Origin: Nereocystis luetkeana
Taxonomy: Eukaryota > Sar > Phaeophyceae > Laminariales > Laminariaceae
Direction: 5' to 3'
DNA: 64,000 bases
Assembly (NCBI GenBank): GCA_031213475.1
Contig: JARUPZ010000024.1
Location: 5,984,038 to 6,048,037, forward strand
The notes beneath the pieces were generated by a model. The model had not been told where the DNA came from. It saw only the letters and a list, made by a program, of their open reading frames with translations, and did no database searches. Each line of letters begins with the position of its first letter. Position 1 is the first letter of the stretch. A program made the translations under genes and the position numbers. Below, piece after piece: positions 1 through 64,000 of the stretch.

Positions 1-1900
1 TGCCTATCGTACTGCCAGTACCCGGGGGTTTCCCCCCCCAGCCGACTGGCCGGGGCTCAAACAAACGCAGTCTCGGACGACCGAGACCCCCAATGGTAGA
101 AAACCATTGACATACCCCAAATCCGAGGTCGCGTCGATACTACGATGTTCGGCCCCAAACAGTACCCTGGCTTGGCTGCCTGTGCCCTATCTTTCCCGTC
201 TCTGCTAGTTTACGAGATACCATACCCGCGTCCTCTGGGTTATTGCGGGTGTACGTCTTGGAAAACTCTGAAAACTTCCATCTACCTTCTCTCTGGATCG
301 CCCTCTGCGGCACTTCCCCCCCCAGCCGCCAGCTTCTCTGGAGTCATCTCCAGCTTCCACTAATACCAATTCGCGAAGTTCCCCGAGGGCCTGCGTGTAC
401 CCCCGCACTCTGACCTTACCTTACCGATACGACGACAGGGGGGCGCTTTCTGGCAACATCGGATATCCCGACAACAAACTCCACCATGAGAGCGACGGCA
501 CCGCCGACTGCTCCTACCCCGGAACGCGCCCCGAAGGCGTCGACGCGTGAGCGCACGATAACCGACCCTTGCTGCGCCTGGTCGCCTTTATGGCCTCGAA
601 AGGGGACCTCGGTGCCGGTAGCCTGATGCCCCTGCAACGAGGTCAACCCCCGCTCCCCCGCGAATAACGCTACGTCACCCCTCGACAAGCAATGTACGGG
701 GCGAACAATTCCGGACGAAGAGGCGAATGTTTCGTCATTTCGTCAGACCTCTCAATGAAACCCGTAGCCCCATACCAACGACAGCCAAAGGATTCGGCCA
801 CCCGGCCCCCACGACAAGGCCAGGCCCTGTTCTCGCAACAACGTGTCCCACCAAATAGGGCGACGAATTCTTCTTATAGGGTACCGGCGGCATTGTGCGA
901 CCGTGCCCCCCCTTTTAATCAACGTTCAACGAGCGGCGACGACGTGGGCAACTCCATTTGCAAGTTTGCGCGGTGGAAGTGTGACACGGCTGATAGTTTA
1001 CTAGTAGTAGCACCAGCTTGGTTGCCCTCCGACGCACACCAAGCTACGAACTCAAGCAACGCCTGGATCTTATCCGTATTGAATGGAGGCGCGTGTCAAA
1101 ATACGGAGCTACCCTCAGTAACCCCCGAAAAAAACCCCAAAAAGTCCAAGACCGGAAACCCTGCGTATAAGCTTGGTGAGCCGACGGCGAAACCAACTGG
1201 CGGGCAAGCTTGCTGCCAGCACTTCTGAGCATAGCGCGAATCCCGCTTGCCCCAGGACCTGGACTCCCAACGGACGCTGACCCCGACGTGCAAGCTGTGC
1301 ATCTCGCGCTGCTGCTTCCGTACGCCCTACGATCGGCCTCGCCTCCGCCGAGGGGCGAGGCCCGTCCCCCTGTTCGTCAGCCTTGGCCGCCGCCGAGCGA
1401 GTGAGACTCCCCCCACTAGACGCCCCGCAGCCGCTGCCGCTGTAGCTGGTGCTGCCGCTACCCGGAACATTGCCGCTGCCGCCGCCGCTGCTCCCAACAC
1501 TTGCACCGCCACCCCCAGCCCCCGCCTGCCCTTGCCCTTGGCCGTGTTGGCCAGAATTTTCCGGATACAGCGCCGCTGGCTGCGACGCCGCTATCGGCCG
1601 ACCCCCCCCCCCCCGCCGGTAGCCGACTTGCGCTTATTGCCGCTGCCCATCTTGCGAGCGAGACCGACGTGGGTGAACACGCAGGTGTTATCGTAGCGGC
1701 GCCTGCCGGTCTTTCCCCACTGCCCGCATTCGCCACCCCCGGCCCCGGCCGCCAGGGTGGAGGTAAGGCAAGGCTGCTGGATTCCGGCGTTGACAAAGCC
1801 GCCGAGGGCGACGTAGCCGGAAAGGTGGGGTCAGTGCGGCCCCGGAATAACGGGGAAGGAATCCACCGGCGGGGGATAGGCCGACGCGTGGCCGCAGGCG
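1..1900. other. GC-rich region without a recognisable intact gene
   Basis: This stretch is GC-rich, and the plus strand carries clearly more C than G. Several reading frames stay open for 60-180 codons (for example plus 692-1228), but this is expected of GC-rich DNA. The translations are low-complexity Pro/Ser/Ala/Arg-rich with no motif I recognise. On the minus strand it continues the decayed polyprotein-like region at 1930-3377, so it may be the downstream part of the same dead retroelement. That link is inference. Confidence 0.4.
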
Positions 1901-1929
1901 TCGGGGACCCCGCGCAGGTCGAGCGTGAA

Positions 1930-3377
1930 GGTCTCCGGTGTTTGGTGACCAGAGCCGCCGGCCTGGCCTAGTTCGTCGGGCGATCGGCGATCGCAAAACT
2001 CTCCATTACGTGGTCGTCGAGGGTTGTATCTCCCGCGCTGAGGACTCGTCCGAGCGCCTCCAAGCGACCGAGCGCCACATGGAGGTCCGCGCCATTTTGT
2101 GGGAGCCCGCGGGACGCGATCGTAACGGTCGCGTACCCCAAATGCTCAGGTGTTGTGCCAGTGGAAGGTTGATGCCTGCCCCGCCGCGCCGTGTGAAGGC
2201 CAGAATGTCGATGTCGTCCAACGCTCCGGCATGCCATGGACGCCGGTCGATATATTGACCGTGGTTCCCACGAACCCTTGCACGGCCGCCCTCTGCATCG
2301 ACGCCAGACGGCCGCCGCGGATGATACGCCATAGCCGAGTCTTGGGCTGTCCCCCGATGCCGTTGCGCGGTTGGTCATAATCGTGTTGACCTGTCGACCC
2401 AAGGCGGTAAACGGGTTGTCGGCGCTGCAGTTCCCGTAAATATCCGAGCCGACCTCAGGCCCACCCGACCGGTCGTGTACCGCGTGGCCGAGTGCAACCG
2501 ATGGCGTGCCGTTGGCTCCTGCCCCGCCCGGGACGTAGCCGAGTCAGCGGCTTGCCCGCCCGCCTGTCCGGAGAAGGCACCACCGGCGCTGCCCGCACAA
2601 CCCCCGTAGCCAAGCCCCCCCTCGCAGCGCGGGCGGTTGCGGTACCGGCCAAAGCGCCACCAAAGCCAGTCCCTCCCGCTGGGCCCACGGTGGCCCCGGT
2701 ACCGCCCGAAACACTCCCGTAGCCCCGTCCTCCCGGGATCGCGGCGAGCGTACCTGGACCTACCTGTCCGAGAGGGGCGCCGGCGGCTCCGGCGCCGCCC
2801 GGAGTACCGCTGTGGCAAAATCGCCCGCCCCGGACCTACGGCGAGCCTGCCCTGCTCGGGGTTGGAGGGCCCACGCAGACCCGCGCGGGCGCCCGTGGCC
2901 CCATCGGCGGGTTGGCCAGCGATGCTGGGAGTTGGGGGGAGGACCCCGGCGACGGGGCTCCCGAACGGCTGTCCGGCCGGCGGTCCGAGTAAGGCGGTGC
3001 TGGGAGAGTGGTCCAGCAGGGAGGCCCCGGCAGCAGAACTGAGGGGATGCGTTTCAACCCTGCTGGCGCCACCTCCCTCCCCCGAGGGCGGGACTGTGGG
3101 AGGCTTCGGTGATGTCGTTCATCGAGCTCTCGAGCGCCACCTGGAGCTGGGCGGCTTCGTTCGCCATCTCTAGCTTGAAGGTTGCAACGTCGACCAGCGA
3201 CGCGAAAGCCTCTTCGACGCCGTCGCTACCCGTCGTTGTCCCGAGTCCCCCCTCCGCCGTCGTTCTCGCTGGGCCTCTGCGAAATTTGGACGCGGCGAAA
3301 CAGTGTGGACGCGACACAGAACGCGATGACACCAACAACGGACGACGCGGACGCGAAGCAGAACACAACGACGGCAA
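1930..3377 (-). pseudogene. Decayed retroelement-like polyprotein (possible gag remnant)
   Basis: On the minus strand, about 3377-3054 encodes a segment that looks like a coiled coil (contains VEEAFASLVDVATFKLEMA). About 2990-2375 is a Gly/Arg/Ala-rich stretch. About 2400-1968 ends with LPQNGADLHVALGRLEALGR, then a segment with an Asp-Asp-His-Val pattern before a stop. The last part resembles the helical gag region of Ty1/copia-type elements, where a helix and an aG-x-x-hDD pattern precede an LP motif. That match is from memory and weak. Frames change between segments and no LTR was identified, so it is called a broken element rather than a gene. An unrelated GC-rich host gene remains possible. 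Confidence 0.3.
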
Positions 3378-3400
3378 CAGCGAACGCGACGGGAATGATA

Positions 3401-3511
3401 CTATTACGGGGGACCATAGTTAATAGGACCAAATATTGTTGGTAAAAATGGTTAAATATATAGGTTTTTATGTACACCATAGGTCCTATTAACTATGGTC
3501 CCCCGTAATAG
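3401..3511. mobile_element. MITE family A copy 1 (reference copy)
   Basis: This 111-bp element has nearly perfect terminal inverted repeats of about 30 bp starting TTACGGGGGACCATAG. An A/T-rich centre contains AAATATTGTTGGTAAAAATG. The TIRs are flanked by TA on both sides, which fits a TA-targeting DNA transposon (Tc1/mariner-like logic). No coding capacity, so it is non-autonomous. This copy has no insertion at the internal TA before GGTTTTT and serves as the empty-site reference for the other copies. Confidence 0.9.
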
Positions 3512-3689
3512 GTAGAGGCGACCGTGAGCACTATCTATGCACCGGCCTGGACGAGGGTGGGTCGTGATTGCCCCCGTAATGGTGTGCGCCGGCAACACCA
3601 TTAGTACGCGCCGGCGTTGTTTATAGTCGCGGTGGTTGACATGCGCCGGCATCTTCCTACCAACAGCATCCGCTATCTGGTGCTCCGCA

Positions 3690-4400
3690 CCGCGTATCCC
3701 GTGCACCGGCCGAGAGCTCCGCTTGGGGTGACACGCGCCTGTGTCTTTGGTACGAATGTATCGCTAGTGGGAGGGGGTTGAGGCATGCGCCGGCATACAT
3801 TCCGCTCAATCTCGGCTGCCAGCCGGTGCGCCGGTCACGAGACGTGGACCGGCGCATACTCCGCCACTATCGACTGCCTTACAGTGCACCGGCACGGCCT
3901 CGTTGTTTTGCGTCGCGACGCGTATGTTAAGCATCGCTAGTGAGGAGCAGGGTCAAAGGTCGGCGCATCGGCGCCGCTCCCAAGCCGTGCACCGGCACAT
4001 AGTCCCTCACCATCGACCGCCTTCTAGTGCGCCGGCACAGCGGTGTATTTACATACGTCGTTCATTGTGTACCGCGACGTTTATCATACGTTTCGTTAGT
4101 GGGGGACGGGCCAAGGGCCGACGCATTGGCGCCGACCACGAGGCCTGCGTCGGCACATAGTACCTCACCATCGACCGCCTTTCAGTGCCCCGGCACAGCG
4201 TCGTAGGAACATACAGCAATACATTGTGTGTCGCACCGCGTATGATATGTATCGTAAGTGAGGGGCGGGCCCCAGGCCGGCGCGTTGGCACCGGCCACGA
4301 GACCTGCACCGGCATGTATCCCCTCACCATCGACCGCCTTTTAGTGCACCGGCACAGCGTTGTTGGTACGTACAGCAGTACGTTGTGTACAACGGTAGGC
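3690..4400. repeat. Tandem repeat, ~145-160 bp units
   Basis: At least four units are marked by the near-palindrome GTGCACCGGCAC or variants at 3884, 4027, 4184 and 4344, with a more diverged unit starting near 3700. Each unit also carries CTCACCATCGACCGCCTT just before the next start and a GCATCGCTAGTGAGG-like block in the middle. No open frame runs through the array, so it looks like a small satellite or minisatellite. It is not obviously related to the other repeats here. Confidence 0.75.
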
Positions 4401-4710
4401 CTAGCCTCTAGGCTTATCAATCGGCAGCGAGGAGTGCCGTGCTCTCCTCGTGCACCTATCACGAGAAGCTAGAAGGGGGCACGAAACGAATGTGGCCGTC
4501 CTTCTCTTCTCTCTGCCTCTGAACAAATTTAGCCATTTAATTTCCGTCGGTAGAGACCATGACTATAAATATTAATTAATTCCGTCGGTTGTGAACAAAA
4601 CAGGCATCTCGCGTGAAGTTAGAGATACTACGCATTTGTAAACAGAGTAAGACAAAGAACCAAGGGAAAATAAAAGGCAAACCAAAGCACAAAGCACCCT
4701 CCAGGTAGCG

Positions 4711-5101
4711 GCAGCAGTTTGTGGTACGAGTAGCATAGCCAGGTTCTCCCTGCTAGTCCGCCTGGTCCCTTGCTACTCTGACTGCCGTCTCCGTCCTGCG
4801 TTCGTCAACTATGCCCGGCCCCTTGGCGTCAGACAATACGAAACAAGCAAAGCAGGCTCGTCATCCACCCACGCCACACGACTCCTTCAATAAGGTGTAT
4901 CGATCGAAAAAAGGAAGAGAAAAAAATAAAATGAAAATCACAGAAGATCAGCGCAAGAAAGAAAAAACACGAAAAGAAGAGAAGACAAAGGAAGACCACG
5001 TTCGAACCAGCTGCACCAGTTGGTGGCACGAGTAGTAAAGTCATGTTCTACTTCCTAGTCGGCCTGGTGCCTTGCAACCCTGTCTGCCATCTCCTTCCTG
5101 C
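4711..5101. repeat. Diverged tandem duplication (~90 bp, 301 bp apart)
   Basis: Segments 4711-4799 and 5012-5101 share a pattern from GCAGCAGTTTGTGGTACGAG / GCACCAGTTGGTGGCACGAG through CTAGTCCGCCTGGTCCCTTG to the closing TCCTTCCTGC block. Between them is A-rich DNA (4890-5000). The region lies immediately 3' of the minus-strand LINE, so the duplicates could be part of its 3' untranslated region. No gene is seen. Confidence 0.55.
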
Positions 5102-5149
5102 TTTTGTCCACCGCAGTTTCCCTTCTACTCTTCCTGTTCCCCCCCCCTC

Positions 5150-6711
5150 CGCATCCCCTTGATCGGGTGTTCTGCCACTCCCCCTGTCCCCCCCCCCCCA
5201 TGCCCTTGGACACCATCCACGGTGGATGCGCGGCGCTGCCTACTCAGCAGCCTCAGCCTCGTACCACCTCACCATTAACCGTCCGGCTGCTTCAAGGATC
5301 CCCCGGTACCACTTTCCCGCCTTTTTTGCTACAGTGGACCACAGCGCGGTCTCAACTCCAAACACCAAGGGGGCAAGTTCCGTTGACCCTTCGGTGGTTC
5401 GGAACTCCCTCAGGTCTTCGACTATGCATCTATGCCAAGTCTCAAAGCCCGCCTGGTTTCGGGTTCTCCCCACCAGCCAGCGTCCCGAACATTACCCGAC
5501 TGGGTAATCGCTCCTTGCTTTGCCATGCCACGCCCCCCGCAAGAAGAGCCGCTGTTCACGAATGGTCGTTTCGATGCTCTCGCAACGTGTCATCTTGAGG
5601 GCCTTCGCGTACGAGAGGGTGGCATGGTCAGTACAAATTCGGCGCTGGAAGCCAATGACTCGCAACAGGACTTGGTGGTGAGCCGTTCGAAGCTTGGCAA
5701 AGTAGTCACCGCTCTGAGGGTCCGCGTCACACACCCGTACAGCAGGGTCTCGATCACCTCGGCCTTCAGCATTCGGACTTCAAGGCTAAGGGGGGCGGTC
5801 GTCCTATCATACAACTCCGGGCCGAACCGTTTGAGGCATGCTCGCATGAGACGGATCCGTCGGTCGATTTTTCGAGCGAGAGGTCACCGTTTTCGTGGAT
5901 AACGCCGCCTAGGTATAAAAACCGGGCCGTCTGTTTATACCTCTGGCCTGCTGCTTCGATGACGAGCTGTGGTGCGAGGGTTGTCTGGTCTGGTGTTTGT
6001 AGAAGCATTGCCTCTGTCTTCCCTTCCGACACCGTGAGGCCTGCTGCTTCGAAGACAGTCTCGATGGGTGCCATCATTTTCGCGAGCCCTTCAGCCGAAA
6101 AAAAGACAATTCCTGCGTCATCGACGTACATCATGTCCCATACAGCCCTTCGCACGCACGCCAGCGCCTTCTGCTCCTCCGTTCGAACTACTCCAAAATC
6201 ACTGAGTTGGACCAAATCCCTTACGATGGCTCCGTCTTGGCTGAAGCATATACTGCCGTAGTACGACGTGTAACGCAGCAGCGAAGACTACGTTGGGCAG
6301 TAACGGTGATAGCGCTCATCCTTGCCGCAGTCCCTGCGTGACATCAAACCATTCCGAGTGCTCGCCGTCATCAGTACGCACGCGAGCCCGCATGCCATCG
6401 TGGAAATTACGGATAATTCTCAGCATCTTGGTTGGTACGCCAAAGCGTGTGAGTGCCTCCCATAACAGCTCTCGGTCGACAGAGTCGTATGTTTTCTGCA
6501 GATCAAGGAAGCACACGTACAGGGGGATTCTCCTCTGTCGTCCGAGCTCTTGCAACCGGCGCACGACGAACAACATATCAATCGTTGATCGTGCGGGGCG
6601 GAAGCCGCACTGTTCCTCAGGGAGTAGTTCCTCGGTCTCGCAGTAGTCGCTGAGGCGGGACGCGACGATTTTCAACAAAACTGTTTGTATACAGGGCCGA
6701 CTGTTCGGCAA
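5150..6711 (-). pseudogene. LINE (non-LTR retrotransposon) ORF2 fragment, frameshifted
   Basis: The minus strand encodes a reverse transcriptase in order. From about 6711: a finger/palm segment with [34 protein letters not shown] and the GLRQG turn. From about 6130: the catalytic YVDDAG box followed by LYLGGVIHENGDL. At 5850-5590: a thumb-like segment. At 5473-5240: a C-terminal tail with WHRCIVEDLREF and KAGKWYRGILEAA. The frame shifts several times between blocks, and the 5' part with any endonuclease is missing at the 6711 side, so it is a dead 5'-truncated copy. Its sequence and 3' end differ from the poly(C)-tailed LINE at 18.9-20.9 kb, so two LINE lineages are present. Confidence 0.85.
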
Positions 6712-6754
6712 TAAAAAACTATTAATAATTATAGTAGTTGGGTGTCAATCAAGT

Positions 6755-6835
6755 CAATCAAGGCGTATGTGTCAAGGGCAAACGTCGCTGTCTGTCACGG
6801 GGGGTGAAAGCTAGTGCTGTCTCCCGACATCTTTG
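6755..6835. repeat. Dispersed repeat family F, partial copy
   Basis: Shares TGTCAAGGGCAAAC, CTGTCTGTCA and CTGTCTCCCGACATCTTTGC with copies at 56.6, 57.7 and 61.9-62.2 kb. Only one side of the element is recognisable. Confidence 0.5.
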
Positions 6836-7351
6836 CTTTGCATTCAATACGTAGCGATCAGAGACAATGGTGGTTAAGTTTGGTGTTTTCAACCATTGGG
6901 CATTAAACCGTCTACGAGGCCCAGCGGTACGGGTGGGATCATCGCGTCACTACCGTGCCTGTGCCGTACGACTCCTTGCGTTGAACCATCGTAACTCGGA
7001 CACCAACCATTCGGCCATCCCCTAACCACGCAGGAGTATTGATGGCCGTTTGCTCTAACCGTCGATTCGTGCGTGTTGAGGTCAGCAGGCGGGACACTTT
7101 GTGTCCCTGGACAGGTTTAACTATTTTGTCGGTACTCGTGGGTACTCACGTGTCTTGCTTGCTTAGATATATAAGAAGAGCAGCTTTATTCCTTTCGTGC
7201 ACGGTGGAGACTGAGATCGTGCTCGTGCGTCTCTGGAAAACCCCTGGTTTCCCACCTAAGATACGCCTTCCAAGCACTACAGATACGATCCCAGTGCATG
7301 AACCCAGGTAATGACCGGACTTTCAACCTTATTCAAGGCAGTATCATACCA
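6836..7351. other. Intergenic stretch
   Basis: Unremarkable unique-looking DNA. The short open frame at 7039-7311 (90 codons) has no motif I recognise and no splice context. No repeat family was identified. Confidence 0.4.
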
Positions 7352-7468
7352 CTATTACGGGTGGCCATAGTTCGTAGGACCTAACATTGTTCGTAAAAAT
7401 GGCTAAACATCTACCTGGTAGGTTTTATGTATACCATAAGTCCTATTAACTGTGGTCCCCCGTATTAG
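7352..7468. mobile_element. MITE family A copy 2, with internal TACCTGGTA
   Basis: About 117 bp with diverged but clear family A TIRs. At the TA that precedes GGTTTT in the reference copy, this copy carries TACCTGGTA (7412-7420). Removing CCTGGTA restores the reference spacing. Confidence 0.85.
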
Positions 7469-8004
7469 CCCACTCTGATGAGCCGCATAGATAGGCAGAA
7501 TTATGGGAAATTCATGGAAACCCCGATTCCACACCTCTGAACGGCAAGACAACGAAGCCGGCAAAGTACGAAAAAAGAAATGAAAGGAAGACCTAGTCTT
7601 AAGGGACAGGAAGAAATCGTCACCGGAAATCATCGCCATGTCAAGCGGGGGGGGGGGGGGGGCGAGGAAAATGCAAGGAAAGCGGAAAGTGAATATCAAA
7701 AACGTTTGTCGTCGATTCGTATTATCTGTTACTGCTGTAGCGGTTGCTGTTGCTGATACATGCAGGGTGGGGGCGGGGATTTTTCGGCCCGGCCGGTGGA
7801 TTTGTTTCAGCGCCGGGTAGCCGAGAGTGAGAGGCCAAATAGCTGTCGCTACTGCTAAGGTAGAGACAAAAAAAAAAAAACGATCCACCTCTCCCCCCAC
7901 ACCCCGCTATTTTATTACCCGGGAATTTCCTTGCTGATATTACGTGCGGGGAAAAAAAACATTGAAGCTCTTCACGGATTATTAGAAGGTCTTCAGAATA
8001 TCAC

Positions 8005-8105
8005 GGGTTGGGTCGTCGGGGTCGGGTCGGGTCAGGAGATGTTCGAAATTTTCACGGGTCGAGTCAGGTCACCCTGCCCCGACCCGAACCGCGAGGTTTG
8101 ACGCG
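8005..8105. repeat. GGGTC-type minisatellite fragment
   Basis: Contains repeated GGGTCGGGTC and GACCCGA blocks with CGGGTCGAGTCAGGTCACC. The same repeat family is expanded at 16.57-17.40 kb. It directly abuts the (TTG)n microsatellite. Confidence 0.6.
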
Positions 8106-8112
8106 ACCCATC

Positions 8113-8125
8113 TTGTTGTTGCTGC

Positions 8126-8196
<71 letters not shown>

Positions 8197-8255
8197 TTGT
8201 TGCTGTTGTTGTTTTTGCTGTTGTTGTTGCCGTTGTTGTTGCCGTTGTTGTCTTC
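8113..8255. repeat. (TTG)n microsatellite
   Basis: Roughly 45 copies of TTG with interruptions (TTT, CTG, CCG) toward the right end. Poly-Leu or poly-Thr open frames here are translations of the repeat. Confidence 0.95.
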
Positions 8256-8289
8256 ACATTAACTCATGGCCACACTGTTGAGGCCTGTG

Positions 8290-8770
8290 GGGGTAATAGC
8301 TACTGAGCCATGGAGAGAGGTAAAAAAATATCGATCGACTACCCGACCCAGGGTAATGCTTATAACACTCCCCCCCCCCCCTCTCTGAACAGCGGGGTCG
8401 TTGGGGCGTCGGTACCGTGTACGGCCGTACACTGACCTACCCGCTTCGTTTCAAGGCCTGGGGAATCAGGGAGATGTAAGTGTTCAGGAACGCACGCGCA
8501 AGCGCTTTTGTAAGAGAAACGTCCGACGTGAGATTGGAACCAGTGTCCTCGACGACGCCAAATGTGAAGGTATTACCTACTGTGCTATAGCGGTAAAAGA
8601 TCGATCGATTACCCGGTCCAGGGTAATCCTTATATCACTCTCCCCCCCTCTGAACGGCGGGATATTTGGGCCGTCGGTACCGTATACGGCCGTACGCTGA
8701 CGTACCCGATTCGTTTCAATACCCGAGGAACCGTTAGAATGTGTTTTTAGGGACGCACGCGCAAGTCATG
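8290..8770 (-). mobile_element. tRNA-derived SINE family S, tandem array
   Basis: Read on the minus strand, two units of about 280 bp follow each other. Heads near 8600 and 8310 carry A-box-like TAGCACAGTAGG and TGGCTCAGTAGC. The first head is followed by a degenerate B box, TGGTTCCAATCTC, about 40 bp on. The body contains CGCGTGCGTTCCTGAACAC, then CGGCCGTACACGGTACCGA. The end is GTTATAAGCATTACCCTG followed by ATCGATCGATATTTT. The array at 50.2-50.7 kb has the same structure. The heads do not fold into an intact tRNA, so this is a SINE-like element. The tandem arrangement is unusual for a SINE. Confidence 0.65.
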
Positions 8771-8785
8771 CTACATACTGTCGGG

Positions 8786-8890
8786 CGGCAAGGATAATAA
8801 TACCGATACTCTTGATCGTGTTCATAATCATAATCATAGTGATGACAACACCAACAATAATATTAATAATGATGATACTGATACATGAAC
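8786..8890. repeat. Imperfect ATA/ATC-rich microsatellite
   Basis: Short runs of ATAATA, ATAATC, ACAACA and AATAATGATGATA mix without a single period. Low complexity, no gene. Confidence 0.6.
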
Positions 8891-9119
8891 AGCCAGATAC
8901 ACATTTTGAACAGCCCTGGACGGAACGAACCAACTACTCTTCTTCCATTTTTGTTTTGTTTTTTTCCGTAGCGACAACGTTCCTGCTATTCTCTCTCTCG
9001 TGCGTTTTTCCGCCGGCGCCCCCCCCTGATTGTTTCTTGCAGACTGCTTCGGGAGGTCCCCCCCAAGCGGCTGGAAGAGTACAAGAGGGGCGCCGTTCTG
9101 CCAGACGGCCCGGTTCGAA

Positions 9120-9200
9120 TCGTCAGGTGGGTGGGAGGGAGGGAGGGTGGGTGGGTGGGTCGGAAGGTGGATGGGCGATGGGTGGATGGGTACAACGAAC
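9120..9200. repeat. G-rich GGGT/GGGA simple repeat
   Basis: About 80 bp of GTGGGTGGGAGGGAGGG-type sequence on the plus strand, with G-quadruplex potential. Pro/His-rich frames on the other strand are artefacts. Confidence 0.7.
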
Positions 9201-9331
9201 ATATATTCGCTTCCTCGTCCCCGAGGACGGGGTGCTATGGCTCACACGCGGGTGATCTAGAGAGGCGTTGCTGTGTGTTCTACCCCCCCCAACACCACCA
9301 TCCTGCGGCAAGTGTACTCGTAATGGAACAT

Positions 9332-9440
9332 TGTAGCGCCGCTGCATGCGGTGTTGCTGGCTGAGATCGGCCCTGGTGCAACATGTGTAGCGCCGCGGCA
9401 TGCGGTGTTGCTGGCTGCGATTGGCCCTGGTGTACGTGTA
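9332..9440. repeat. Two-copy 54-bp tandem repeat
   Basis: TGTAGCGCCGCTGCATGCGG... starts at 9332 and again at 9386 with few differences, each copy ending in a GGCCCTGGTG block. The period is a multiple of three and minus-strand translation repeats SQQHRMPRRY. I see no other sign of a gene. Confidence 0.65.
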
Positions 9441-9833
9441 TAGCGAGAGCATACCGCGCATGAAATCGCTATGCGACGTTTCAGCGAGCGTCGAGAAGAG
9501 ACTTCTTGCCGAAGCCGCCTTGACGCCGAAGCCCCCTCGCCAACATCCCTGAAACTCCCATACCATGCGCCGTCGCCGGCGACCCCCGTCTCTTCCCTAG
9601 CTACATTCCGGGACGGGATATTGGGGGAAAAACTATGAGAGGGTGGCGGATGTCGTTCTTGGTTGGGATACCAGAGGGCGGGGGGGGGGGTCGCGCTCGC
9701 ATTGCTTGTCCGCTTACTTGCCGTTCCGCCGGTTCCGGACAACGTATTTCCGGGCGCTTTGTTCAGTGATCGCAACACATGTGCGGAAAGTGTTTGATCT
9801 CCTCCTACCCCGCCCCCCTCTGTCCCCCCCCTC

Positions 9834-10088
9834 CTCCCTCCCTCCCCCTCTCTCTCGCTCCCTCTCTTCCCCCCTCCTCCACTCCCCTCCCTCCCTCCCC
9901 CCCTCCCTGCCCCTCTCTCTCCTTCCCTCTCTTCCCCCCTCCCTGCCCCTCTCTCTCCTTTCCTCTCTTCCCCCCTCCTTCACTCCCTCCCTCCCTCCCT
10001 CCCTCCCTCCCCCCACCCTCCCTTCACTCCCTCCCTCCGTTTCTTTCTCTCCCCCCCCTTCGCCCCCCCCCTCCCCTCCTCCCTCCCC
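9834..10088. repeat. (CCCT)n/(CCTCC)n pyrimidine-rich repeat
   Basis: About 250 bp of nearly pure C/T on the plus strand. Long Pro/Ser/Leu frames (plus) and Gly/Glu/Arg frames (minus) are translations of the repeat. It lies just downstream, on the minus strand, of the permease-like exon at 10130-10216. Confidence 0.9.
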
Positions 10089-10129
10089 CGGTCCCTGCCT
10101 GGTTTGTCCATGGTGCACAACAGACACAC

Positions 10130-10216
10130 CTCGAAAGACAGGACGTACATGAAGAAGAGCGCGCTCAGGAACCCTCGGGGGATATCGCGCAACGTCCTAG
10201 GCGGCTTCTGCACGTC
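10130..10216 (-). CDS. Probable exon of an APC-type amino-acid permease
   Basis: Minus-strand 87-bp exon (29 codons, phase 0/0) between acceptor CACTCAG (just above 10216) and donor GAG|GTGTGT (10129-10124). It encodes DVQKPPRTLRDIP, then RGFLSALFFMYVLSFE. In APC-family permeases an acidic loop of the form E-x-x-x-P-x-R-x-x-P-R-G leads into a transmembrane helix. That pattern, with the hydrophobic FLSALFFMYVLSF stretch, is the basis for the call. If the donor is ignored, the frame runs on as VCLLCTMDKPG and then into the CCCT repeat, so splicing at or near here is likely. No other exon was identified with confidence, so gene limits are unknown. Confidence 0.4.
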
Positions 10217-10768
10217 CTGAGTGAAGCACACCACCCGCCCAGCAAAAACGCCATCATTATCGACAGCACGGAAACCCCTTATATATATTTTCCGTTGCTT
10301 GTTTCGTCGCTGGCCAAAACGACATGTTTTGGTACCATACGAAACCCGCCTTATTATTTCCGCAGCTGTTCCCCTCGCTATATACGCAGGGAGCTTTTCC
10401 GATGGTGTATATATACCGCACGGCCCGTGGGTTTTCCTATAAAAGAGGCATGCATGCCTTGCGGGGGGTATCGGTTGGGAGCTTCTTTTTGTGTCTTCTT
10501 ATGTACGCATTGGACAAATCACGATCTAGATAATCCAATTGGCAGATCATTTAGATCATCTGGATCCTTACGTATGCTTTCCCGATGCGGGATATTGTGC
10601 AAAATTCCGTATGCTACATGTTGGTTGTTCTGTATGTAGTAGTTGCTTGTCTCTCGGGTTCTGCCGATTGATCCTACCCCCTACTCCCCGCGCCTCCCCC
10701 AGTGCTCTCTCCCCATTGGCATTTTCAGGTGCCTTTAGGTCGGGGGGAAGGGTCGGGGTCGGGGGGGG
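10217..10768. other. Intergenic or intronic stretch with a family H-like segment
   Basis: No gene found. Around 10505-10620 the sequence CATTGGACAAATCACGATCT and following GATC-rich blocks resemble the repeat at 43.0-43.3 kb (CATTGGACAGAACATGATCT). This suggests a third, weaker copy of dispersed family H. Confidence 0.35.
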
Positions 10769-10811
10769 TTATACTCATTATCATGCATGGCCGTAGTCGT
10801 ATGACCATAGG
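10769..10811 (-). mobile_element. Poly(C) retroposon family 2, very short copy
   Basis: Minus strand: a 3'-terminal fragment with TACGGCCATGCATGA followed by ATGAGTATAA and a C-run. It is enclosed by G/C homopolymer-rich DNA on both sides (10747-10768 and 10811-10858). Only about 43 bp of the consensus 3' end remains. Confidence 0.7.
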
Positions 10812-10828
10812 GCGGGGGGCGGGTCGGG

Positions 10829-10858
<30 letters not shown>
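10812..10858. repeat. Poly(G) tract
   Basis: GGGCGGGG-type sequence leads into a run of about 30 G on the plus strand. It is the 5' junction side of the short family 2 copy. Confidence 0.9.
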
Positions 10859-10859
<1 letters not shown>

Positions 10860-12120
10860 GTCACTGAGAGTGGTCTACAGTAGTATTAATTGGTGTTGTC
10901 TGTTACAGTAGTCATAGAGCTGGGTTTTGGGGAGGGCTGGCGTAAGCGATCTCCCTGTGGCTGTTGGTTGTCTCTACTATGTAGACCCTATTATTCGGGT
11001 ACGAAGCAAGAGACAAAAAGAGAGTCGCGAAAGCTTGCGATACAACGCATCAAATAAATCAGCACATGCGCTGCTGGGCCTGGCGCGCCTAACCGTCGTG
11101 ACCATGCCGCGAGGATGAGACAAAAAAAACATGCAACAGAGGCCGAGGAAGGGGCATTTAACTCGAGCGTTCCCTCGGCGCTCAGTCGTCTTTTGTTCGA
11201 ACAACCTTTCGCAAGACGTATACACAATTTCCGCGCGGCGTACGTCACGCTCTATATATAAACCGGGCGAAGAAGCGATTCCTAAGTATTGTACAAAACC
11301 ATGTACATGATATTTTGTAGAGGTCTCTATACGTCCCCGCCGTGCACAAGGTCTTGCTTACGAAAAAAAGTACGCTTATCACGAGTACCAATACAGCGCT
11401 GTAAAGTGTATCGTGTTTTTTTGTTGTGGTGTCTTGGAACCTCTACGTAGGCCGCACCGACTGTTTTTGCCTCTGTTTTTTTTTTGTCGCAGAGGGGCAA
11501 ACCTGTACGGGGGGGATCGGGTGTGAACACCATGTGGGGTGTGGTGCACGCGTGGCAACACAAAACACGATGGGGGGATCGATGCCAATGGGGAGGAAAG
11601 CGCTGGGGGGGCTGATGGGGTTTTGACAGGGGCGCCGCCGAGCAGATACAGCGGGTACTGAGGCTTGGATGTGTGAGCGGGTTGGTGGCGTGAACGGTTG
11701 TTCGTGGGCGATATTTTTCAGAATAGCCGAGGCAAAAGCATGTGCCAGGGACTATCCAGAGGGGGTGATTGCGCGCAGTGAGCAGCAGAGTCAAGCATAC
11801 GTCAACTTGTAGACTCGGTACTACAGTATATGCATATTGCTGCACTTTATACAGCCCGCGATCGAAAGGTGAGCTTGCTGATCACGACCGCAACAAGCCC
11901 CTGCACCGGGGTCCGTCGAAAACGTCGTGGAAAGGCTGGGCGTTCCCCCACCGTCGGAGGATGAGACAATGGTCAGCAGAAAAACAAAAATGGCTCCCCA
12001 AAAAAGTCAGCAAACGTGTATACATACGCACGCAATGTAAGCGGTAGCTTGCTACGGGTCTACCACCACCGTGTGTACCAAGGCGTACGTTTAACCTCCA
12101 TAAAACGCAGCTGCGTGTCA
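10860..12120. other. Stretch without a supported gene
   Basis: Contains a few frames of 60-170 codons, such as minus 11845-11327 (begins with a hydrophobic stretch and becomes Pro/His-rich) and minus 11225-10977. Neither shows a motif I recognise. Some could be exons of the minus-strand gene(s) marked by exon candidates at 10.2 and 13.0 kb, but there is no firm support. Confidence 0.3.
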
Positions 12121-12123
12121 AGC

Positions 12124-12222
12124 TACAAAGGCAACCACCCGAAGTGGCCCTAGCGCCTCGCCAAAGAACTCGGACAGCCACACCAAGCAGTCCACTGCTG
12201 TGTTGATTTTGTGAGCCCTGAG
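12124..12222 (-). CDS. Possible terminal exon, function unknown
   Basis: Minus strand after an acceptor-like CTCTCAG near 12223. The frame reads KINTAVDCLVWLSEFF, then GEALGPLRVVAFVA and a stop. The composition looks protein-like and the acceptor is plausible, but no family was recognised and no partner exon could be tied to it. It lies between two other minus-strand exon candidates. It could equally be chance. Confidence 0.2.
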
Positions 12223-12283
12223 AGCCCGCCTCATCCGAGCCCACATCAAACAGCATCCGCTACATCCCCCCCCCCCCCCCCCT

Positions 12284-12545
12284 CTGCCAAGAGGCCACAC
12301 CAGAAAATAAGTCAATTCATTGACGCTGTCATCCATATGCAAGAAAGTCTGCCTAAAAAGCGGTTCTTAGTAGGATGCAGCTCATCCTTCATGCGACTCG
12401 CTCAACTTCTCACGGTAGCGCTTCGCGCTTGGTGCAAGCAATGTCTGCCTGGTCGGTGAAAACCCGACGTGCTTCGTCCCGGCATTGTAGGGATGCGAGG
12501 GTCTATGGTCATACGACTACGGCCATTGCATGATGATGAGTATAC
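12284..12545 (+). mobile_element. Poly(C) retroposon family 2, near full-length copy
   Basis: About 262 bp on the plus strand, with a C-run of about 18 at its 5' side (12265-12283) and a short C5 at its 3' side. Internal landmarks: GTCATCCATATGCAAG, CGGTTCTTAGTAGGATGCAG, CGCTTCGCGCTTGGTGCAAG, TGCCTGGTCGGTGAAAACCC, TATGGTCATACGACTACGGC, and the terminal ATGAGTATACTCCCCC. It has no open frame and is probably non-autonomous. Confidence 0.8.
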
Positions 12546-12945
12546 TCCCCCACTCACACACAATGCGACTCTGAATCTTAGGTTAGCGAACCGGCTGTCC
12601 TTACCGATATTTAAAACAATCGGTGATGCGATAATCGGGTGGCGAAGCCGATATATCGGGCGAGCGCAAAAAAAAAACTGGCCATTTGGCTTCAGTTCAC
12701 TACACCATCCGTGCGAAGTCGAGTTTTTTTTTTTTCCATCGGCAAAAACATCGGTAAAAAGCATCGCCCCCTTTTTTTTCCGATTCCAACTCCAACTCCT
12801 ACTTAAATTGCTCCGATAATTTGGGAGAATCGGCTCCGACTCGCAACCTTAGCACTACATCTGCCTTCGATGTCCCCTGCGCCGCGAGAGAAAAATCACC
12901 CCCAACACCACGCTAAATAACAAGTCTTCTTGGTGTTGTTTTCAC

Positions 12946-13067
12946 CCCTCCCTTTCCTCGCCCTTCCTCTTGAGCCAGCCTTGCTTCGCCGCGTACCCGA
13001 ACATGTCGGTCACGGCGAGCCTTTCCTGTTTCGCGCACGACGCCGGTTCGTTTCGCGTTCGGGTCAG
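12946..13067 (-). CDS. Probable exon, possible start of a PH domain
   Basis: Minus-strand 122-bp exon preceded by a strong acceptor (pyrimidine tract CCTCTCCTCTCCCTCCAG) and ended by donor GGAGGG|GTGAAA. It encodes 40 codons plus 2 bases, including LAVTDMFGYAAKQGWLKRKG. The K-x-GWL-K-x-x-G pattern is typical of the first strand of PH domains. That is family knowledge applied to a short match. The following PH strands were not found, so the assignment is tentative. Same strand as the hydroxylase gene upstream and the permease-like exon downstream. Confidence 0.4.
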
Positions 13068-13361
13068 CTGGAGGGAGAGGAGAGGCGCGCAGCGACAGGT
13101 CAAGGTCTGCTCGTGACTGATACCTGGTACACCTTTTTCGTTTTGCTCGGCTGAAAAAGTTTCTGGCTGTTTTGTACATCCGGGCTCCTCGGCCGAATAG
13201 ACTGAAGAACAAGACGATGCCGTTACCGTTACAGCAGTTATTTTGCCGCCCCCCCCCCCCATAATACTCGTGATAATTATTACGATAGCACGATGGCAAT
13301 GTTGTTCGTGTTGCGATGTCATTTTTATTTTCTTTTCGAGGAAAATTTTATTTTATTTTTT

Positions 13362-13436
13362 CCTCGAAAAACAAAAAAAATGCTCGAAAAAAAAACACTT
13401 TTTTTTCTCGAAAAAACAAAACAAAAAAAAAAACAG
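13362..13436. repeat. Poly(A)/poly(T)-rich low-complexity tract
   Basis: Alternating TTTTTCTCGAAAAA-like blocks form short imperfect hairpins around CTCGAAAAA. No gene. Confidence 0.5.
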
Positions 13437-13483
13437 TTGAGTCTCACCACCTATTCGAGATTTTGGTCTGAATGGCGTATGGG

Positions 13484-13507
13484 GGGATTAGGGTCAGGGT
13501 TAGGGCC
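13484..13507. repeat. Interstitial telomere-like repeat
   Basis: GATTAGGGTCAGGGTTAGGG: three TTAGGG-like units in the plus orientation. A longer block occurs at 58.80-58.84 kb. Confidence 0.5.
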
Positions 13508-13784
13508 GCGCTGATCGGCTCCAGGGTTGAGGTCAGTCTCGTACATACTACTAATATAGTGTGCGTCACAACCATGTTGAAAGCAACCCTCGTTTATTTA
13601 TTTTGCCTGCTAAAGCACGAAGCTCCTCCAGCGAAGCCAAGAGCGCCTCAGAACAAAGCAGGTGTTCAACCCTACCCTGCACCCGTAGCACACGTCGGGT
13701 GCTCTTATAGTCCCTTTATCCTACCATCCCCATGTATCACCCCCTTGGTCCTGCTCTCCTCCCACAACAAGATAGTCGAAGCTC

Positions 13785-13927
13785 AAGATCCTCGGTCACT
13801 ATTAATAAGTAGTCTCTTCTCCACCCCTCCCATGTCACTGCGCACGGCGGTACGTGCCTTGCGCAATTTTATCGCGAGGGAGACTTGACTTCCTTCCGCA
13901 ATTGGTTACCCTCGTCGACTCGCGCTG
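13785..13927 (-). mobile_element. SINE family E, diverged partial copy
   Basis: In minus orientation it carries GCGAGTCGACGAGGG, CTCGCGATAAAATTG and AAGGCACGTACCG in the same order as the better copies at 57.1 and 59.9 kb. No head or poly(A) tail is preserved. Confidence 0.5.
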
Positions 13928-14033
13928 AACGGCTACATCCCCGGGCGCGGGAGGGGAGATCACAACCGGTGGCTCTCTGCTGCCGTCCCATCAAAATCAT
14001 TTTACTACTTGTTCTGCTACAACCAGTAGTATA

Positions 14034-14056
14034 TTTTACGGGGGACCATAGTTAAT
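14034..14056. mobile_element. MITE family A, single-end fragment
   Basis: TTTACGGGGGACCATAGTTA matches one TIR of family A. The rest of the element is missing. Confidence 0.6.
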
Positions 14057-14594
14057 ACCGGGTTGTTGTGCTGCTGGGGCTCCAGAAAAAACAGGGTGTC
14101 CATGAAATAGCTTGGCGTTATTACAGGGGGGGGCGAACCACAACTGATTGATTCTGTCACAATCCTGGTTTAGCCCCCCTAAAAATTGGCGCCCAATCGA
14201 AAAGTTATCGTCTCTTCACGCCTGCACGTAAAAAACACCTGTTTTTCACGTCCGAAAAAACGAAAATCGTTATTTTTTTCGTTTTTTTTCGGCTAATACA
14301 TAAAGCCGGATGAGATTCAGTCTACTGCTGTAGTTTGTAGTCCGATTCGTCTCGCACTCAGGGAGTGTCGATAATTTCCCTCGAAGCGAGTGGTAGGCTA
14401 CCCTCATAAATCTAGCAGGCCTACTGCAATTCAGGCAGCACTTCGCACCTTTTCCTGCTGCGATCAATTCCAAGCAGGCTGTCGCCTAAAAGAGGATGAG
14501 ACCCTGAAAGGGTTTTTAATCACGAACCGCGTATTGTATGTACACGTACCTAGTACACTCTGGTTTATTTTCGAGGGGTGTAAAAAAAACATAC

Positions 14595-14890
14595 TTGTGA
14601 ACCCTCACGGAGGCTTCGTGCTTGGCGCCTAAAGCCGAACCTCCTACTCGAGAACCCTACCCCTACCCACCATCCCTTATCCTGCGGCAGTGGTCAGTGC
14701 CATGATGCCGTGCTTGGGAAGGCTCTAGGTTAACTCGGCCGGCTTGGAACACAGGCTGATTCGGTCGGCCCGGGGTGTTGTGGCTGGGAAAGACTCCCTC
14801 CACGCGTCCTACTGTAGGTCGATTGAGCCCCGTATGACACAACACCCGTAGCCAATCAGACTGCCCTAACAGCTACCTTAGGGAGATTCA
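14595..14890. repeat. Dispersed repeat family D, copy 1
   Basis: About 295 bp shared with 42570-42912. Common landmarks: GCTTGGCGCCTAAAGCCGA, a CCCTACCCCTACCC block, CAGTGGTCAGTG, GGCTGGGAAAGACTCC, GATTGAGCC, and CTACCTTAGGGAGAT at the end. At one homologous position this copy has TACTGTA (near 14811) where the other has TACAGCAGTA plus a (TAG)n run. No coding capacity. It abuts a MITE A copy on the right. Confidence 0.7.
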
Positions 14891-15004
14891 CTATTACGGA
14901 GGGCCCTATTAAATAGGGACCTACGGTACTCACAAACACCTATATATTTATCGTTTTTTTTACTAACAAAATTTGGTCCTATATACTATGGCCCCCCGCA
15001 ACAC
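14891..15004. mobile_element. MITE family A copy 3
   Basis: Reverse-oriented copy with GTACTCACAAACACCTATATA in the centre. TIRs are diverged (GGAGGGCCC on the left, a CCCCCCGCAACAC right end). No CCWGG insertion. Confidence 0.8.
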
Positions 15005-15180
15005 TCGTTATCCCACTGGTGACAACACGAAGAAAAAACAAGAGCCAATAGCTGTGAGATCGAGGACACTCGTCGAAACTCTGCCATCTGTGCAAGCTGT
15101 GCGTCAAGCTTTGATCCGCGCGTACTGCTACAGCAACTGGGGCTTTGTACAACCTCACGAGGGACGTATTTATACCTAAG

Positions 15181-15189
15181 TACCAGGTA
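15181..15189. other. TACCAGGTA motif (example of a dispersed 9-mer)
   Basis: One of about 30 exact TACC(A/T)GGTA motifs. Starts I located: 7412, 13121, 15181, 17961, 17968, 23304, 30322, 31981, 34403, 35573, 36112, 40695, 42170, 51645, 52162, 52803, 53042, 53079, 53252, 54906, 57271, 57620, 58009, 58048, 58246, 58253, 58479, 59020, 61858, 63211. Hand counts may miss some. See the findings for interpretation as TA-insertion footprints. Confidence 0.85.
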
Positions 15190-15701
15190 TGGTATTATTT
15201 ATTGTTTCTCTTGCCACCCGACAATGTGCGGCATGATCTTCAACATTTGATCACTCACAACTTTCCCGAGAGAAGAAAACCTCGGAAAACAAAAAAGAAA
15301 CCCACGCACCTAAGTCTATACCTCCCTTCTGTGGCAACCTTCGGCTTATCTACTCCCTTTTGCTGCTGAGGGAAACAATATCAGAAGCTGTGGAACTCGG
15401 TTTACGTAGCCTCGGGCAGGCTATATCATGCTACAGCAGTGTAATATTATCACGGCTGAGATGTCGACCGACTATTTCTAAGGCTTTGACCTACGAGTAG
15501 GAAACAAACAGTGTGAACTTGACGGTTTGTGTGTGCTTCTTGTGACTTCATCTCGTGTGATACGTTTCGTGCTTCGTTCAAACTCCGCCAGTAGGGTAGG
15601 GAGGCCCATTCTAGTCCCTGGTATTTGTAGGCACTCAAGCGCATATGTACTGTAGATATTTTCGTAATCCCACTTATCCGTCCTTCTTTTCTCTCTCCCT
15701 C

Positions 15702-15817
15702 CTATTTACGGGGGGGGGGCATAGTAAATAGGACCAAATATTGTTAGAAAAAAATGGGAAAATATGTAGGTTTTTGCCTATACCGTAGGTCCTATTTACT
15801 ATCGTCCCCTGCATTAG
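15702..15817. mobile_element. MITE family A copy 4
   Basis: About 116 bp. The left TIR has an expanded G-run. The centre reads AAATATTGTTAGAAAAAAATG, with no insertion at the internal TA. A SINE family E copy begins immediately to the right. Confidence 0.85.
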
Positions 15818-15819
15818 GT

Positions 15820-16142
15820 TTAGTCGTAGCTCAGATCCGGGGTCACACAGCAACTAGGCTCTTTCCTCCTCCCTCCCTCCCTCCCTCCCTTCCTCCCTCC
15901 CTCCCTCCCACCCTCCCTCCCTCCCTCCCTTCCTGCCCCCCTCCCTCCCTCCCTTCCTCCCCCCCTCCCTCCCTCTCCTCCCTCCCTCCCTCCCTCCCTC
16001 CCTCCCTCCCTCCCTCCCTCCCTCCCTCCCTCCCTCCTTTCCTCCCTCCCTCCCCACTACGGTTTGTGCCTTGGGAAGGCATTATTATCGCGAGAAGAAG
16101 ACCTCAGCAATTTTTTTCCTCTCCTCGGCTCGCGCCTGATAC
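15820..16142 (-). mobile_element. SINE family E copy with internal CCCT expansion
   Basis: In minus orientation it shows CTCGCGATAATAATGCCTT, a GTAGTGGGGAGGG block and GTGTGACCCCGGATCTGAG as in the copies at 57.1 and 59.9 kb. The short purine stretch in those copies is here expanded into about 190 bp of GGGA repeat (plus-strand CCCT, 15866-16055). The SINE therefore seeded or received a microsatellite. Confidence 0.7.
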
Positions 16143-16149
16143 AGTACAT

Positions 16150-16248
16150 GGACTGCAGTCCCGTTCTGGTGACAAAACAACTCACAATTTGAGTGGTCTG
16201 TCCCCCAAAACGGGGCCGCATTTTTTTTTTTTGCCCTAAAAGGGTCAA
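16150..16248. mobile_element. MITE family B copy next to the hydroxylase exon
   Basis: Left arm GGACTGCAGTCCCGTT, spacer with CTCACAATTTGAGTGG, right arm GTCCCCCAAAACGGGGC, then a T-run of 12 and CCCTAAAAGGGTCAAG. The T-run interrupts the right arm relative to other copies. It ends about 20 bp from the last hydroxylase exon, so it lies in the downstream intron or 3' UTR. Confidence 0.75.
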
Positions 16249-16268
16249 GACTCGCAATTCTCCCTCAC

Positions 16269-16378
16269 CTCTTCGGCTAGCTCTGGGTGCCAGAGGTCGA
16301 ACAGAAGCAGCACCCGCTCTCCATCTGTCTTGTTCCACACCTCGTGCTCGTAGCAGTCGTCGAACACCACGCACTTGC
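16269..16378 (-). CDS. Hydroxylase exon 4 (catalytic C-terminal part)
   Basis: 110 bp: 2 bases completing a Gly codon, then 36 codons. It encodes KCVVFDDCYEHEVWN, then the KTDGERVLLLFDLWHPEL region. FDD-x-x-x-HEVWN holds the second Fe(II) ligand, and R-V-x-L-x-x-D carries the 2-oxoglutarate-binding Arg. The acceptor is (CCG)nCCAG|GC; the CCG repeat (plus 16379-16404) forms the 3' end of the intron. A consensus donor GAG|GTGAGG lies at 16268. Alternatively translation continues EVRENCES to a stop at about 16250, at the edge of a MITE B. Both are possible and only transcripts can decide. Confidence 0.85.
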
Positions 16379-16430
16379 CTGGCGGCGGCGGCGGCGGCGG
16401 CGGCGGAGTGTTTTTTTTTTTTTGCGGACG
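16379..16430. repeat. (GCG)n and poly(T) tract at the exon 4 acceptor
   Basis: Nine GGC/GCG triplets followed by a T12 run on the plus strand. On the gene strand this is A-rich and then CCG-rich DNA directly before the AG acceptor, an unusual replacement for a normal pyrimidine tract. Confidence 0.7.
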
Positions 16431-16569
16431 CGGCGGCGCGCACATACATATGCATATACAGCAGTAGATGTACAGCGGGCAGGGGTTAAAAAAATGTGGC
16501 GTCAAGCGAGATAAGCACCGTATGTAACGACGAAAAAAACTATTAATACCAAAAGGTAAAATATACAGG

Positions 16570-16900
16570 GCTTTTCGCGGGTCAGGTCAAACCTCACGGG
16601 TCGGGTCGGGTTGGGTCGGGTCAGCTGACCCCACCCGACCCGTGAAGTTTTTGAGGCATGCTGACTTGACCCGACCCGACCCGACCCGCGAGATTTTGAA
16701 AGCCTCTTGACCCGACCCGACCCGACCCGTGAGATTTGAAAATCTCCTGACCCGACCCGACCCGACCCGCGAGATTTCCCGACCCGACCCGACCCGCCAC
16801 CTTCGGATTGACCCGTGAGACACAGGTTTCATTCGGGTCGGGTCACCTTGACCCGCGAGACCATTTGTCTTGACCCGAAGGTCCGACCCGCGGATCTGGC
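16570..16900. repeat. GGGTC/GACCC minisatellite block 1, partly inverted
   Basis: On the left, GGGTCGGGTCGGGTTGGGTC. At 16620 the strand switches to repeated (ACCCG)3-4 followed by CGTGAGATTTTGAAA and a CTCTTG joint, giving units of about 41 bp. The orientation switch makes a palindromic centre near GTCAGCTGACCCC. The same unit occurs at 17.10-17.40 and 8.0-8.1 kb. Confidence 0.8.
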
Positions 16901-17099
16901 CCGTGGGTCGGGACTTCCAAAACAATTTAATATTCATCTCAGTGCCTCGCAGTGATACATGACCTGGCTGTAGTGGGTATAGATAGATGCGGGCATGCGT
17001 ATACGAATTTGACGGCGTTTTATGTTTGAATATGATACCAAAGAAGTATTATTGAGATAGAGAGCGGGAAGTGATTCAAGTGCCGGATCCGCGAGCCGA

Positions 17100-17405
17100 A
17101 AGCGCGGGTCTGACCCGCGGGTCAATAGAAAACAACTCGCGGGTCATGCTGGCCCGACCCGCGAGTGACCCGCTTCTCGCGGGTCATGACCTGACCCGAC
17201 CCGTGAGATCTTCCATCACCTCTTGACCCGACCCGACCCGACCCGTGAGATTTGAAAAACTCTTGACCCGACCTGACCCGACCCACGAGTTTGGAAAACC
17301 TCTTGACCCAATCCGACCTGACCCGACCCGTGAGATTTTGAACACTTCCTGACCCGACCCGACCCGATCCGTGGCATTTTGAACACCACGTGACCCACGA
17401 AAAAC
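17100..17405. repeat. GACCC minisatellite block 2
   Basis: Repeated units of (GACCC)n-GTGAGATTTGAAAACTCTT, of about 40-57 bp, on the plus strand. Separated from block 1 by about 190 bp of A/T-richer unique DNA. Confidence 0.8.
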
Positions 17406-17535
17406 CCTAAAATTTTACTGGTGCCTGGTATGCAACAAAAAAGGGAAAACCTGCTGGCCTGCTATTTTGCTGGCGTCTTCTCCACACGGGGGCCGCGCAC
17501 GGACAAACACACAGGTACGATCGGCACCCACACCC

Positions 17536-17600
17536 CTTTCGAGCACCGCAGTCCCGTTTCGGCATGCAAACCATTTACATTTACTGTAGAAATTTGAGGG
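17536..17600. mobile_element. MITE family B, left-end remnant
   Basis: CACCCCTTTCGAGCACCGCAG followed by TCCCGTTTCGG resembles the left arm. The right arm is lost. Confidence 0.4.
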
Positions 17601-18600
17601 GGGTTCGCCACAAGAGGGTGATGGCTAACCCCCTTTGTACATAGAACTGCACTGCCGTACCCTGCCGTACAAAAACAAGTGTTTTCAGTCAAACTTGAAA
17701 AAAGTTGTTCATTCGACCACGAAAAACGGGTTGTGCAGAGTCTTGAGACGGGGTTCGGGGGGGGGGGGGGGAACAACTCTCGGGTTTGCAGAGGGGCGAA
17801 AAATTGAGGGGGTAAAAAAAAACGTTGACGGAGTGTGTATCATACACGCAACGGCTAACCCGTGATTGAGGGAGGAGAGGGGGGGGGGGGAAGGGGGCGT
17901 ACTCAGTTATTGCTTGCCTTAGTCGGGGAGAGGGGATGCGTAACAAATTGGTGTCCGAGTTACCAGGTACCAGGTACAACACAAGGAGGCGTTTGGCACG
18001 GGGGGGACAACAACATCATCGTATTATACCCGTACCGCCGAAACCATGGTTGATATCTCACCGAAAAGTCATGGTTGATTCAGGCGCCATCGAGGGGTTC
18101 CAAAAGGGGGACGTACAAGCCACCCGGGTAACCGAACGCCGCGCTGCCACCTAATCTTGTCGCTCTCGCACATATCGACGTAGCGGCTACCTCTACGGCT
18201 CCCGACAGCACTTAGAAATACACCCCCTTTTGAAAGGGGGGACAACACGCTTCATATTTTAGGCTTTTACAGTCGGAGACTTTCAGTTTATGTACGTACA
18301 GCAGCGCAATTCCAAGAGGGGAAGAGAAAGTGAGTACTCTCTACGGCGAAAGGGGCCGACGGAAACCATTTTCAAGGGTCGAGTGCGGCACGAAAGCCCT
18401 TTTGAAAAAACAAAACAAAAAAAAACACCCGTTTTAAAAAAACACCAAAATTATCAAAAAAGCGCAACGTAGGACTTGGAAGGACACACCCTTTCTTTAC
18501 CTCACGCTAAACACCAGGTAGGAATCTTGAAAGCCTTGAGCCCAAAAACAAGACTTTGCCATCAACCCCTTTAGCACTGCGCTCCCATGGGGCGGGGGCG
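17601..18600. other. Intronic DNA of the hydroxylase gene, no other feature supported
   Basis: Contains G-runs at 17756-17773 and 17879-17890, a double TACCAGGTACCAGGTA at 17961-17976, and A-rich runs near 18400-18460. No coding signal recognised. Confidence 0.4.
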
Positions 18601-18602
18601 AA

Positions 18603-18668
18603 GCATTCAGATTCTAAGCAGCTTGTCCCCAACACGGGACTGACTGCAGTCCTAAAGGTGCTAATGGC
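18603..18668. mobile_element. MITE family B, right-half remnant
   Basis: AGATTCTAAGCAGCTTGTCC, then an ACACGGGACTG block and CAGTCCTAAAGGTG, match the right arm with changes. The left arm is absent. Confidence 0.5.
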
Positions 18669-18759
18669 GTACTTAATAATGGCCTGCACTCGGGCCGCGA
18701 GGCGTCCAACAATAGAGGGGTAGATAGCACTTTTAGGCCGATTTTTGTTTTTGGCCGAC

Positions 18760-18773
18760 GGGGGGGGGGGGGG
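18760..18773. repeat. Poly(G) tract (3' junction of family 2 copy)
   Basis: G14 on the plus strand, that is the poly(C) tail of the minus-strand family 2 copy at 18774-18878. Confidence 0.9.
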
Positions 18774-18878
18774 TACTCGATAGGAGAGATGTACTCGTTC
18801 TCATGCATGGCCGTAGTCGTATGACCATAGACCCTCGCATCCCTACAATGCCGGGACGGAGCATGTCGGGTTTTCACC
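18774..18878 (-). mobile_element. Poly(C) retroposon family 2, 5'-truncated copy
   Basis: About 105 bp from GGTGAAAACCCGACATGCTC to the terminal CGAGTAC and poly(C). G-runs flank it on both sides (18760-18773 and 18879-18893). On the minus strand it follows directly after the family 1 LINE, separated only by the C-run, so the two are arranged head-to-tail. Confidence 0.85.
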
Positions 18879-18893
18879 GGGGGGGGGGGGGGG

Positions 18894-20903
18894 CGTACTC
18901 ATTTGTTGCTTGCCTTAGTCATTTGACCATTGACCACGCATCCCTTTCGAGACGGAGCACCGTTCCTACTCCTAATAGAGACACCTCCAACAATTGGGCG
19001 CTCATTACGTTGTTTCCATATATTACATAGAAACTTTTTGCTAATCTTATCCCCTTCCTGTTTGGCCGCCTGTGGCCACCATCTATCTCCTAGGATAGCG
19101 ATCGTTTTCTCGCTGCTATCTAGTGTGTCAAACTCCTCCATGTCACATTCTTCTATTTCCCTCATCTCCTCTTCTAACACATCCCGTTCCTCCTTGTATA
19201 TTTCACATTCTCCTACTATGTGAGTTCTACTCTATCGCTTTGCCACACGGGCACATCTGTGCATCTATTTCCTCCTCCTCCCGACTACTGGTATACCTCT
19301 TTCTTCTTTCTGGCAAGTCCAGGTCACCTACACGAAAGCGCAGCTTCAGCGTTTTCGCGAAGTCCATTGGGCCGTGCAGATACGTTTTGATTCCTATTCC
19401 TTCCCTCAATCTCCCGTATATCTCTAGGTGTTTTTCCGATTCCACCTTGTTTCGTAGCGCTAGCCTTTCCCTTCTTTCTATCCTTTCTTCTACTTCTGCC
19501 TTGTACTTCCCAAACTTCCCGGCGAACATCACCTCTTCTTGGTTTCCCCCTATATCCTTCCATACTTCCTCAACTACGCTATCCCACCTTATTCCAGTTC
19601 GCCCTTTTGTTACTTTCTCCCATATAGCTTTATCAACTATGGCCGGCAACCTCTTTTTTGGCATGTTCCTTACTTTATATTGCCATTTCAACTTTCTCAT
19701 ATCCCTGTTTGTCTTGAGTGGGTGCATTCCCAGTTCTGCTCTTAATACTGTATTACTAGTCGTACTTGAGCATCTTAGGATTTTTTTAGCTGCTGTCATC
19801 TGTACTGTTTCCAACTGTTTTACGAGTTTCGCATTCCCTTCCCATACTTCTCCTGCATAATCTAGCTTTGGTACTATCACATTCATCAGGATACATCTCT
19901 TAATCCTGGTGTCAAGGTGCGAGTCTGTTAGGATCGCATCCATCTTGCGTGTGTGTGTGCTTTACCCTTTCCTATTACTTTTGCTATATGTGTATCCCAA
20001 GAGCAGTCTTTTGAGATCTCTACGCCAAGGTACGTATACTGGTCTACGATCGGCAATTCATCTTCTCCCCACTTCCAACTGAAATTTATCGGGTTCACCT
20101 TATCTTCGTTACAAACAACTACTGCGCATTTCTTGACGTTCGCCGTCACCCTCCATTTCCTAGTGTATTCTAGCGCGTTCTCTATTTGTTTCTGCAATCC
20201 TTCGGGTGTTTCTGATATCCCCACGAAGTCATCAGCAAACATCAATCCCGACACTGTATCTTCCCCTACCGTGACTCCCTGCCTTGCTGCTTCAACTGCT
20301 ACTATCAGGTCGTTAATATATATCTTGAATAGGTTGGGTGACAGCGTACATCCCTGTGCAACTCCTGGTAAAATATCAACATACTTCGATATTTCCCCGT
20401 CCAGCATCACAGCACTTCTCGCACATTCCGTCATACTTTTCATCATTCTCCACATCTTTCCTCTGATTCCTATTTCCCATAGTTTTTCCCACGATCCATT
20501 TCTCCATACTGTGTCGTAGGCCTTCTGTACATCTAGAAAGAAACAGTACGTTGTTAGTCCCGCGTCTTTCCTACCTTGGATTATCTTACCTAGAGTGTAC
20601 ACATGGTCTACGCAGCTACGGTTTGGCCTAAACCCTGCTTGCCCTTCGCTTATTTTGTCTTCCTTCTCCATCATCGTTCCCATTCTATCGGTCAGAATCT
20701 TCTAAAATGTTTTGCCTACTGTGCTTAGTAGCGTTATCCCTCTAAAGTTCCCCGGGTCAGCCTTATCTCCTTTCTTGACTAAGTTTACTACTACTCCTTC
20801 TCTCCACCTCCTGGGTGCGTACTCGTTTTTCCATATCCAGTTATACAACATAACCAGCATGGTAAGCATTCCTTCTCCCCCGTACTTCATAAATTCATTC
20901 ATT
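18894..20903 (-). mobile_element. Poly(C)-tailed LINE (family 1), 5'-truncated, ~2.0 kb
   Basis: The minus-strand non-LTR element starts in C19 (plus 20904-20922) and ends in C15 (plus 18879-18893). It carries the reverse transcriptase and a C-terminal domain. Its stop codon TGA lies within the terminal motif TGAGTAC, about 6 bases before the C-run, so it has practically no 3' UTR. Shorter copies with the same 3' end are at 33120-33347 and 62301-62406, also enclosed by C-runs. Confidence 0.9.
18899..20903 (-). pseudogene. ORF2 remnant of the family 1 LINE (RT plus CxC...H...C domain)
   Basis: Order on the minus strand. 20900-20702: RT N-terminal part with WREGVVVNLVKKGDKADPGN and ITLLSTVGKTF. 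After an in-frame stop, 20683-19928: GQAGFRPNRSCVDHV, FLDVQKAYDTVWR, GVAQGCTLSPNLFKIYINDL, the catalytic FADDF, and TYLGVEI. After a frameshift, 19943-19227: a helical C-terminal region ending DAQMCPCGKAIE. 19180-18899: completes a C-x-C...H...C pattern (GECEIY) and runs to KASNK-stop. The upstream endonuclease is missing. It is disrupted at three or more points, so this copy is dead. Confidence 0.85.
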
Positions 20904-20922
20904 GGGGGGGGGGGGGGGGGGG
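20904..20922. repeat. Poly(G) tract at the LINE 5' junction
   Basis: G19 on the plus strand. Because the LINE is 5'-truncated, this run represents the pre-existing target rather than element sequence. Confidence 0.9.
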
Positions 20923-21013
20923 CTTTAGCACCCCCGTCCCGATTTGGGGACAAACCAGCTTAATTCCAAGTGATTTGTCCCCAAAACGGGACTGGGGTCC
21001 TAAAAGGGTTAAT
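20923..21013. mobile_element. MITE family B copy
   Basis: Hairpin element: CCCGATTTGGGGACAAACC and GGTTTGTCCCC-type arms, ending CCTAAAAGGGTTAATAA. The left end is diverged where it meets the G-run. Confidence 0.8.
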
Positions 21014-21109
21014 AACCTTTCTGGTACCGCAGTCCCGTGTTTGGGGACGAACTAGTCGAATTTCAGGTAGTTTGTCCCCAAAACGGGACTGCGGTCCAAA
21101 AAGGGTTAT
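21013..21109. mobile_element. MITE family B copy, tandem to the previous one
   Basis: Left end ACCTTTCTGGTACCGCAG, arms GTGTTTGGGGACGAACTAG and TAGTTTGTCCCCAAAACGG, right end AAAAAGGGTTATAA. It shares the TTAATAACC junction with the neighbouring copy, consistent with insertion at its TTAA end. Confidence 0.8.
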
Positions 21110-21225
21110 AAGCCGATATCGTTCGTATACCAACCACCAAGAGGGTTAAATTGACACACGAAATCTGAACGTGGAAGTGTGGCGAGCTTGAGCTTTATTT
21201 TTACCAACCGGCCTGAGGATAAAAT

Positions 21226-21398
21226 GAAATAAATTAATTAAACAATAAATGAATAGATGAATAAAGACATGAATAAATAAATGAGTAAATTAATAAAATG
21301 AATAATAAATAGGAATGAATGGATGAATAAATGGATTGACGAATAAATGAATAAATGAATACATGAACAAATGAATAAATGAGTAAATAAATGAATAA
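21226..21398. repeat. (ATAA)n/(ATGA)n microsatellite, left part
   Basis: Imperfect AATAAATGAATAAATGAG repeats. The tract continues after the LTR element (25907-26197) and after the 820-bp TIR element (27021-27060). It is one repeat split by two insertions. Confidence 0.9.
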
Positions 21399-21574
21399 TG
21401 TGGATACCAGGCCCCCTTTCCCTAGATAGTACCGCCTCATTACACACAAGTTCAAGGTCAACATAGGTGACTCACTCCGTTCCCCGAAGACTCGAGACAC
21501 CAACCCACCTCGGTGTGTCCTCCACAACACAACCACATAAAAGAGAGATAACCTGCCCGGGGCTCCGCCCCACA
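21399..21574 (+). repeat. 5' LTR
   Basis: 176 bp, TGTGGATACC...CCCCACA (TG...CA ends). Matches the 3' LTR with a few substitutions and short indels near ACCACATAAAAGAG, so the insertion is not ancient. Confidence 0.92.
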
Positions 21575-21592
21575 TTGGCGTCGTTGGCTCGG
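21575..21592 (+). promoter_or_regulatory. Putative primer binding site
   Basis: TTGGCGTCGTTGGCTCGG directly follows the LTR. The TGGCGnCGTTG pattern resembles the tRNA-Asp-type primer binding site known from plant LTR elements (established knowledge). The tRNA identity here is inference. Confidence 0.5.
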
Positions 21593-22336
21593 TCTCTTTT
21601 TCTGGTGTTGGTCTCGCAGCGCGCGCGCGACGTTGTCAGCGCTGCGGTCTCGCGGGATATTTTCAGTGAGAACCTTTCTTCCGGACGTGCCAGCTCTATG
21701 AATGAGCTTGGTTCCAATCCCCCTCCTACGAAGGAAGAGGGACACCCCTCTGCCGAGGATGAGGAAGAACGTCATTCTGCCGAGGAAAGTACGAGTCACC
21801 TAAGGGCAGGTCGCAGAGGTGGCGACAGTCGAGAGGTCGTCGCGACGAATCGTTCCATTCATCTCAGCGACTCAGTCCGTCACGTTGGGGTACGCGACGC
21901 TGCTGGAAGTACCGATGGAGCCGCAGCAGAAGCTGGAGAGGACGTCCATTCAGAGGAATCGTAAGCTTCCTCTTCGGAGTACCACAGCTCCCCGAGGCGA
22001 TGAGTACGGTCGTCGTCGTCGCCGTTCGCGTCGCAGTGCAAGGCGTTCACACTCCCCCGGTTGTTACTACAGCAGGGGCAGCAGAGAAGAATGATGAGCG
22101 AGTTCTAGTTCTTCGCTGCGGAACAGCAACAACATCACTGCTATCAACAACCTCGTGTCCGAGCATCTCGCCAAGGGCAAGTTTGAAGAGGTTTAACTCG
22201 TTTACTGACTGCTCAGAGAGAGTGTCTTCGCCCCTGTAGGCACCCCTGTCGCGTCGCGTCTGGAGCACGTCGCAGTCGCTCAAGCCTGCAGCCCCATCTG
22301 TACCCGCAGCAAACTGAAGGATGAACCCCACCGATT

Positions 22337-23217
22337 TTGCTGCAGTCACGAATTTTTTCGGTGCTGAAGATGATAAGAACCTTCGTAGACCAGTACGAAG
22401 CTTTTGTAAAAGTGTCGCTCAAGTCTCGTGTTGGTAAGACCGACGAGTTGGTAGACTCGTGCTTCATGCAGTACTATCTGTACGTCCTGAAGGAAGAGGC
22501 AATTGTGTTTCATACACAATTGATGAATGGGCTATTGATAGTACTGTGGCGGCGTGGTGTCGACCACCAGTTATTGCCGGATGACGAGGCAAAAGCAGTC
22601 CCCAAGTCTTGGGCAGAGGTCAAGTTGGCCCTTGAATGCACGAAACCTGTCCGCGGACGCCGTAGCGCGTTCGGTCGAAGATATTGTCACGATGGCAATG
22701 TCTTGAAACCGACTCTGTCACGTCGCTTACGAACAAACACCGTGACAAGTTTTCCAATTTCCGTCGTCAAGCGGAACGTACCGGAGTCTCCGAGTTGAAA
22801 GCTTTGAAAATTGGGATTTTCGAACGAGGGTTGACACCCGAACTGTACGAACGGCAACGTTTAGGTCCTTACTGCAGATCAATCCAGGAGTCGAGCGATC
22901 GCGCACAACGTAGTGCTGCGACGCTAGAGCAGACCGTTGACAACACAGTGAGTACACTGTGGTCAACGGTAGTACGTAAAAAGAAACCGCCGACGAGTCG
23001 TGGGCGTAGTACCACAGTACAAAGTACCGTACACATGGACCGCAAACGTTCGCGGAGTAACCCACGTGGAAAACAGTCCGGTGGTTCCCCCTGTGCTCAA
23101 GCACAGCCGGCACCAGTCGCAAGCTGCCTCGCAGCAGTCCCACCAGTTCCAACCGTATCCCCTCCCCGAGTGCACATCGTTGAACAAGTCCAGTCATTCG
23201 TCGCAGAGTTGCTTTGA
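22337..23217 (+). pseudogene. gag-like region of the LTR element
   Basis: Two overlapping frames (22337-22798 and 22684-23217) give a helical, charged protein: VPKSWAEVKLALE, then KHRDKFSNFRRQAERTGVSE, KIGIFERGLTPELYERQRLG and a basic Ser/Arg/Pro-rich tail (KRSRSNPRGKQSGGSP). This composition is typical of gag, but no CCHC knuckle is seen. The frame change suggests a frameshift mutation near 22700. Upstream DNA to the LTR holds short frames only. Confidence 0.6.
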
Positions 23218-23242
23218 TCACCCTCAGCACGGCGCAGCAAAA

Positions 23243-23366
23243 CTATTACGGGGGGCCATAGTTAACAGGACAAACAAATATTGTTCGTAAAAATGGTTAA
23301 ACATACCTGGTATAGGTTTTTTATGTATACCACAGGTCCTGTTAACTATGGTCTCCCTCGTAATAG
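23243..23366. mobile_element. MITE family A copy 5, inside the LTR element, with TACCTGGTA
   Basis: 124 bp with clear TIRs. It is inserted between gag and protease, so it is younger than the LTR element. It carries TACCTGGTA at 23304-23312. Deleting CCTGGTA restores the reference CATATAGGTTTT. Confidence 0.92.
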
Positions 23367-23924
23367 CGTCGCTACCACGAACGCATGAAACGGTCGAAGC
23401 AGATGCCATGACGGTGCCCAGTTGTGTCAGTCCCCCACACAACTGGGAAGTCGAGGAAGGTACCCGTACAGCAGTTGTCCGATAGTACGTCGAGAGCTGT
23501 ACGGTCGGGTAGCGTGAGGGGCGACGATAGAAGGTGGATACCTTCTGGGTCGCTTGACCTCACCATGCCCATAGGAGATGAGTATGCACCCCGCGAACTA
23601 GATACTGCTACGAGTATAGACGTATCCCCCCCACGTACGTAAGCGTGTACGGTTTGCGGATTGTTTTTACCTGGAAGATCACATTGGTTGACGTGTGTCC
23701 CATGGGTTTCCCTGTACGTCGTAAGCAAGTACCGGTACGTAATAAGCAAGTACGTAGCGAGCAAAGCAATAAATATTTTTTTATGATTATGTTTGTTCTG
23801 CATCCGTAGCAATGGATTTGGATGGCTGTTCTGTTTATGATTCTGTTTGTCCCGCATCCGTACCAATGGGTGTCGAAGACTGTTCCGATTCACGTCCGAA
23901 GAGTGCAAGTAATAATGATAAAAC

Positions 23925-24360
23925 ATGGAGAATGGTTCACCACTTCCCTTTCTCGTCGTTCCCTTTCTTGCACTTGCTTTCTCATCTCATCGCGTTCATG
24001 TGTGTGGACGTGTTGAAGGACACGATGTTCCCCGTGTCACGATTGACACGGCAAGCGATGTTCCATGTATTGCGTTTCCTTTTATTGAACGCCCCCCAGT
24101 CCTGAAAAATGAACCTATCCATCCAATTCCCCAAGCTGCAGTCACGTTGAAAGCAGCGAATGGATTATTGATGGAAGTTCAAGGGTTCATCCGTTTCGAC
24201 TTACAATTGGGTGATGTCAATCGCTCAATCGAAGCTCTTGTAATATCGTCATTACGTCCTGACGATATTTATTTAGACAACAGCGTGATGTCTTTCTTTC
24301 GCGCAAAACTTGATTGGAAAAATCAGTGTTTTAACGTTCCACTCAAGCGATGCAACCATT
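23925..24360 (+). pseudogene. Retropepsin-like protease segment
   Basis: The frame 23925-24473 contains VPRVTIDTASDVPCIAF, with DTAS as the aspartic-protease active site (D-T/S-G/A-S). Further on are IEALVISSLRPDDIYLDNS and DWKNQCFNVP, where retropepsins of Ty3-type elements have their second conserved region. Short frames then link it to the RT. Confidence 0.7.
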
Positions 24361-24881
24361 CCCGCTGTACATCGTGTCGACAATCGTTACCTTGCTCAAA
24401 CGATTTCCTCCCCCAGTCCTGCTTCAGTCTCTGTCGCATTTTGTCCATGCTGACTTCGAAGCCGTCCCTGTGAGTTTGAAAACTCGTTTTTATTTACCAG
24501 CCGGTACTGAAGCATCAGTTCTTGCTTTCACCAGTAATCCACCTCTTGGCGACACTGATGTAGTAATTTTAATAGAACCTCGTTTGGTTCCGCTGTCCGA
24601 AATGTCCCGAGTATTCTAGTCTGGAAAAGTAACAAGTATTCGAACATTTAGTTGTACCATAGCCCGTACAGCTACAACATGGCGTACAGCAGACGGTTCT
24701 GTCTGGTTACAGATCGCCAATCCGTCTAGTCGTGGCGTTAAAATACCCAAAGGTCTCATTTTGGCTTAGTTGTCAACGTCCACAGTAACGGAAAAGCCCG
24801 AAGTACAAGTTAGTGCGGTAGCAGCCTCACCTGAGAATCTGGAGGAGTTAGTCGCGGCGCGTATAGCGTTGGAACCAGTAC

Positions 24882-25687
24882 TTGCGAAAGCTTTTGCTGA
24901 CACAACGTTTACGCCCGAACAAATCACAGGAAGTTACTCAGTTGTGCGCTAAATACGGCCCCGTTTTCTCGTTGTCTCCAGACGAGCTCGGTTGTTGTAA
25001 AATAGCCGAAGCTACGTTCCCATTGTCACCAGGCACCTGTCCCGTTGATCGTGCGCCGTACCGTACCTCACCCCATGTCCAAGAGAAGATTGATGAACAA
25101 GTAACCAAACTCTTGGAACAAGGGATAATTGAGGAGCGCACGAGTGCCTGGGGTAGTCCTGTTACAATCGTCACTAAAGCTGATGGTTCCTTCACCACGA
25201 TTATCGCAATACACTCAACCGCCATATTGTTCGGAAGACTTGGCCTATGCCTGACATAGAAAGTCATCTGGATGCCGTCGGAGGAGCTAAGTTCATCACA
25301 GTCGCTGATGTACAATCTGCTTTTCACCAACTACCTGTGGCTGGCTCGGACATCGAATCAACTGCTTTTGTCACAGAGAAAGGCAAGTACTGTTTCAAAC
25401 GTGTGCCTTTCGGTGTTCGTAATGCACCCTGGTTATATCAACGCATGATGTCCCTCGCACTTTACGATACTGGATCAGCCAGTGGTTAGTTTTGTTATGT
25501 GGATGATCTAGTCGCGTGTTCCGCTACATGGAGTCAACTTGGTCTCGTACGTGTTTTCAACACGAGTTTTACAGTGTTGACAAAAATTGTCCGTCGATAT
25601 ATCCTAACAATGTGTGGTGTTAATGTCGCACATCTAGGAAGTGAGCCTAGTCGCCCTGTTTCCCCAAGTCGACACCTTTTGATTTAA
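24882..25687 (+). pseudogene. Reverse transcriptase (Ty3 type), truncated
   Basis: 24882-25259: PVDRAPYRTSPHVQEKIDEQ, LLEQGIIEERTSAWGSPV and TKADGSFTT. 25247-25489, next frame: FITVADVQSAFHQLPVAGSD, KGKYCFKRVPFGVRNAPWLY. After a stop: FCYVDDLVACSATW, the catalytic YVDD. This order is diagnostic for Ty3-type pol. One frameshift near 25250 and one stop near 25488 inactivate it. The frame ends at about 25687, with only a short remnant after the catalytic box. Confidence 0.88.
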
Positions 25688-25707
25688 GACGCGCAGTTGC
25701 ACGTCTC

Positions 25708-25722
25708 AAAAAAAGAGGGGGG
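25708..25722 (+). promoter_or_regulatory. Polypurine tract
   Basis: AAAAAAAGAGGGGGG immediately upstream of the 3' LTR, where plus-strand DNA synthesis is primed in LTR elements. Confidence 0.85.
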
Positions 25723-25725
25723 TGA

Positions 25726-25906
25726 TGTGGATACCAGGCCCCCTTCCCCTAGATAGTACCGCCTCATTACACACAAGTTCAAGGTCAACATAGGTGACTA
25801 ACTCCGTTCCCCGAAGACTCGAGACACCAACCCACCTCGGTGTGTCCTCCACACAACACAACCACATATTATATAAGAGATATCCTGCACGGGGCTCCGC
25901 CCCACA
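25726..25906 (+). repeat. 3' LTR
   Basis: 181 bp, TGTGGATACC...CCCCACA. Followed by ATAAATAA repeat. Differs from the 5' LTR by a handful of changes. Confidence 0.92.
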
Positions 25907-25967
25907 ATAAATAAATAACTAAATAAGCAAATAAACAAATAAATAAATAAATAAATAAATAAACAAA

Positions 25968-25998
<31 letters not shown>

Positions 25999-26158
25999 GT
26001 AAATAAATAAATAAATAATAAATAAATAAATATATAAATATATAAATAAATAAATGAATGAATGAATGAATAAAAAATAAATAATAAATATAAATAAAAA
26101 TATAACTAAAAATATAAATAAATAAATATGTAAATAAATAAATAAATAAATAAAAATA

Positions 26159-26189
<31 letters not shown>

Positions 26190-26200
26190 AAAACAAATAA
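25907..26200. repeat. (ATAA)n microsatellite, middle part
   Basis: About 290 bp of AATAAATAAAT repeat with a few G/C interruptions. It is bounded by the LTR element and the TIR element. Confidence 0.95.
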
Positions 26201-27020
26201 GGGCCCATCTTAACGGGGAACGCTGTTTGGGAGTAGATTTTTAATTTGATTTCGAAAAAAAAAACGTGTTTGTGTCCTATCGGGGAACAGCGTACTAATT
26301 GCCAATCAAGAAAAAAAAATCGGAAGAAACGCACCGCGTCACACAACCCCCAGCCGATAAACAACGACGCGCGTAGACGAGAGCGAAGGTTTGCGCTGCC
26401 GCGTGCGCGCCGCCACCAGCCTCGTTTTCATTTTGGTCGCGCAGGATAGGAAGCTATTACTCTCAGGGTGTCTCGGGTGGGCGGAGAAAGTCCTCAAGCG
26501 CCACGTGCGGAACAGCAGCGGTGATGCAGCTATCGAGGTCTCGAGCGTATCCTCCGTTTTTTTGCTCGTTTGCTCGGGTTTCGTGATTGTTGGGCCGATC
26601 GAGCAGGCCGAAAAATTGGGATTGCGGCCGCCATGATTATTTTTGAGGCGCCACCACCGGGGTACGATGTGCTATGGTGTGTGGGCGTGGGCGCGGCTAT
26701 TGATCCGGTCACCTCTCGTTATGGTTCGCGTTTTATCGCCTCGATTGTGGTCGCCGAAGCGGCCTAGAATCGCCCCAGACTCCACCGAGGGTGTTGACCC
26801 ACCATGAACATGCTACGTCAAGTCCGAGGAACTCCCAAATTCCAAATTGGAATTCGAAAAATCACACGAAAAAAGTCCCAAAAGACTTGTCGCTCAAATT
26901 CAATTTTTCTATTTTGCCTGCTTGGTCGTTCACTCTTCGGCCAATCAGGTGCAAATTAAATTAGAAAACAAAACAAAAAAATCAAACTGAAAAAAAAAAA
27001 ATCCCCGTTAAGATGGGCCT
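26201..27020. mobile_element. 820-bp non-autonomous TIR element with TAA duplication
   Basis: Ends are GGGCCCATCTTAACGGGGA and its inverse (TCCCCGTTAAGATGGGCCT), flanked by TAA on both sides (26198-26200 and 27021-27023). A 3-bp TAA duplication plus GGGCC-type ends suits PIF/Harbinger-like elements; that assignment is inference. Subterminal A/T-rich stretches are also inverted (TTTTTAATTTGATTTCG against its counterpart near 26960-27000). No transposase frame is visible. Confidence 0.75.
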
Positions 27021-27187
27021 TAAATAAAATATTGAATTAAATCAATGAATAAATAAACAAATACGTAAATGTTTCACAACATTGTTCGCGATGCGCCTCG
27101 AGCAGATCGCTCATCGGGTAATAGCAGTTTCAGCTTCTCTCAGAGTCAGTCTTGGCCTACTGCAGATACTGAGGTATGCAACTCCCT

Positions 27188-27277
27188 AACCCCTTTAGTA
27201 CCGCAGTCCCGATTTGGGGACAAACCATTCTAATTCCAAGCGATTTGTCCCGAAAACGGGACTGCAGTACTAAAAGA
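27188..27277. mobile_element. MITE family B copy
   Basis: CCCCTTTAGTACCGCAGTCC left arm, ACTGCAGTACTAAAAG right end. The spacer CATTCTAATTCCAAGCG is close to the copy at 20923. Confidence 0.85.
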
Positions 27278-27496
27278 AAGGAGCCCCTCAGAAAATTTAG
27301 GCGCTATCCCTGCGAGGCAAGCACGCACCCCGCGTACGGAGAGACACATCATCAGGGTCGGGCACTCGGGCACACCACGTACCTGGCAGTATTAATCTAC
27401 TGTGCTGATTGACCTGACCAGTATATTCGCCAGTACTCTTATATCGTACGTACGTACACCTAAGAAAGAGGCCACCACCACGTTGAATTAATAGTA

Positions 27497-27607
27497 ATAT
27501 TACGGGGGACCCTAGTTAACAGGACCTATGGTGTACATAAAAACCTATATATGTAACCATTTTTACTAACAATATTTGGTCCTGTTAACTATGGCCCCCC
27601 GTAATAG
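27497..27607. mobile_element. MITE family A copy 6 (reverse orientation)
   Basis: TTACGGGGGACCCTAG ... ACTATGGCCCCCCGTAATAG. The internal region equals the reverse complement of the reference copy, with CCTATATATGTAACC. Empty internal TA. Confidence 0.9.
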
Positions 27608-27945
27608 TACGGGAGCCCACCGATAAATTGCGTTTCGGGAGGAGAGAGGAGAGGCACTGTACCGCTGCATTCCATGATTTCGACGGCAGCTTATTCGCTA
27701 CCGACTGAGTCAGCCAGTGCCCAGCCCTGCACATCGTACGACAGGCACGCAAGCTTCGATCTTTTAATAAGGCGCATGCCATCCGGGGGACGGCAGACCG
27801 CATTTGCAACTTTACCGCTATCGCATGCCTGGTCATTTCTACAGCAGTCATTTCTACGCCAGTACGTGACAGCACTCAACACTAAATTGAACATTGAAAT
27901 TTGTACATATTGCACGAAGTATATAAGAAAACAGTTTCAAACAAG

Positions 27946-28272
27946 CGCAGGACCTACCCTTCCTCACCTGAGACTAAGAACTTCAGCCTGGTCCAAACAA
28001 AGAGTTTCTTAAAATACTGACATTGAGTGCAGGACACACCCTGCCTCACACAAAGGGTAAGCACGTCAGCCTCTGGCCCAGACCAAGAGATCTTCAAAAT
28101 ACTGAAAAAAAAAAAGCGCAGGACACACCCCGCCTCACAGAAGAAACAAGAACTTCACTCAGCCTGGCCCAAACCAAGAGTTTCTCCAAAAATACTGAAG
28201 TTAATCAAGTGCAGGACACACCCTGCCCTACGCAATCATAAGAACTTCAGCCTGGCCCAAACCGAGAGTTGC
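27946..28272. repeat. Minisatellite, four ~80-95 bp units
   Basis: Units begin GCAGGACACACCCTGCCTCA near 27948, 28029, 28118 and 28211 and continue AAGAACTTCAGCCTGGCCCA then AGAGTTTCTTAAAATACTGA. The last unit runs into a MITE B. Confidence 0.8.
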
Positions 28273-28368
28273 TTAACCCTTTTAGAACCGCAGTCCCGTT
28301 TGGGGGACAAACTACTTGAAAATTACGTGGTTTGTCCCCACAACGGGACTCGGTTCTAAAGGGGTTAA
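28273..28368. mobile_element. MITE family B copy with TTAA flanks
   Basis: TTAA-CCCTTTTAGAACCGCAG ... TTCTAAAGGGG-TTAA. Arms GGGGACAAACTACTTGA and GTGGTTTGTCCCC. One of the clearest cases of a TTAA duplication for the family. Confidence 0.92.
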
Positions 28369-28568
28369 GTGGGGTTGCATGCATGCCTTAACCTCTCAGG
28401 CGAACAAATATCTTCAGAGTGTCGCACGCCTCGGTGTCAAAAACAAGTTGCGACGTTTTGCGCGACGTCGGCCAGAGCAAAAGCCATCGCGCCTAACTGT
28501 TGACGTATACGCGAGCAGTAGCGAGCAGTCTACCGATTTTCCTTCTGTTCGTACTCTGTAGCAGCACG

Positions 28569-28681
28569 GTATTACGGGGGACCATAGATAATAGGACCAA
28601 ATATTGTTCATGAAAAAAAAGTTGAATACATAGGGTTTTATGTACACGACAGGTCCTATTAACTATGGTCCCCCGTAATAG
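28569..28681. mobile_element. MITE family A copy 7, abutting (TAG)n
   Basis: TTACGGGGGACCATAG ... ACTATGGTCCCCCGTAATAG. Its terminal TAG is directly continued by the (TAG)n microsatellite. Confidence 0.9.
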
Positions 28682-28787
28682 TAGTAGTAGGAGCAGTAGT
28701 AGTAGTAGTAGGAGGAGTAGTAGGAGTAGTAGTAGTAGTAGTAGGAGTAGAAGTAGTAGTAGGAGTGGTAGGAGTCGTAGTAGTAGC

Positions 28788-28834
<47 letters not shown>

Positions 28835-28890
28835 TAGTAGTAGTGGTAGTAGTAGTAGTGGTAGTAGTAGTAGTGGTAGTAGTAGGAGTG

Positions 28891-28929
<39 letters not shown>

Positions 28930-28950
28930 TTAACAGTAGTAGTAGCGATA
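28680..28950. repeat. (TAG)n microsatellite
   Basis: About 270 bp of TAG with AGG, GGT and CAG interruptions. It starts at the end of the MITE A copy, which suggests the TAG at the transposon junction was the seed. Confidence 0.95.
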
Positions 28951-28973
28951 AAGCCCGCAGAGGGGGGGGGGGG

Positions 28974-29262
28974 TGTACGCGATAGGAGAGATGTACTCGA
29001 TCTCATGCGTGGCCGTAGTCGTATGACCATAGACCCTCGCATCCCTACAATGCCGGGACGGAGCATGTCGGGTTTTCACCGAACAGGCAGACATTGCTTG
29101 CACCAAGCGCGAAGCGCTACCGTGAGGTGTCCGGCGAGTCGCATGAAGGGTGAGTTGCATCCTACTAGGTAATAACCGTTTGTGAGGCGGACTTGCATAT
29201 GGATGACATCTTCAATAAGTCAATTGAATTTCCGGTGTATCATAGCCACTTCCAGAGACACC
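28974..29262 (-). mobile_element. Poly(C) retroposon family 2, longest copy
   Basis: Minus strand, about 289 bp. It begins near CTCCCATTGGTGTCTCTGG, then GAAGATGTCATCCATATGC, CAACTCACCCTTCATGCG, ACCTCACGGTAGCGCTTC and the TGCTTGGTGC... core. It ends CGCGTACAC-C(n) (plus G-run 28961-28973). The 5' side also meets CCCCCC. Confidence 0.85.
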
Positions 29263-29810
29263 AATGGGAGGGGGGATGAATCCACCGACAGAATCCCGCG
29301 ACAACAAACATGAGAGAGAAAAAGAAACGAACAAACAAAAAGACCCTTACGGCCACCCCCTACGCTCGTACTAGCGGGGGGGGGAGGGGAAAGAGAGGAG
29401 GTGCACGGCATCACATTCAAATGCTGCCGGGGGAGTGGCATCATGAAACACAGACACAAACAAAAACGAAATGGAAATGGAAAACAAAAACAAAAACAAA
29501 AACAAAGAAGTTTCTTCTGGCTCTTAATGTTACTTCACGTGCATTTATTCGATGGCGGCCGTTGCATGGGCATACAGAAGTGCACGACATTTGTCGAGAA
29601 ATTTATCGCTGTATGGCTTCCAGGCTGAACATTCCTGTTTTTATTCAAGAAAGTACCGCCACAGCAGCAGTACTAGAACCAGCGAGGACGCCGCTCCGAA
29701 TCCTCTACGACAACACCCGTCGAGAGCCAATAGGCTCAACCAAACGTTGTCATCACAACAAGCCGCGAGCCTTCTGAGACAAAAACTACTGCTGTAGTAG
29801 GAGGTTACTT
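29263..29810. other. Intronic DNA without supported gene
   Basis: Short frames only. Contains a repeated AAACAAAAACAAAAACAAAA stretch near 29485-29505 and TACTGCTGTA at 29788. Confidence 0.4.
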
Positions 29811-29922
29811 CAACCCTTCTAGGACTGCAGAGCCAGAGCCGTTTTGGGGGACAAAACCGCACCACTTCCAAGTAAAAAAATAATAGTCTGTCCCCAAAGC
29901 GGGATTGCAGCCCTCAAATGGT
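29811..29922. mobile_element. MITE family B copy, diverged
   Basis: CAACCCTTCTAGGACTGCAG ... GGGATTGCAGCCCTCAAATGG. The arm has an insertion (AGAGCCAGAGCC) and the spacer is longer and A-rich. Confidence 0.7.
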
Positions 29923-29934
29923 TGGCAGCTGCCG

Positions 29935-30035
29935 CGTACGTACGTACGCACGTACCTACGTACGTACGTACGTACGTACGTACGTACGTACGTACGTGTA
30001 CGTACGTACGTGCGTACATACATACGTGCGTGCGT
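29935..30035. repeat. (ACGT)n microsatellite next to exon 3
   Basis: About 100 bp of CGTACGTACGTACG with ACAT interruptions. It lies 15 bp downstream of the exon 3 donor on the gene strand. Confidence 0.95.
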
Positions 30036-30049
30036 ACTCCTGTGCACAC

Positions 30050-30227
30050 CTTCTTCCCAGGGTCGCGTCTGTCCGCCGACCCGCATCCCGCACTTCTCGG
30101 GGTCTCCCGAAGGCACCGTCAGGGGGAGGTGGCAGCGCAGTCGCAGGTTGCACGGGGCCGTGTGCGCCGCGATGGCTCCCCCGCCGTGCAGCGTCGAGAA
30201 AAAAGAGAAAGAAAATGGAGTGCCCAC
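30050..30227 (-). CDS. Hydroxylase exon 3 (double-stranded beta-helix, first Fe ligand)
   Basis: 178 bp: 59 codons plus 1 base. It encodes VGTPFSFSFFSTLHGGGAIA, then AHTAPCNLRLRCHLPLTVPS, then GDPEKCGMRVGGQTRPWEE. The H-x-x-x-x-N motif (HTAPCN) supplies the first Fe(II) ligand. RLRCHLPLTVP and MRVG...WEEG are hallmark strands of aspartyl/asparaginyl hydroxylases. Acceptor CCGCAG|GTG at 30228. Donor GAAG|GTGTGC at 30049-30044. The split Gly codon joins exactly with exon 4. Confidence 0.9.
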
Positions 30228-31795
30228 CTGCGGCAGCAACGACAGCATCGTATGAGCATATGTACAGACAGTATATACAGCAGCACATATACGCGCGACA
30301 TTTGACGAAAAAAAAAAATAGTACCAGGTAGTATTTATAATTGGGAGTTCATGCATGAATTTTTCCAGGCAGGCCGACTTTTTTTTTTTTTTTTTAATTT
30401 TTCAAATACGAAAACGTAATTCAAGAAATTTACAGCTGAAACAAGCATTTCAAAATGTGTGCTCTGCAAGGAACCGCCGCTCTAAATCCTACCACTCTGT
30501 CCGGAAATATAGGAACGGTTCAATTACAAATATGGGAATGAATGGATCCTTACATTTCCGGACAGATCGGTACGTATCAGGCACCGGTATACACGGTAGC
30601 CTTTTACGGAGCCTCTGCTAAAATAAACGTTGATATCACCGTATTAAGCCGCGAGCCTTCTGTGCCAAAATAGGAGATTCTTAACAGCTGACACGTACTG
30701 CTGCAGATACAGAGGCAGGAACGGAGACAACGTTGACGTTCGTAGGGCAAAGCGAGTGTCCCAAAAAATTACGAATGCGCGCCAAAAACTACGGGGGGGG
30801 GGGGGGGGGGGGGGGGGGATCTTATTCCGGCCTCGCGTGCCCGAATCTATGATATCTCCGTGTCCCGTCTTAAGACGAACGACCGGAGTCCTCCTCGAAA
30901 ACGAGCAAACCGAGGAACGGTCGAGTTTTTTTCACCATCCATCCCCGCCATCGCCATCGCACGCAAGCTGACGACAGTTCCGAACAACAACAGCGTGAGC
31001 CCCTATATAGGGACACGTAGCTACAGCGAGCGTATTTGATGACGAGATGCTCCTCCGCACGTAATACGACTGCTGTACTACTTGAGTGGAAAACAGGCAC
31101 GTCAAAATACGATGCAATTATTTTCGTAGCTCCTGCGCGTTTTTTTATTTATTTTTTTTCTCATGTGGTGTCGAAAGAGAATAAGTATTACGGTACTTTT
31201 GCACAAAAAAAATAGAGGAATAAAAGAAAAGTACCGAAAACAACAGCTGAGAGGTCGAGGACGTCGTCGGATCTCATCTTCGCAACGAAACTGTGTGTGA
31301 TACGGATGTATGTATTTCGATCGCGCGTATTACGGGTCTCATATAGCCTCTACGCTCGCGGTCACGTGCCCCCCCCCCCACGGCCACCCTCTCAGCGGCT
31401 CCTCCGCGGCTACGTGTGCCTCCAGGATGGACGGACGGGCGGGCGGTCGTAAGTGTAAGTACACCTGCCTCAGGTCTATATAGACCCGCGAAAAACAGAA
31501 GTAAGCCTGACCAAGAACATGGGGGCTCACTGTTTAGGGGGGGGGGCTGGGAAACGCGGATTAAGAAATCGCGCTCAGCGGGGAACGGTGCGCTAAACCC
31601 TAAACCCTGTATACTGCGCCTGTATGCGCAAGGGTCACTTTGTGGAGGACGCTACGCTAAGAAAATCGGAACACGTAAGAAATCGTGTCCGGCTGCGAGC
31701 ACTATAATAGACTACCCGGTACTACTGTAGTAGTAAATCCAACCAGGTGCCAGGTATACAAGGAGTAGCCTATGCTCAAAGGGATAAGTTATAGT
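30228..31795. other. Intron 2 region without other supported gene
   Basis: Holds TACCAGGTA at 30322, a poly(G) of about 26 at 30793-30818, a CCCTAAACCCT telomere-like stretch at 31597-31608, and short unconvincing frames. Around 30430-30660 there is A/T-richer unique DNA. Confidence 0.4.
30793..30818. repeat. Poly(G) tract without retroposon
   Basis: A run of about 26 G. It is an apparently unoccupied tract of the kind used as target by retroposon families 1 and 2. Confidence 0.9.
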
Positions 31796-31799
31796 CAAG

Positions 31800-32215
31800 G
31801 ATGGTGTCGACATACGGTTCTACAACCTCAGACAGGCCATGATCTATCTGATCTGTCTATCTATATACAGATAGATCATCTATTACGGGGGGCCATAGCA
31901 AATAGAACCAAAAATATTGTTAGTAAAAATAGGTAAATATATACCTCGGAGGTCTTTGTGAGTCCGTAGCGCAGGAACCCTACCTGGTATTTACTCACCC
32001 ACGGTTGCCAGAGGATAGGCGGGATCTGCCTTGTAGGGCAGATCCAACCGAACAACCATGTGCTACTTGCTGTAGATCACGCAGATCATACGGGTCCCCA
32101 CCCGGTGATATTAGCTACTACTGTAGGTCATACATACGATATCGCGAATAGATCTGTTATTTCCAAAGATCTAGATCATGAGCTGTGGGGATCGATAATC
32201 TATTCGTCCGCGGTG
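31800..32215. repeat. Dispersed repeat family H, copy with nested MITE A
   Basis: Shares CAGATAGATCATCTA, AACCATGTGCTA, AGATCACGCAGATC and AAAGATCTAGATCATGA with 43.0-43.3 kb. A diverged MITE A (31880-31970) sits inside. Rich in GATC. Confidence 0.5.
31880..31970. mobile_element. MITE family A copy 8, right end lost
   Basis: TTACGGGGGGCCATAG left TIR, centre AAATATTGTTAGTAAAAAT. At the internal TA hot spot it has TACCTCGGAGG, a longer palindromic insertion. The right TIR has decayed. Confidence 0.7.
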
Positions 32216-32261
32216 TGCGAGAAAAGTGGGGGCATGAGAAAAAGTACCGGCCAGAGATGCA

Positions 32262-32373
32262 CTACTTGCGGGGGACCATAGTAAATAGGACCTACGGTAC
32301 ACACAAAAAACAACATATTTACCTATTTTTACCAACAATATTTGGTCCTATCTACTATGGTCCCCCGTGATAG
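32262..32373. mobile_element. MITE family A copy 9
   Basis: Reverse orientation, TTGCGGGGGACCATAG ... ACTATGGTCCCCCGTGATAG. Centre without insertion. Confidence 0.88.
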
Positions 32374-32639
32374 CGTAGATTGAGTGAGAAAGGCTACGGT
32401 CAAGGCTGCTCAAGGACACAGTTTTTTGGGAATTTTGTATCAAGACATACCCGGTATATCAGGAAAGTTAAACTTCACACGCCAGGTATTTGGAAGAAAA
32501 AACAAAACAGGAAAATCTGGAAGATGAAAGAAAAAAAAATGAGCGAACCCTCCCCCCCCCCCCCCCCCCCAAGGAATTTTAGGAAATTTCTGGGGAAAAA
32601 GCTCCCCGACAGTAACGGCCCTACGTAAGGCTTGCTCAT
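32374..32639. other. Intronic DNA with a poly(C) tract
   Basis: C-run of about 20 at 32552-32570, not carrying a retroposon. Otherwise A-rich DNA with no gene. Confidence 0.5.
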
Positions 32640-32757
32640 ATTGCTACGGAGGGACATAGTAATCAGGACCAAATATTACTAGTGAAAATAATGGAATATA
32701 TAGGTTTTGGTATTCATGATGGGTTCTGAGTACTACCAATACAGTACGGCCTCCCGT
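32640..32757. mobile_element. MITE family A copy 10, strongly diverged
   Basis: CTACGGAGGGACATAGTAA ... CAGTACGGCCTCCCGTACC. Centre AAATATTACTAGTGAAAAT. TIRs are recognisable but mutated. Confidence 0.65.
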
Positions 32758-33098
32758 ACCTTCTGTAGATGCTTGTTTGCAGGCGGGCCCATACTGAAAT
32801 CAAGTGTAACGGCAGGCTGTCGAAGGTAAGGGAGGCAGCATTAACTCGAAACGGAACCTCCCCCCTCCCCCCCCCCCCCCCCCCCCCCCGCCCCGCCCCG
32901 CCCGCGCGCGCGCGTAACTTACATCTCTATTCTACGATACGTTCCGTGCGTGGTGGGGGAAAAAAAAACTCTTGGGCCGAGCCAGTGACACACAGACACA
33001 CACACCTGCACTGCACCACCCACACATGTATTTGCAACGCGATTTACGATGATTCCAGGTTCACGCCGAAGAATATCAAGGGGTGAAAGAGGAGGGGA

Positions 33099-33119
33099 GG
33101 GGGGGGGGGGGGGGGGGGG
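33099..33119. repeat. Poly(G) tract, 3' junction of family 1 copy
   Basis: A G-run of about 21 preceded by GGAGGGGAGG. On the minus strand this is C(n)TCCCCTCC. Confidence 0.9.
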
Positions 33120-33347
33120 CGTACTCATATGTTGCTTGCCCTTAAGTGATTTGACCATTGACCAAGTATCCCATTCGAGACGGAGCACCGTTCCTGCTCC
33201 TAATAGAGACACCTCCAAATATTTGGGCGCTCAATACGTTGTTTCCATATATTACATAGAAACTTTTTGCTGCTGTAATCCTATCCCCTTCCTGTTTGGC
33301 CGCCTGTGGCCACCATCTATCTCCTAGGATAATAGCGATCGTTTGGA
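33120..33347 (-). mobile_element. Poly(C) LINE family 1, 3'-end copy (228 bp)
   Basis: Aligns along its full length with the 3' end of the LINE at 18894 (CTATCCTAGGAGATAGATGG, GCGGCCAAACAGGAAGGGG, GGTGTCTCTATTAGGAGCAG, ATGAGTACGC). 5'-truncated, flanked by G-runs on both sides. TCC next to the C-run at the 5' junction recurs at the 3' flank and may be part of a target duplication. Confidence 0.9.
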
Positions 33348-34334
33348 GGGGGGGGGGGGGGGGGCGGGGGGGAATGGCCACGCCCGATCGGTCTTACAAA
33401 TGAATCGAATGCCAAACACACACACAATACACTCTGGTACGCGTTTATTTTTTGGACAACGCTGATGGCAACCGAGATCCGCACCACAAGGTAAGGACTT
33501 CGCGCGCGCGACTCCCCCGAGTTTTGAGAGTTAATGCCAGTTTCTTACCATGTGGCTTGCGACGTCATCCAGGAGAGACTGTTGGGGGGCGCGAGGACGC
33601 CAGCGGCGATTGGGCACGGCGAATGACACACAAAAAGGCAGCGGGCGGCGAAGAAAGGAATGGGGAGGGGGAAAAGAAAAAAACCGGTTTTGAATCACCC
33701 GACGGTAGGGGTTTGCACGATTTGGGCCAAAGGATTCTGACCAATGGAGTTCCTAAAGTGAGGAACTACCAGTTACTGTAGGATGAAAAAGTTTCCCTCG
33801 TATATTCGTTTTAGGACTAGCGCATACAAGTGCCGGTCGGATGGCACGAACGAATTTCTTCCAAGTATTTTATCGGGTGAGATATTGAGCTCCCAAGGTG
33901 AGGGGTTCAGGAACTTCTGGTGCGCCCCTACCGTGGGATGGCTCGTTTATACATAAAAAGCCGGAAGTTATCATGCGTTGCTTGATAGATCTCCAATCGC
34001 CACTGACTGGTAGGGCTCAGGCCACGGGATGTGTACATAGTACGGCCTGATGGACAAAAAAATAAAAATATGTATGCTTGGCATTTTGACGTCTTGATAC
34101 CTTGATGCTTCGATCTTCAATTTACTTGTTGTTTGGCATCCCAGGGAGGCGGACAGAACCGCCCAACCACTCGCCACGCACCGGAACCAGGATAAGCATG
34201 ACATGATTAGCACCAGCGGAGAAATTGCACAACAAAATAGATTTGGACGTACTTTTCATACCACCTGGCACCCCGTTCCCATTTGGTCCTTCGACCCCGC
34301 AGTATGCCCATCCCATTGGACATCCTGCTCCCGC
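33348..34334. other. Intron 2 DNA without supported gene
   Basis: G-runs at 33348-33372, then mixed DNA. The plus frame 33452-33781 (109 codons) is charged and shows no known motif. Not supported as a gene. Confidence 0.4.
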
Positions 34335-34467
34335 TTATTACCGGGGGCCATAGCAAAAAGGACCAAATATTGCTAGTAAAAAGAGGTGAATATATATATA
34401 TATACCTGGTATATCTTTTGACTGTACCATAGGTCCTACCGGTATATACTATGGCCCCCCGTAATAG
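34335..34467. mobile_element. MITE family A copy 11 with two inserted motifs
   Basis: Two additions relative to the reference: TACCTGGTA at 34403-34411 in the TA-rich centre, and TACCGGTA at 34437-34444 inside the right TIR. Removing CCTGGTA and CCGGTA restores the expected sequence. Confidence 0.85.
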
Positions 34468-34840
34468 CAGTGCAGAAATGTCTTCAGCTCTGCGCAGGAG
34501 CCGCCGGAGGCCCATCTTACACACCCTGATCCCATTTGGTACCATGTAGGCCATACACATCTACAACAACTCCCTCTATACATATATACAACAAGCGTAT
34601 CGAATTTGCTCGCAGATCTGAAGAGCCTGTGCACGTACGTGCAATTTCTCCGCCTCTCCAATAGTTGTGTTAGTCTGACCAATGGTTGGGGACTGGTGCC
34701 AAGGGTGGAGGGTTAAATCAACCAATGTTTGCATCATCTCCGGTGTACGACGCCAACCACGGAACAACAAGCCTGTCCCCTACGTACGTATTGACACACG
34801 ACACGACAGTAAGTGTAAAACGTGGAAGTGCGGCGAGCTT

Positions 34841-34934
34841 GATCCTTTTAGAATTGCAGTCCCCTTTAGCGAACAAACCACTCAAATTCTAAGTACTTCG
34901 TGCCCAAAACGGGACTGCGGTCCTAAAAGGGTTT
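34841..34934. mobile_element. MITE family B copy
   Basis: GATCCTTTTAGAATTGCAGT ... GGGACTGCGGTCCTAAAAGG. The bases just outside (ACGTGGAAGTGCGGCGAGC) also occur near 21170 (ACGTGGAAGTGTGGCGAGC), a further short shared repeat. Confidence 0.8.
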
Positions 34935-35740
34935 TTAAGTTTTTTTTTTTTTTTTTTGTCAATCCAGACTATGAAAAAAAAAAAGGAAAATTATACACAC
35001 GTACTTGTATACGAAATACAACTTAAACAGTGAAGGCGTTGGACCTTTGAACCTAAAGACGTGACTTCAAACCCCGCCAAGAGCAGCAGCATTTTTTTTT
35101 TTTCTTCAAAAAAAGTTTATTTTTCTTTCTTTTGGTGTATGCTCAACACGACAAGCAGTACGAGGACTTGGAAGCTTGGTTTCCACAGGTCGGAGAGCAA
35201 ACGGTATTGTGCTGAAAAAATCGAGCAGTTTTTCACATGGCTGTAAATACCATCGTAAAAAAAGCGCCCAGGAACAAAAAAACTAAAAACGGTCTGTACG
35301 AGCCCTGCAAACTACACGAAAATCCCCTACCGCGGAATTTTTGCCCGAAATTGCGCGAAATCGCGCGAAACCAATCGGTGATGATAACCAAACATCCCCG
35401 GGTCAACCAATCGATTTTTCATCTCTCGGCTCTTATCTGCATGGTGATACGATTATAGACGACCCTTATCCTAACCGTATCGCTACTCCATGCCTTCAAT
35501 TCAAACCGCCCTAGTATTTATTGTCATCCAAAACTGCCCTCATTTACGTGTGTACTGTCGCACTGGCAATCGGTACCAGGTACCAGGTGTCCGCAACTCG
35601 CTACTGTAGTCGCTTTCGCCGAAAGCTAGTCGCCCGCCGCTCATCGCCAGTCGATCGAGATCTATTCGCTGGTCTACGACAACAGTCGCCGGGCGTTTCA
35701 TGTACCGTTTTTGCCGCTATATAGTCTACAATCGCTTGTC
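34935..35740. other. Intronic DNA without supported gene
   Basis: T-runs at 34939-34957 and 35093-35103, TACCAGGTA at 35573. Short frames without motifs. Confidence 0.4.
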
Positions 35741-35744
35741 TCTA

Positions 35745-35985
35745 CCGTGTGTGTAACGCCATCACCGTGTGATACGACAACACGCCCGGTGATCAAGATG
35801 ACACACCTTATACGCGTGTGATTAAGTAACACTACCGTACAACACGTGTGATCAGACAACACCGGCCGTGTAACACTATCACCCGTGTGATAACATTACA
35901 TCACCGGATAACAAGTGTGACTATTATTATAGTAGAACACACACCACCTTTATCACACCGAGTGATAAAGGCACAACACCCCCTC
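35745..35985. repeat. Degenerate GTGTGATA/TATCAC cluster
   Basis: CGTGTGATA or its inverse TATCAC(A)CG recurs about every 15-30 bp, with pairs such as TATCACCCGTGTGATA and TTTATCACACCGAGTGATAA. It recurs at 36225-36260. It could be a worn minisatellite or a cluster of binding sites. Confidence 0.5.
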
Positions 35986-36064
35986 GGGAAGATTTTGAAG
36001 TTGATTTTCTCGACAAACGGGCGAAGAACGCAAAACGCCGAGCGATATGCCGTCAATGGAAAGC

Positions 36065-36175
36065 ATTTCGTCGAAATCTTTACTGCTGGTAGATATTTCC
36101 AAAGCTATACGTACCAGGTATATCATTTGGAAATCCTTACTGCTGTAGATCTTTCCAAAACTATCATTTGGGTTG
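36065..36175. repeat. ~60-bp tandem duplication carrying footprint motifs
   Basis: GAAATCTTTACTGCTGGTAG ... TATCATTTGG is followed by GAAATCCTTACTGCTGTAGA ... TATCATTTGGG. The left copy has an extra ACGTACCAGGTAT between CTAT and ATCATTTGG. Confidence 0.6.
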
Positions 36176-36336
36176 TGTGTACCCTCCCTTGCCTTGGGGG
36201 AACTCGCCTCGCGAAAGCGTCCCAGGGGGGTGTGATATCCTATCACCCGTGTAACATCACTCTGCCCCGGAATATAATCCACGTTGGGGCTGTAGTATGA
36301 AAATTGAACGGAAGTTAGGGTCGATCTTAACGATTT

Positions 36337-36420
36337 AGGGTCGCGATCTTAACGAGGAGTGTTTTTCAGTTGTTTTCTGAAAAACAACTGAAAAACACTC
36401 CTCGTTAAGATCGCGACCCT
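36337..36420. mobile_element. Perfect 84-bp palindrome (fold-back element)
   Basis: Two 40-bp arms (36337-36376 and 36381-36420) are exact reverse complements around a 4-base loop. Arms start AGGGTCGCGATCTTAACGAG, sharing ATCTTAACG(A/G)GGA with the TIR of the 820-bp element at 26201. A partial extra arm (AGGGTCGATCTTAACGA) lies just to the left at 36317. The absence of any mismatch implies recent origin or ongoing correction. Confidence 0.8.
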
Positions 36421-36507
36421 TGTACTACCGCCCAACGTGGTATGCGGGAATATCGCTAATCGCTGGAGGTAGGCACACCCGCAGATCACAAGGTCATCAA
36501 CCCCCCG

Positions 36508-36548
36508 TCTCCTCCCTCCCTCCCTCCCTCCCTCCCTCCCTCCCTCCC
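36508..36548. repeat. (CCCT)n microsatellite
   Basis: About ten CCCT units. Confidence 0.9.
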
Positions 36549-36675
36549 GCCGCTCGTCTTCTACACGAAGCAGCCATTCCCTCCACCACCCTTCGATTCT
36601 TCTGCTGCCAGCGCAACTCCCCCCGTGCCAACCCCAGACGCGTGAGCGAGAGATTGCACAGCAAGCCACCACTAC

Positions 36676-36733
36676 GAGCACTACAAGGTGTAAGTTTGTT
36701 TCGTAGCACTACAAGACGTAAGTTTGTTTCGTG
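36676..36733. repeat. 28-bp tandem duplication
   Basis: AGCACTACAAGGTGTAAGTT TGTTTCGT, then the same with ACG for GTG. Each copy contains a GTAAGT-like site but no exon is evident. Confidence 0.7.
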
Positions 36734-36882
36734 TTTTTTCTAAATAGGTTCTTTCGTTTCCCCCCCCTCGTGTGGTGTTCTCTCTCATTCTGTTTTTTTG
36801 CTAGTGCCGTTTCTTGTTCTTTTAACGACACCTCTCATTAATAGTACTGCACTGCCTGTATGTGCACCAAAAACATCTGGCG

Positions 36883-36981
36883 TTAACTCCTTTCAGGACC
36901 GCAGTCCCGTTTTGGGGACAAACTACTCAGAATTTGACTGGTTTGTCCCCGAAAGGGGACTGCGGCCCTTAAAAAGGGTTG
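36883..36981. mobile_element. MITE family B copy
   Basis: TTAACTCCTTTCAGGACCGC ... GGCCCTTAAAAAGGGTTGA. Arms with ACAAACTACTC and GACTGGTTTGTCCCC. TTAA on the left, TTGA on the right. Confidence 0.88.
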
Positions 36982-37392
36982 ATTCCAAGAAATCTGACAC
37001 GAAACGGGGATAGCGCTGTGAACATTCTGACAGCGGCGGGGTAAGCTCTCGGCAACCAACCATCGTCTTCGAAGACAAAGACACATGTTCCACGTTCGGA
37101 TGCAAGCACACGGACAGGCAACTATTATACAAATACTTTCACACTCTTCGCGTGGGGGGGGGGGGGCTTTAGAGACGAAACAAAAAAAAGAAGGAAAAAA
37201 CCAAAGAGACGATAAAAAAACAGTTACAGTATCTGTACGACCACAGTACGTACAGCACAGGCCAATCAAAGCCCTGGTTCACTGAAGATTGATTAGGTAA
37301 GTTTAGTATTAAGAACCGGGCTACAGCGAAGCAGAGGGAGCTGTTACGACTCGGGCGAGAGTTGATACTGCGACGGTGGTGGTCCCCCTAGT

Positions 37393-37655
37393 ATAGTGCC
37401 GGATGAGTAGTACCACGGAGGACCATAGTAAATAGGACCAACTATTGTTAGAAACAATAGGGAAACATATGGGATTTTGTGTGTACCGTAGGTCCTATTT
37501 ACTATGGTCCCCCGTTACATATATATAGTGCCGGTGAACTAGCTTGGCACAATGGGGTTATTGACCGGTGTGGCAGTGTGCGGAGTAATTAGTGCCGGTT
37601 GGTTGTCGCCACGTATAGTGCCGGTATTCTTGGCTGGCCCATCTATAACGGCACT
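37393..37655. repeat. Cluster of TAGTGCCGG motifs, interrupted by MITE A
   Basis: TAGTGCCGG or TAGTGCCGGT at 37395, 37527, 37590 and 37617, and an inverted CGGCACTATA near 37650. A MITE A lies inside the cluster. Confidence 0.5.
37411..37517. mobile_element. MITE family A copy 12
   Basis: CCACGGAGGACCATAGTAAA ... TACTATGGTCCCCCGTTAC. Centre AACTATTGTTAGAAACAAT. No insertion. Confidence 0.85.
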
Positions 37656-38012
37656 ATAGAGATAGAGGGACTATCTGAAGTACTTACCTGTAGGACTACT
37701 GGCTGTTGCGCGCTCATGAAGTAGGGAGGCGGTTCATGAAATACAACAACAACAACAACAACAACAAATATGCCGGTGTTTTGCACGCTTTTTACAGGGT
37801 TCCAACAGGGATAACGCCTTCCTGTCGCGTATGAAACCATACTGATATTTCATGGTCGACGCCCGGCCGCTGAAAGAAGCAAGAAAATCAAAGCGTGGCA
37901 AATTATCGAAGTTATATTGGGAAATGAAAATGTCCTCGTAATTGCCCACGTGTGTATCTTTAACGTCCACCGAATGATCGGTTGTCTTCGATAGGAAGCA
38001 ACAGGAGAAACA

Positions 38013-38340
38013 GGGGAGGGGAGGAGAGGGGAGGGGAGGGGAGGGGAGGGGAGGGGAGGGGAGGGGAGGGGAGGGGAGGGGAGGGGAGGGGAGGGGAGGG
38101 GAGGGGAGGGGAGGGGAGGGGAGGGGAGGGGAGGGGAGGGGAGGGGAGGGGAGGGGAGGGGAGGGGAGGGGAGGGGAGGGGAGGGGAGGGGAGGGGAGGG
38201 GAGGGGAGGGGAGGGGAGGGGAGGGGAGGGGAGGGGCGGGGGGCGGAGAGGAGGGGAGGGGAGGGGAGGGGAGGGGAGGCGAGGGGAGGAGAGGAGAGGA
38301 GAGGGAAGGCGAGGGAAGGGGAGCAGAGCGGAGGGGACGG
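38013..38340. repeat. (GGGGA)n pentanucleotide repeat
   Basis: More than 50 nearly perfect GGGGA units on the plus strand, decaying rightward into GGAGA and GGGAA variants. It ends about 30 bp from the exon 2 donor of the hydroxylase. On the gene strand it reads (TCCCC)n at the start of intron 2. Long Pro/Ser/Leu and Gly/Glu/Arg frames here are artefacts. It has strong G-quadruplex potential. Confidence 0.97.
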
Positions 38341-38368
38341 CAGGCGCCTGTTTTTTTAAACCTCTCAC

Positions 38369-38503
38369 CGCTGTTAGTGGGCAGTGCCGCCGAAACTCTT
38401 CTTGCCGCCGGCCCTTGAGGACGTAGCTGTGCCAGTCCCACTTTCCCGTGTGCAGCTTGTGCTCCCCCCCGACATCGCCGGTGTCGTAGTCGGAGCTCGT
38501 TTT
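38369..38503 (-). CDS. Hydroxylase exon 2
   Basis: 135 bp, 45 codons, phase 0/0. It encodes KTSSDYDTGDVGGEHKLH, then TGKWDWHSYVLKGRRQEEF and RRHCPLTA. The W-x-W-x-S-Y-x-L-K-G...C-P-x-T pattern is typical of the region between the N-terminal segment and the oxygenase core in this family. Acceptor CTGTGCAG| at 38504. Donor GCG|GTGAGA at 38368-38363. About ten residues expected between CPLT and the GTPFS start of exon 3 are missing, so a small in-frame exon probably lies between. Confidence 0.88.
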
Positions 38504-38647
38504 CTGCACAGGCGGTCGTTGCGTTGCTATTGGATACTGATGGTGGGGCCAACCTGAAGCGGTATAGTAACTTTCGCGTCCTCTCGCCGTCAAACATGCC
38601 AGGAGACGGGCCAGGCGAGGGAACACGTGCACCAGGGTCAAGGGCTC

Positions 38648-38740
38648 AGCCCTTTCAGGACCGCAGCCCCGGTTTTTGGGACAAAACCAGTCAGATTCTA
38701 AGTAGTTTGTCCCCAAAACGGGACCGCGGTCCTAAAAGGG
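38648..38740. mobile_element. MITE family B copy in intron 1
   Basis: CAGCCCTTTCAGGACCGCAG ... GACCGCGGTCCTAAAAGGG. Arms with GGGACAAAACCAGTCAGA and TAGTTTGTCCCC. Confidence 0.85.
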
Positions 38741-39271
38741 AGTGTTCCACACGGAACCCTAGCAGCTTTGCCGTCCGTCAAGGTCAAGTAAAAGGGACAA
38801 AAAATTGACGTCTCCTCTCGACATAGTTGTTTGCTCGACGTTGCACGAAGGCCGATTTTGCCAACAACAGGAAGGCTGGGGAAAAAAAATAGTTCGTTCG
38901 TTCCCCACATGCGCCCGTGAATACATCGACATCGCCGGCCTTACTATGCCTGGAAGAGGCCGATCGCCAATCCCTGGGTGCTTTGTGTTCAGCGCGCGCA
39001 AACACGACAACGTCTACCGGTCACCCCGAGCAGAATCCTGATACGGAGCAGCCCTCGAAGCCACTCCCTCTCCTGTAGCACCACATAATGGCAACACAGT
39101 TCACACAGGAGAGAGCCACGGGGGGTGGAGGTTCGAGGGTGCCGCGCGTGTCAACCACCTGGTACGCGCTCACCTGCGGGTCGAGCTACGTACAGATGTG
39201 TAGGTAGCTCCATTGCTCGAGCTTTTCATGGTCTCCGTCGCCTCTAAAAGATACCGGTACTGCAACTACTA

Positions 39272-39383
39272 GTATTACGGGGGACCACAGTAAATAGGAC
39301 CTACGGTACCCACAAAAACCTATATATTTACCTATTTTTACTCACAATATTCGGTCCTATTTGCTTGTGGCCCCCCGTAATAG
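39272..39383. mobile_element. MITE family A copy 13 in intron 1
   Basis: Reverse orientation, TTACGGGGGACCACAG ... TGTGGCCCCCCGTAATAG. Flanked by TA. Centre CCTATATATTTACC, empty site. Confidence 0.9.
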
Positions 39384-39636
39384 CAGTGTTATATGTAAGT
39401 AATACTGTAAAATCGAGGCACGTAGAACTACATGCAAGTACTAGTACTGGTACGAGTAGAACCACGCAAGCACTGCCGCGATAGCAAGGACTACAGACAG
39501 ACAGCGTCAAGACAAACGACAGAGTCAGCTCTTTAGTGCCTATCGACGAACCGACATCAATATTCAGAAGAAAGTCAAACCCCATGTATTCGGTAGTACG
39601 TTGATCGACAGCCTCTGGTGTCTGCGGCTCCAGTTT

Positions 39637-39726
39637 TAGCAGTAGTAGTAGCAGTAGTAGTGGTAGTATTAATAGTAGCAGTAGTAGTACTAGTACTAGT
39701 ACTAGTAGTAGTAGTAGTAGTAGTAG
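39637..39726. repeat. (TAG)n/(TAC)n microsatellite
   Basis: About 90 bp of TAG with CAG, TGG and ACTAGT interruptions, in intron 1. Confidence 0.9.
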
Positions 39727-40037
39727 AAGCATTGCCTTCCGGTTTGTACGCGCCGGACTGAGCCCACAGCCTCCCTGTACGACGCATTCACAACATGACT
39801 ACATAGTACCCATGTCCACAGTAAGTAGTATTGCGGGAGGACGAAGTACTCAGAAACCGCGATGGAAGCAAAACCACGCCAGGTACAATATATATATACT
39901 ATATATATATATATCTCCCTCGTAGTAGTTGAGAAGCAAGCTACACTACGCCCGTGCACTGCGACTATCGTAGCAGTCGGGGGGGGGGGGGGGACGTGCA
40001 ACAAGTACGCATGAACGAAAAACCCGAGCTCGTTTAC

Positions 40038-40186
40038 CCGCCGATGCACGAGATTTTGGTACTCCGCGAGAATGCCCGGAACGTTCTTTTCCATCTCTGC
40101 GCACCAGCTAAAGCTCGACGGCTCGTGCCAGGGCCGGGAAGACAGACCGGGGAAGAAGAACATGGTCGGGTTCGGCCTGTGGATCG
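40038..40186 (-). CDS. Hydroxylase exon 1 (first exon identified)
   Basis: 149 bp: 2 bases then 49 codons. It encodes IHRPNPTMFFFPGLSSRPWH, then EPSSFSWCAEMEKNVPGILA and EYQNLVHRR. The F-x-P-G-L-x-x-x-P-x-H/D segment followed by a helix is the usual N-terminal part of the domain. Acceptor AAG|CG at 40187, preceded on the gene strand by a long pyrimidine-rich stretch (the (GA)n at 40246-40291 reads CT there). Donor CGG|GTAAAC at 40037-40032. The frame joins exon 2 in phase 0. It starts with an incomplete codon, so an upstream exon with the start codon must exist at higher coordinates. Confidence 0.85.
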
Positions 40187-40244
40187 CTTCGGGTATAACG
40201 AAACAACAGCCACAACAACAGCAACAGCAACAGAGGCAGAAGTT

Positions 40245-40245
<1 letters not shown>

Positions 40246-40291
<46 letters not shown>
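40246..40291. repeat. (GA)n microsatellite
   Basis: About 23 AG units. On the minus strand (CT)n is part of the pyrimidine-rich lead to hydroxylase exon 1. Confidence 0.95.
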
Positions 40292-40292
<1 letters not shown>

Positions 40293-40379
40293 AGACGGCG
40301 AACGAAAAAGTTGTCAAGACGTTTCGGTATGATAAGGGCAGGCGGGGAAAGCGGGGAGGGCGAAAAGGGACAGAGATGC

Positions 40380-40400
40380 CGGGGGGGGGGGGGGGGGGGG
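40380..40400. repeat. Poly(G) tract
   Basis: A run of about 20 G, not occupied by a retroposon. Confidence 0.9.
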
Positions 40401-40726
40401 TCGCTGTCGAGGTCTCCCACGTAAGTCGGCGTGTTTTTTGTTGCCTGTTGGAGCGAAACAGCCGTGTTGTCGCTGTTGTTGTAAATGAGGCCATACACTA
40501 TTAATAGCCCGGCCAGACCCTCCCGTAAGAAATAGTCCCACAACCGACTCCGTTTTCGATTTCCGGAAAATACTATTTTTTGGGGAGATATTTTGGCGGC
40601 AAAATTCACACCCCTTCCCCAAACAAGAAATTTAGCCTCGCCTCGGAGTATATCCCGGCTCTTGACGAGAGCGCCGATATGGCTGTATGTAGGCTACCAG
40701 GTACAGCAGTATGTGTCTACAGTAGT

Positions 40727-40822
40727 CAACCCTTTTAGTACCGCATTCCCGTTTTGGGGACCAAGTACTTAGAATTTGAGTGATCTATCACCAGAACGGG
40801 ACTGCTGTCCTATAGGGGTTAA
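40727..40822. mobile_element. MITE family B copy
   Basis: CAACCCTTTTAGTACCGCA ... CTGCTGTCCTATAGGGGTTAA. TCAA/TTAA flanks. TACCAGGTA (40695) and TACAGCAGTA (40702) overlap just upstream. Confidence 0.85.
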
Positions 40823-41221
40823 ACACACCACTCTGGACGAGGATATGAGGACCGCTTGGTCTGCTTATTACTGTTGAAACGGTCCTTGTATTTTAGTCTT
40901 CCGGAGGGGTATGGCGTACGTAGGGTTGAGGCGTGGCCTCCTCCAGCGACCATCATGCACGTTGCCCCGTATCTGGTAAACAGTTACGAGCGATTGCGAG
41001 TCTCCTAATTTCGGTAAGGCGTAAAAAAAAAAAAAAGAGGAAGCCCTCTAGACCTTTTGGGAACACCCACCACAGCCGTGACGGTTGCCAACAATTTTTG
41101 GGGAGGAAAGTTTTCTACTTCAAAAAAACAAAACGGCTTTTGCGCGTCCCCGGGTCGTCAAGAAACAGAAATGCAGGCGAGCAGCACAGCGGCACACAGC
41201 AGGACAGCCGCCCAACCACGC

Positions 41222-41610
41222 GCAACCAGCGTCGGCCGACGCAGGAGGGGTGAGGGGTCCACTGCGGAGCGGGGCTATATAGACGCCAAGCCTGGTCGGG
41301 GTGGTGGTGGTGGCCATGGTACCTCGTTCATTCTTTTTCCTTCGTTTTTCTGCAGCAACAGCAACAGCAAGCAGCAAGAAACCTAAGGACGGCACGGGCC
41401 GCGGGGAGGGATAGCGCCAGCCAGCGACTCGACGAAACATGCGCCTAGCGTCGGCCGAGGCAGGAAGGAGAGAGGGGCCGACGGCGGTGGCGGTGGCGGG
41501 GGCGGGGGCTGGACGCGAAGCCTACCGAAATTGGTGATGGTCGTCGTGGTCATGAAGCCTTTTTTTTTTTTTCTTCTTTTTTCCGCAACAAAACAACAGC
41601 AACAACAAAC
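41222..41610. repeat. ~215-bp diverged tandem duplication
   Basis: CAGCGTCGGCCGACGCAGGA at 41227 and AGCGTCGGCCGAGGCAGGA at 41447 begin two similar units that both continue to a GGTGGTCATGG-like block, a T/C-rich stretch and CAACAGCAACA. No gene recognised. Confidence 0.6.
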
Positions 41611-42569
41611 AACAGCTTCGACAACAACCACAGCTGCTGTACGAATTGTCCACTGCTGTGTAAAACCCACCAACGCGCACAAGTTGACGACAGCTGTGAT
41701 ACCCGGCTGGTGCGCGAGTTCCTAGCGAAAGCTATGCCATCTTGATGTACCAGATACTACTGCTGTAGGTATGCTCGTAAGGCACGAAAGTTACCCGTGT
41801 TATCCCAGCCCCTCAGGGCTGACGACGGGGGACGACGGTAGAGGAGGAAAGAGTGCCGGCTGAATCGGATGCCTGCTCTGCTGTAGCACTTCATGGTAAT
41901 CATAATCTCCACCCCGGACATGCCACACCAGCAGACCTCGCTCGACGCATGACCTGGACCTTTCAAGCTCTCCTGCTGCTGTACTCTCACCATGTGATAC
42001 GACGGCGCTCTCTCAAAAACGATGCAGGATGCAGGAGTCCGTCCGCACAGCATCAGCTAACGAGCACCACTCCGTCCCTAAATAGGATGACTGTCTCTGT
42101 CACTCAATAGAACCACTATTTTATCTAATATTAGTACGGAAATCGTCCCTATATTTCGGGACAGAGTGGTACCAGGTACAGCTACAGTACCAGCATGGAC
42201 AAATAGTGTTCTGTATGAAGTACAGCAGTAGTCACCTCGTACGTACGTACCTACGTACGTACCAGTTATGATACAGCCGTACACCGGTAGCACATGTTGT
42301 AGGCCCTTCACCGGGTACGGTCGAACCACTGGTGCACCGAATGCAAAAGGTTGTATTTAAAGCATTGACAGAGTACAGAGTAGGCGCGTCAAATAATAAG
42401 GAGCATTGACAGAGCACAGCGCAGGCGCGCCACCGTCGCTCGAGGTGCCGCCGGGTTGCCTGGTCGGCGCTGCCGCGGCATTTCTCAGCCGCGCTCGGCA
42501 GCAGTAGTCCGCATGCTCGACCTCGGTCACCGATGGCAGGAGGGGTGATCACACACCTTGATGGTGGAT

Positions 42570-42912
42570 ACGTACGGAGGTTTTCGCGCTTGGCGCCTGA
42601 AGCCGACCCTCCGGCCCTAACCCTATTCGTACCCCTTACCCTATGCCAGTGGCCAGTGTTTCGATGCTGTGCCTGGTAAGACTCTAGGTTGGCTCGGGAT
42701 GCTTGGACGCTGTGCTTGGAAATACTCTGTAGGTTGATTCGGCCGGCTCAGCATGCTGTGGCTCTGTGGCTGGGAAAGACTCCACAGCAGTCTACAGCAG
42801 TAGTAGTAGTAGTAGTAGTAGTAGTAGGGTTGATTGAGCCGCACATAACCCTTACACCCTTGACCAATCAATCAGAGTGCCTAACTGACTACCTTAGGAA
42901 GATCGACTATTA
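42570..42912. repeat. Dispersed repeat family D, copy 2, with (TAG)n
   Basis: Homologous to 14595-14890 (CGCTTGGCGCCTGAAGCCGA ... CTACCTTAGGAAGAT). At 42793 it has TACAGCAGTA continuing into about ten TAG units, where copy 1 has TACTGTA. Confidence 0.7.
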
Positions 42913-43014
42913 ATATCAACCCTTCAATGGCCCTTTGCTACTCACTGTACTGATGGCCGGTTTCCCGCGAAGGGCAAAGGGTGACCGGGTTCCCGTACGT
43001 ACGACGAGGGTGAG

Positions 43015-43310
43015 CGTTTACACACATTGGACAGAACATGATCTATTAATAGACTATCTACAGATAGATCATCTACAGTACCTTGTATATCCTAACGTGG
43101 TGTTACGAGATGCTGTGCAGGATCTGTGACGGACAGACCCAACCCAGGAAACATGTGCTAGAGCATGCACGTTGACACGGTTCCCACCCCGGGCAACATG
43201 AGACAGATCACGCAGATCGGGGATATATTATCTGACTTGAAAGATCTAGATTATGAAGTGGGAATCGGTGATCTAAAATCACAGGTATCAAATGAGACTC
43301 ACTTGACTTC
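43015..43310. repeat. Dispersed repeat family H copy
   Basis: CATTGGACAGAACATGATCT, CAGATAGATCATCTACAG, AGATCACGCAGATC and GAAAGATCTAGATTATGAAG, shared with 31.8-32.2 kb and partly with 10.5 kb. Confidence 0.5.
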
Positions 43311-43479
43311 ACGCATACAACGTGGTCGTTAGAAGGGACAAGGAGTTTGGTACTCTGTAGTAGATTACCCCTTCTAGTCGTCAAAGTTGCTACTCAAACA
43401 GGCGGTACCGCTTGGTGGTTTGTTGGCTACTCGCACTTGCGGAAGTACTCGCGCAGGCTCATAGGGTCAGAGGCTAAAT

Positions 43480-43788
43480 ATGAGCTACTCGGAGAAGCTT
43501 CGGAACCGATTACAGCATGAAGTTGCTGTTGCAAGGGACATCACCGCTATAGCTGGTGCCCTCAATCGTCACGAGTTACACAGAGAAAAAGCGGCCACGA
43601 ACTATACGTATGGCTCACATGTTCTTGTCCTGCATATTGCACTCTTTACTAGCGTGGCCGCCATGTCAGCAAGAAGACCAAAGATGATACATGCTCGCAC
43701 ATCGCACTTCGCACTTCGTCCTGAAAACCGGGGTTTCCATATCTTGATTTCGCATACTGGTGTAGGGTTTAAGTTGGGATATTTTTAA
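43480..43788 (+). CDS. Anonymous ORF, 102 codons
   Basis: ATG at 43480. The first 40 codons (MSYSEKLRNRLQHEVAVARD and ITAIAGALNRHELHREKAA) look like a charged amphipathic helix and less like random sequence than most frames here. The rest is unremarkable. No family recognised. It could be an exon whose real end is before the stop. No strong splice site was noted. Confidence 0.25.
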   Translation: MSYSEKLRNRLQHEVAVARDITAIAGALNRHELHREKAATNYTYGSHVLVLHIALFTSVAAMSARRPKMIHARTSHFALRPENRGFHILISHTGVGFKLGYF

Positions 43789-43791
43789 CCA

Positions 43792-45700
43792 CTAAAACAT
43801 GACAGCAGTGGATCTTTCAGTATCTTTCTTCTCCCCTTCTTCTTGTGTATGCTGTGATGCTGTGGCCGTTGGGCGGTTGTTCCAGAGAAACGGGGGTTGC
43901 GTCAAATTACCTAGTGCCCTCGTGCTGTAGGTGCTGTCGCCGTTACCGGTGGCTTGCACTGTCGACCAGCAATATGCCATCCAGGACGCAATCAATCCCG
44001 CAGGGTATCTGTCCCGCAGTCCCGCCGGGTTTTTCCTTGAAGAGAAGGAGCACGTTACGTAAAAAAGCGACGAGCAAGACGTGAATAAAAGGCTCAAGAT
44101 GACACTCGACCGGGATGCTACAGCAGCACAACGCTACGTTTCTGTATTCTATCTTCTTGTATCACTGCGTTTGTACGAAGCGAGCGCCGTTTCCTTAGTC
44201 TATTCCCCAAAACAAAGAATACACGCACACGGGGCTATACGCCTGTGCTGTTGTTGTGAACCTGAACCTGCCAGCCCGGGTGGTATAATACGAGTAGTGC
44301 TTGCCCCGAGGCACATGCACCAGGCAAGGATATTCACGCATGTGGAAAATCGCGGCTACGTGAAACAACCACGAGCAACTGCAGTATATAATAATCGAAG
44401 GATTCGAGCATCGAATTGCGTGCAGAAAACACTCCACCCCGTTCTTTGTGACTTTCCGTGATACAAGACCATCCCACACGTCCTGGAGATACCGTCGTCA
44501 ACTGTCTATTAATACATACATGACACATACACCAGGCGGTACAGGACATGCCGTAGACCAGCCCGAGCTGAATTTCAAATTGATCGGAGAAAGGACTAAC
44601 TTCTTCAGTTTAACCATTCAACCATTCCCGAGCCCTCTCCCTCCAGAAACCTCAGCCGGTCACTCATGCTGGCCGCTTTTTCTTTCAGAGGTGTTATGCG
44701 CCACGTATAGCTCTCTCGGCGGAAGGGGGAAAAAAAAACAAAGGCCCTCCGAACCGTATCGCAGGCGGCCGTACGGCAACAATCATACTATACTACTCTG
44801 CCCCTATATATAGTGATATTTTTTATCTTAAAAACTGGATACAATCGTCCTTGTACCGAGCGAGAAGCCGAGATACCCCTAAAGGGGCACGGTGTGTACC
44901 CTTAAAAATGCCAGAGAAAAAACTTCTCCTGAGTTTGATGCCAGTGGAACTCATGTGGGCATTTTTCCTCGTAGCGTCGTAGTGCCGCGTTGCGTTCATT
45001 CAGCGCCACGCCTTCCGGAAATTCTAACCCCGGGATGCAATTTTCTGGACGTAGTGCTAACGTTTGACCTCAAGCCCCCCGCCCCCCCTCCCTCCGTTCG
45101 TCCCTCTGTCTCCAAAAACCGTAAACACGAGACCAACCCCCCCCCCCCCCCCCGCCCCGCCCACCCCCTAGTACAACTGCTACGTTGGACAGCTACCTGC
45201 CCATCTTTCAATCCCGGAATGGTTCCGGAGACCCAATCTCCCAACGTCTCCGCTGCGGCCAACGAATCCGCTCCTCCCACACCCTCCCAATGGCCATCGA
45301 TGCCTGAACACGATCCCTGCCTCAGTACTGATGTGCCAACTATCGACGACGAGTCGTTCCCCTGAGCGTGAATGTAAGCAGTAGTGTCCCTGCAGCCGTC
45401 ATACGTTGCTGCAAGGCTATAAAGTGGCTCATTCGGACACTGGCTACGCACCAAAAAGTAGTATCGGCCGCAACAGGCAGCCCTGCTGCGAAGAGCAGCT
45501 GCGCTGCAACGGAGAACTGCAACGACACGCGGCTTCTCGTTCGTCCGGTTTGTGATACAATTTATTCCGCTAAACATTTCACTACGTGATATAACTCATA
45601 ATCTTCGGCTCAGCGCGCAGCTTTTGCGTGTTGGCTTGTCTACTATTATACCACACTCGCCATGTGGGCGTTTTGGTGATCTCGTCCGACAACCGGACAG
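43792..45700. other. Stretch without supported gene
   Basis: Several frames of 60-190 codons lie on both strands at 44.9-45.6 kb (Pro/Ser-rich on plus, Gly/Ser-rich on minus) around a C-run (45138-45153). They may be an extension of the decayed retroelement to the right. Nothing else is supported. Confidence 0.35.
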
Positions 45701-45709
45701 CACCCTGTC

Positions 45710-45829
45710 CTATTACGGGGGACCATAGTAAATGGGGCCTACGGTACACACAAAAACCTACCAGGGGTATATATTTCGCTATTTTTACTAAAAATATCTA
45801 GTCCTATTTACTACGGTCCCCCGTAATAG
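45710..45829. mobile_element. MITE family A copy 14 with a longer insertion
   Basis: Reverse orientation. Where the reference has CCTATATATTT, this copy has CCTACCAGGGGTATATATTT. Removing CCAGGGGTA restores the spacing, so a CCWGG-like insertion with two extra G sits at the same TA. Confidence 0.88.
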
Positions 45830-45839
45830 TTCGACAAGA

Positions 45840-47720
45840 TACAAGATCTGAATGCGTTTGGATCAGCGGGATTGTACTTTTTACCCTGTCCCGCACCTGA
45901 CCTCATTTTCCAAGGTTCCGGCCAGGTCTCTTTTTCTAACCTTCCCCCCGGCAGTGCTTCAGCGTCCATACATGATTACCGACCCAGGGCCTACATTTTC
46001 CCCCTCCGGTATGTCGGCGCCGAAGCGAACTCATTTCCATTGACGCCGTCGCTTGTCCAGGCCAACCCAGTGCCCCGTTTTTAGCGCCCCAGCTTTCACC
46101 GATCGCTACCTGGTAATCGTGCTCCTCGACGACGTTCTCTTTGCCCGACACGGGAAATAATTTGTTACTGTCGGACACCAAGCACACCCCGCTATCAGGA
46201 TCCACACACTTCATGTTAGAGAACCACCTCGGCTCGGCACCTCGTTTTCTCCGCCGGTTTGGATTCCATCATGCGATCTTGAAGAAAACTTTGCACGAAG
46301 CTACTACTGCCGCCCGCCGTCTCCAGCGTCCGCGCCCTGCACGTCAGCATTCCTTCAAGAAATACCGGAGACCATTCCTCTCCAGAGGCCCCTCCCCACA
46401 CACCCCGCCCCCTGACTCCGCCGCCGAAGGTGCTCTAACCTAACCTCCTGGAGCGCCTAAACGGAGACGAACGAACCCGCTTCCTTCGCGTTGGAGACCG
46501 CCCTTCTCAGAGTTTTCGCGGCATCGTGTCCAACCTTCACAGATCGACTGGTCGCCGTAGGTAAACCGTGCAGGATATCGCGTTATTTGCGAGTTCCCCG
46601 ACGTGTGTTTCAGCCTGGCTCTGCTACCTGTTGCTGTTGAAGGTTTCCATGCCGCCGGCCAAGCCCCCCATCACTTCTCGGCCGTACAATATCAACCCCA
46701 TCGTCGACGTCAAAAAATTCGATGCCGCCACCGGGCTCATCTATAACTCCCCAACCTCCCCTTACTCCAGGCCCTTGCCGGTGATCTCTCAAAGCAAGAG
46801 GACTGTCCGCACCACTAGATTCAGCTCCCTCGGTCGGCTCCCCCGTATACCTCGCGTTGACGAAACCCTCGCTTCTCTCGGAAAATGGGCCCATCTTCTA
46901 CCTTTTCGACCTCGTCTCTTCGTTCCATTAGACCACCGTCGACTAGAAAAGCGCCCCCTTCGCCGCCTCCTGCATGCTTACTGTGCAGCGTGTCGGGTGA
47001 CTCCGCAGTAGCGGCGTGGTCGGGTGTCATCCCTCCATCTGATCGAGCTAATCAAAGGCCTCGAATGGGTGTCTTTTTTATTACATACCGTAAAAACCGC
47101 GGCGCCTTCCTTTTCAGCCCCGACTTCGCGTCACGCATCGACAGCACCCAAGCCGTATTCCAAACGTTTCGGCGGAGGCACAGCCGTGAGCCCTCGCAAC
47201 CTTGCCGATGCCCAACTCAGCGCCACCAACGCCGTTTTTCTTTGGATACGCCATCTCCCCGGCCGACTTCCGCCGTAACGCTAATGAAGTGACCGCCCTC
47301 ACCGACATGACCATGCCGAAAACAACGTGAAATACGTTCGCCCCATCCTGAGCAACCTTTCCTATTGCTGTACCGCAACTTTCTGACACACACGAAACGT
47401 CCGCACGTGTGTGTGCCTTCCGTCAATGCCCTTTCCTGAACAAGGAAGCGAGCTTGCATTCGTGCTGGGCGTGGAAGCCGTTATCGCGACACAGTCTCAG
47501 GGGCCTCGCCAATCCACCAATCTTGGTCTTCCCTGAATACTATCGCCGCGTCGGCATGCCCTACGACGCCAGCGGGGGCGTCCTCGGCGCCATGCTTCTG
47601 GAAGAATCACCGGACGGCTCCGACCGCCCCGTCGTCCTTGTGAGTCGATCCCCCCTGGGTTCTGAACGTTTTGCGGAGCGCCCCTCCTGGCCTCGAGTTT
47701 GAAATCGTCACGTGGGATGT
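45840..47720 (+). pseudogene. Decayed LTR-type pol (RT and RNase H remnants)
   Basis: Near 46100 the plus strand reads DRYLVIVLLDDVLFARHG, which matches the catalytic box region (x-x-DD-x-L-x-F) of LTR-element RTs. Near 47540-47690 it reads PPILVFPEYYRRVGMPYDAS, then GGVLGAMLLEESPDG and PVVLVSRSPL, matching the start of RNase H in Ty3-type pol (pvL.fPD...DAS..g.GavL). Between are frameshifted Pro/Ser/Arg-rich segments. No LTRs were recognised. C-rich plus strand throughout. Clearly dead. Confidence 0.65.
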
Positions 47721-48444
47721 TTAAAGTCTCCCCTGTGATCCACGGGTGACCTTTGGTCAACAAATCTTCTCCGTCTGCAATAAACTAGACAATACTGCCA
47801 ATTTTTGGCGAACACAACATCCTTAGTTCAGCACGGGCAGGAGCTTATCTCCGCGTGTACGCGCGCTTTGAAAACACCGTAGAGGCACCGCCAACGGTAG
47901 GCCCGAACACCTCCCCTGCCCCCCGCAGCAGCCGGCCACCATACTCGACCAATGTTAATCCGAACAGCCTCGACGGCCCAGATCCTGCTGGCGCCTTACC
48001 CTACACAGGCGCGTGGTCTCACTCCGTGAGAGATTTCCATCTGAGCATTGGTGAAGATATATCCATCTCCCCTCCGACACTTTCCCATCGTTGCCATCGC
48101 ACCTCCCCCCCCCCCCCCCTTTCAACCGGCGGCGAGACTTTGGGGATGATTTCCGCAACTGGCCGCGCATATACGTTACCGATTCAGTCCGCTTTCCATT
48201 TTTTTATTATGTTTATATTTCCTCGCAAGACGGCGGCGCCAAGTCAACAACCCAGGCCCGAGAACCCCACGTAGACACCCATACACCTCCTGGGTTTTTG
48301 GCATACATGAATCTCATTTCTCCCCACCACCCACCCCTGGCGCCTCGGAGTAAAAGCCGCTCCTCATCGTCCGGCGTCACTACCGCTCGCGACCTCCGCC
48401 GGCTGTGGGTTTGGCCGCAGGGCGCCCGGTGCCGGCCGTCCCAG
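47721..48444. other. C-rich stretch, possibly the tail of the decayed element
   Basis: Frames are broken. It holds a C-run near 48107-48119. No feature recognised. Confidence 0.4.
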
Positions 48445-48597
48445 AATATCATCGCCCAACACCTCACGGCGCCTGGCGCTTGGCGCAAACACTGTCTGGC
48501 TGGTGGGAGAAAATCCGACGAGCTCAGTCCCGGCATTGTACCGGTGCGAGGGTCTATGGTCATACGACTACTACTGCCATGCATGACATGAGCGCAC
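48445..48597 (+). mobile_element. Poly(C) retroposon family 2, diverged copy
   Basis: ACACCTCACGGCGCCTGGCG ... CGAGGGTCTATGGTCATACG ... GCATGACATGAGCGCACG followed by C7. More mutated than other copies. The adjoining 5' sequence is not a C-run. Confidence 0.7.
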
Positions 48598-48837
48598 GCC
48601 CCCCCTCCGCTGCTTGTTCAGTCCCAACACCAGGATGCCGTCATGAACCCTACGACCGAGTATCATCATTGGCCGTACCTTCCGACGGCGGCCGTCGTCC
48701 CCCTCCACAACCATCGCGACCATGATCGGCCCCGCCCACCGACATCAGCTTCTTTCTCCGCAAGAAACCCTAGGATCACAGCCAACACCCCCCGCCCTGC
48801 AAGGACTTTGACTGCTTCCGTCCGTCTTCCGGATGCT

Positions 48838-48937
48838 GTTGTTGCTGATGGTTGTTGTTATTGTTGTTGTTGTTGTTGTTGTTGTCGTCGTCACGGTCGT
48901 TGTTGTTGTCGTTGTTGTTGTTGTTGATAATGATGAT
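48838..48937. repeat. Imperfect (TTG)n microsatellite
   Basis: About 100 bp of TTG with TCG, ACG and ATG interruptions. Confidence 0.9.
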
Positions 48938-49099
48938 GTTGCTGCTGAGCCCACTGACAACCCTCACCTCAGTTCCTGTGTTAAGCTGTAAACTCTGTAC
49001 ACACGTATTTGTAGGCACTGAACCCCTTTTTGTTTTTCAACGACTGGATGCACGCCACCCTGGCGGGACCACACAAAACGTGGTGGCTTTAGTGGAGGC

Positions 49100-49860
49100 A
49101 GTAGATGCGAATCCTGCCGACGACGCTAAATGTTGAGCTCGGCCTCCGAGGAGCGGGGAGATGCAAGGGTGTCTGCGTTCTGCGCTGCTTCTGCAGCTGT
49201 ATTGGTGCATATCGAATTAATTTTATTACGAAGACTGCTACGGTAGAATTACAGGTATACGAAGGCTCCTACAGTAGAACTAAAGGTTACATGTAATTCT
49301 ACCAGGTGTTCCGGTATACTCATACCGTAAACTCTACTAGGCACTTTGGTATGTTGCTTTTGTTGGTATACCTGCAACACACATCCCCTCCCAGGCTTGC
49401 CTAGCAAGCAGGTCTTGCGCTATCACTCGCTCGTGCTTCGTTCGAAGATCTTGGTCGTATTACAGTACACAGAGTATCCAATTCCACGACCCGGACCGGA
49501 TGAGTTCTCTGAACGAAGGCGGGAGGACTCATCTCTCGAATCGTCCCCCGTTTTCCCATACATATCATCCAAGTCATATATACGTCATCCCTTTCCCGTA
49601 TGACCAAATCTTGGAACCTAGGCCGTTGCAGGCTTCCAGGGCGATGCCATAACACCACCCCGATGAGTCGTGTATGCAGAATGATAGAAGATTCGGGAAA
49701 ACGCCGGTTCCACGATATAGAGCATGCATCGAAGATGCGGCTCGTCAAAACCCAAACACCGCTTCCCTTCGCGAGGCTACGAAGCCCCAGGAAGAACGCC
49801 CAAACAGAGAAAACTAGAAACCCAGTCGCATTGGCGGACTCGCCAGCGCAGGAGCTACCG
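49100..49860. other. Stretch without supported gene
   Basis: Short frames only. TACAGTA motifs at 49272 and 49463. Nothing else recognised. Confidence 0.4.
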
Positions 49861-49875
49861 TCTCAGCGTCGGGGG

Positions 49876-50100
49876 TGTGTACTCGATAGGAGAGATGTAC
49901 TCGATCTCATGCATGGCCGTAGTCGTATGACCATAGACTCTCGCATCCCTACAATGCCGGGACGGAGCATATCGGGTTTTCACCGACCAGGCAGACATTG
50001 CTTGCACCAAGCGCGAAGCGCCGTGAGGTGTCTGGCGAGTCGCATGAAGGGTGAGCTGCATCCTACTAAGAACCGCTTTTGAGGCGGACTTGCATATGGA
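49876..50100 (-). mobile_element. Poly(C) retroposon family 2 with a clear target-site duplication
   Basis: Minus strand, 225 bp, from TCCATATGCAAGTCCGCC to TCGAGTACACA. The plus-strand sequence TCAGCGTCGGGGG occurs at 49863-49875 and again at 50101-50113. The 13-bp duplication includes five G of the tract. This copy shows most clearly that insertion occurs at the edge of a G/C homopolymer and duplicates it. Confidence 0.92.
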
Positions 50101-50206
50101 TCAGCGTCGGGGGGGGATTGAAATATCACCGTAGACACATATTTTTCAATACATGCGCGAAACTCACGTCTCCAGCGAGGGCAGCTAGACCACGAACGCT
50201 ACTGTT

Positions 50207-50710
50207 ATAAGGCTTAGCCTGGGTGGGCAGTTGGCTAACCTTTTACCAGTACTACTGTAGTGTTGCAAGGATTATGTAGGCCTTGGCAATCGATCGTTTT
50301 TTGTCCCCCCTATGAAATCTAGCTCAGTAGGAAACACCTCCACATTTGGCGTCGTCGAGGACATGGGTTCGAGTCTCGCTTCGAACGTTTCTTCTTGTAG
50401 AAGCGCTCGCGCGTGCGGTCCCTGAACACGTATATCTTCGTGGTTCCCCATGGGTTGAAAGGAAGCGGGTAGGCCACAGCGTACAGCCGCATACGGAACT
50501 TACGCGCCAAATGTCCCGTCGTTTAGATGGGAGGAGAGTGTTATAAGGATTACCCTGGCCTGGGTAATAGATCGATATTTTACCCCTATAGATCAGTAGG
50601 CAACCCCTCCACAGTAGGCCGGCAGGCGAATACCTTTAACAAATCGCGCCGACGGCAGAACATAGGTTTTGGGATCACGAGTTCGATTATCACCGCCCAA
50701 CATGTCCAAG
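50207..50710 (+). mobile_element. tRNA-derived SINE family S, tandem array 2
   Basis: Plus strand. Heads at about 50319 (A box TAGCTCAGTAGG, B box GGGTTCGAGTCTC, 44 bp apart) and about 50588 (TAGATCAGTAGG and GAGTTCGATTATC) are 270 bp apart. The body matches the array at 8.3-8.8 kb (GCGCGTGCGGTCCCTGAACAC; GTTATAAGGATTACCCTGGC; AATAGATCGATATTTT). A further unit end (CTGTTATAAGGCTTAGCCTG) lies at 50207. The arms around the B box do not pair well, so no functional tRNA is claimed. Confidence 0.7.
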
Positions 50711-50924
50711 CCCTCTAGAAGTAGAGGAGCATATCCAGACGTCGTACCTGAGAAGTACTCTACTTGGGTCCGCATAAAAAAAGGAACCACCTGGCTTTTA
50801 CACGTCGACCCGTCCATATCCGGTCGACCTGAACATGCCGCCGTTCCAGGAGGGGGGGAGGGTGCTGTAAGACACCGGTGCGCTCGTACTACCGTAGTTG
50901 TAGTGCTACAAGGCCTGCTAGCCG

Positions 50925-50997
50925 CTGTAGCACTGTAGCCCCGTTTTGGGGACAACATACTTGGAATTTGAGTTGTCTATCCCCCAAGCAGTCCTAT
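50925..50997. mobile_element. MITE family B, degraded
   Basis: GTAGCCCCGTTTTGGGGACA ... GAGTTGTCTATCCCCCAAGC, then AGTCCTATA. Ends lost. Confidence 0.55.
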
Positions 50998-51010
50998 ATG
51001 ATCTAATACC

Positions 51011-51300
51011 GTGCTACTGTATTGCATATATATAGCACGCAACGTAACGCCTCCCCAGGGACGAATCCCCGACCCGAAATTCCTCAAAACGAAGGGAGGC
51101 GGCACACACATCAAAACGATGGTTTCGGAAATGTCGCGCGACGGCATTTTTTCTCCCATATACAGACGCATCGCTCGGCGTTCGTACCGCCCGCACTGTC
51201 GATTAATCAGCTTCGAAATTCGTCCGAAGGGTATGCTAGCGTATACGGCAGCGGGCAGTGCTAGAACACATTTAACACTACCACCGCGACACCCCCAGCG
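51011..51300. other. Stretch with an anonymous plus-strand frame
   Basis: The frame 51011-51361 includes GGTHIKTMVSEMSRDGIF and RPHCRLISFEIRPKG. Partly protein-like, not recognised. The last part runs into the family 2 retroposon, so it is unlikely to be a complete gene. Confidence 0.2.
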
Positions 51301-51323
51301 ACTGGGGGCGGGAGGGGGGGGGG

Positions 51324-51595
51324 TTGTGCTTGACATCATGCATGGCCGTATAGTCGTATGACCATAGACCCTCGTAACCTGCAGTAATGCTGGGACGGAG
51401 CAACGCCAGATTTTCACCGGCCAGACAGATAAAATCTTGCACCAAGCGCGAAGCGCGAAGAGGTTTTAGGCGAGTCGCATGAAGGGTGAGTGCATCGTAC
51501 TAATAACCTCTTGTGAGGCGGCGTTGGATATTATGGTCGACACAGCTTCAATGGGTTAATTTATTTCCCGGTGTGGCCACTTCCGAAGACAGTGT
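51324..51595 (-). mobile_element. Poly(C) retroposon family 2, long diverged copy
   Basis: Minus strand: GTGGCCACACCGGGAAATAA, CAAGAGGTTATTAGTACGAT, CTTCGCGCTTGGTGCAAGA, GGTGAAAATCTGGCG, then CATGATGTCAAGCACAACC and a C-run (plus G-run 51313-51323). Terminal motif altered. Confidence 0.8.
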
Positions 51596-51693
51596 GGGAG
51601 TTCTATGCATCTGCCTCGTGGGTGCCTTTTTATACCATAAATACTACCAGGTACCATTATTACGTGACACGATCATGCCCCTCGTGCGGAGTA

Positions 51694-51790
51694 TTAACCC
51701 CTTAAGAACCGCAGTCCCGTTTTGGGGACAAACCAGTCAAATTTCAAGTAGTTTGTCCCCGAAACGGGACTGCGGTTCTAAAGGGGTTAA
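51694..51790. mobile_element. MITE family B copy with TTAA flanks
   Basis: TTAA-CCCCTTAAGAACCGCAG ... GGTTCTAAAGGGG-TTAA. Arms with GGGGACAAACCAGTCAAA and GTAGTTTGTCCCCGAAACGG. Near-perfect hairpin. Confidence 0.92.
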
Positions 51791-52448
51791 GGCTCTCTCC
51801 CCCCCCCGCCTTTTGACCCCCGCGCAAATTATCCAGAGTAACTCGATCGCCAGCTGCGACCGACCGCCAAAAAAAAAACAAAAACGGTACGTACCCGCCT
51901 GGATTTATAGCTTTCGTACGAAGTGAGCGGAATGTTTTATTTATGGTGTCGTTGCCAACCGACGCCAAACTAATACCTGATTAATAATGTACCAGGAGGT
52001 ATCCGGTATCAAGCAGGAAACCCCAAGCAGGAAGATGAAGCTGAATGCGCCAATGCGCCCCATTTCGATTTGTCGAGTGTTATGGATATAATACTCCCCC
52101 ACAGGTGAAACGAACCAACATCAAAATTGATATATACCTGGCATACGAATCTATAGTTGTGTACCTGGTACATGATAAATCTCCGAGATTTGTCGCAGAC
52201 TGTATGAAGACGAACCGAAATCTTAATATTTCAGTTGAATCCGTTGGTTGGTATTAATAGTTGGTCATTGATGATTCCAAGGTGCTGCTTGCTGGCAACA
52301 TGTTGTTTCGTTTTTTGATGTCTTGATGTCCTGTGATGATGATGTTCTGATGATGTTACGTGGGGTGCTTTGAGACTGCTTCCTCTGGGACTCACTCTCT
52401 CGTATGATACATAGAAAATATCCGCCGCTGGAGCAGCCGGTGCTGCAG

Positions 52449-52741
<293 letters not shown>

Positions 52742-52799
52742 TACTGAATTGATGGCGTTGTTGTTTATACGACGAGAGTAGTTCACGCTGACTGTCTGA

Positions 52800-53120
52800 T
52801 GATACCAGGTATAAAAATTAACAGCGCGTTTTTTGTTGTGGACTGCTGTCAGTGCTCTAGTTCGTGTTGTACTATACAGCAGTACGTAGCGCAGAGGGAT
52901 AAACTATGCGCGGAGTTGTTGTGTCGGAAACTGCTGTTTGTATAAAAAGGAAAGACGATCGTTATACAGCAGTATAATAGTCAGTTAGTCAGTCAGTCAC
53001 ACCACGGCAATCAGTCGGTCAATCCGCGAATAGCAAGATACTACCAGGTATATAATACCTGGCACTATTTTATACCGGTACCAGGTATAACTCCTACTTT
53101 ACTCTTGCCAGGTATACTCC
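52800..53120. other. Dense cluster of TACCWGGTA and TACAGCAGTA motifs
   Basis: Exact TACC(A/T)GGTA at 52803, 53042 and 53079, TACCGGTA at 53072, TACAGCAGTA at 52875 and 52965. TACCTGGCA at 53056-53064 faces TGCCAGGTA at 53106-53114. No gene. Confidence 0.7.
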
Positions 53121-53864
53121 TATTAATATCAATAATACGGGTAGATGTGGAGGGCAGGTTTTGGGAAAGGACCGGTGCCACAGGAACAACAACATAGATG
53201 TTCCGTATCTCGAGTCACATACATGCATGGGTGAGTGTGTGTGCTCATTCATACCTGGTATGTATATATCGTATATGTTGTGTGTATCTGGTATGCGTCG
53301 TATCATGGCTCGCACGGACGGTGCGGACGGACGTGGTGGCGTCGCGTGGTTGGTGTCGCGGTGGCCGGACTAAAAGAATCAGCAGCAGGTGTAGTTGCAA
53401 ACCATTTTTGTTTCGCCGCCTCACAAAGATCCGGATCCTTTGGTCTGTTCGCCACCGACTGATCTCCAGGTTTCCACACGCATCTTTTTTTACTTTTGTT
53501 TTCGATATTTTTGGTAGATTTTAGTAGATTTTGGTAGATTTTGGAGAATATGATGTTGGGAGCGTTTCGAAGTTTCGAAAACACTTGCGCGTACAGTAGT
53601 ATTAGTAGTACAGTAGTATTCGAAAAACATCCGCCGGAACGTTACGTACGTGTGTGCTCCCCCTATATACCCTCTCCGAAGCCAACCCCCCAGTGCTCCT
53701 CAAAAACCGACTGGAGCTGCTACCTGTGCTGTGTTGCTGTGGTGGAGTTTGCCTCTGGACGGGCAGAGGACACTGGCAATCAGCGTGACGGCGGGAGACA
53801 CGCCACCTCTAGACTGTGCAACGCTGCACCGTTGCTGTGCCGAAGGGTGGAGGAGTCTATACTG

Positions 53865-53867
53865 CTG

Positions 53868-53902
<35 letters not shown>
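53865..53902. repeat. (CTG)n microsatellite
   Basis: About 12 CTG/TGC units. Confidence 0.95.
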
Positions 53903-53904
<2 letters not shown>

Positions 53905-54093
53905 GTGCTTGGTGCTGTACGTACGAATTTGTAGCAGAATTTGGTTGAACCTTCTGCTACAGGCAGGAGCGGTATATAAAGTCAACACGAAACTTCTTGG
54001 GACACTCCAAACTCCAAAACTACACTGGTGCTGCTTGCTGCTGCTTGCTGCTGCTGCTGCTACAGCTACGGCGGTGTTGGTGATAGACGGCAG

Positions 54094-54287
54094 GGATGCC
54101 ATCGTCGGGGGCGACTGGGAGAAGTGGCGTGGAGATCGGAGCTAATAATCACGGCAACATGGCCGTCTTGGAGGGCGTCAGCTGCGGCGGGTCGGAGCGC
54201 AGTAAAAGGTTACCCGAATCTCGGGCAATCGACATTCCAAGCTCGGCGCCGACTTTGGAGCAACCACCGTGGAGTGGCCCGCACGAG
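54094..54287 (+). CDS. Possible exon, function unknown
   Basis: 194 bp between acceptor ACGGCAG| (54093) and donor CACGAG|GTATGA (54288). It is open for 64 codons (MPSSGATGRSGVEIGANNHG ... LEQPPWSGPHE). The downstream frame 54300-54438 (MPELAIAPGQLHDCLSSLLE) ends in a stop and could be a following exon in another phase. No family recognised. Confidence 0.25.
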
Positions 54288-54844
54288 GTATGACAATGTA
54301 CGGTTGAAAATGCCGGAACTGGCTATAGCTCCCGGACAGCTGCACGATTGCCTGTCCTCGTTGCTAGAGCTGTGGCTTGGGGAGGGAAGGGAGAGGGGAG
54401 CGGACCTTGAGACCGGCGGTGTGTTTTTGTACGTATAGAGCAGAAGAAGCAGGTAGGTGGTGTATACATACGTTTGCGTTTTTTTGCTGATGACCACGAC
54501 GCTGCTGCTACTTGCTTATAGATACTCGTATCCATCCATCCAAACATACATGCATGGGCGTGCGACAGAAGAACCTGCGCGCAAAAGAGACGAGACCTTG
54601 TCGTACGAGGACGAGAGCACTCTTTTTACAGCTACACCACAGCAGTTTGTATGTATGTAAAGTATTAGTATGCACCTACCTGTGGTATGCGAGCTTTAAA
54701 GCAGCCGCAGTCGGTCTGGAATTATCTCAACATACATATATGGGCCGTTTGAAGAGCAGAAGAAGTGAAGACCGCCCTATCTATGTTCATCTTGATTCAG
54801 CATCTCAAACGTCGTCACTTGTCATCATCGTCGGAAAAAAATGT

Positions 54845-54966
54845 CTATTACGGGGGACCATAGTTAATAGGACCAAATAGTGTTGAGTAAAAATGGTTAA
54901 ATACATACCAGGTAGGCTTTTGTCCACACCATAGGTCCTATTAACTATGGTCCTCCGTAGTAATAG
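54845..54966. mobile_element. MITE family A copy 15 with TACCAGGTA
   Basis: TTACGGGGGACCATAG ... ACTATGGTCCTCCGTAG. TACCAGGTA at 54906-54914 sits at the internal TA hot spot. Removing CCAGGTA restores the reference ACATAGG. Confidence 0.92.
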
Positions 54967-56330
54967 ATTAATAATAATATCGGAACGACCGGACGAGGGC
55001 CGGAACGTTTTTTCTCTTGGTCGACGTCCGCCGGCCGAACTTGTGACGAAAATAATGTCGATTATTTAACAATAATACGAGCAGCTGAAATTGATGCACT
55101 CTTATCATCATACGAGGATCTACAGAGTATATTATTTTATTAGTAGTTTAATGATAGACGTAGCTTTTCGCTCTGCGGCATTAATGATAGAAGAAGTATA
55201 GTTTTTGGCTCTGCGCGGCCTCCACGTCCCTTGGTGTGCTTGCTTTGTTCTTTTTGTTTCACCTCGATCGAAATCCATCATGAATGATGTGAGACGGTGC
55301 CACCACCATGATGAACAGAACATATATATATATGCATGCATGGGATGGATGAGATAATGAGTGATGATGAACCAGAAGCAGGAAGACAGAAGAAGAACAA
55401 GAACAACAAGAACAAGACAGAAAACAGAAAAAACAACCACCACAGAAAGAAGGCATGCAAGCAGCAACACACGACACCGCACACAGCATACATACCTCGG
55501 TACATACAACCAACAAGACAACATATTGATAGAGCAACATGCACGGGTACAACAGTTAGTACTGATATCAATGACTGACTGGGTACCTCGTTTTCAAGAA
55601 CAGCAGCATCAAGCGTACTACTACTGCTGCACAGCATGTTGTACGAGTACGAAATGTATGTATGTGTCCTCCTGATGATCCATGATGCAGCGGTTATTTT
55701 GCGTTTCTTTTTTTTCTCTCTTTTTGGCGTTTGAGAGTCGATTTAAATTGCACAAAAATGACCGCACAATATCCGTTCAAAGAGGCAAAAGTCAAAATAG
55801 CATGAAAACAACACCCCGCCGTTTTCCACCACCTCCTACAAGCCCGTCTACCGATGCCTCCTGCCTCATCGACGAGGTCGCTGTGTAGTCGACTCTGTGG
55901 TCTGCGCACTGTTCATCGCCTGACTGACGGCGTCATGCTCGTTTGCGTTACGAGTTACGAGCACAGAAAAAGGGACGAAACGCAGAAGAAGTGGATATCT
56001 TCTGGCGGCACAAATATTAATGCTGCGCGTACGTACGTATTTTTCTGGTGTGCCGGTATTATATTATTGAAATTAGTAAGTCAGGAGAACAGAACAACTG
56101 CACTATTATAGACATTGTCGGATGGCAAGCATAATAATAATAGCCAGGAGTTCTATAATCGTGATGTCGACGGGTAGAGAAGAACACACACGTACTGCTC
56201 TGTGTGTATATTGGATCGCTTTTTTCTAGGTATGTACACGCTACGAGATGTCGTATCTTGTAAGCTTGATTTCTAATTGATCTGTGATCTCGGCCAGCAC
56301 CACCTCGTGCACTCGGCACTGAAACAGCGG
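54967..56330. other. Stretch without supported gene
   Basis: Low-complexity AAGAACAAGAACAACAAG stretch at 55390-55420 and short frames on both strands. No motif, repeat family or splice-supported exon was recognised. Confidence 0.4.
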
Positions 56331-56421
56331 TTTTTAGGACCGCAGTCCCGTTTTGGGGACAAATGAGTCAAAATCTATGTAATTTGTCCCCAAAACGGGA
56401 CTGCGGTCCTGACAAGGGTCA
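56331..56421. mobile_element. MITE family B copy
   Basis: TTTTTAGGACCGCAGTCCC ... GGGACTGCGGTCCTGACAAGG. Arms almost perfect. The TTAA ends have decayed (right end GGGTCAAAC). Confidence 0.85.
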
Positions 56422-56597
56422 AACGAGGGCCGGGGTACACACCGACCCTGGAAAGTTTGTATGATAAATATGTCCCAAGATGAAGGACAGGGAAAAAACA
56501 GGAAAAAATGAGCGACAAAAAGGCGAGGAAGGTGGAACGAGCCGGGGCTACGACGGTGTGATGATGAGGATGATGTTCTCACACAAACTGCATAAAA

Positions 56598-56758
56598 GAT
56601 GTCAGGAGACGGCACTTTTCACCCCTTGACAGACAGACCGCAACTTTGCCTTGACATGCCTTAATCGGCACGGAACTACTAGGTATTAGTGCGGAACAAG
56701 CGGCCCTAAAACCCTTGACAGCGCACGTTTTGCCTTGCTTGACATGTCTCCTGACATC
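56598..56758. mobile_element. Family F element with 13-bp inverted ends
   Basis: 161 bp, GATGTCAGGAGAC ... GTCTCCTGACATC. Internal blocks CCCCTTGACAGACAG, ACTTTGCCTTGACATGCCTT, GTGCGGAACAAGCGGCCC and CCTTGACAGCGCACGTTTTG. Likely a MITE-type element. No clear target duplication seen. Confidence 0.65.
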
Positions 56759-57035
56759 TTGGTTCTGCATTGCTTTTCATTTTTTTTGTTTTGCAGTTTT
56801 GAAAAAGGGGTGGCCCACGCGAACTGCACGTCCCCTTGTGTATCGTTTACACCTATTAATAGAAAGTAACTGCTGCGTGTATCGTAACATGGTCACGATT
56901 TTCTCCTTGGCTTGTTGGTGTTGACATCTCTCCTCCCATTTTTTGCCGTAGCCCTTCGTTCTTGTTGAATACTGGTACAGTCAGTCCCTGGTAAAACGTA
57001 AATTGAATGATGACTTCTGATGCTCACAAGACACC

Positions 57036-57245
57036 TCTATATGACGGCACAATTCGATGCGAGTCGACGAGGGAAAAAAATGCTGAAATCTTCTCGCGAT
57101 AAAAAATGAAGGCACGTACCGTAGCGGGAAGGGGGGAAAAGAGCCTGCTATGTGACCCCGGATCTGAGTTACGAGTTGGAAGGAGAGAGAGAAGAAGATG
57201 TGCGAAGATAATAAATGGGATGAAAAAAAAATAAAAATATGAAAC
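57036..57245 (+). mobile_element. SINE family E, 5'-truncated copy with A-rich tail
   Basis: CACAATTCGATGCGAGTCGA ... CTCGCGATAAAAAATGAAGG ... TGTGACCCCGGATCTGAG ... GGGATGAAAAAAAAATAAAA. It shares about 190 bp with 59889-60075, in the opposite orientation. The A-rich 3' end marks it as a retroposon. Confidence 0.8.
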
Positions 57246-57473
57246 ACCAGGCATATCCGGGCATATATAATACCAGGTATATGATCAAGAAAAATATGAA
57301 TGTAATAAACCGAGCTGAGATCGATCTGTCCGTGTTCTTCACATGAAACCGTTCTTTCTACCCGTCGGTATACCCCAGGCACGATAGTATGTGCTAAACT
57401 ACTGTAGTTAAAAGGTAGTCATGGATCGACCACAGTTTTCCCGTCGTTCCGCCGTGCCAAGTCCTACATACCT

Positions 57474-57531
57474 TAACCCCTTTATAACCGCAGTCCCGTT
57501 TTGGGGACAAACTAGCTGAAATTTGAGTGCA
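57474..57531. mobile_element. MITE family B, left half only
   Basis: TAACCCCTTTATAACCGCAG ... TTTTGGGGACAAACTAGCTG, ending at ATTTGAGTG. The right arm is missing. Confidence 0.75.
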
Positions 57532-57644
57532 TGTACCAAACATGAAAACGCCTCCAGTGTTTATACATGGTATCATACAAAATACAAACGAAATACGTGC
57601 GATATATGTATGTACCTAGTACCTGGTACACACGATCGAGCGAA

Positions 57645-57830
57645 CATCTCAGGAAAGAGCACTCTCACCCCTTGGCAGACAGCAACTTTGCCTTGACCCT
57701 TGGCATGCCTTGACTGACACCAAACTATTGTTCGTACGGTAGTGGGTTTTAGTGTGGAACACTTGGCCGCACATTTTTTTGAGTGGCTGTACATGTTACG
57801 TATGTCTCCTGACTCCCGACAGTTTTGCCA
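57645..57830. repeat. Dispersed repeat family F copy
   Basis: CATCTCAGGAAAGAGC, ACCCCTTGGCAGACAGCAAC, CTTGGCATGCCTTGACTGAC, TTAGTGTGGAACACTTGGCC, ATGTCTCCTGACTCCCGAC. Diverged from the copy at 56598. Confidence 0.6.
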
Positions 57831-57999
57831 TCGAGTGTCTGTTTTATGCGTTCATCTTTCCAGATGGTTGCATGTTTTTTGCTCTTTGTTATCCGCATGG
57901 CACCTGCCTGTGTTGCTACAAAAAGCAAGAGCAGGGTAAATCTGTGGCCCATGCTTACTGTACAGCGCTTGGGCTCGTACAACCCTAAAAGGGGCAGCG

Positions 58000-58500
58000 G
58001 TTGTCTACTACCTGGTACACTGTTTTGAAAGGGCTGTACGTAGTCTGTACCTGGTACGTATGTAGTCTATGGAATTTTTGGGAGTACGTTTTTCCCTACA
58101 TATCACGCTCGTATTGTGCGAGCCTACGTATGATACGATACGCAGTATTTCTTCTGTGCGTGACTTCACGCAAGCTTCTACGAAGTACGAGGTATAATTG
58201 CACGAAGCACAGGTACCACTGGGTTGTAACTGCCTGTGTATTGTATACCAGGTACCTGGTACGTAGGTACACGTGGAGTGTATCGGGGGTGAGATTGGCA
58301 ATCGACACCCGATTCTATGTTTTTGGTATTCGGTCTAGGATACCGTCGTATACTCGTACATAAAACGCGCGATCGAATTATCACGCCGAAATTGCAAAGA
58401 CAAGTTTTACGTCACTTATCAATCTCATACCGTACGTAGTACGTAGAGTAGTGTTATACCTCCATTTTTTTCCTTCGTACCAGGTACCTGGGTATGGTAC
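58000..58500. other. Second dense cluster of TACCWGGTA motifs
   Basis: Exact motifs at 58009, 58048, 58246, 58253 and 58479, plus the near match TACCTGGGTA at 58486. TACCAGGTACCTGGTA at 58246-58261 has two motifs sharing a TA. No gene seen. Confidence 0.7.
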
Positions 58501-58796
58501 GAACAATATTCTGATTCTGTGATAGCAGCAGGGTTTTCGTGTTTTCGACGCACCTGGACCAAAATAATGACCGGTATGTTGGCAGTAGGCATTAACTATT
58601 ATCATTAGGCTTGCCATCCGACAAGAATAGGTTTAGCAATCTGGGAGAAGGGATCTTTCGGGATGTTTTTGACTTAAAATTTGCCTAGCGCCGTCTGCAC
58701 TTCGGAATCGTCGTCCGCGATTGAGAAATTTCCTGGTTCGATGCAAACGCGGCGCAGCCGCGTCTATGGGCAGTTTTGGCCCGTTTTGGTTGCGGT

Positions 58797-58845
58797 TCGG
58801 GGTCAGGGTTAGGGTTATTGTTAGGGTCAGGGGTTGGGTTGGGTC
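58797..58845. repeat. Interstitial telomere-like repeat
   Basis: GGGTCAGGGTTAGGGTTATT then GTTAGGGTCAGGGGTTGGG: five or six TTAGGG-like units, consistent with TTAGGG-type telomere repeats captured internally. Confidence 0.55.
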
Positions 58846-59084
58846 TCCGCCAGTACCTTGATCCCAACGGGAACCAAAATACCTGAACAGCCTGCCAACC
58901 TAAAGATCATTTCTCCTAGATTGTAATGGGACCTCGACGACAATGTGCAGCATGGAGCTTTCACGTTGATCAATCAAATCCCTGAAACAAGAAATCTCCG
59001 TATACGAATAACTATTGAGTACCAGGTACTCGTGTAGACTGCCCAGGTATATACCAGTCGGGGGGGTGGGGGGGGGGGGGGGGC

Positions 59085-59117
59085 GGGTACTCATTGTCAT
59101 GGATGGCCGTAGTCGTA
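59085..59117 (-). mobile_element. Poly(C) retroposon family 2, minimal copy
   Basis: Only 33 bp of the 3' end (TACGGCCATCCATGACAATG, AGTACCC) embedded in G-runs on both sides (59060-59085 and 59117-59136). The shortest copy in the window, a strongly 5'-truncated insertion. Confidence 0.75.
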
Positions 59118-59867
59118 GGGGGGCGGGGGGGGGGGGTGACAGTCTCACAGATAGATGGCGTGGGGGTGAAGCCAGGACCCGGCTTAGGAATGAAGGGTAG
59201 AGTGTAGAGGGGAATGTCATTCGGAAAGAAAGGAGCGAGGACAGCAATTAGTTGTGAATTGAAGCAGATAAGAGGTCAACCCCCTTCGGGTGGGGTGTTG
59301 GAAGATTACGACCAATAAACCAATGGTAATTTGGGTGTTACGAGTTATCAATCGTCTACGAGCAAGCGTGAGCGCCCTGCAGCATCAAGGGCGGGATCAT
59401 GTTGGGCCCGTGCCGTGCTAAAGTGACGTCGGATTACGTAATTACAGCCCATACTCCCTGATCGCACAAACCATACATTTCTATAGGAAACCCCTGCATT
59501 TTTTTTGTTTTTGTTTTTTTTTTCGACTCCCGCTATATACGAGTATATGTGCAAGGGGGAGCGGTCGGCACGAATCTTTGTGCAGGGCGTGCGTCGTCAG
59601 TTTCAAACTTGCAGGTCGGCTCAGACCAACACGAACACGGACCCGAATCCCAACCCATTGGGGGGCTCGAGTTAGGCAGGGGCAGTCCCGCGCGGCTCCA
59701 CCGCGTGTTTTGTTGGCGTTTCTCCAAAAAACGTCCGGGCGGCTGAAAGGCCAGCCTTGACCGATAAGACCCGCATCCTGCACATGAGAGCGAGCCCGTT
59801 TTTTTTTTTCCCCTCCCTGGACGCTGTATTTGGGCTCCGAGCTGCGACCCTGCGAGCTGCTGCTACG

Positions 59868-60245
59868 ACATTTTTTTTTTTTTTTTTTTGCTCATCCCAT
59901 TCATTGTATTCGCACATCTTCTTCTCTCTTTCCTTCCAACTCGTAACTCAGATCCGGGGTCACATAGCAGGCTCTTCTACCCCCTTCCCGCTACGGTACG
60001 TGCCTTCATTTTTATCGCGAGAAGATTTCAGCCTTTTCTTCCCTCGTCGACTCGCATCGAATTGTGCCTACCCACGCTGCAAGGCGCTCTCAACAATTGA
60101 ATCCTTTTTTATTTTTATTTTTGCAAATAAAGGCAAAGTCCGACCCACCTGGGGCTCGAACCCAGGACGACACATGGGGCTGTCTGTCGTCATGGATGGC
60201 CAAGAAGTCGACGGACAAAGGTGTTCGCGAGAAATTAAGGGCGGA
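59868..60245 (-). mobile_element. SINE family E, full-length copy with tRNA-like head and poly(A) tail
   Basis: Minus strand. The head at 60245-60140 has TTGGCCATCCATG (A-box-like) and CTGGGTTCGAGCCCCAG, a perfect T-arm-like stem-loop with a B box. Then a body with CTTCTCGCGATAAAAATGAAG and TGTGACCCCGGATCTGAG, ending GGGATGAGC and an A-run of about 20 (plus T-run 59869-59888). The acceptor and anticodon arms do not form a proper tRNA. Complete unit about 375 bp. Confidence 0.75.
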
Positions 60246-60679
60246 GACTAGGCCGGCCTCCGCTGAGGGTTTCATGCTGGCGGAGGCTGCGTGCACTGCG
60301 GGGGCGCTGCAGCACGACTACAGTGTCAGCCGAATTAGCGATGTAGAATATGATAAATTAAGAAAGGACAGAAAATGGGCTCTGCACATTTTCGTGTTGA
60401 TATTATATGTGCACTTCGGTCGTAGGCGGGAACGTTTTTTCAAGTGCCACCCTCTGTTTGCCGTAATTGCACGATATAAGCCCGCCTGTTGACTTTTAGC
60501 GCAATATATACGCGTAAGCACGACGTATATATTTCAGCCGATTTCCGACATCACTGGTGCCGTGGGATGGACCCCTTGCTTGCGTTTGCTTAAGACCGTC
60601 TTTGATCAAACGCCAATGACGCAGTTACCGTTTCTGTATTCGTGGATATTTATCGTATGTCCCGAGAGGGAGAACCCTG

Positions 60680-60771
60680 TTTGTTAAGACTGCAGTTCCG
60701 TTTTGTAGACAATTCGTTCAAATTCCGAGTACTTTGTCCCCAGAACGGGACTGCAGCACTTAAACGGTTGA
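60680..60771. mobile_element. MITE family B, diverged copy
   Basis: GTTAAGACTGCAGTTCCGTT ... GTCCCCAGAACGGGACTGCA, ACTTAAACGGTTGAGC. Arms mutated. Confidence 0.7.
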
Positions 60772-60859
60772 GCATGAAGCACGAGTAGGTAAATAATATT
60801 TTTTCATGCAGAAGGGTAGGGGTTGTGGGTTTCGTGCATATAAAGCCTCCTCTCTATTT

Positions 60860-61180
60860 TTGGTTTTGTTTGGTTGTCTCCTTTCGGTGAATGTTGACGA
60901 GTGATCAAAGTCCAATAGGTCGTGTTGTGTAGTCCAATAGTCTACTGCTCTAGGCCAATGTGTATCCTTTCTTTGTTTGGTTTCCCCTCGTTTTTTCGTC
61001 CTCTTTCGCGGAATGTTCATGAGCGATCAAAGTTGAAGCTACTGGTGTAGTCCAATAGGCTGCTGTAGTCCAATAGCCTACTGCTGTGGGCCAATAGATT
61101 TTGTTTTCATTACTGGTTTTCCCTCGGTTTTCGTCCTCTTTCGGGGGATTTTTTTCTGAGTGATCAACGTTGAAGCTCAT
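60860..61180. repeat. Three-unit tandem repeat (~110-160 bp)
   Basis: Units marked by GTTTTCGTCCTCTTTCG / TTGTCTCCTTTCGG, then GAGTGATCAAAGT, then AGTCCAATAG and CTACTGCT...GGCCAAT. Unit length varies through loss or gain of AGTCCAATAG blocks. Confidence 0.65.
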
Positions 61181-61423
61181 GCTAAACGTTGTTGGAAGGC
61201 AAACGCAACCATAATAATGTTAGGGATATAATACGCTGATGCTTCGTACCGATACACCGGACGGACGTACTATCAATACAGCGGTTCAAGCAGTAGCTGG
61301 TCCCTCTACAGCAGCGGCGGTCGAGTCGTGCCGGTTGCCCGCCAACACAAGCACCTGTGACATCGCTTGACACAAGCACCTGTGTTGGCACGAGTGGGGG
61401 TTTCACCTTACTATTTTATCAGT

Positions 61424-61536
61424 ATATTTACGGGGGACCCTAGTAAATAGGGACCAAATATGCCTTGTAAAAATACCGAGATATATAGGCTTTCGGCTTC
61501 ACCGTAGGTCCTATTTAATATAGTCCCCCGTAATAG
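61424..61536. mobile_element. MITE family A copy 16
   Basis: TTTACGGGGGACCCTAG ... ATATAGTCCCCCGTAATAG with TA flanks. Centre AAATATGCCTTGTAAAAATA. No insertion. Confidence 0.88.
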
Positions 61537-61897
61537 TAGGAACGTGATGAATGTACGGAACGTTTGTATACAACAAACAGCGTCTTATAACAGACTAAAA
61601 ATAGTCCATCATGCCCATGCACATGCGTACGTATCAGGTGTATTTTTTATGGAAATACGTAAACCCCGGTCGTCGTAGCCGTGATATGTGTGTGTGTCTT
61701 TTTTTTTTTCGTCCGAAATGTAGGCAATTCATCCATCAGCCCACCAGCACCAGCAGCCCGGACCTGTTGCCAATCTTTGAGTGGAATTACTTCGAGCAGA
61801 GCTGTGAATCGGGGATCGGAGCGAAATATATTAATAACTTTTGTATTGAATGAACATTACCAGGTATTATATAAATATTCCCTATATTTCCGGACAA

Positions 61898-62205
61898 CGT
61901 GGTCGGTTTTAGCGTGGAACAACCAGCCCTAAACCCTTGACAGCGCACGTTTTGCCTTGCCTGACATGTCTCCTGACATATTTGCCCTCTTCTGCTTTGG
62001 AACCCCCCGCCCGGTGGTGGAGCAGTCGCACTCTCAAAATTGAAGTTGTCGGGTGACGTGTCAAGCAGGGCAACTCGTGCGCCGTCAAGGGTGTACCCCG
62101 GCATTCGGCACCAAATCCTAGTGGTTTGGTGTCAGTCAAGGCACGTCAAGGCGAAGCTGTTGTCTGTCAAGGGGTGAGAACGCTGTCTCCCGACGTCTTT
62201 GCTCA
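61898..62205. repeat. Dispersed repeat family F, long copy
   Basis: TTAGCGTGGAACAACCAGCC, CCTTGACAGCGCACGTTTTG, ATGTCTCCTGACAT on the left. GTGTCAGTCAAGGCACGTCA, CTGTCTGTCAAGGGGTGAG, CTGTCTCCCGACGTCTTTGC on the right. About 190 bp of other sequence lies between. Confidence 0.6.
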
Positions 62206-62284
62206 AAATCGGTCCAGGGGGGTGCGATGACTCGCGTCGTCCTTGAAGTTGCAGTTGTTATCGTTGACGGGTGTGTTCTGAAAG

Positions 62285-62300
62285 CCCCCCCCCCCCCCCC
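62285..62300. repeat. Poly(C) tract, 5' junction
   Basis: C16, followed by TGCTTCAA. The same C-run plus TGCTTCAA recurs after the family 2 copy (62637-62664). Confidence 0.9.
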
Positions 62301-62406
62301 TGCTTCAATTGTTGGAGGTGTCTCTATTAGGAGTAGGAACGGTGCTCCGTCTCGAAAGGGATGCGTGGTCAATGGTCAAATGACTAAGGTAAGCAACAAA
62401 TGAGTA
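62301..62406 (+). mobile_element. Poly(C) LINE family 1, short 3'-end copy
   Basis: About 100 bp, CAATTGTTGGAGGTGTCTCT ... GGTAAGCAACAAATGAGTAC followed by C18. Identical in layout to the LINE 3' end at 18894. TGCTTCAA at its 5' junction is probably half of a target duplication. Confidence 0.9.
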
Positions 62407-62424
62407 CCCCCCCCCCCCCCCCCC

Positions 62425-62636
62425 TCCGCCTCAAAAGCGGTTCTTAGTAGGATGCAGCTCACCGTCCAATGCGACTCGCCAGACACCTCACGGCGCTTCG
62501 CGCTTGGTGCAAGCAATGTCTGCCTGGTCGGTGAAAACCCGACATGCTCCGTCCCGGCATTGTAGGGATGCGAGGGTCTATGGTCATACGACTACGGCCA
62601 TGCATGAGATCGAGTACATCTCTCCTATCGAGTACA
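62425..62636 (+). mobile_element. Poly(C) retroposon family 2 copy downstream of the family 1 copy
   Basis: TCCGCCTCAAAAGCGGTTCT ... GAGATCGAGTACATCTCTCC ... CGAGTACAC followed by C21. It is separated from the preceding family 1 copy only by a C-run. The order (family 1, C-run, family 2, C-run) equals that at 18.76-20.92 kb. Confidence 0.92.
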
Positions 62637-62659
62637 CCCCCCCCCCCCCCCCCCCCTGC

Positions 62660-63833
62660 TTCAAATGCCCCGAGATGTGAGACGAAACCTGGGCTGCGGC
62701 CAGCAGCCACCAGCAATCGAAACCTCGATTTTTTATGGCTTGCAAAGAGTATATTTTTGACGCGTGTATATAGATATCACAACTGTACCTTGGATGCTTC
62801 TATAGTGTCCTATGTGTAGTAAAGAAATAATACAAGGTGGCCAATCCACATACATGTGTATTGTGTGCAAATCATCCATCACCCAATCCGCACCCGATGT
62901 ATCACACCCTCGCTACTCGCCCTTTTGAGTTTCACAGCTGTCAGATGTTTGTTCCCTCTCAATACGGAAAAAAACATGCTTCATGAAGTAATATAAACCC
63001 GTACGAGTAGTACGCGCCATCGAAGCATCATACATCAACCTGCGCTAGCATGCAAAAAAAATGTGAGTTTCGACCAAAGCCTCGACCTCATCACAGCTCT
63101 CACAGCTCCATGTTTTTTTTTTTTTTGTAAAACGTTTTTTTTTGTTTCTAGTAATTCCTGGCAATCATTTTTTTTTTTTTTCTTTGTCTTGTCACTGCTG
63201 TCACCTGCTGTACCAGGTACGGCCACGAGTATGCCAGTATAAAATATGCCCTTTTTTCTTGCTGTGGAATACTGCTGTCATACATACCCCCGTGCATAAT
63301 CTGTGTGTCACTGCTGCTGCTGCTGCTGGCGTATGATTCAAATCCCGGTGAAACGGTCCTTCGGGCGCCGAGAGCGCGACAGGTTAGAATTGGCGAACGC
63401 TGTGACCCTCTTGGGGAAGCTTTTATAACCCTCTTGTGGAGGCGTTTACATAGCTGCGAGCAGAAAAAAAAAACGACGAGAGAGTGCGATCTCACCGAAA
63501 GTCACTGCCGAGATACGTACGCAACGGGCTCTCTGTCTTGGGACTTTAGAGGGGGGAAAAAAAAAATGCCGATACCGCATGACGTGTACGACAACGGCCG
63601 CTGCTGCGCAATCGGGGGGTGATACGAATTGGTGTCGTCCGAGTCACAATTGTTGGATGCAACGAGTCGTGGGCACTGGAGCGAGATGATCCCACCCGTT
63701 ACTGCCGGACGCTTCAAGCTGCTCTTTATGTATGACGGTTGAAAACACCACAAGTTACCGTTGTGTTTTTCGTCCCTTGTCTCGAGCTCCAAGAGGGGGT
63801 CATTGACAGCAGGAAGTAGAGCTTGCATGTTTG
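62660..63833. other. Stretch without supported gene
   Basis: T-runs at 63113-63126 and 63168-63181, short CTG runs near 63312-63328, TACCAGGTA at 63211. No gene recognised. Confidence 0.4.
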
Positions 63834-64000
63834 CCTGCGCCCGTGTGGCACATAAAGCTCACCACGTCGCAGATCGGATATACCGCTGCCTCGGCGGCTT
63901 GCTACGATGCTCTTCCTGCGCCCGTGTGGCACACAAAGCTCACCATGTCGCAGATCGGATACACCGCTGCCTCGGCGGCTTGCTACGATGCTCTTCCTGC
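63726..64000 (-). CDS. Partial ORF with 27-residue repeats (runs off the window)
   Basis: The minus-strand frame is open from the window edge to a stop near 63726. An 81-bp unit starts at 63834 and 63915 and would restart at about 63996, giving the repeat KSIVASRRGSG-S/DLR-x-GEL-VPHGRR with few changes. A period divisible by three and an intact frame would suit a coding repeat, but other frames are also open and the residue composition is not typical. It could equally be a non-coding minisatellite. Confidence 0.25.
   Translation of the reverse strand, partial: RKSIVASRRGSGVSDLRHGELCVPHGRRKSIVASRRGSGISDLRRGELYVPHGRRQTCKLYFLLSMTPSWSSRQGTKNTTVTCGVFNRHT

Follow-up and report, generated by a model that had tools for sequence, protein, structure and literature searches.

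We describe a LINE family of the brown alga Nereocystis luetkeana that encodes an APE-type endonuclease and whose insertion target is very probably a C:G homopolymer with its C-run on the sense strand. Most copies carry a C-run at their 5' junction, some are bounded by duplications of the bases that follow the run, and paralogous empty sites carry a C-tract at the insertion point. A shorter non-autonomous partner with similar ends lies between C-runs as well, and the two kinds of element form strings joined by C-runs.

LINE copies in the window

The window, by which we mean the whole 64 kb stretch of DNA analysed here, contains three LINE copies that end in a common ...GAGTAC(G), start at different 5' truncation points and are enclosed by C-runs of 15-21 on both sides, all of which the earlier note had described and our analysis confirmed. 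The edges it gave held for the copy at 18894-20903, while those at 33120-33347 and 62301-62406 were each trimmed by a few bases at the 5' edge, as 33345-33347 (TCC) and 62301-62305 (TGCTT) are probably target bases outside the LINE copies. The features of the three loci are as follows.

18894..20903, minus strand: 5'-truncated LINE copy, the last ~2.0 kb (part of the reverse transcriptase (RT), C-terminal region, 3' end)
19928..20683, minus strand: RT open reading frame fragment (Pfam RVT_1, PF00078, E 2.6e-25)
18879..18893, minus strand: C15 (G15 on plus) at the 3' end of the 18894..20903 copy, common to the neighbouring non-autonomous copy
20904..20922, minus strand: C19 (G19 on plus) at the 5' truncation point of the 18894..20903 copy
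33120..33344, minus strand: 5'-truncated LINE copy, ~90% identical to the full-length reference
33099..33119, minus strand: C21 (G21 on plus) at the 3' end of the 33120..33344 copy
33345..33364, minus strand: C17 and TCC at the 5' end of the 33120..33344 copy; the G17 on plus is 33348-33364
62306..62406, plus strand: 5'-truncated LINE copy of ~100 bp
62285..62305, plus strand: C16 (62285-62300) and TGCTT, the 5' half of a likely target-site duplication
62407..62424, plus strand: C18, separating the 62306..62406 LINE copy from the partner element

The longest of the three copies aligned at 97.3% to the full-length reference copy L051. At the second, the TCC of the sense strand is found again past the 3' C-run, a short possible duplication. 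At the third, the TGCTTCAA of the 62285..62305 side reappears at 62657, past the partner element, and LINE and partner (62301-62664) lie jointly inside an apparent single duplication of Cn-TGCTTCAA.

C-runs at the junctions of genomic copies

The earlier note had proposed that the 5' flanks of many genomic copies be inspected, and we searched the 465 Mb genome for further copies of the LINE. A 211 bp query from the LINE 3' end gave 2534 candidates, of which 40 were scored and 30 fetched; an RT protein query gave 4021, of which 150 were scored and 30 fetched. As the fetched copies were the best-scoring ones, they are mostly young. The resulting main sample comprised 62 entries, namely 60 loci and two window copies, and 46 of these remained after removal of three duplicates (L002, L024, L045), one entry without the 3' end (L056) and 12 whose 5' end lay beyond the fetched DNA. 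The 5' boundary was set automatically in 41 of the 46 and by eye, guided by alignment, beside a C-run in the other five (L033, L035, L040, L046, L051). Identity to one reference had a median of 96.6% (range 90.2-100, 61 entries), a similarity that indicates that the copies are probably young. Nearly every copy ends at the fixed GAGTAC(G), with L049 a few bases short, and the closed copies show 39 different 5' truncation positions, the combination of variable 5' truncation and fixed 3' end that characterizes LINEs.

We counted a 5' C-run wherever at least seven consecutive C's fell within 30 nt upstream of the 5' boundary. Such a run was present in 35 of the 41 automatically closed copies and in all five placed by eye, giving 40/46, and in the copies sampled these flanks clearly bore out the proposal of a C-run on the 5' side. 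A position picked at random has a run of this kind with a probability of 1.4% in the window (both strands) and 2.7% at the same loci, where the figure for runs of G is 1.4%; these backgrounds are counts of positions, not of copies of another LINE family. The runs are strand-asymmetric, with runs of at least seven G, A or T upstream of the 5' boundary in 0/46 copies. On the other side, at least seven C's followed within 30 nt of the 3' end in 46/46. In the 35 automatic passes, the element begins 0-15 nt past the C-run, directly at the run in six and at most 7 nt from it in 30. The 3' run was longer than the 5' run (the latter measured within 30 nt) in 23 of these 35 copies, shorter in 10 and equal in two. 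All three full-length copies that were fetched (L033, L040, L051) have a C-run beside the 5' end; in two of them, L033 and L051, some bases separate this run from the common element start.

A 5' run of seven C's was missing from six of the 46 copies. The C-tract is impure in L048 and short in L015, L049 is the copy without the last bases of the 3' end, and L019 looks rearranged; L007 and L025 are plain exceptions to the rule. As a replicate, we took the first 21 RT-protein matches, among those not fetched earlier, that start at residue 31 or later. Of these places, 14 were closed (C31:5312251 included), six open and one (L090) without an alignment reaching the fetched edge; L079 and L089 turned out to be parts of copies L021 and L029, which are open in the main sample. 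The rule was passed by 12 of 13 closed copies, or 13 of 14 with C31:5312251, the exception being L085. Across the main sample and the replicate the 5' runs span 7 to 41 C, and most truncated copies of this family have at their 5' junction the simple repeat that is expected of a simple-repeat-specific LINE.

Six low-identity RT matches (L066-L071) were considered as a different LINE family, and this was rejected, as they belong to the family itself: five are older copies, 80-90% identical at the DNA level, that have the family 3' end followed by a C-run or a C-rich tail, and the sixth is an internal fragment. The 5' edge is closed in two of these five; one of them, L068, satisfies the 5' rule, and at the other, L067, the sequence is C-rich but impure, with no run longer than CCCCC. 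No C-run was seen at L070, the internal fragment without a 3' end.

Target sites before insertion

We then asked whether the bases that separate the element from the 5' C-run reappear downstream of the 3' C-run. By an automatic rule, at least 3 nt recurred in 15/46 copies; 300 shuffles of the 3' flanks averaged 3.7 such copies and never gave more than 8. At least 4 nt recurred in 9/46, compared with a shuffled mean of 0.95; two of the 15 have a boundary placed by eye, and compound cases such as 62301-62664 are missed by the rule. In L003, for instance, the C-run is followed by TGCT at the 5' side and by TGCTCCCG at the 3' side, and the bases common to both sides are TGCGTGA in L043, TATTATATA in L058, TATTT in L001 and TGGACA in L004, of which the last base or two in L043, L001 and L004 may be element sequence. 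Target-site duplications, another hallmark of LINEs, are hence visible in these 15 copies and invisible in the other 31, where the automatic test found no recurring bases beyond the C-run. A cut inside the C-run may account for such copies, as it would leave no duplication visible.

Empty sites gave a second view of the target. A different repeat family was hit twice at the same C-tract, by L030 in one member and independently by L042 in another, and two uninterrupted members of that family lie in the window.

57048..57227, minus strand: empty paralogue of the L030/L042 insertion sites, with CCCCCCTTCCC at the insertion point
59879..60078, plus strand: second empty paralogue of these sites, with CCCCCTTCCC at the insertion point

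Altogether, CCCCCCTTCCC was found in three of four uninterrupted members (window 57048-57227, L039 and L048) and CCCCCTTCCC in one (window 59879-60078), and the C-run is longer in a fifth member, the more diverged one in L027. The empty sites thus carry the repeat, for two insertions and at sites that are paralogous, not orthologous, with C-tracts that are shorter and interrupted.

Alternatively, the 5' C-run might be made by the insertion itself, either from bases added by the reverse transcriptase or by twin or dual priming as has been proposed for primate L1. Homopolymers at the 5' side of L1 loci are indeed described in parts of PMC2837659, some 3' C's may be added here given the excess length of the 3' runs, and the 31 copies with no recurring bases have nothing that places the run in the target. 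The L1 loci described in those parts of PMC2837659, however, carry the tail in inverted orientation (poly T in place of poly A), whereas in the present family the two runs consist of C on one and the same strand, and none of the 46 copies has seven or more consecutive G upstream. The recurring bases exceed the shuffled expectation, and the empty paralogues of the L030 and L042 sites carry the C-tract; we therefore regard a 5' run made during insertion as very unlikely. Two observations indicate that a C-run was present in the target: it is duplicated together with unique bases, and a C-tract occurs at the paralogous empty sites. They support the suggestion of the earlier note that the target itself was poly(C).

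A non-autonomous partner

The LINE is accompanied by a non-autonomous partner element of ~510 bp, whose 5' end matches that of the LINE over 43 bp at 84% and whose 3' end matches over ~54 columns at 76%; a 3' end common to a LINE is a feature of SINEs. At least seven C's precede 20 of 23 truncated and seven of nine full-length partner copies, a sample in which most copies lie near LINE copies and so are not independent. This count started from 58 rows, less nine without the 3' end, 14 below 80% identity, one open and two duplicates. With both LINE ends and C-run flanks, the partner shares the insertion habit of the LINE, as had been anticipated for a retroposon in the window. ARAGORN detected no tRNA in 62381-62700, where the only partner copy is a truncated one, and no Rfam match reached the gathering score anywhere in the window. 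The partner copies in the window are listed below.

18774..18878, minus strand: 5'-truncated partner between G14 (18760-18773) and G15 (18879-18893)
62425..62636, plus strand: 5'-truncated partner, followed by C20 (62637-62656)
12283..12542, plus strand: partner copy, preceded by C17 (12266-12282)
28974..29270, minus strand: partner copy, 5' side CCCCCC (below the rule of at least seven), 3' side C12
49878..50108, minus strand: partner copy, 5' side CCCCCCCC-GACGCTGA, with CCCCC-GACGCTGA past the 3' end

The flanks of the last copy are an apparent duplication, with an uncertain edge as the alignment also counts GACGCTGA as element.

Strings of elements and their C-runs

Many copies sit next to one another. 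A family 3' end lies across the 5' C-run in 14/46 LINE copies and a family member across the 3' C-run in 11/46, with one or the other in 18/46. Among the 28 copies without a family neighbour, 23 still have the 5' C-run. The family thus uses the tails of earlier copies as targets, along with other sites. These neighbours raise a different explanation, in which a C-tailed LINE inserts at random, and loss elsewhere or recombination between C-tails leaves mainly those copies that are joined by C-runs; the apparent rearrangement of L019 would agree with it. Against this stand the 28 copies that adjoin no family member and for the most part keep their 5' run, the probable youth of the copies and the duplications present in some of them, and we consider it even less likely than a 5' run made during insertion. 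Preferential insertion into C-runs remains our reading. The order of insertions can be read from the strings of elements.

In the window, 28 C/G runs of at least 12 occur in 64 kb, of which 11 touch a detected family copy and 17 touch none (for example 30793-30818, 32867-32889 and 40381-40400). These 17 may represent targets that have stayed empty or what is left of very short copies. Since the elements may plant C/G runs, they may help to explain why the window has many of them.

Homopolymer length is error-prone in long reads, and one could suppose that base-calling introduced homopolymers at element ends during assembly. The 5' runs, however, comprise 7 to 41 C on one strand and beside different flanks in 48 of the 55 automatically closed copies, L044 and L045 represent the same copy on two contigs with identical runs, and 17 of the 28 long C/G runs in the window touch no detected copy. 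An assembly artefact is accordingly extremely unlikely.

Protein domains and relatives

Full-length LINE copies measure about 5.9-6.8 kb. Pfam identified the RT domain PF00078 twice, in the window fragment listed above and with an E value of 2.8e-28, and in a sequence search the RT matched 10 PDB sequences, L1 ORF2p and R2 included. Upstream of the RT, an ORF piece of L033 contains an APE-type endonuclease (PF03372, E 6.2e-13); the corresponding piece of L040, with its N-terminal part missing, gave no Pfam match. In none of the five copies read at length are endonuclease and RT encoded in one open frame. The 5' part of L051 holds tandem repeats.

Among the 120 RT relatives listed, the best protein with a eukaryote name is from Ectocarpus (P0004, 73%). 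A protein named as belonging to a Hyphomicrobiales bacterium MAG (P0002) is 93% identical to the LINE RT and probably derives from algal DNA that ended up in a bacterial genome bin. No relatives from outside the genome were found in collections of genome contigs and viral contigs.

Proposed mechanism and comparison with known elements

With both runs being C on the sense strand, and the duplication, where visible, extending past the 3' end of the run, the insertions fit target-primed reverse transcription with a nick in the G strand. We propose that the endonuclease would nick the G strand of a C:G tract, either within the tract or at its border, and that the freed 3' end, a run of G, would pair with a C-run that would follow the 3'-terminal GAGTACG in the element RNA and so prime reverse transcription. 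Reverse transcription would often halt early, leaving a 5'-truncated copy, and with the C strand cut 0-15 nt past the tract's 3' end, the duplicated target would consist of the C-run and those bases. The excess length of the 3' runs is what C's supplied by the RNA, or slippage of the enzyme, would produce. The same machinery may move the ~510 bp partner, whose ends are similar. Copies ending in a C-run would in turn create new targets, giving strings of elements separated by C-runs.

Waldo, Kibi and Koshi are microsatellite-specific LINEs. L1-type LINEs have an A/T-rich nick site (TTTT/AA) and a poly(A) tail; a short A/T site suffices for them, and their 5' flank is not normally a long homopolymer. 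Like L1, the LINE described here has a tail homopolymer that can pair at the nick to prime copying, as well as 5' truncation and target-site duplications, and unlike L1 it has 7 to 41 C at the 5' end of most copies.

That LINEs target other simple repeats was already stated in the earlier note, and is illustrated by Mino, an (AC)n-specific LINE of the R1 clade (parts of PMC3124438), and by Togen, specific for (TG)n, and some HERO families (parts of PMC4640811). As far as these sources go, the present LINE resembles such microsatellite-specific LINEs in its insertion into a simple repeat and in its APE-type endonuclease, which is also used by target-specific LINEs of the R1 and Tx1 clades (parts of PMC4640811). 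It differs from Mino, Togen and HERO, as they are portrayed there, in that its repeat is a single-base run with C on the sense strand, its host is a brown alga, and its own 3' tail is the same run as the target, so that copies multiply targets. In Ectocarpus, RTE-X LINEs are abundant and accompanied by a ~600 bp non-autonomous element, RTEX-N1_Ec32 (parts of PMC12477816), and the present family is likewise a very abundant LINE of a brown alga with a non-autonomous element that has a common 3' end. Main-text parts of PMC12477816 do not mention a poly(C) target for RTE-X, a comparison made at the level of published description. Within a limited literature search, no poly(C)-specific LINE was among the matches listed, in line with the earlier statement that no LINE specific for a C homopolymer is known to have been described. 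LINEs for microsatellites are known, and within that search the pure C homopolymer appears to be what is new here.

It is tempting to speculate, although we hold this somewhat below even confidence, that these are the first LINE and partner to target a pure C:G homopolymer and that the system is self-seeding, each insertion laying down C-runs that serve as the next landing pads and so spreading both C-runs and strings; in the same tentative spirit, what the endonuclease recognizes may be an unusual DNA shape adopted by the tract (G-quadruplex, i-motif or similar) rather than its base sequence. Target-specific LINEs serve to study site recognition by nicking enzymes and are under development as gene-insertion tools, and a LINE for single-base runs would offer a very simple target whose recognition is directly testable in vitro.

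Other repeats

Some further repeats were observed in and around the elements. Fragments of ~30-40 bp that resemble family 3' ends lie beside G-runs at window positions 59084-59124 and about 17896-17925, and are probably extremely short insertions. A repeat of ~105-110 bp occurs inside LINE bodies (about 216-320 of L033 in the sense direction, with similar ones in L012 and L023), is absent from sibling copies and looks like a small DNA transposon. A motif around cttgtcccc and acgggact is repeated on both sides of the LINE copy at 18894..20903 (window 18600-18660 and 20930-21100) and is probably another abundant repeat. Long simple-repeat arrays are present in the window at 38012-38337 (AGGGG), 52449-52745 (CTA) and 15868-16054 (CCTC).
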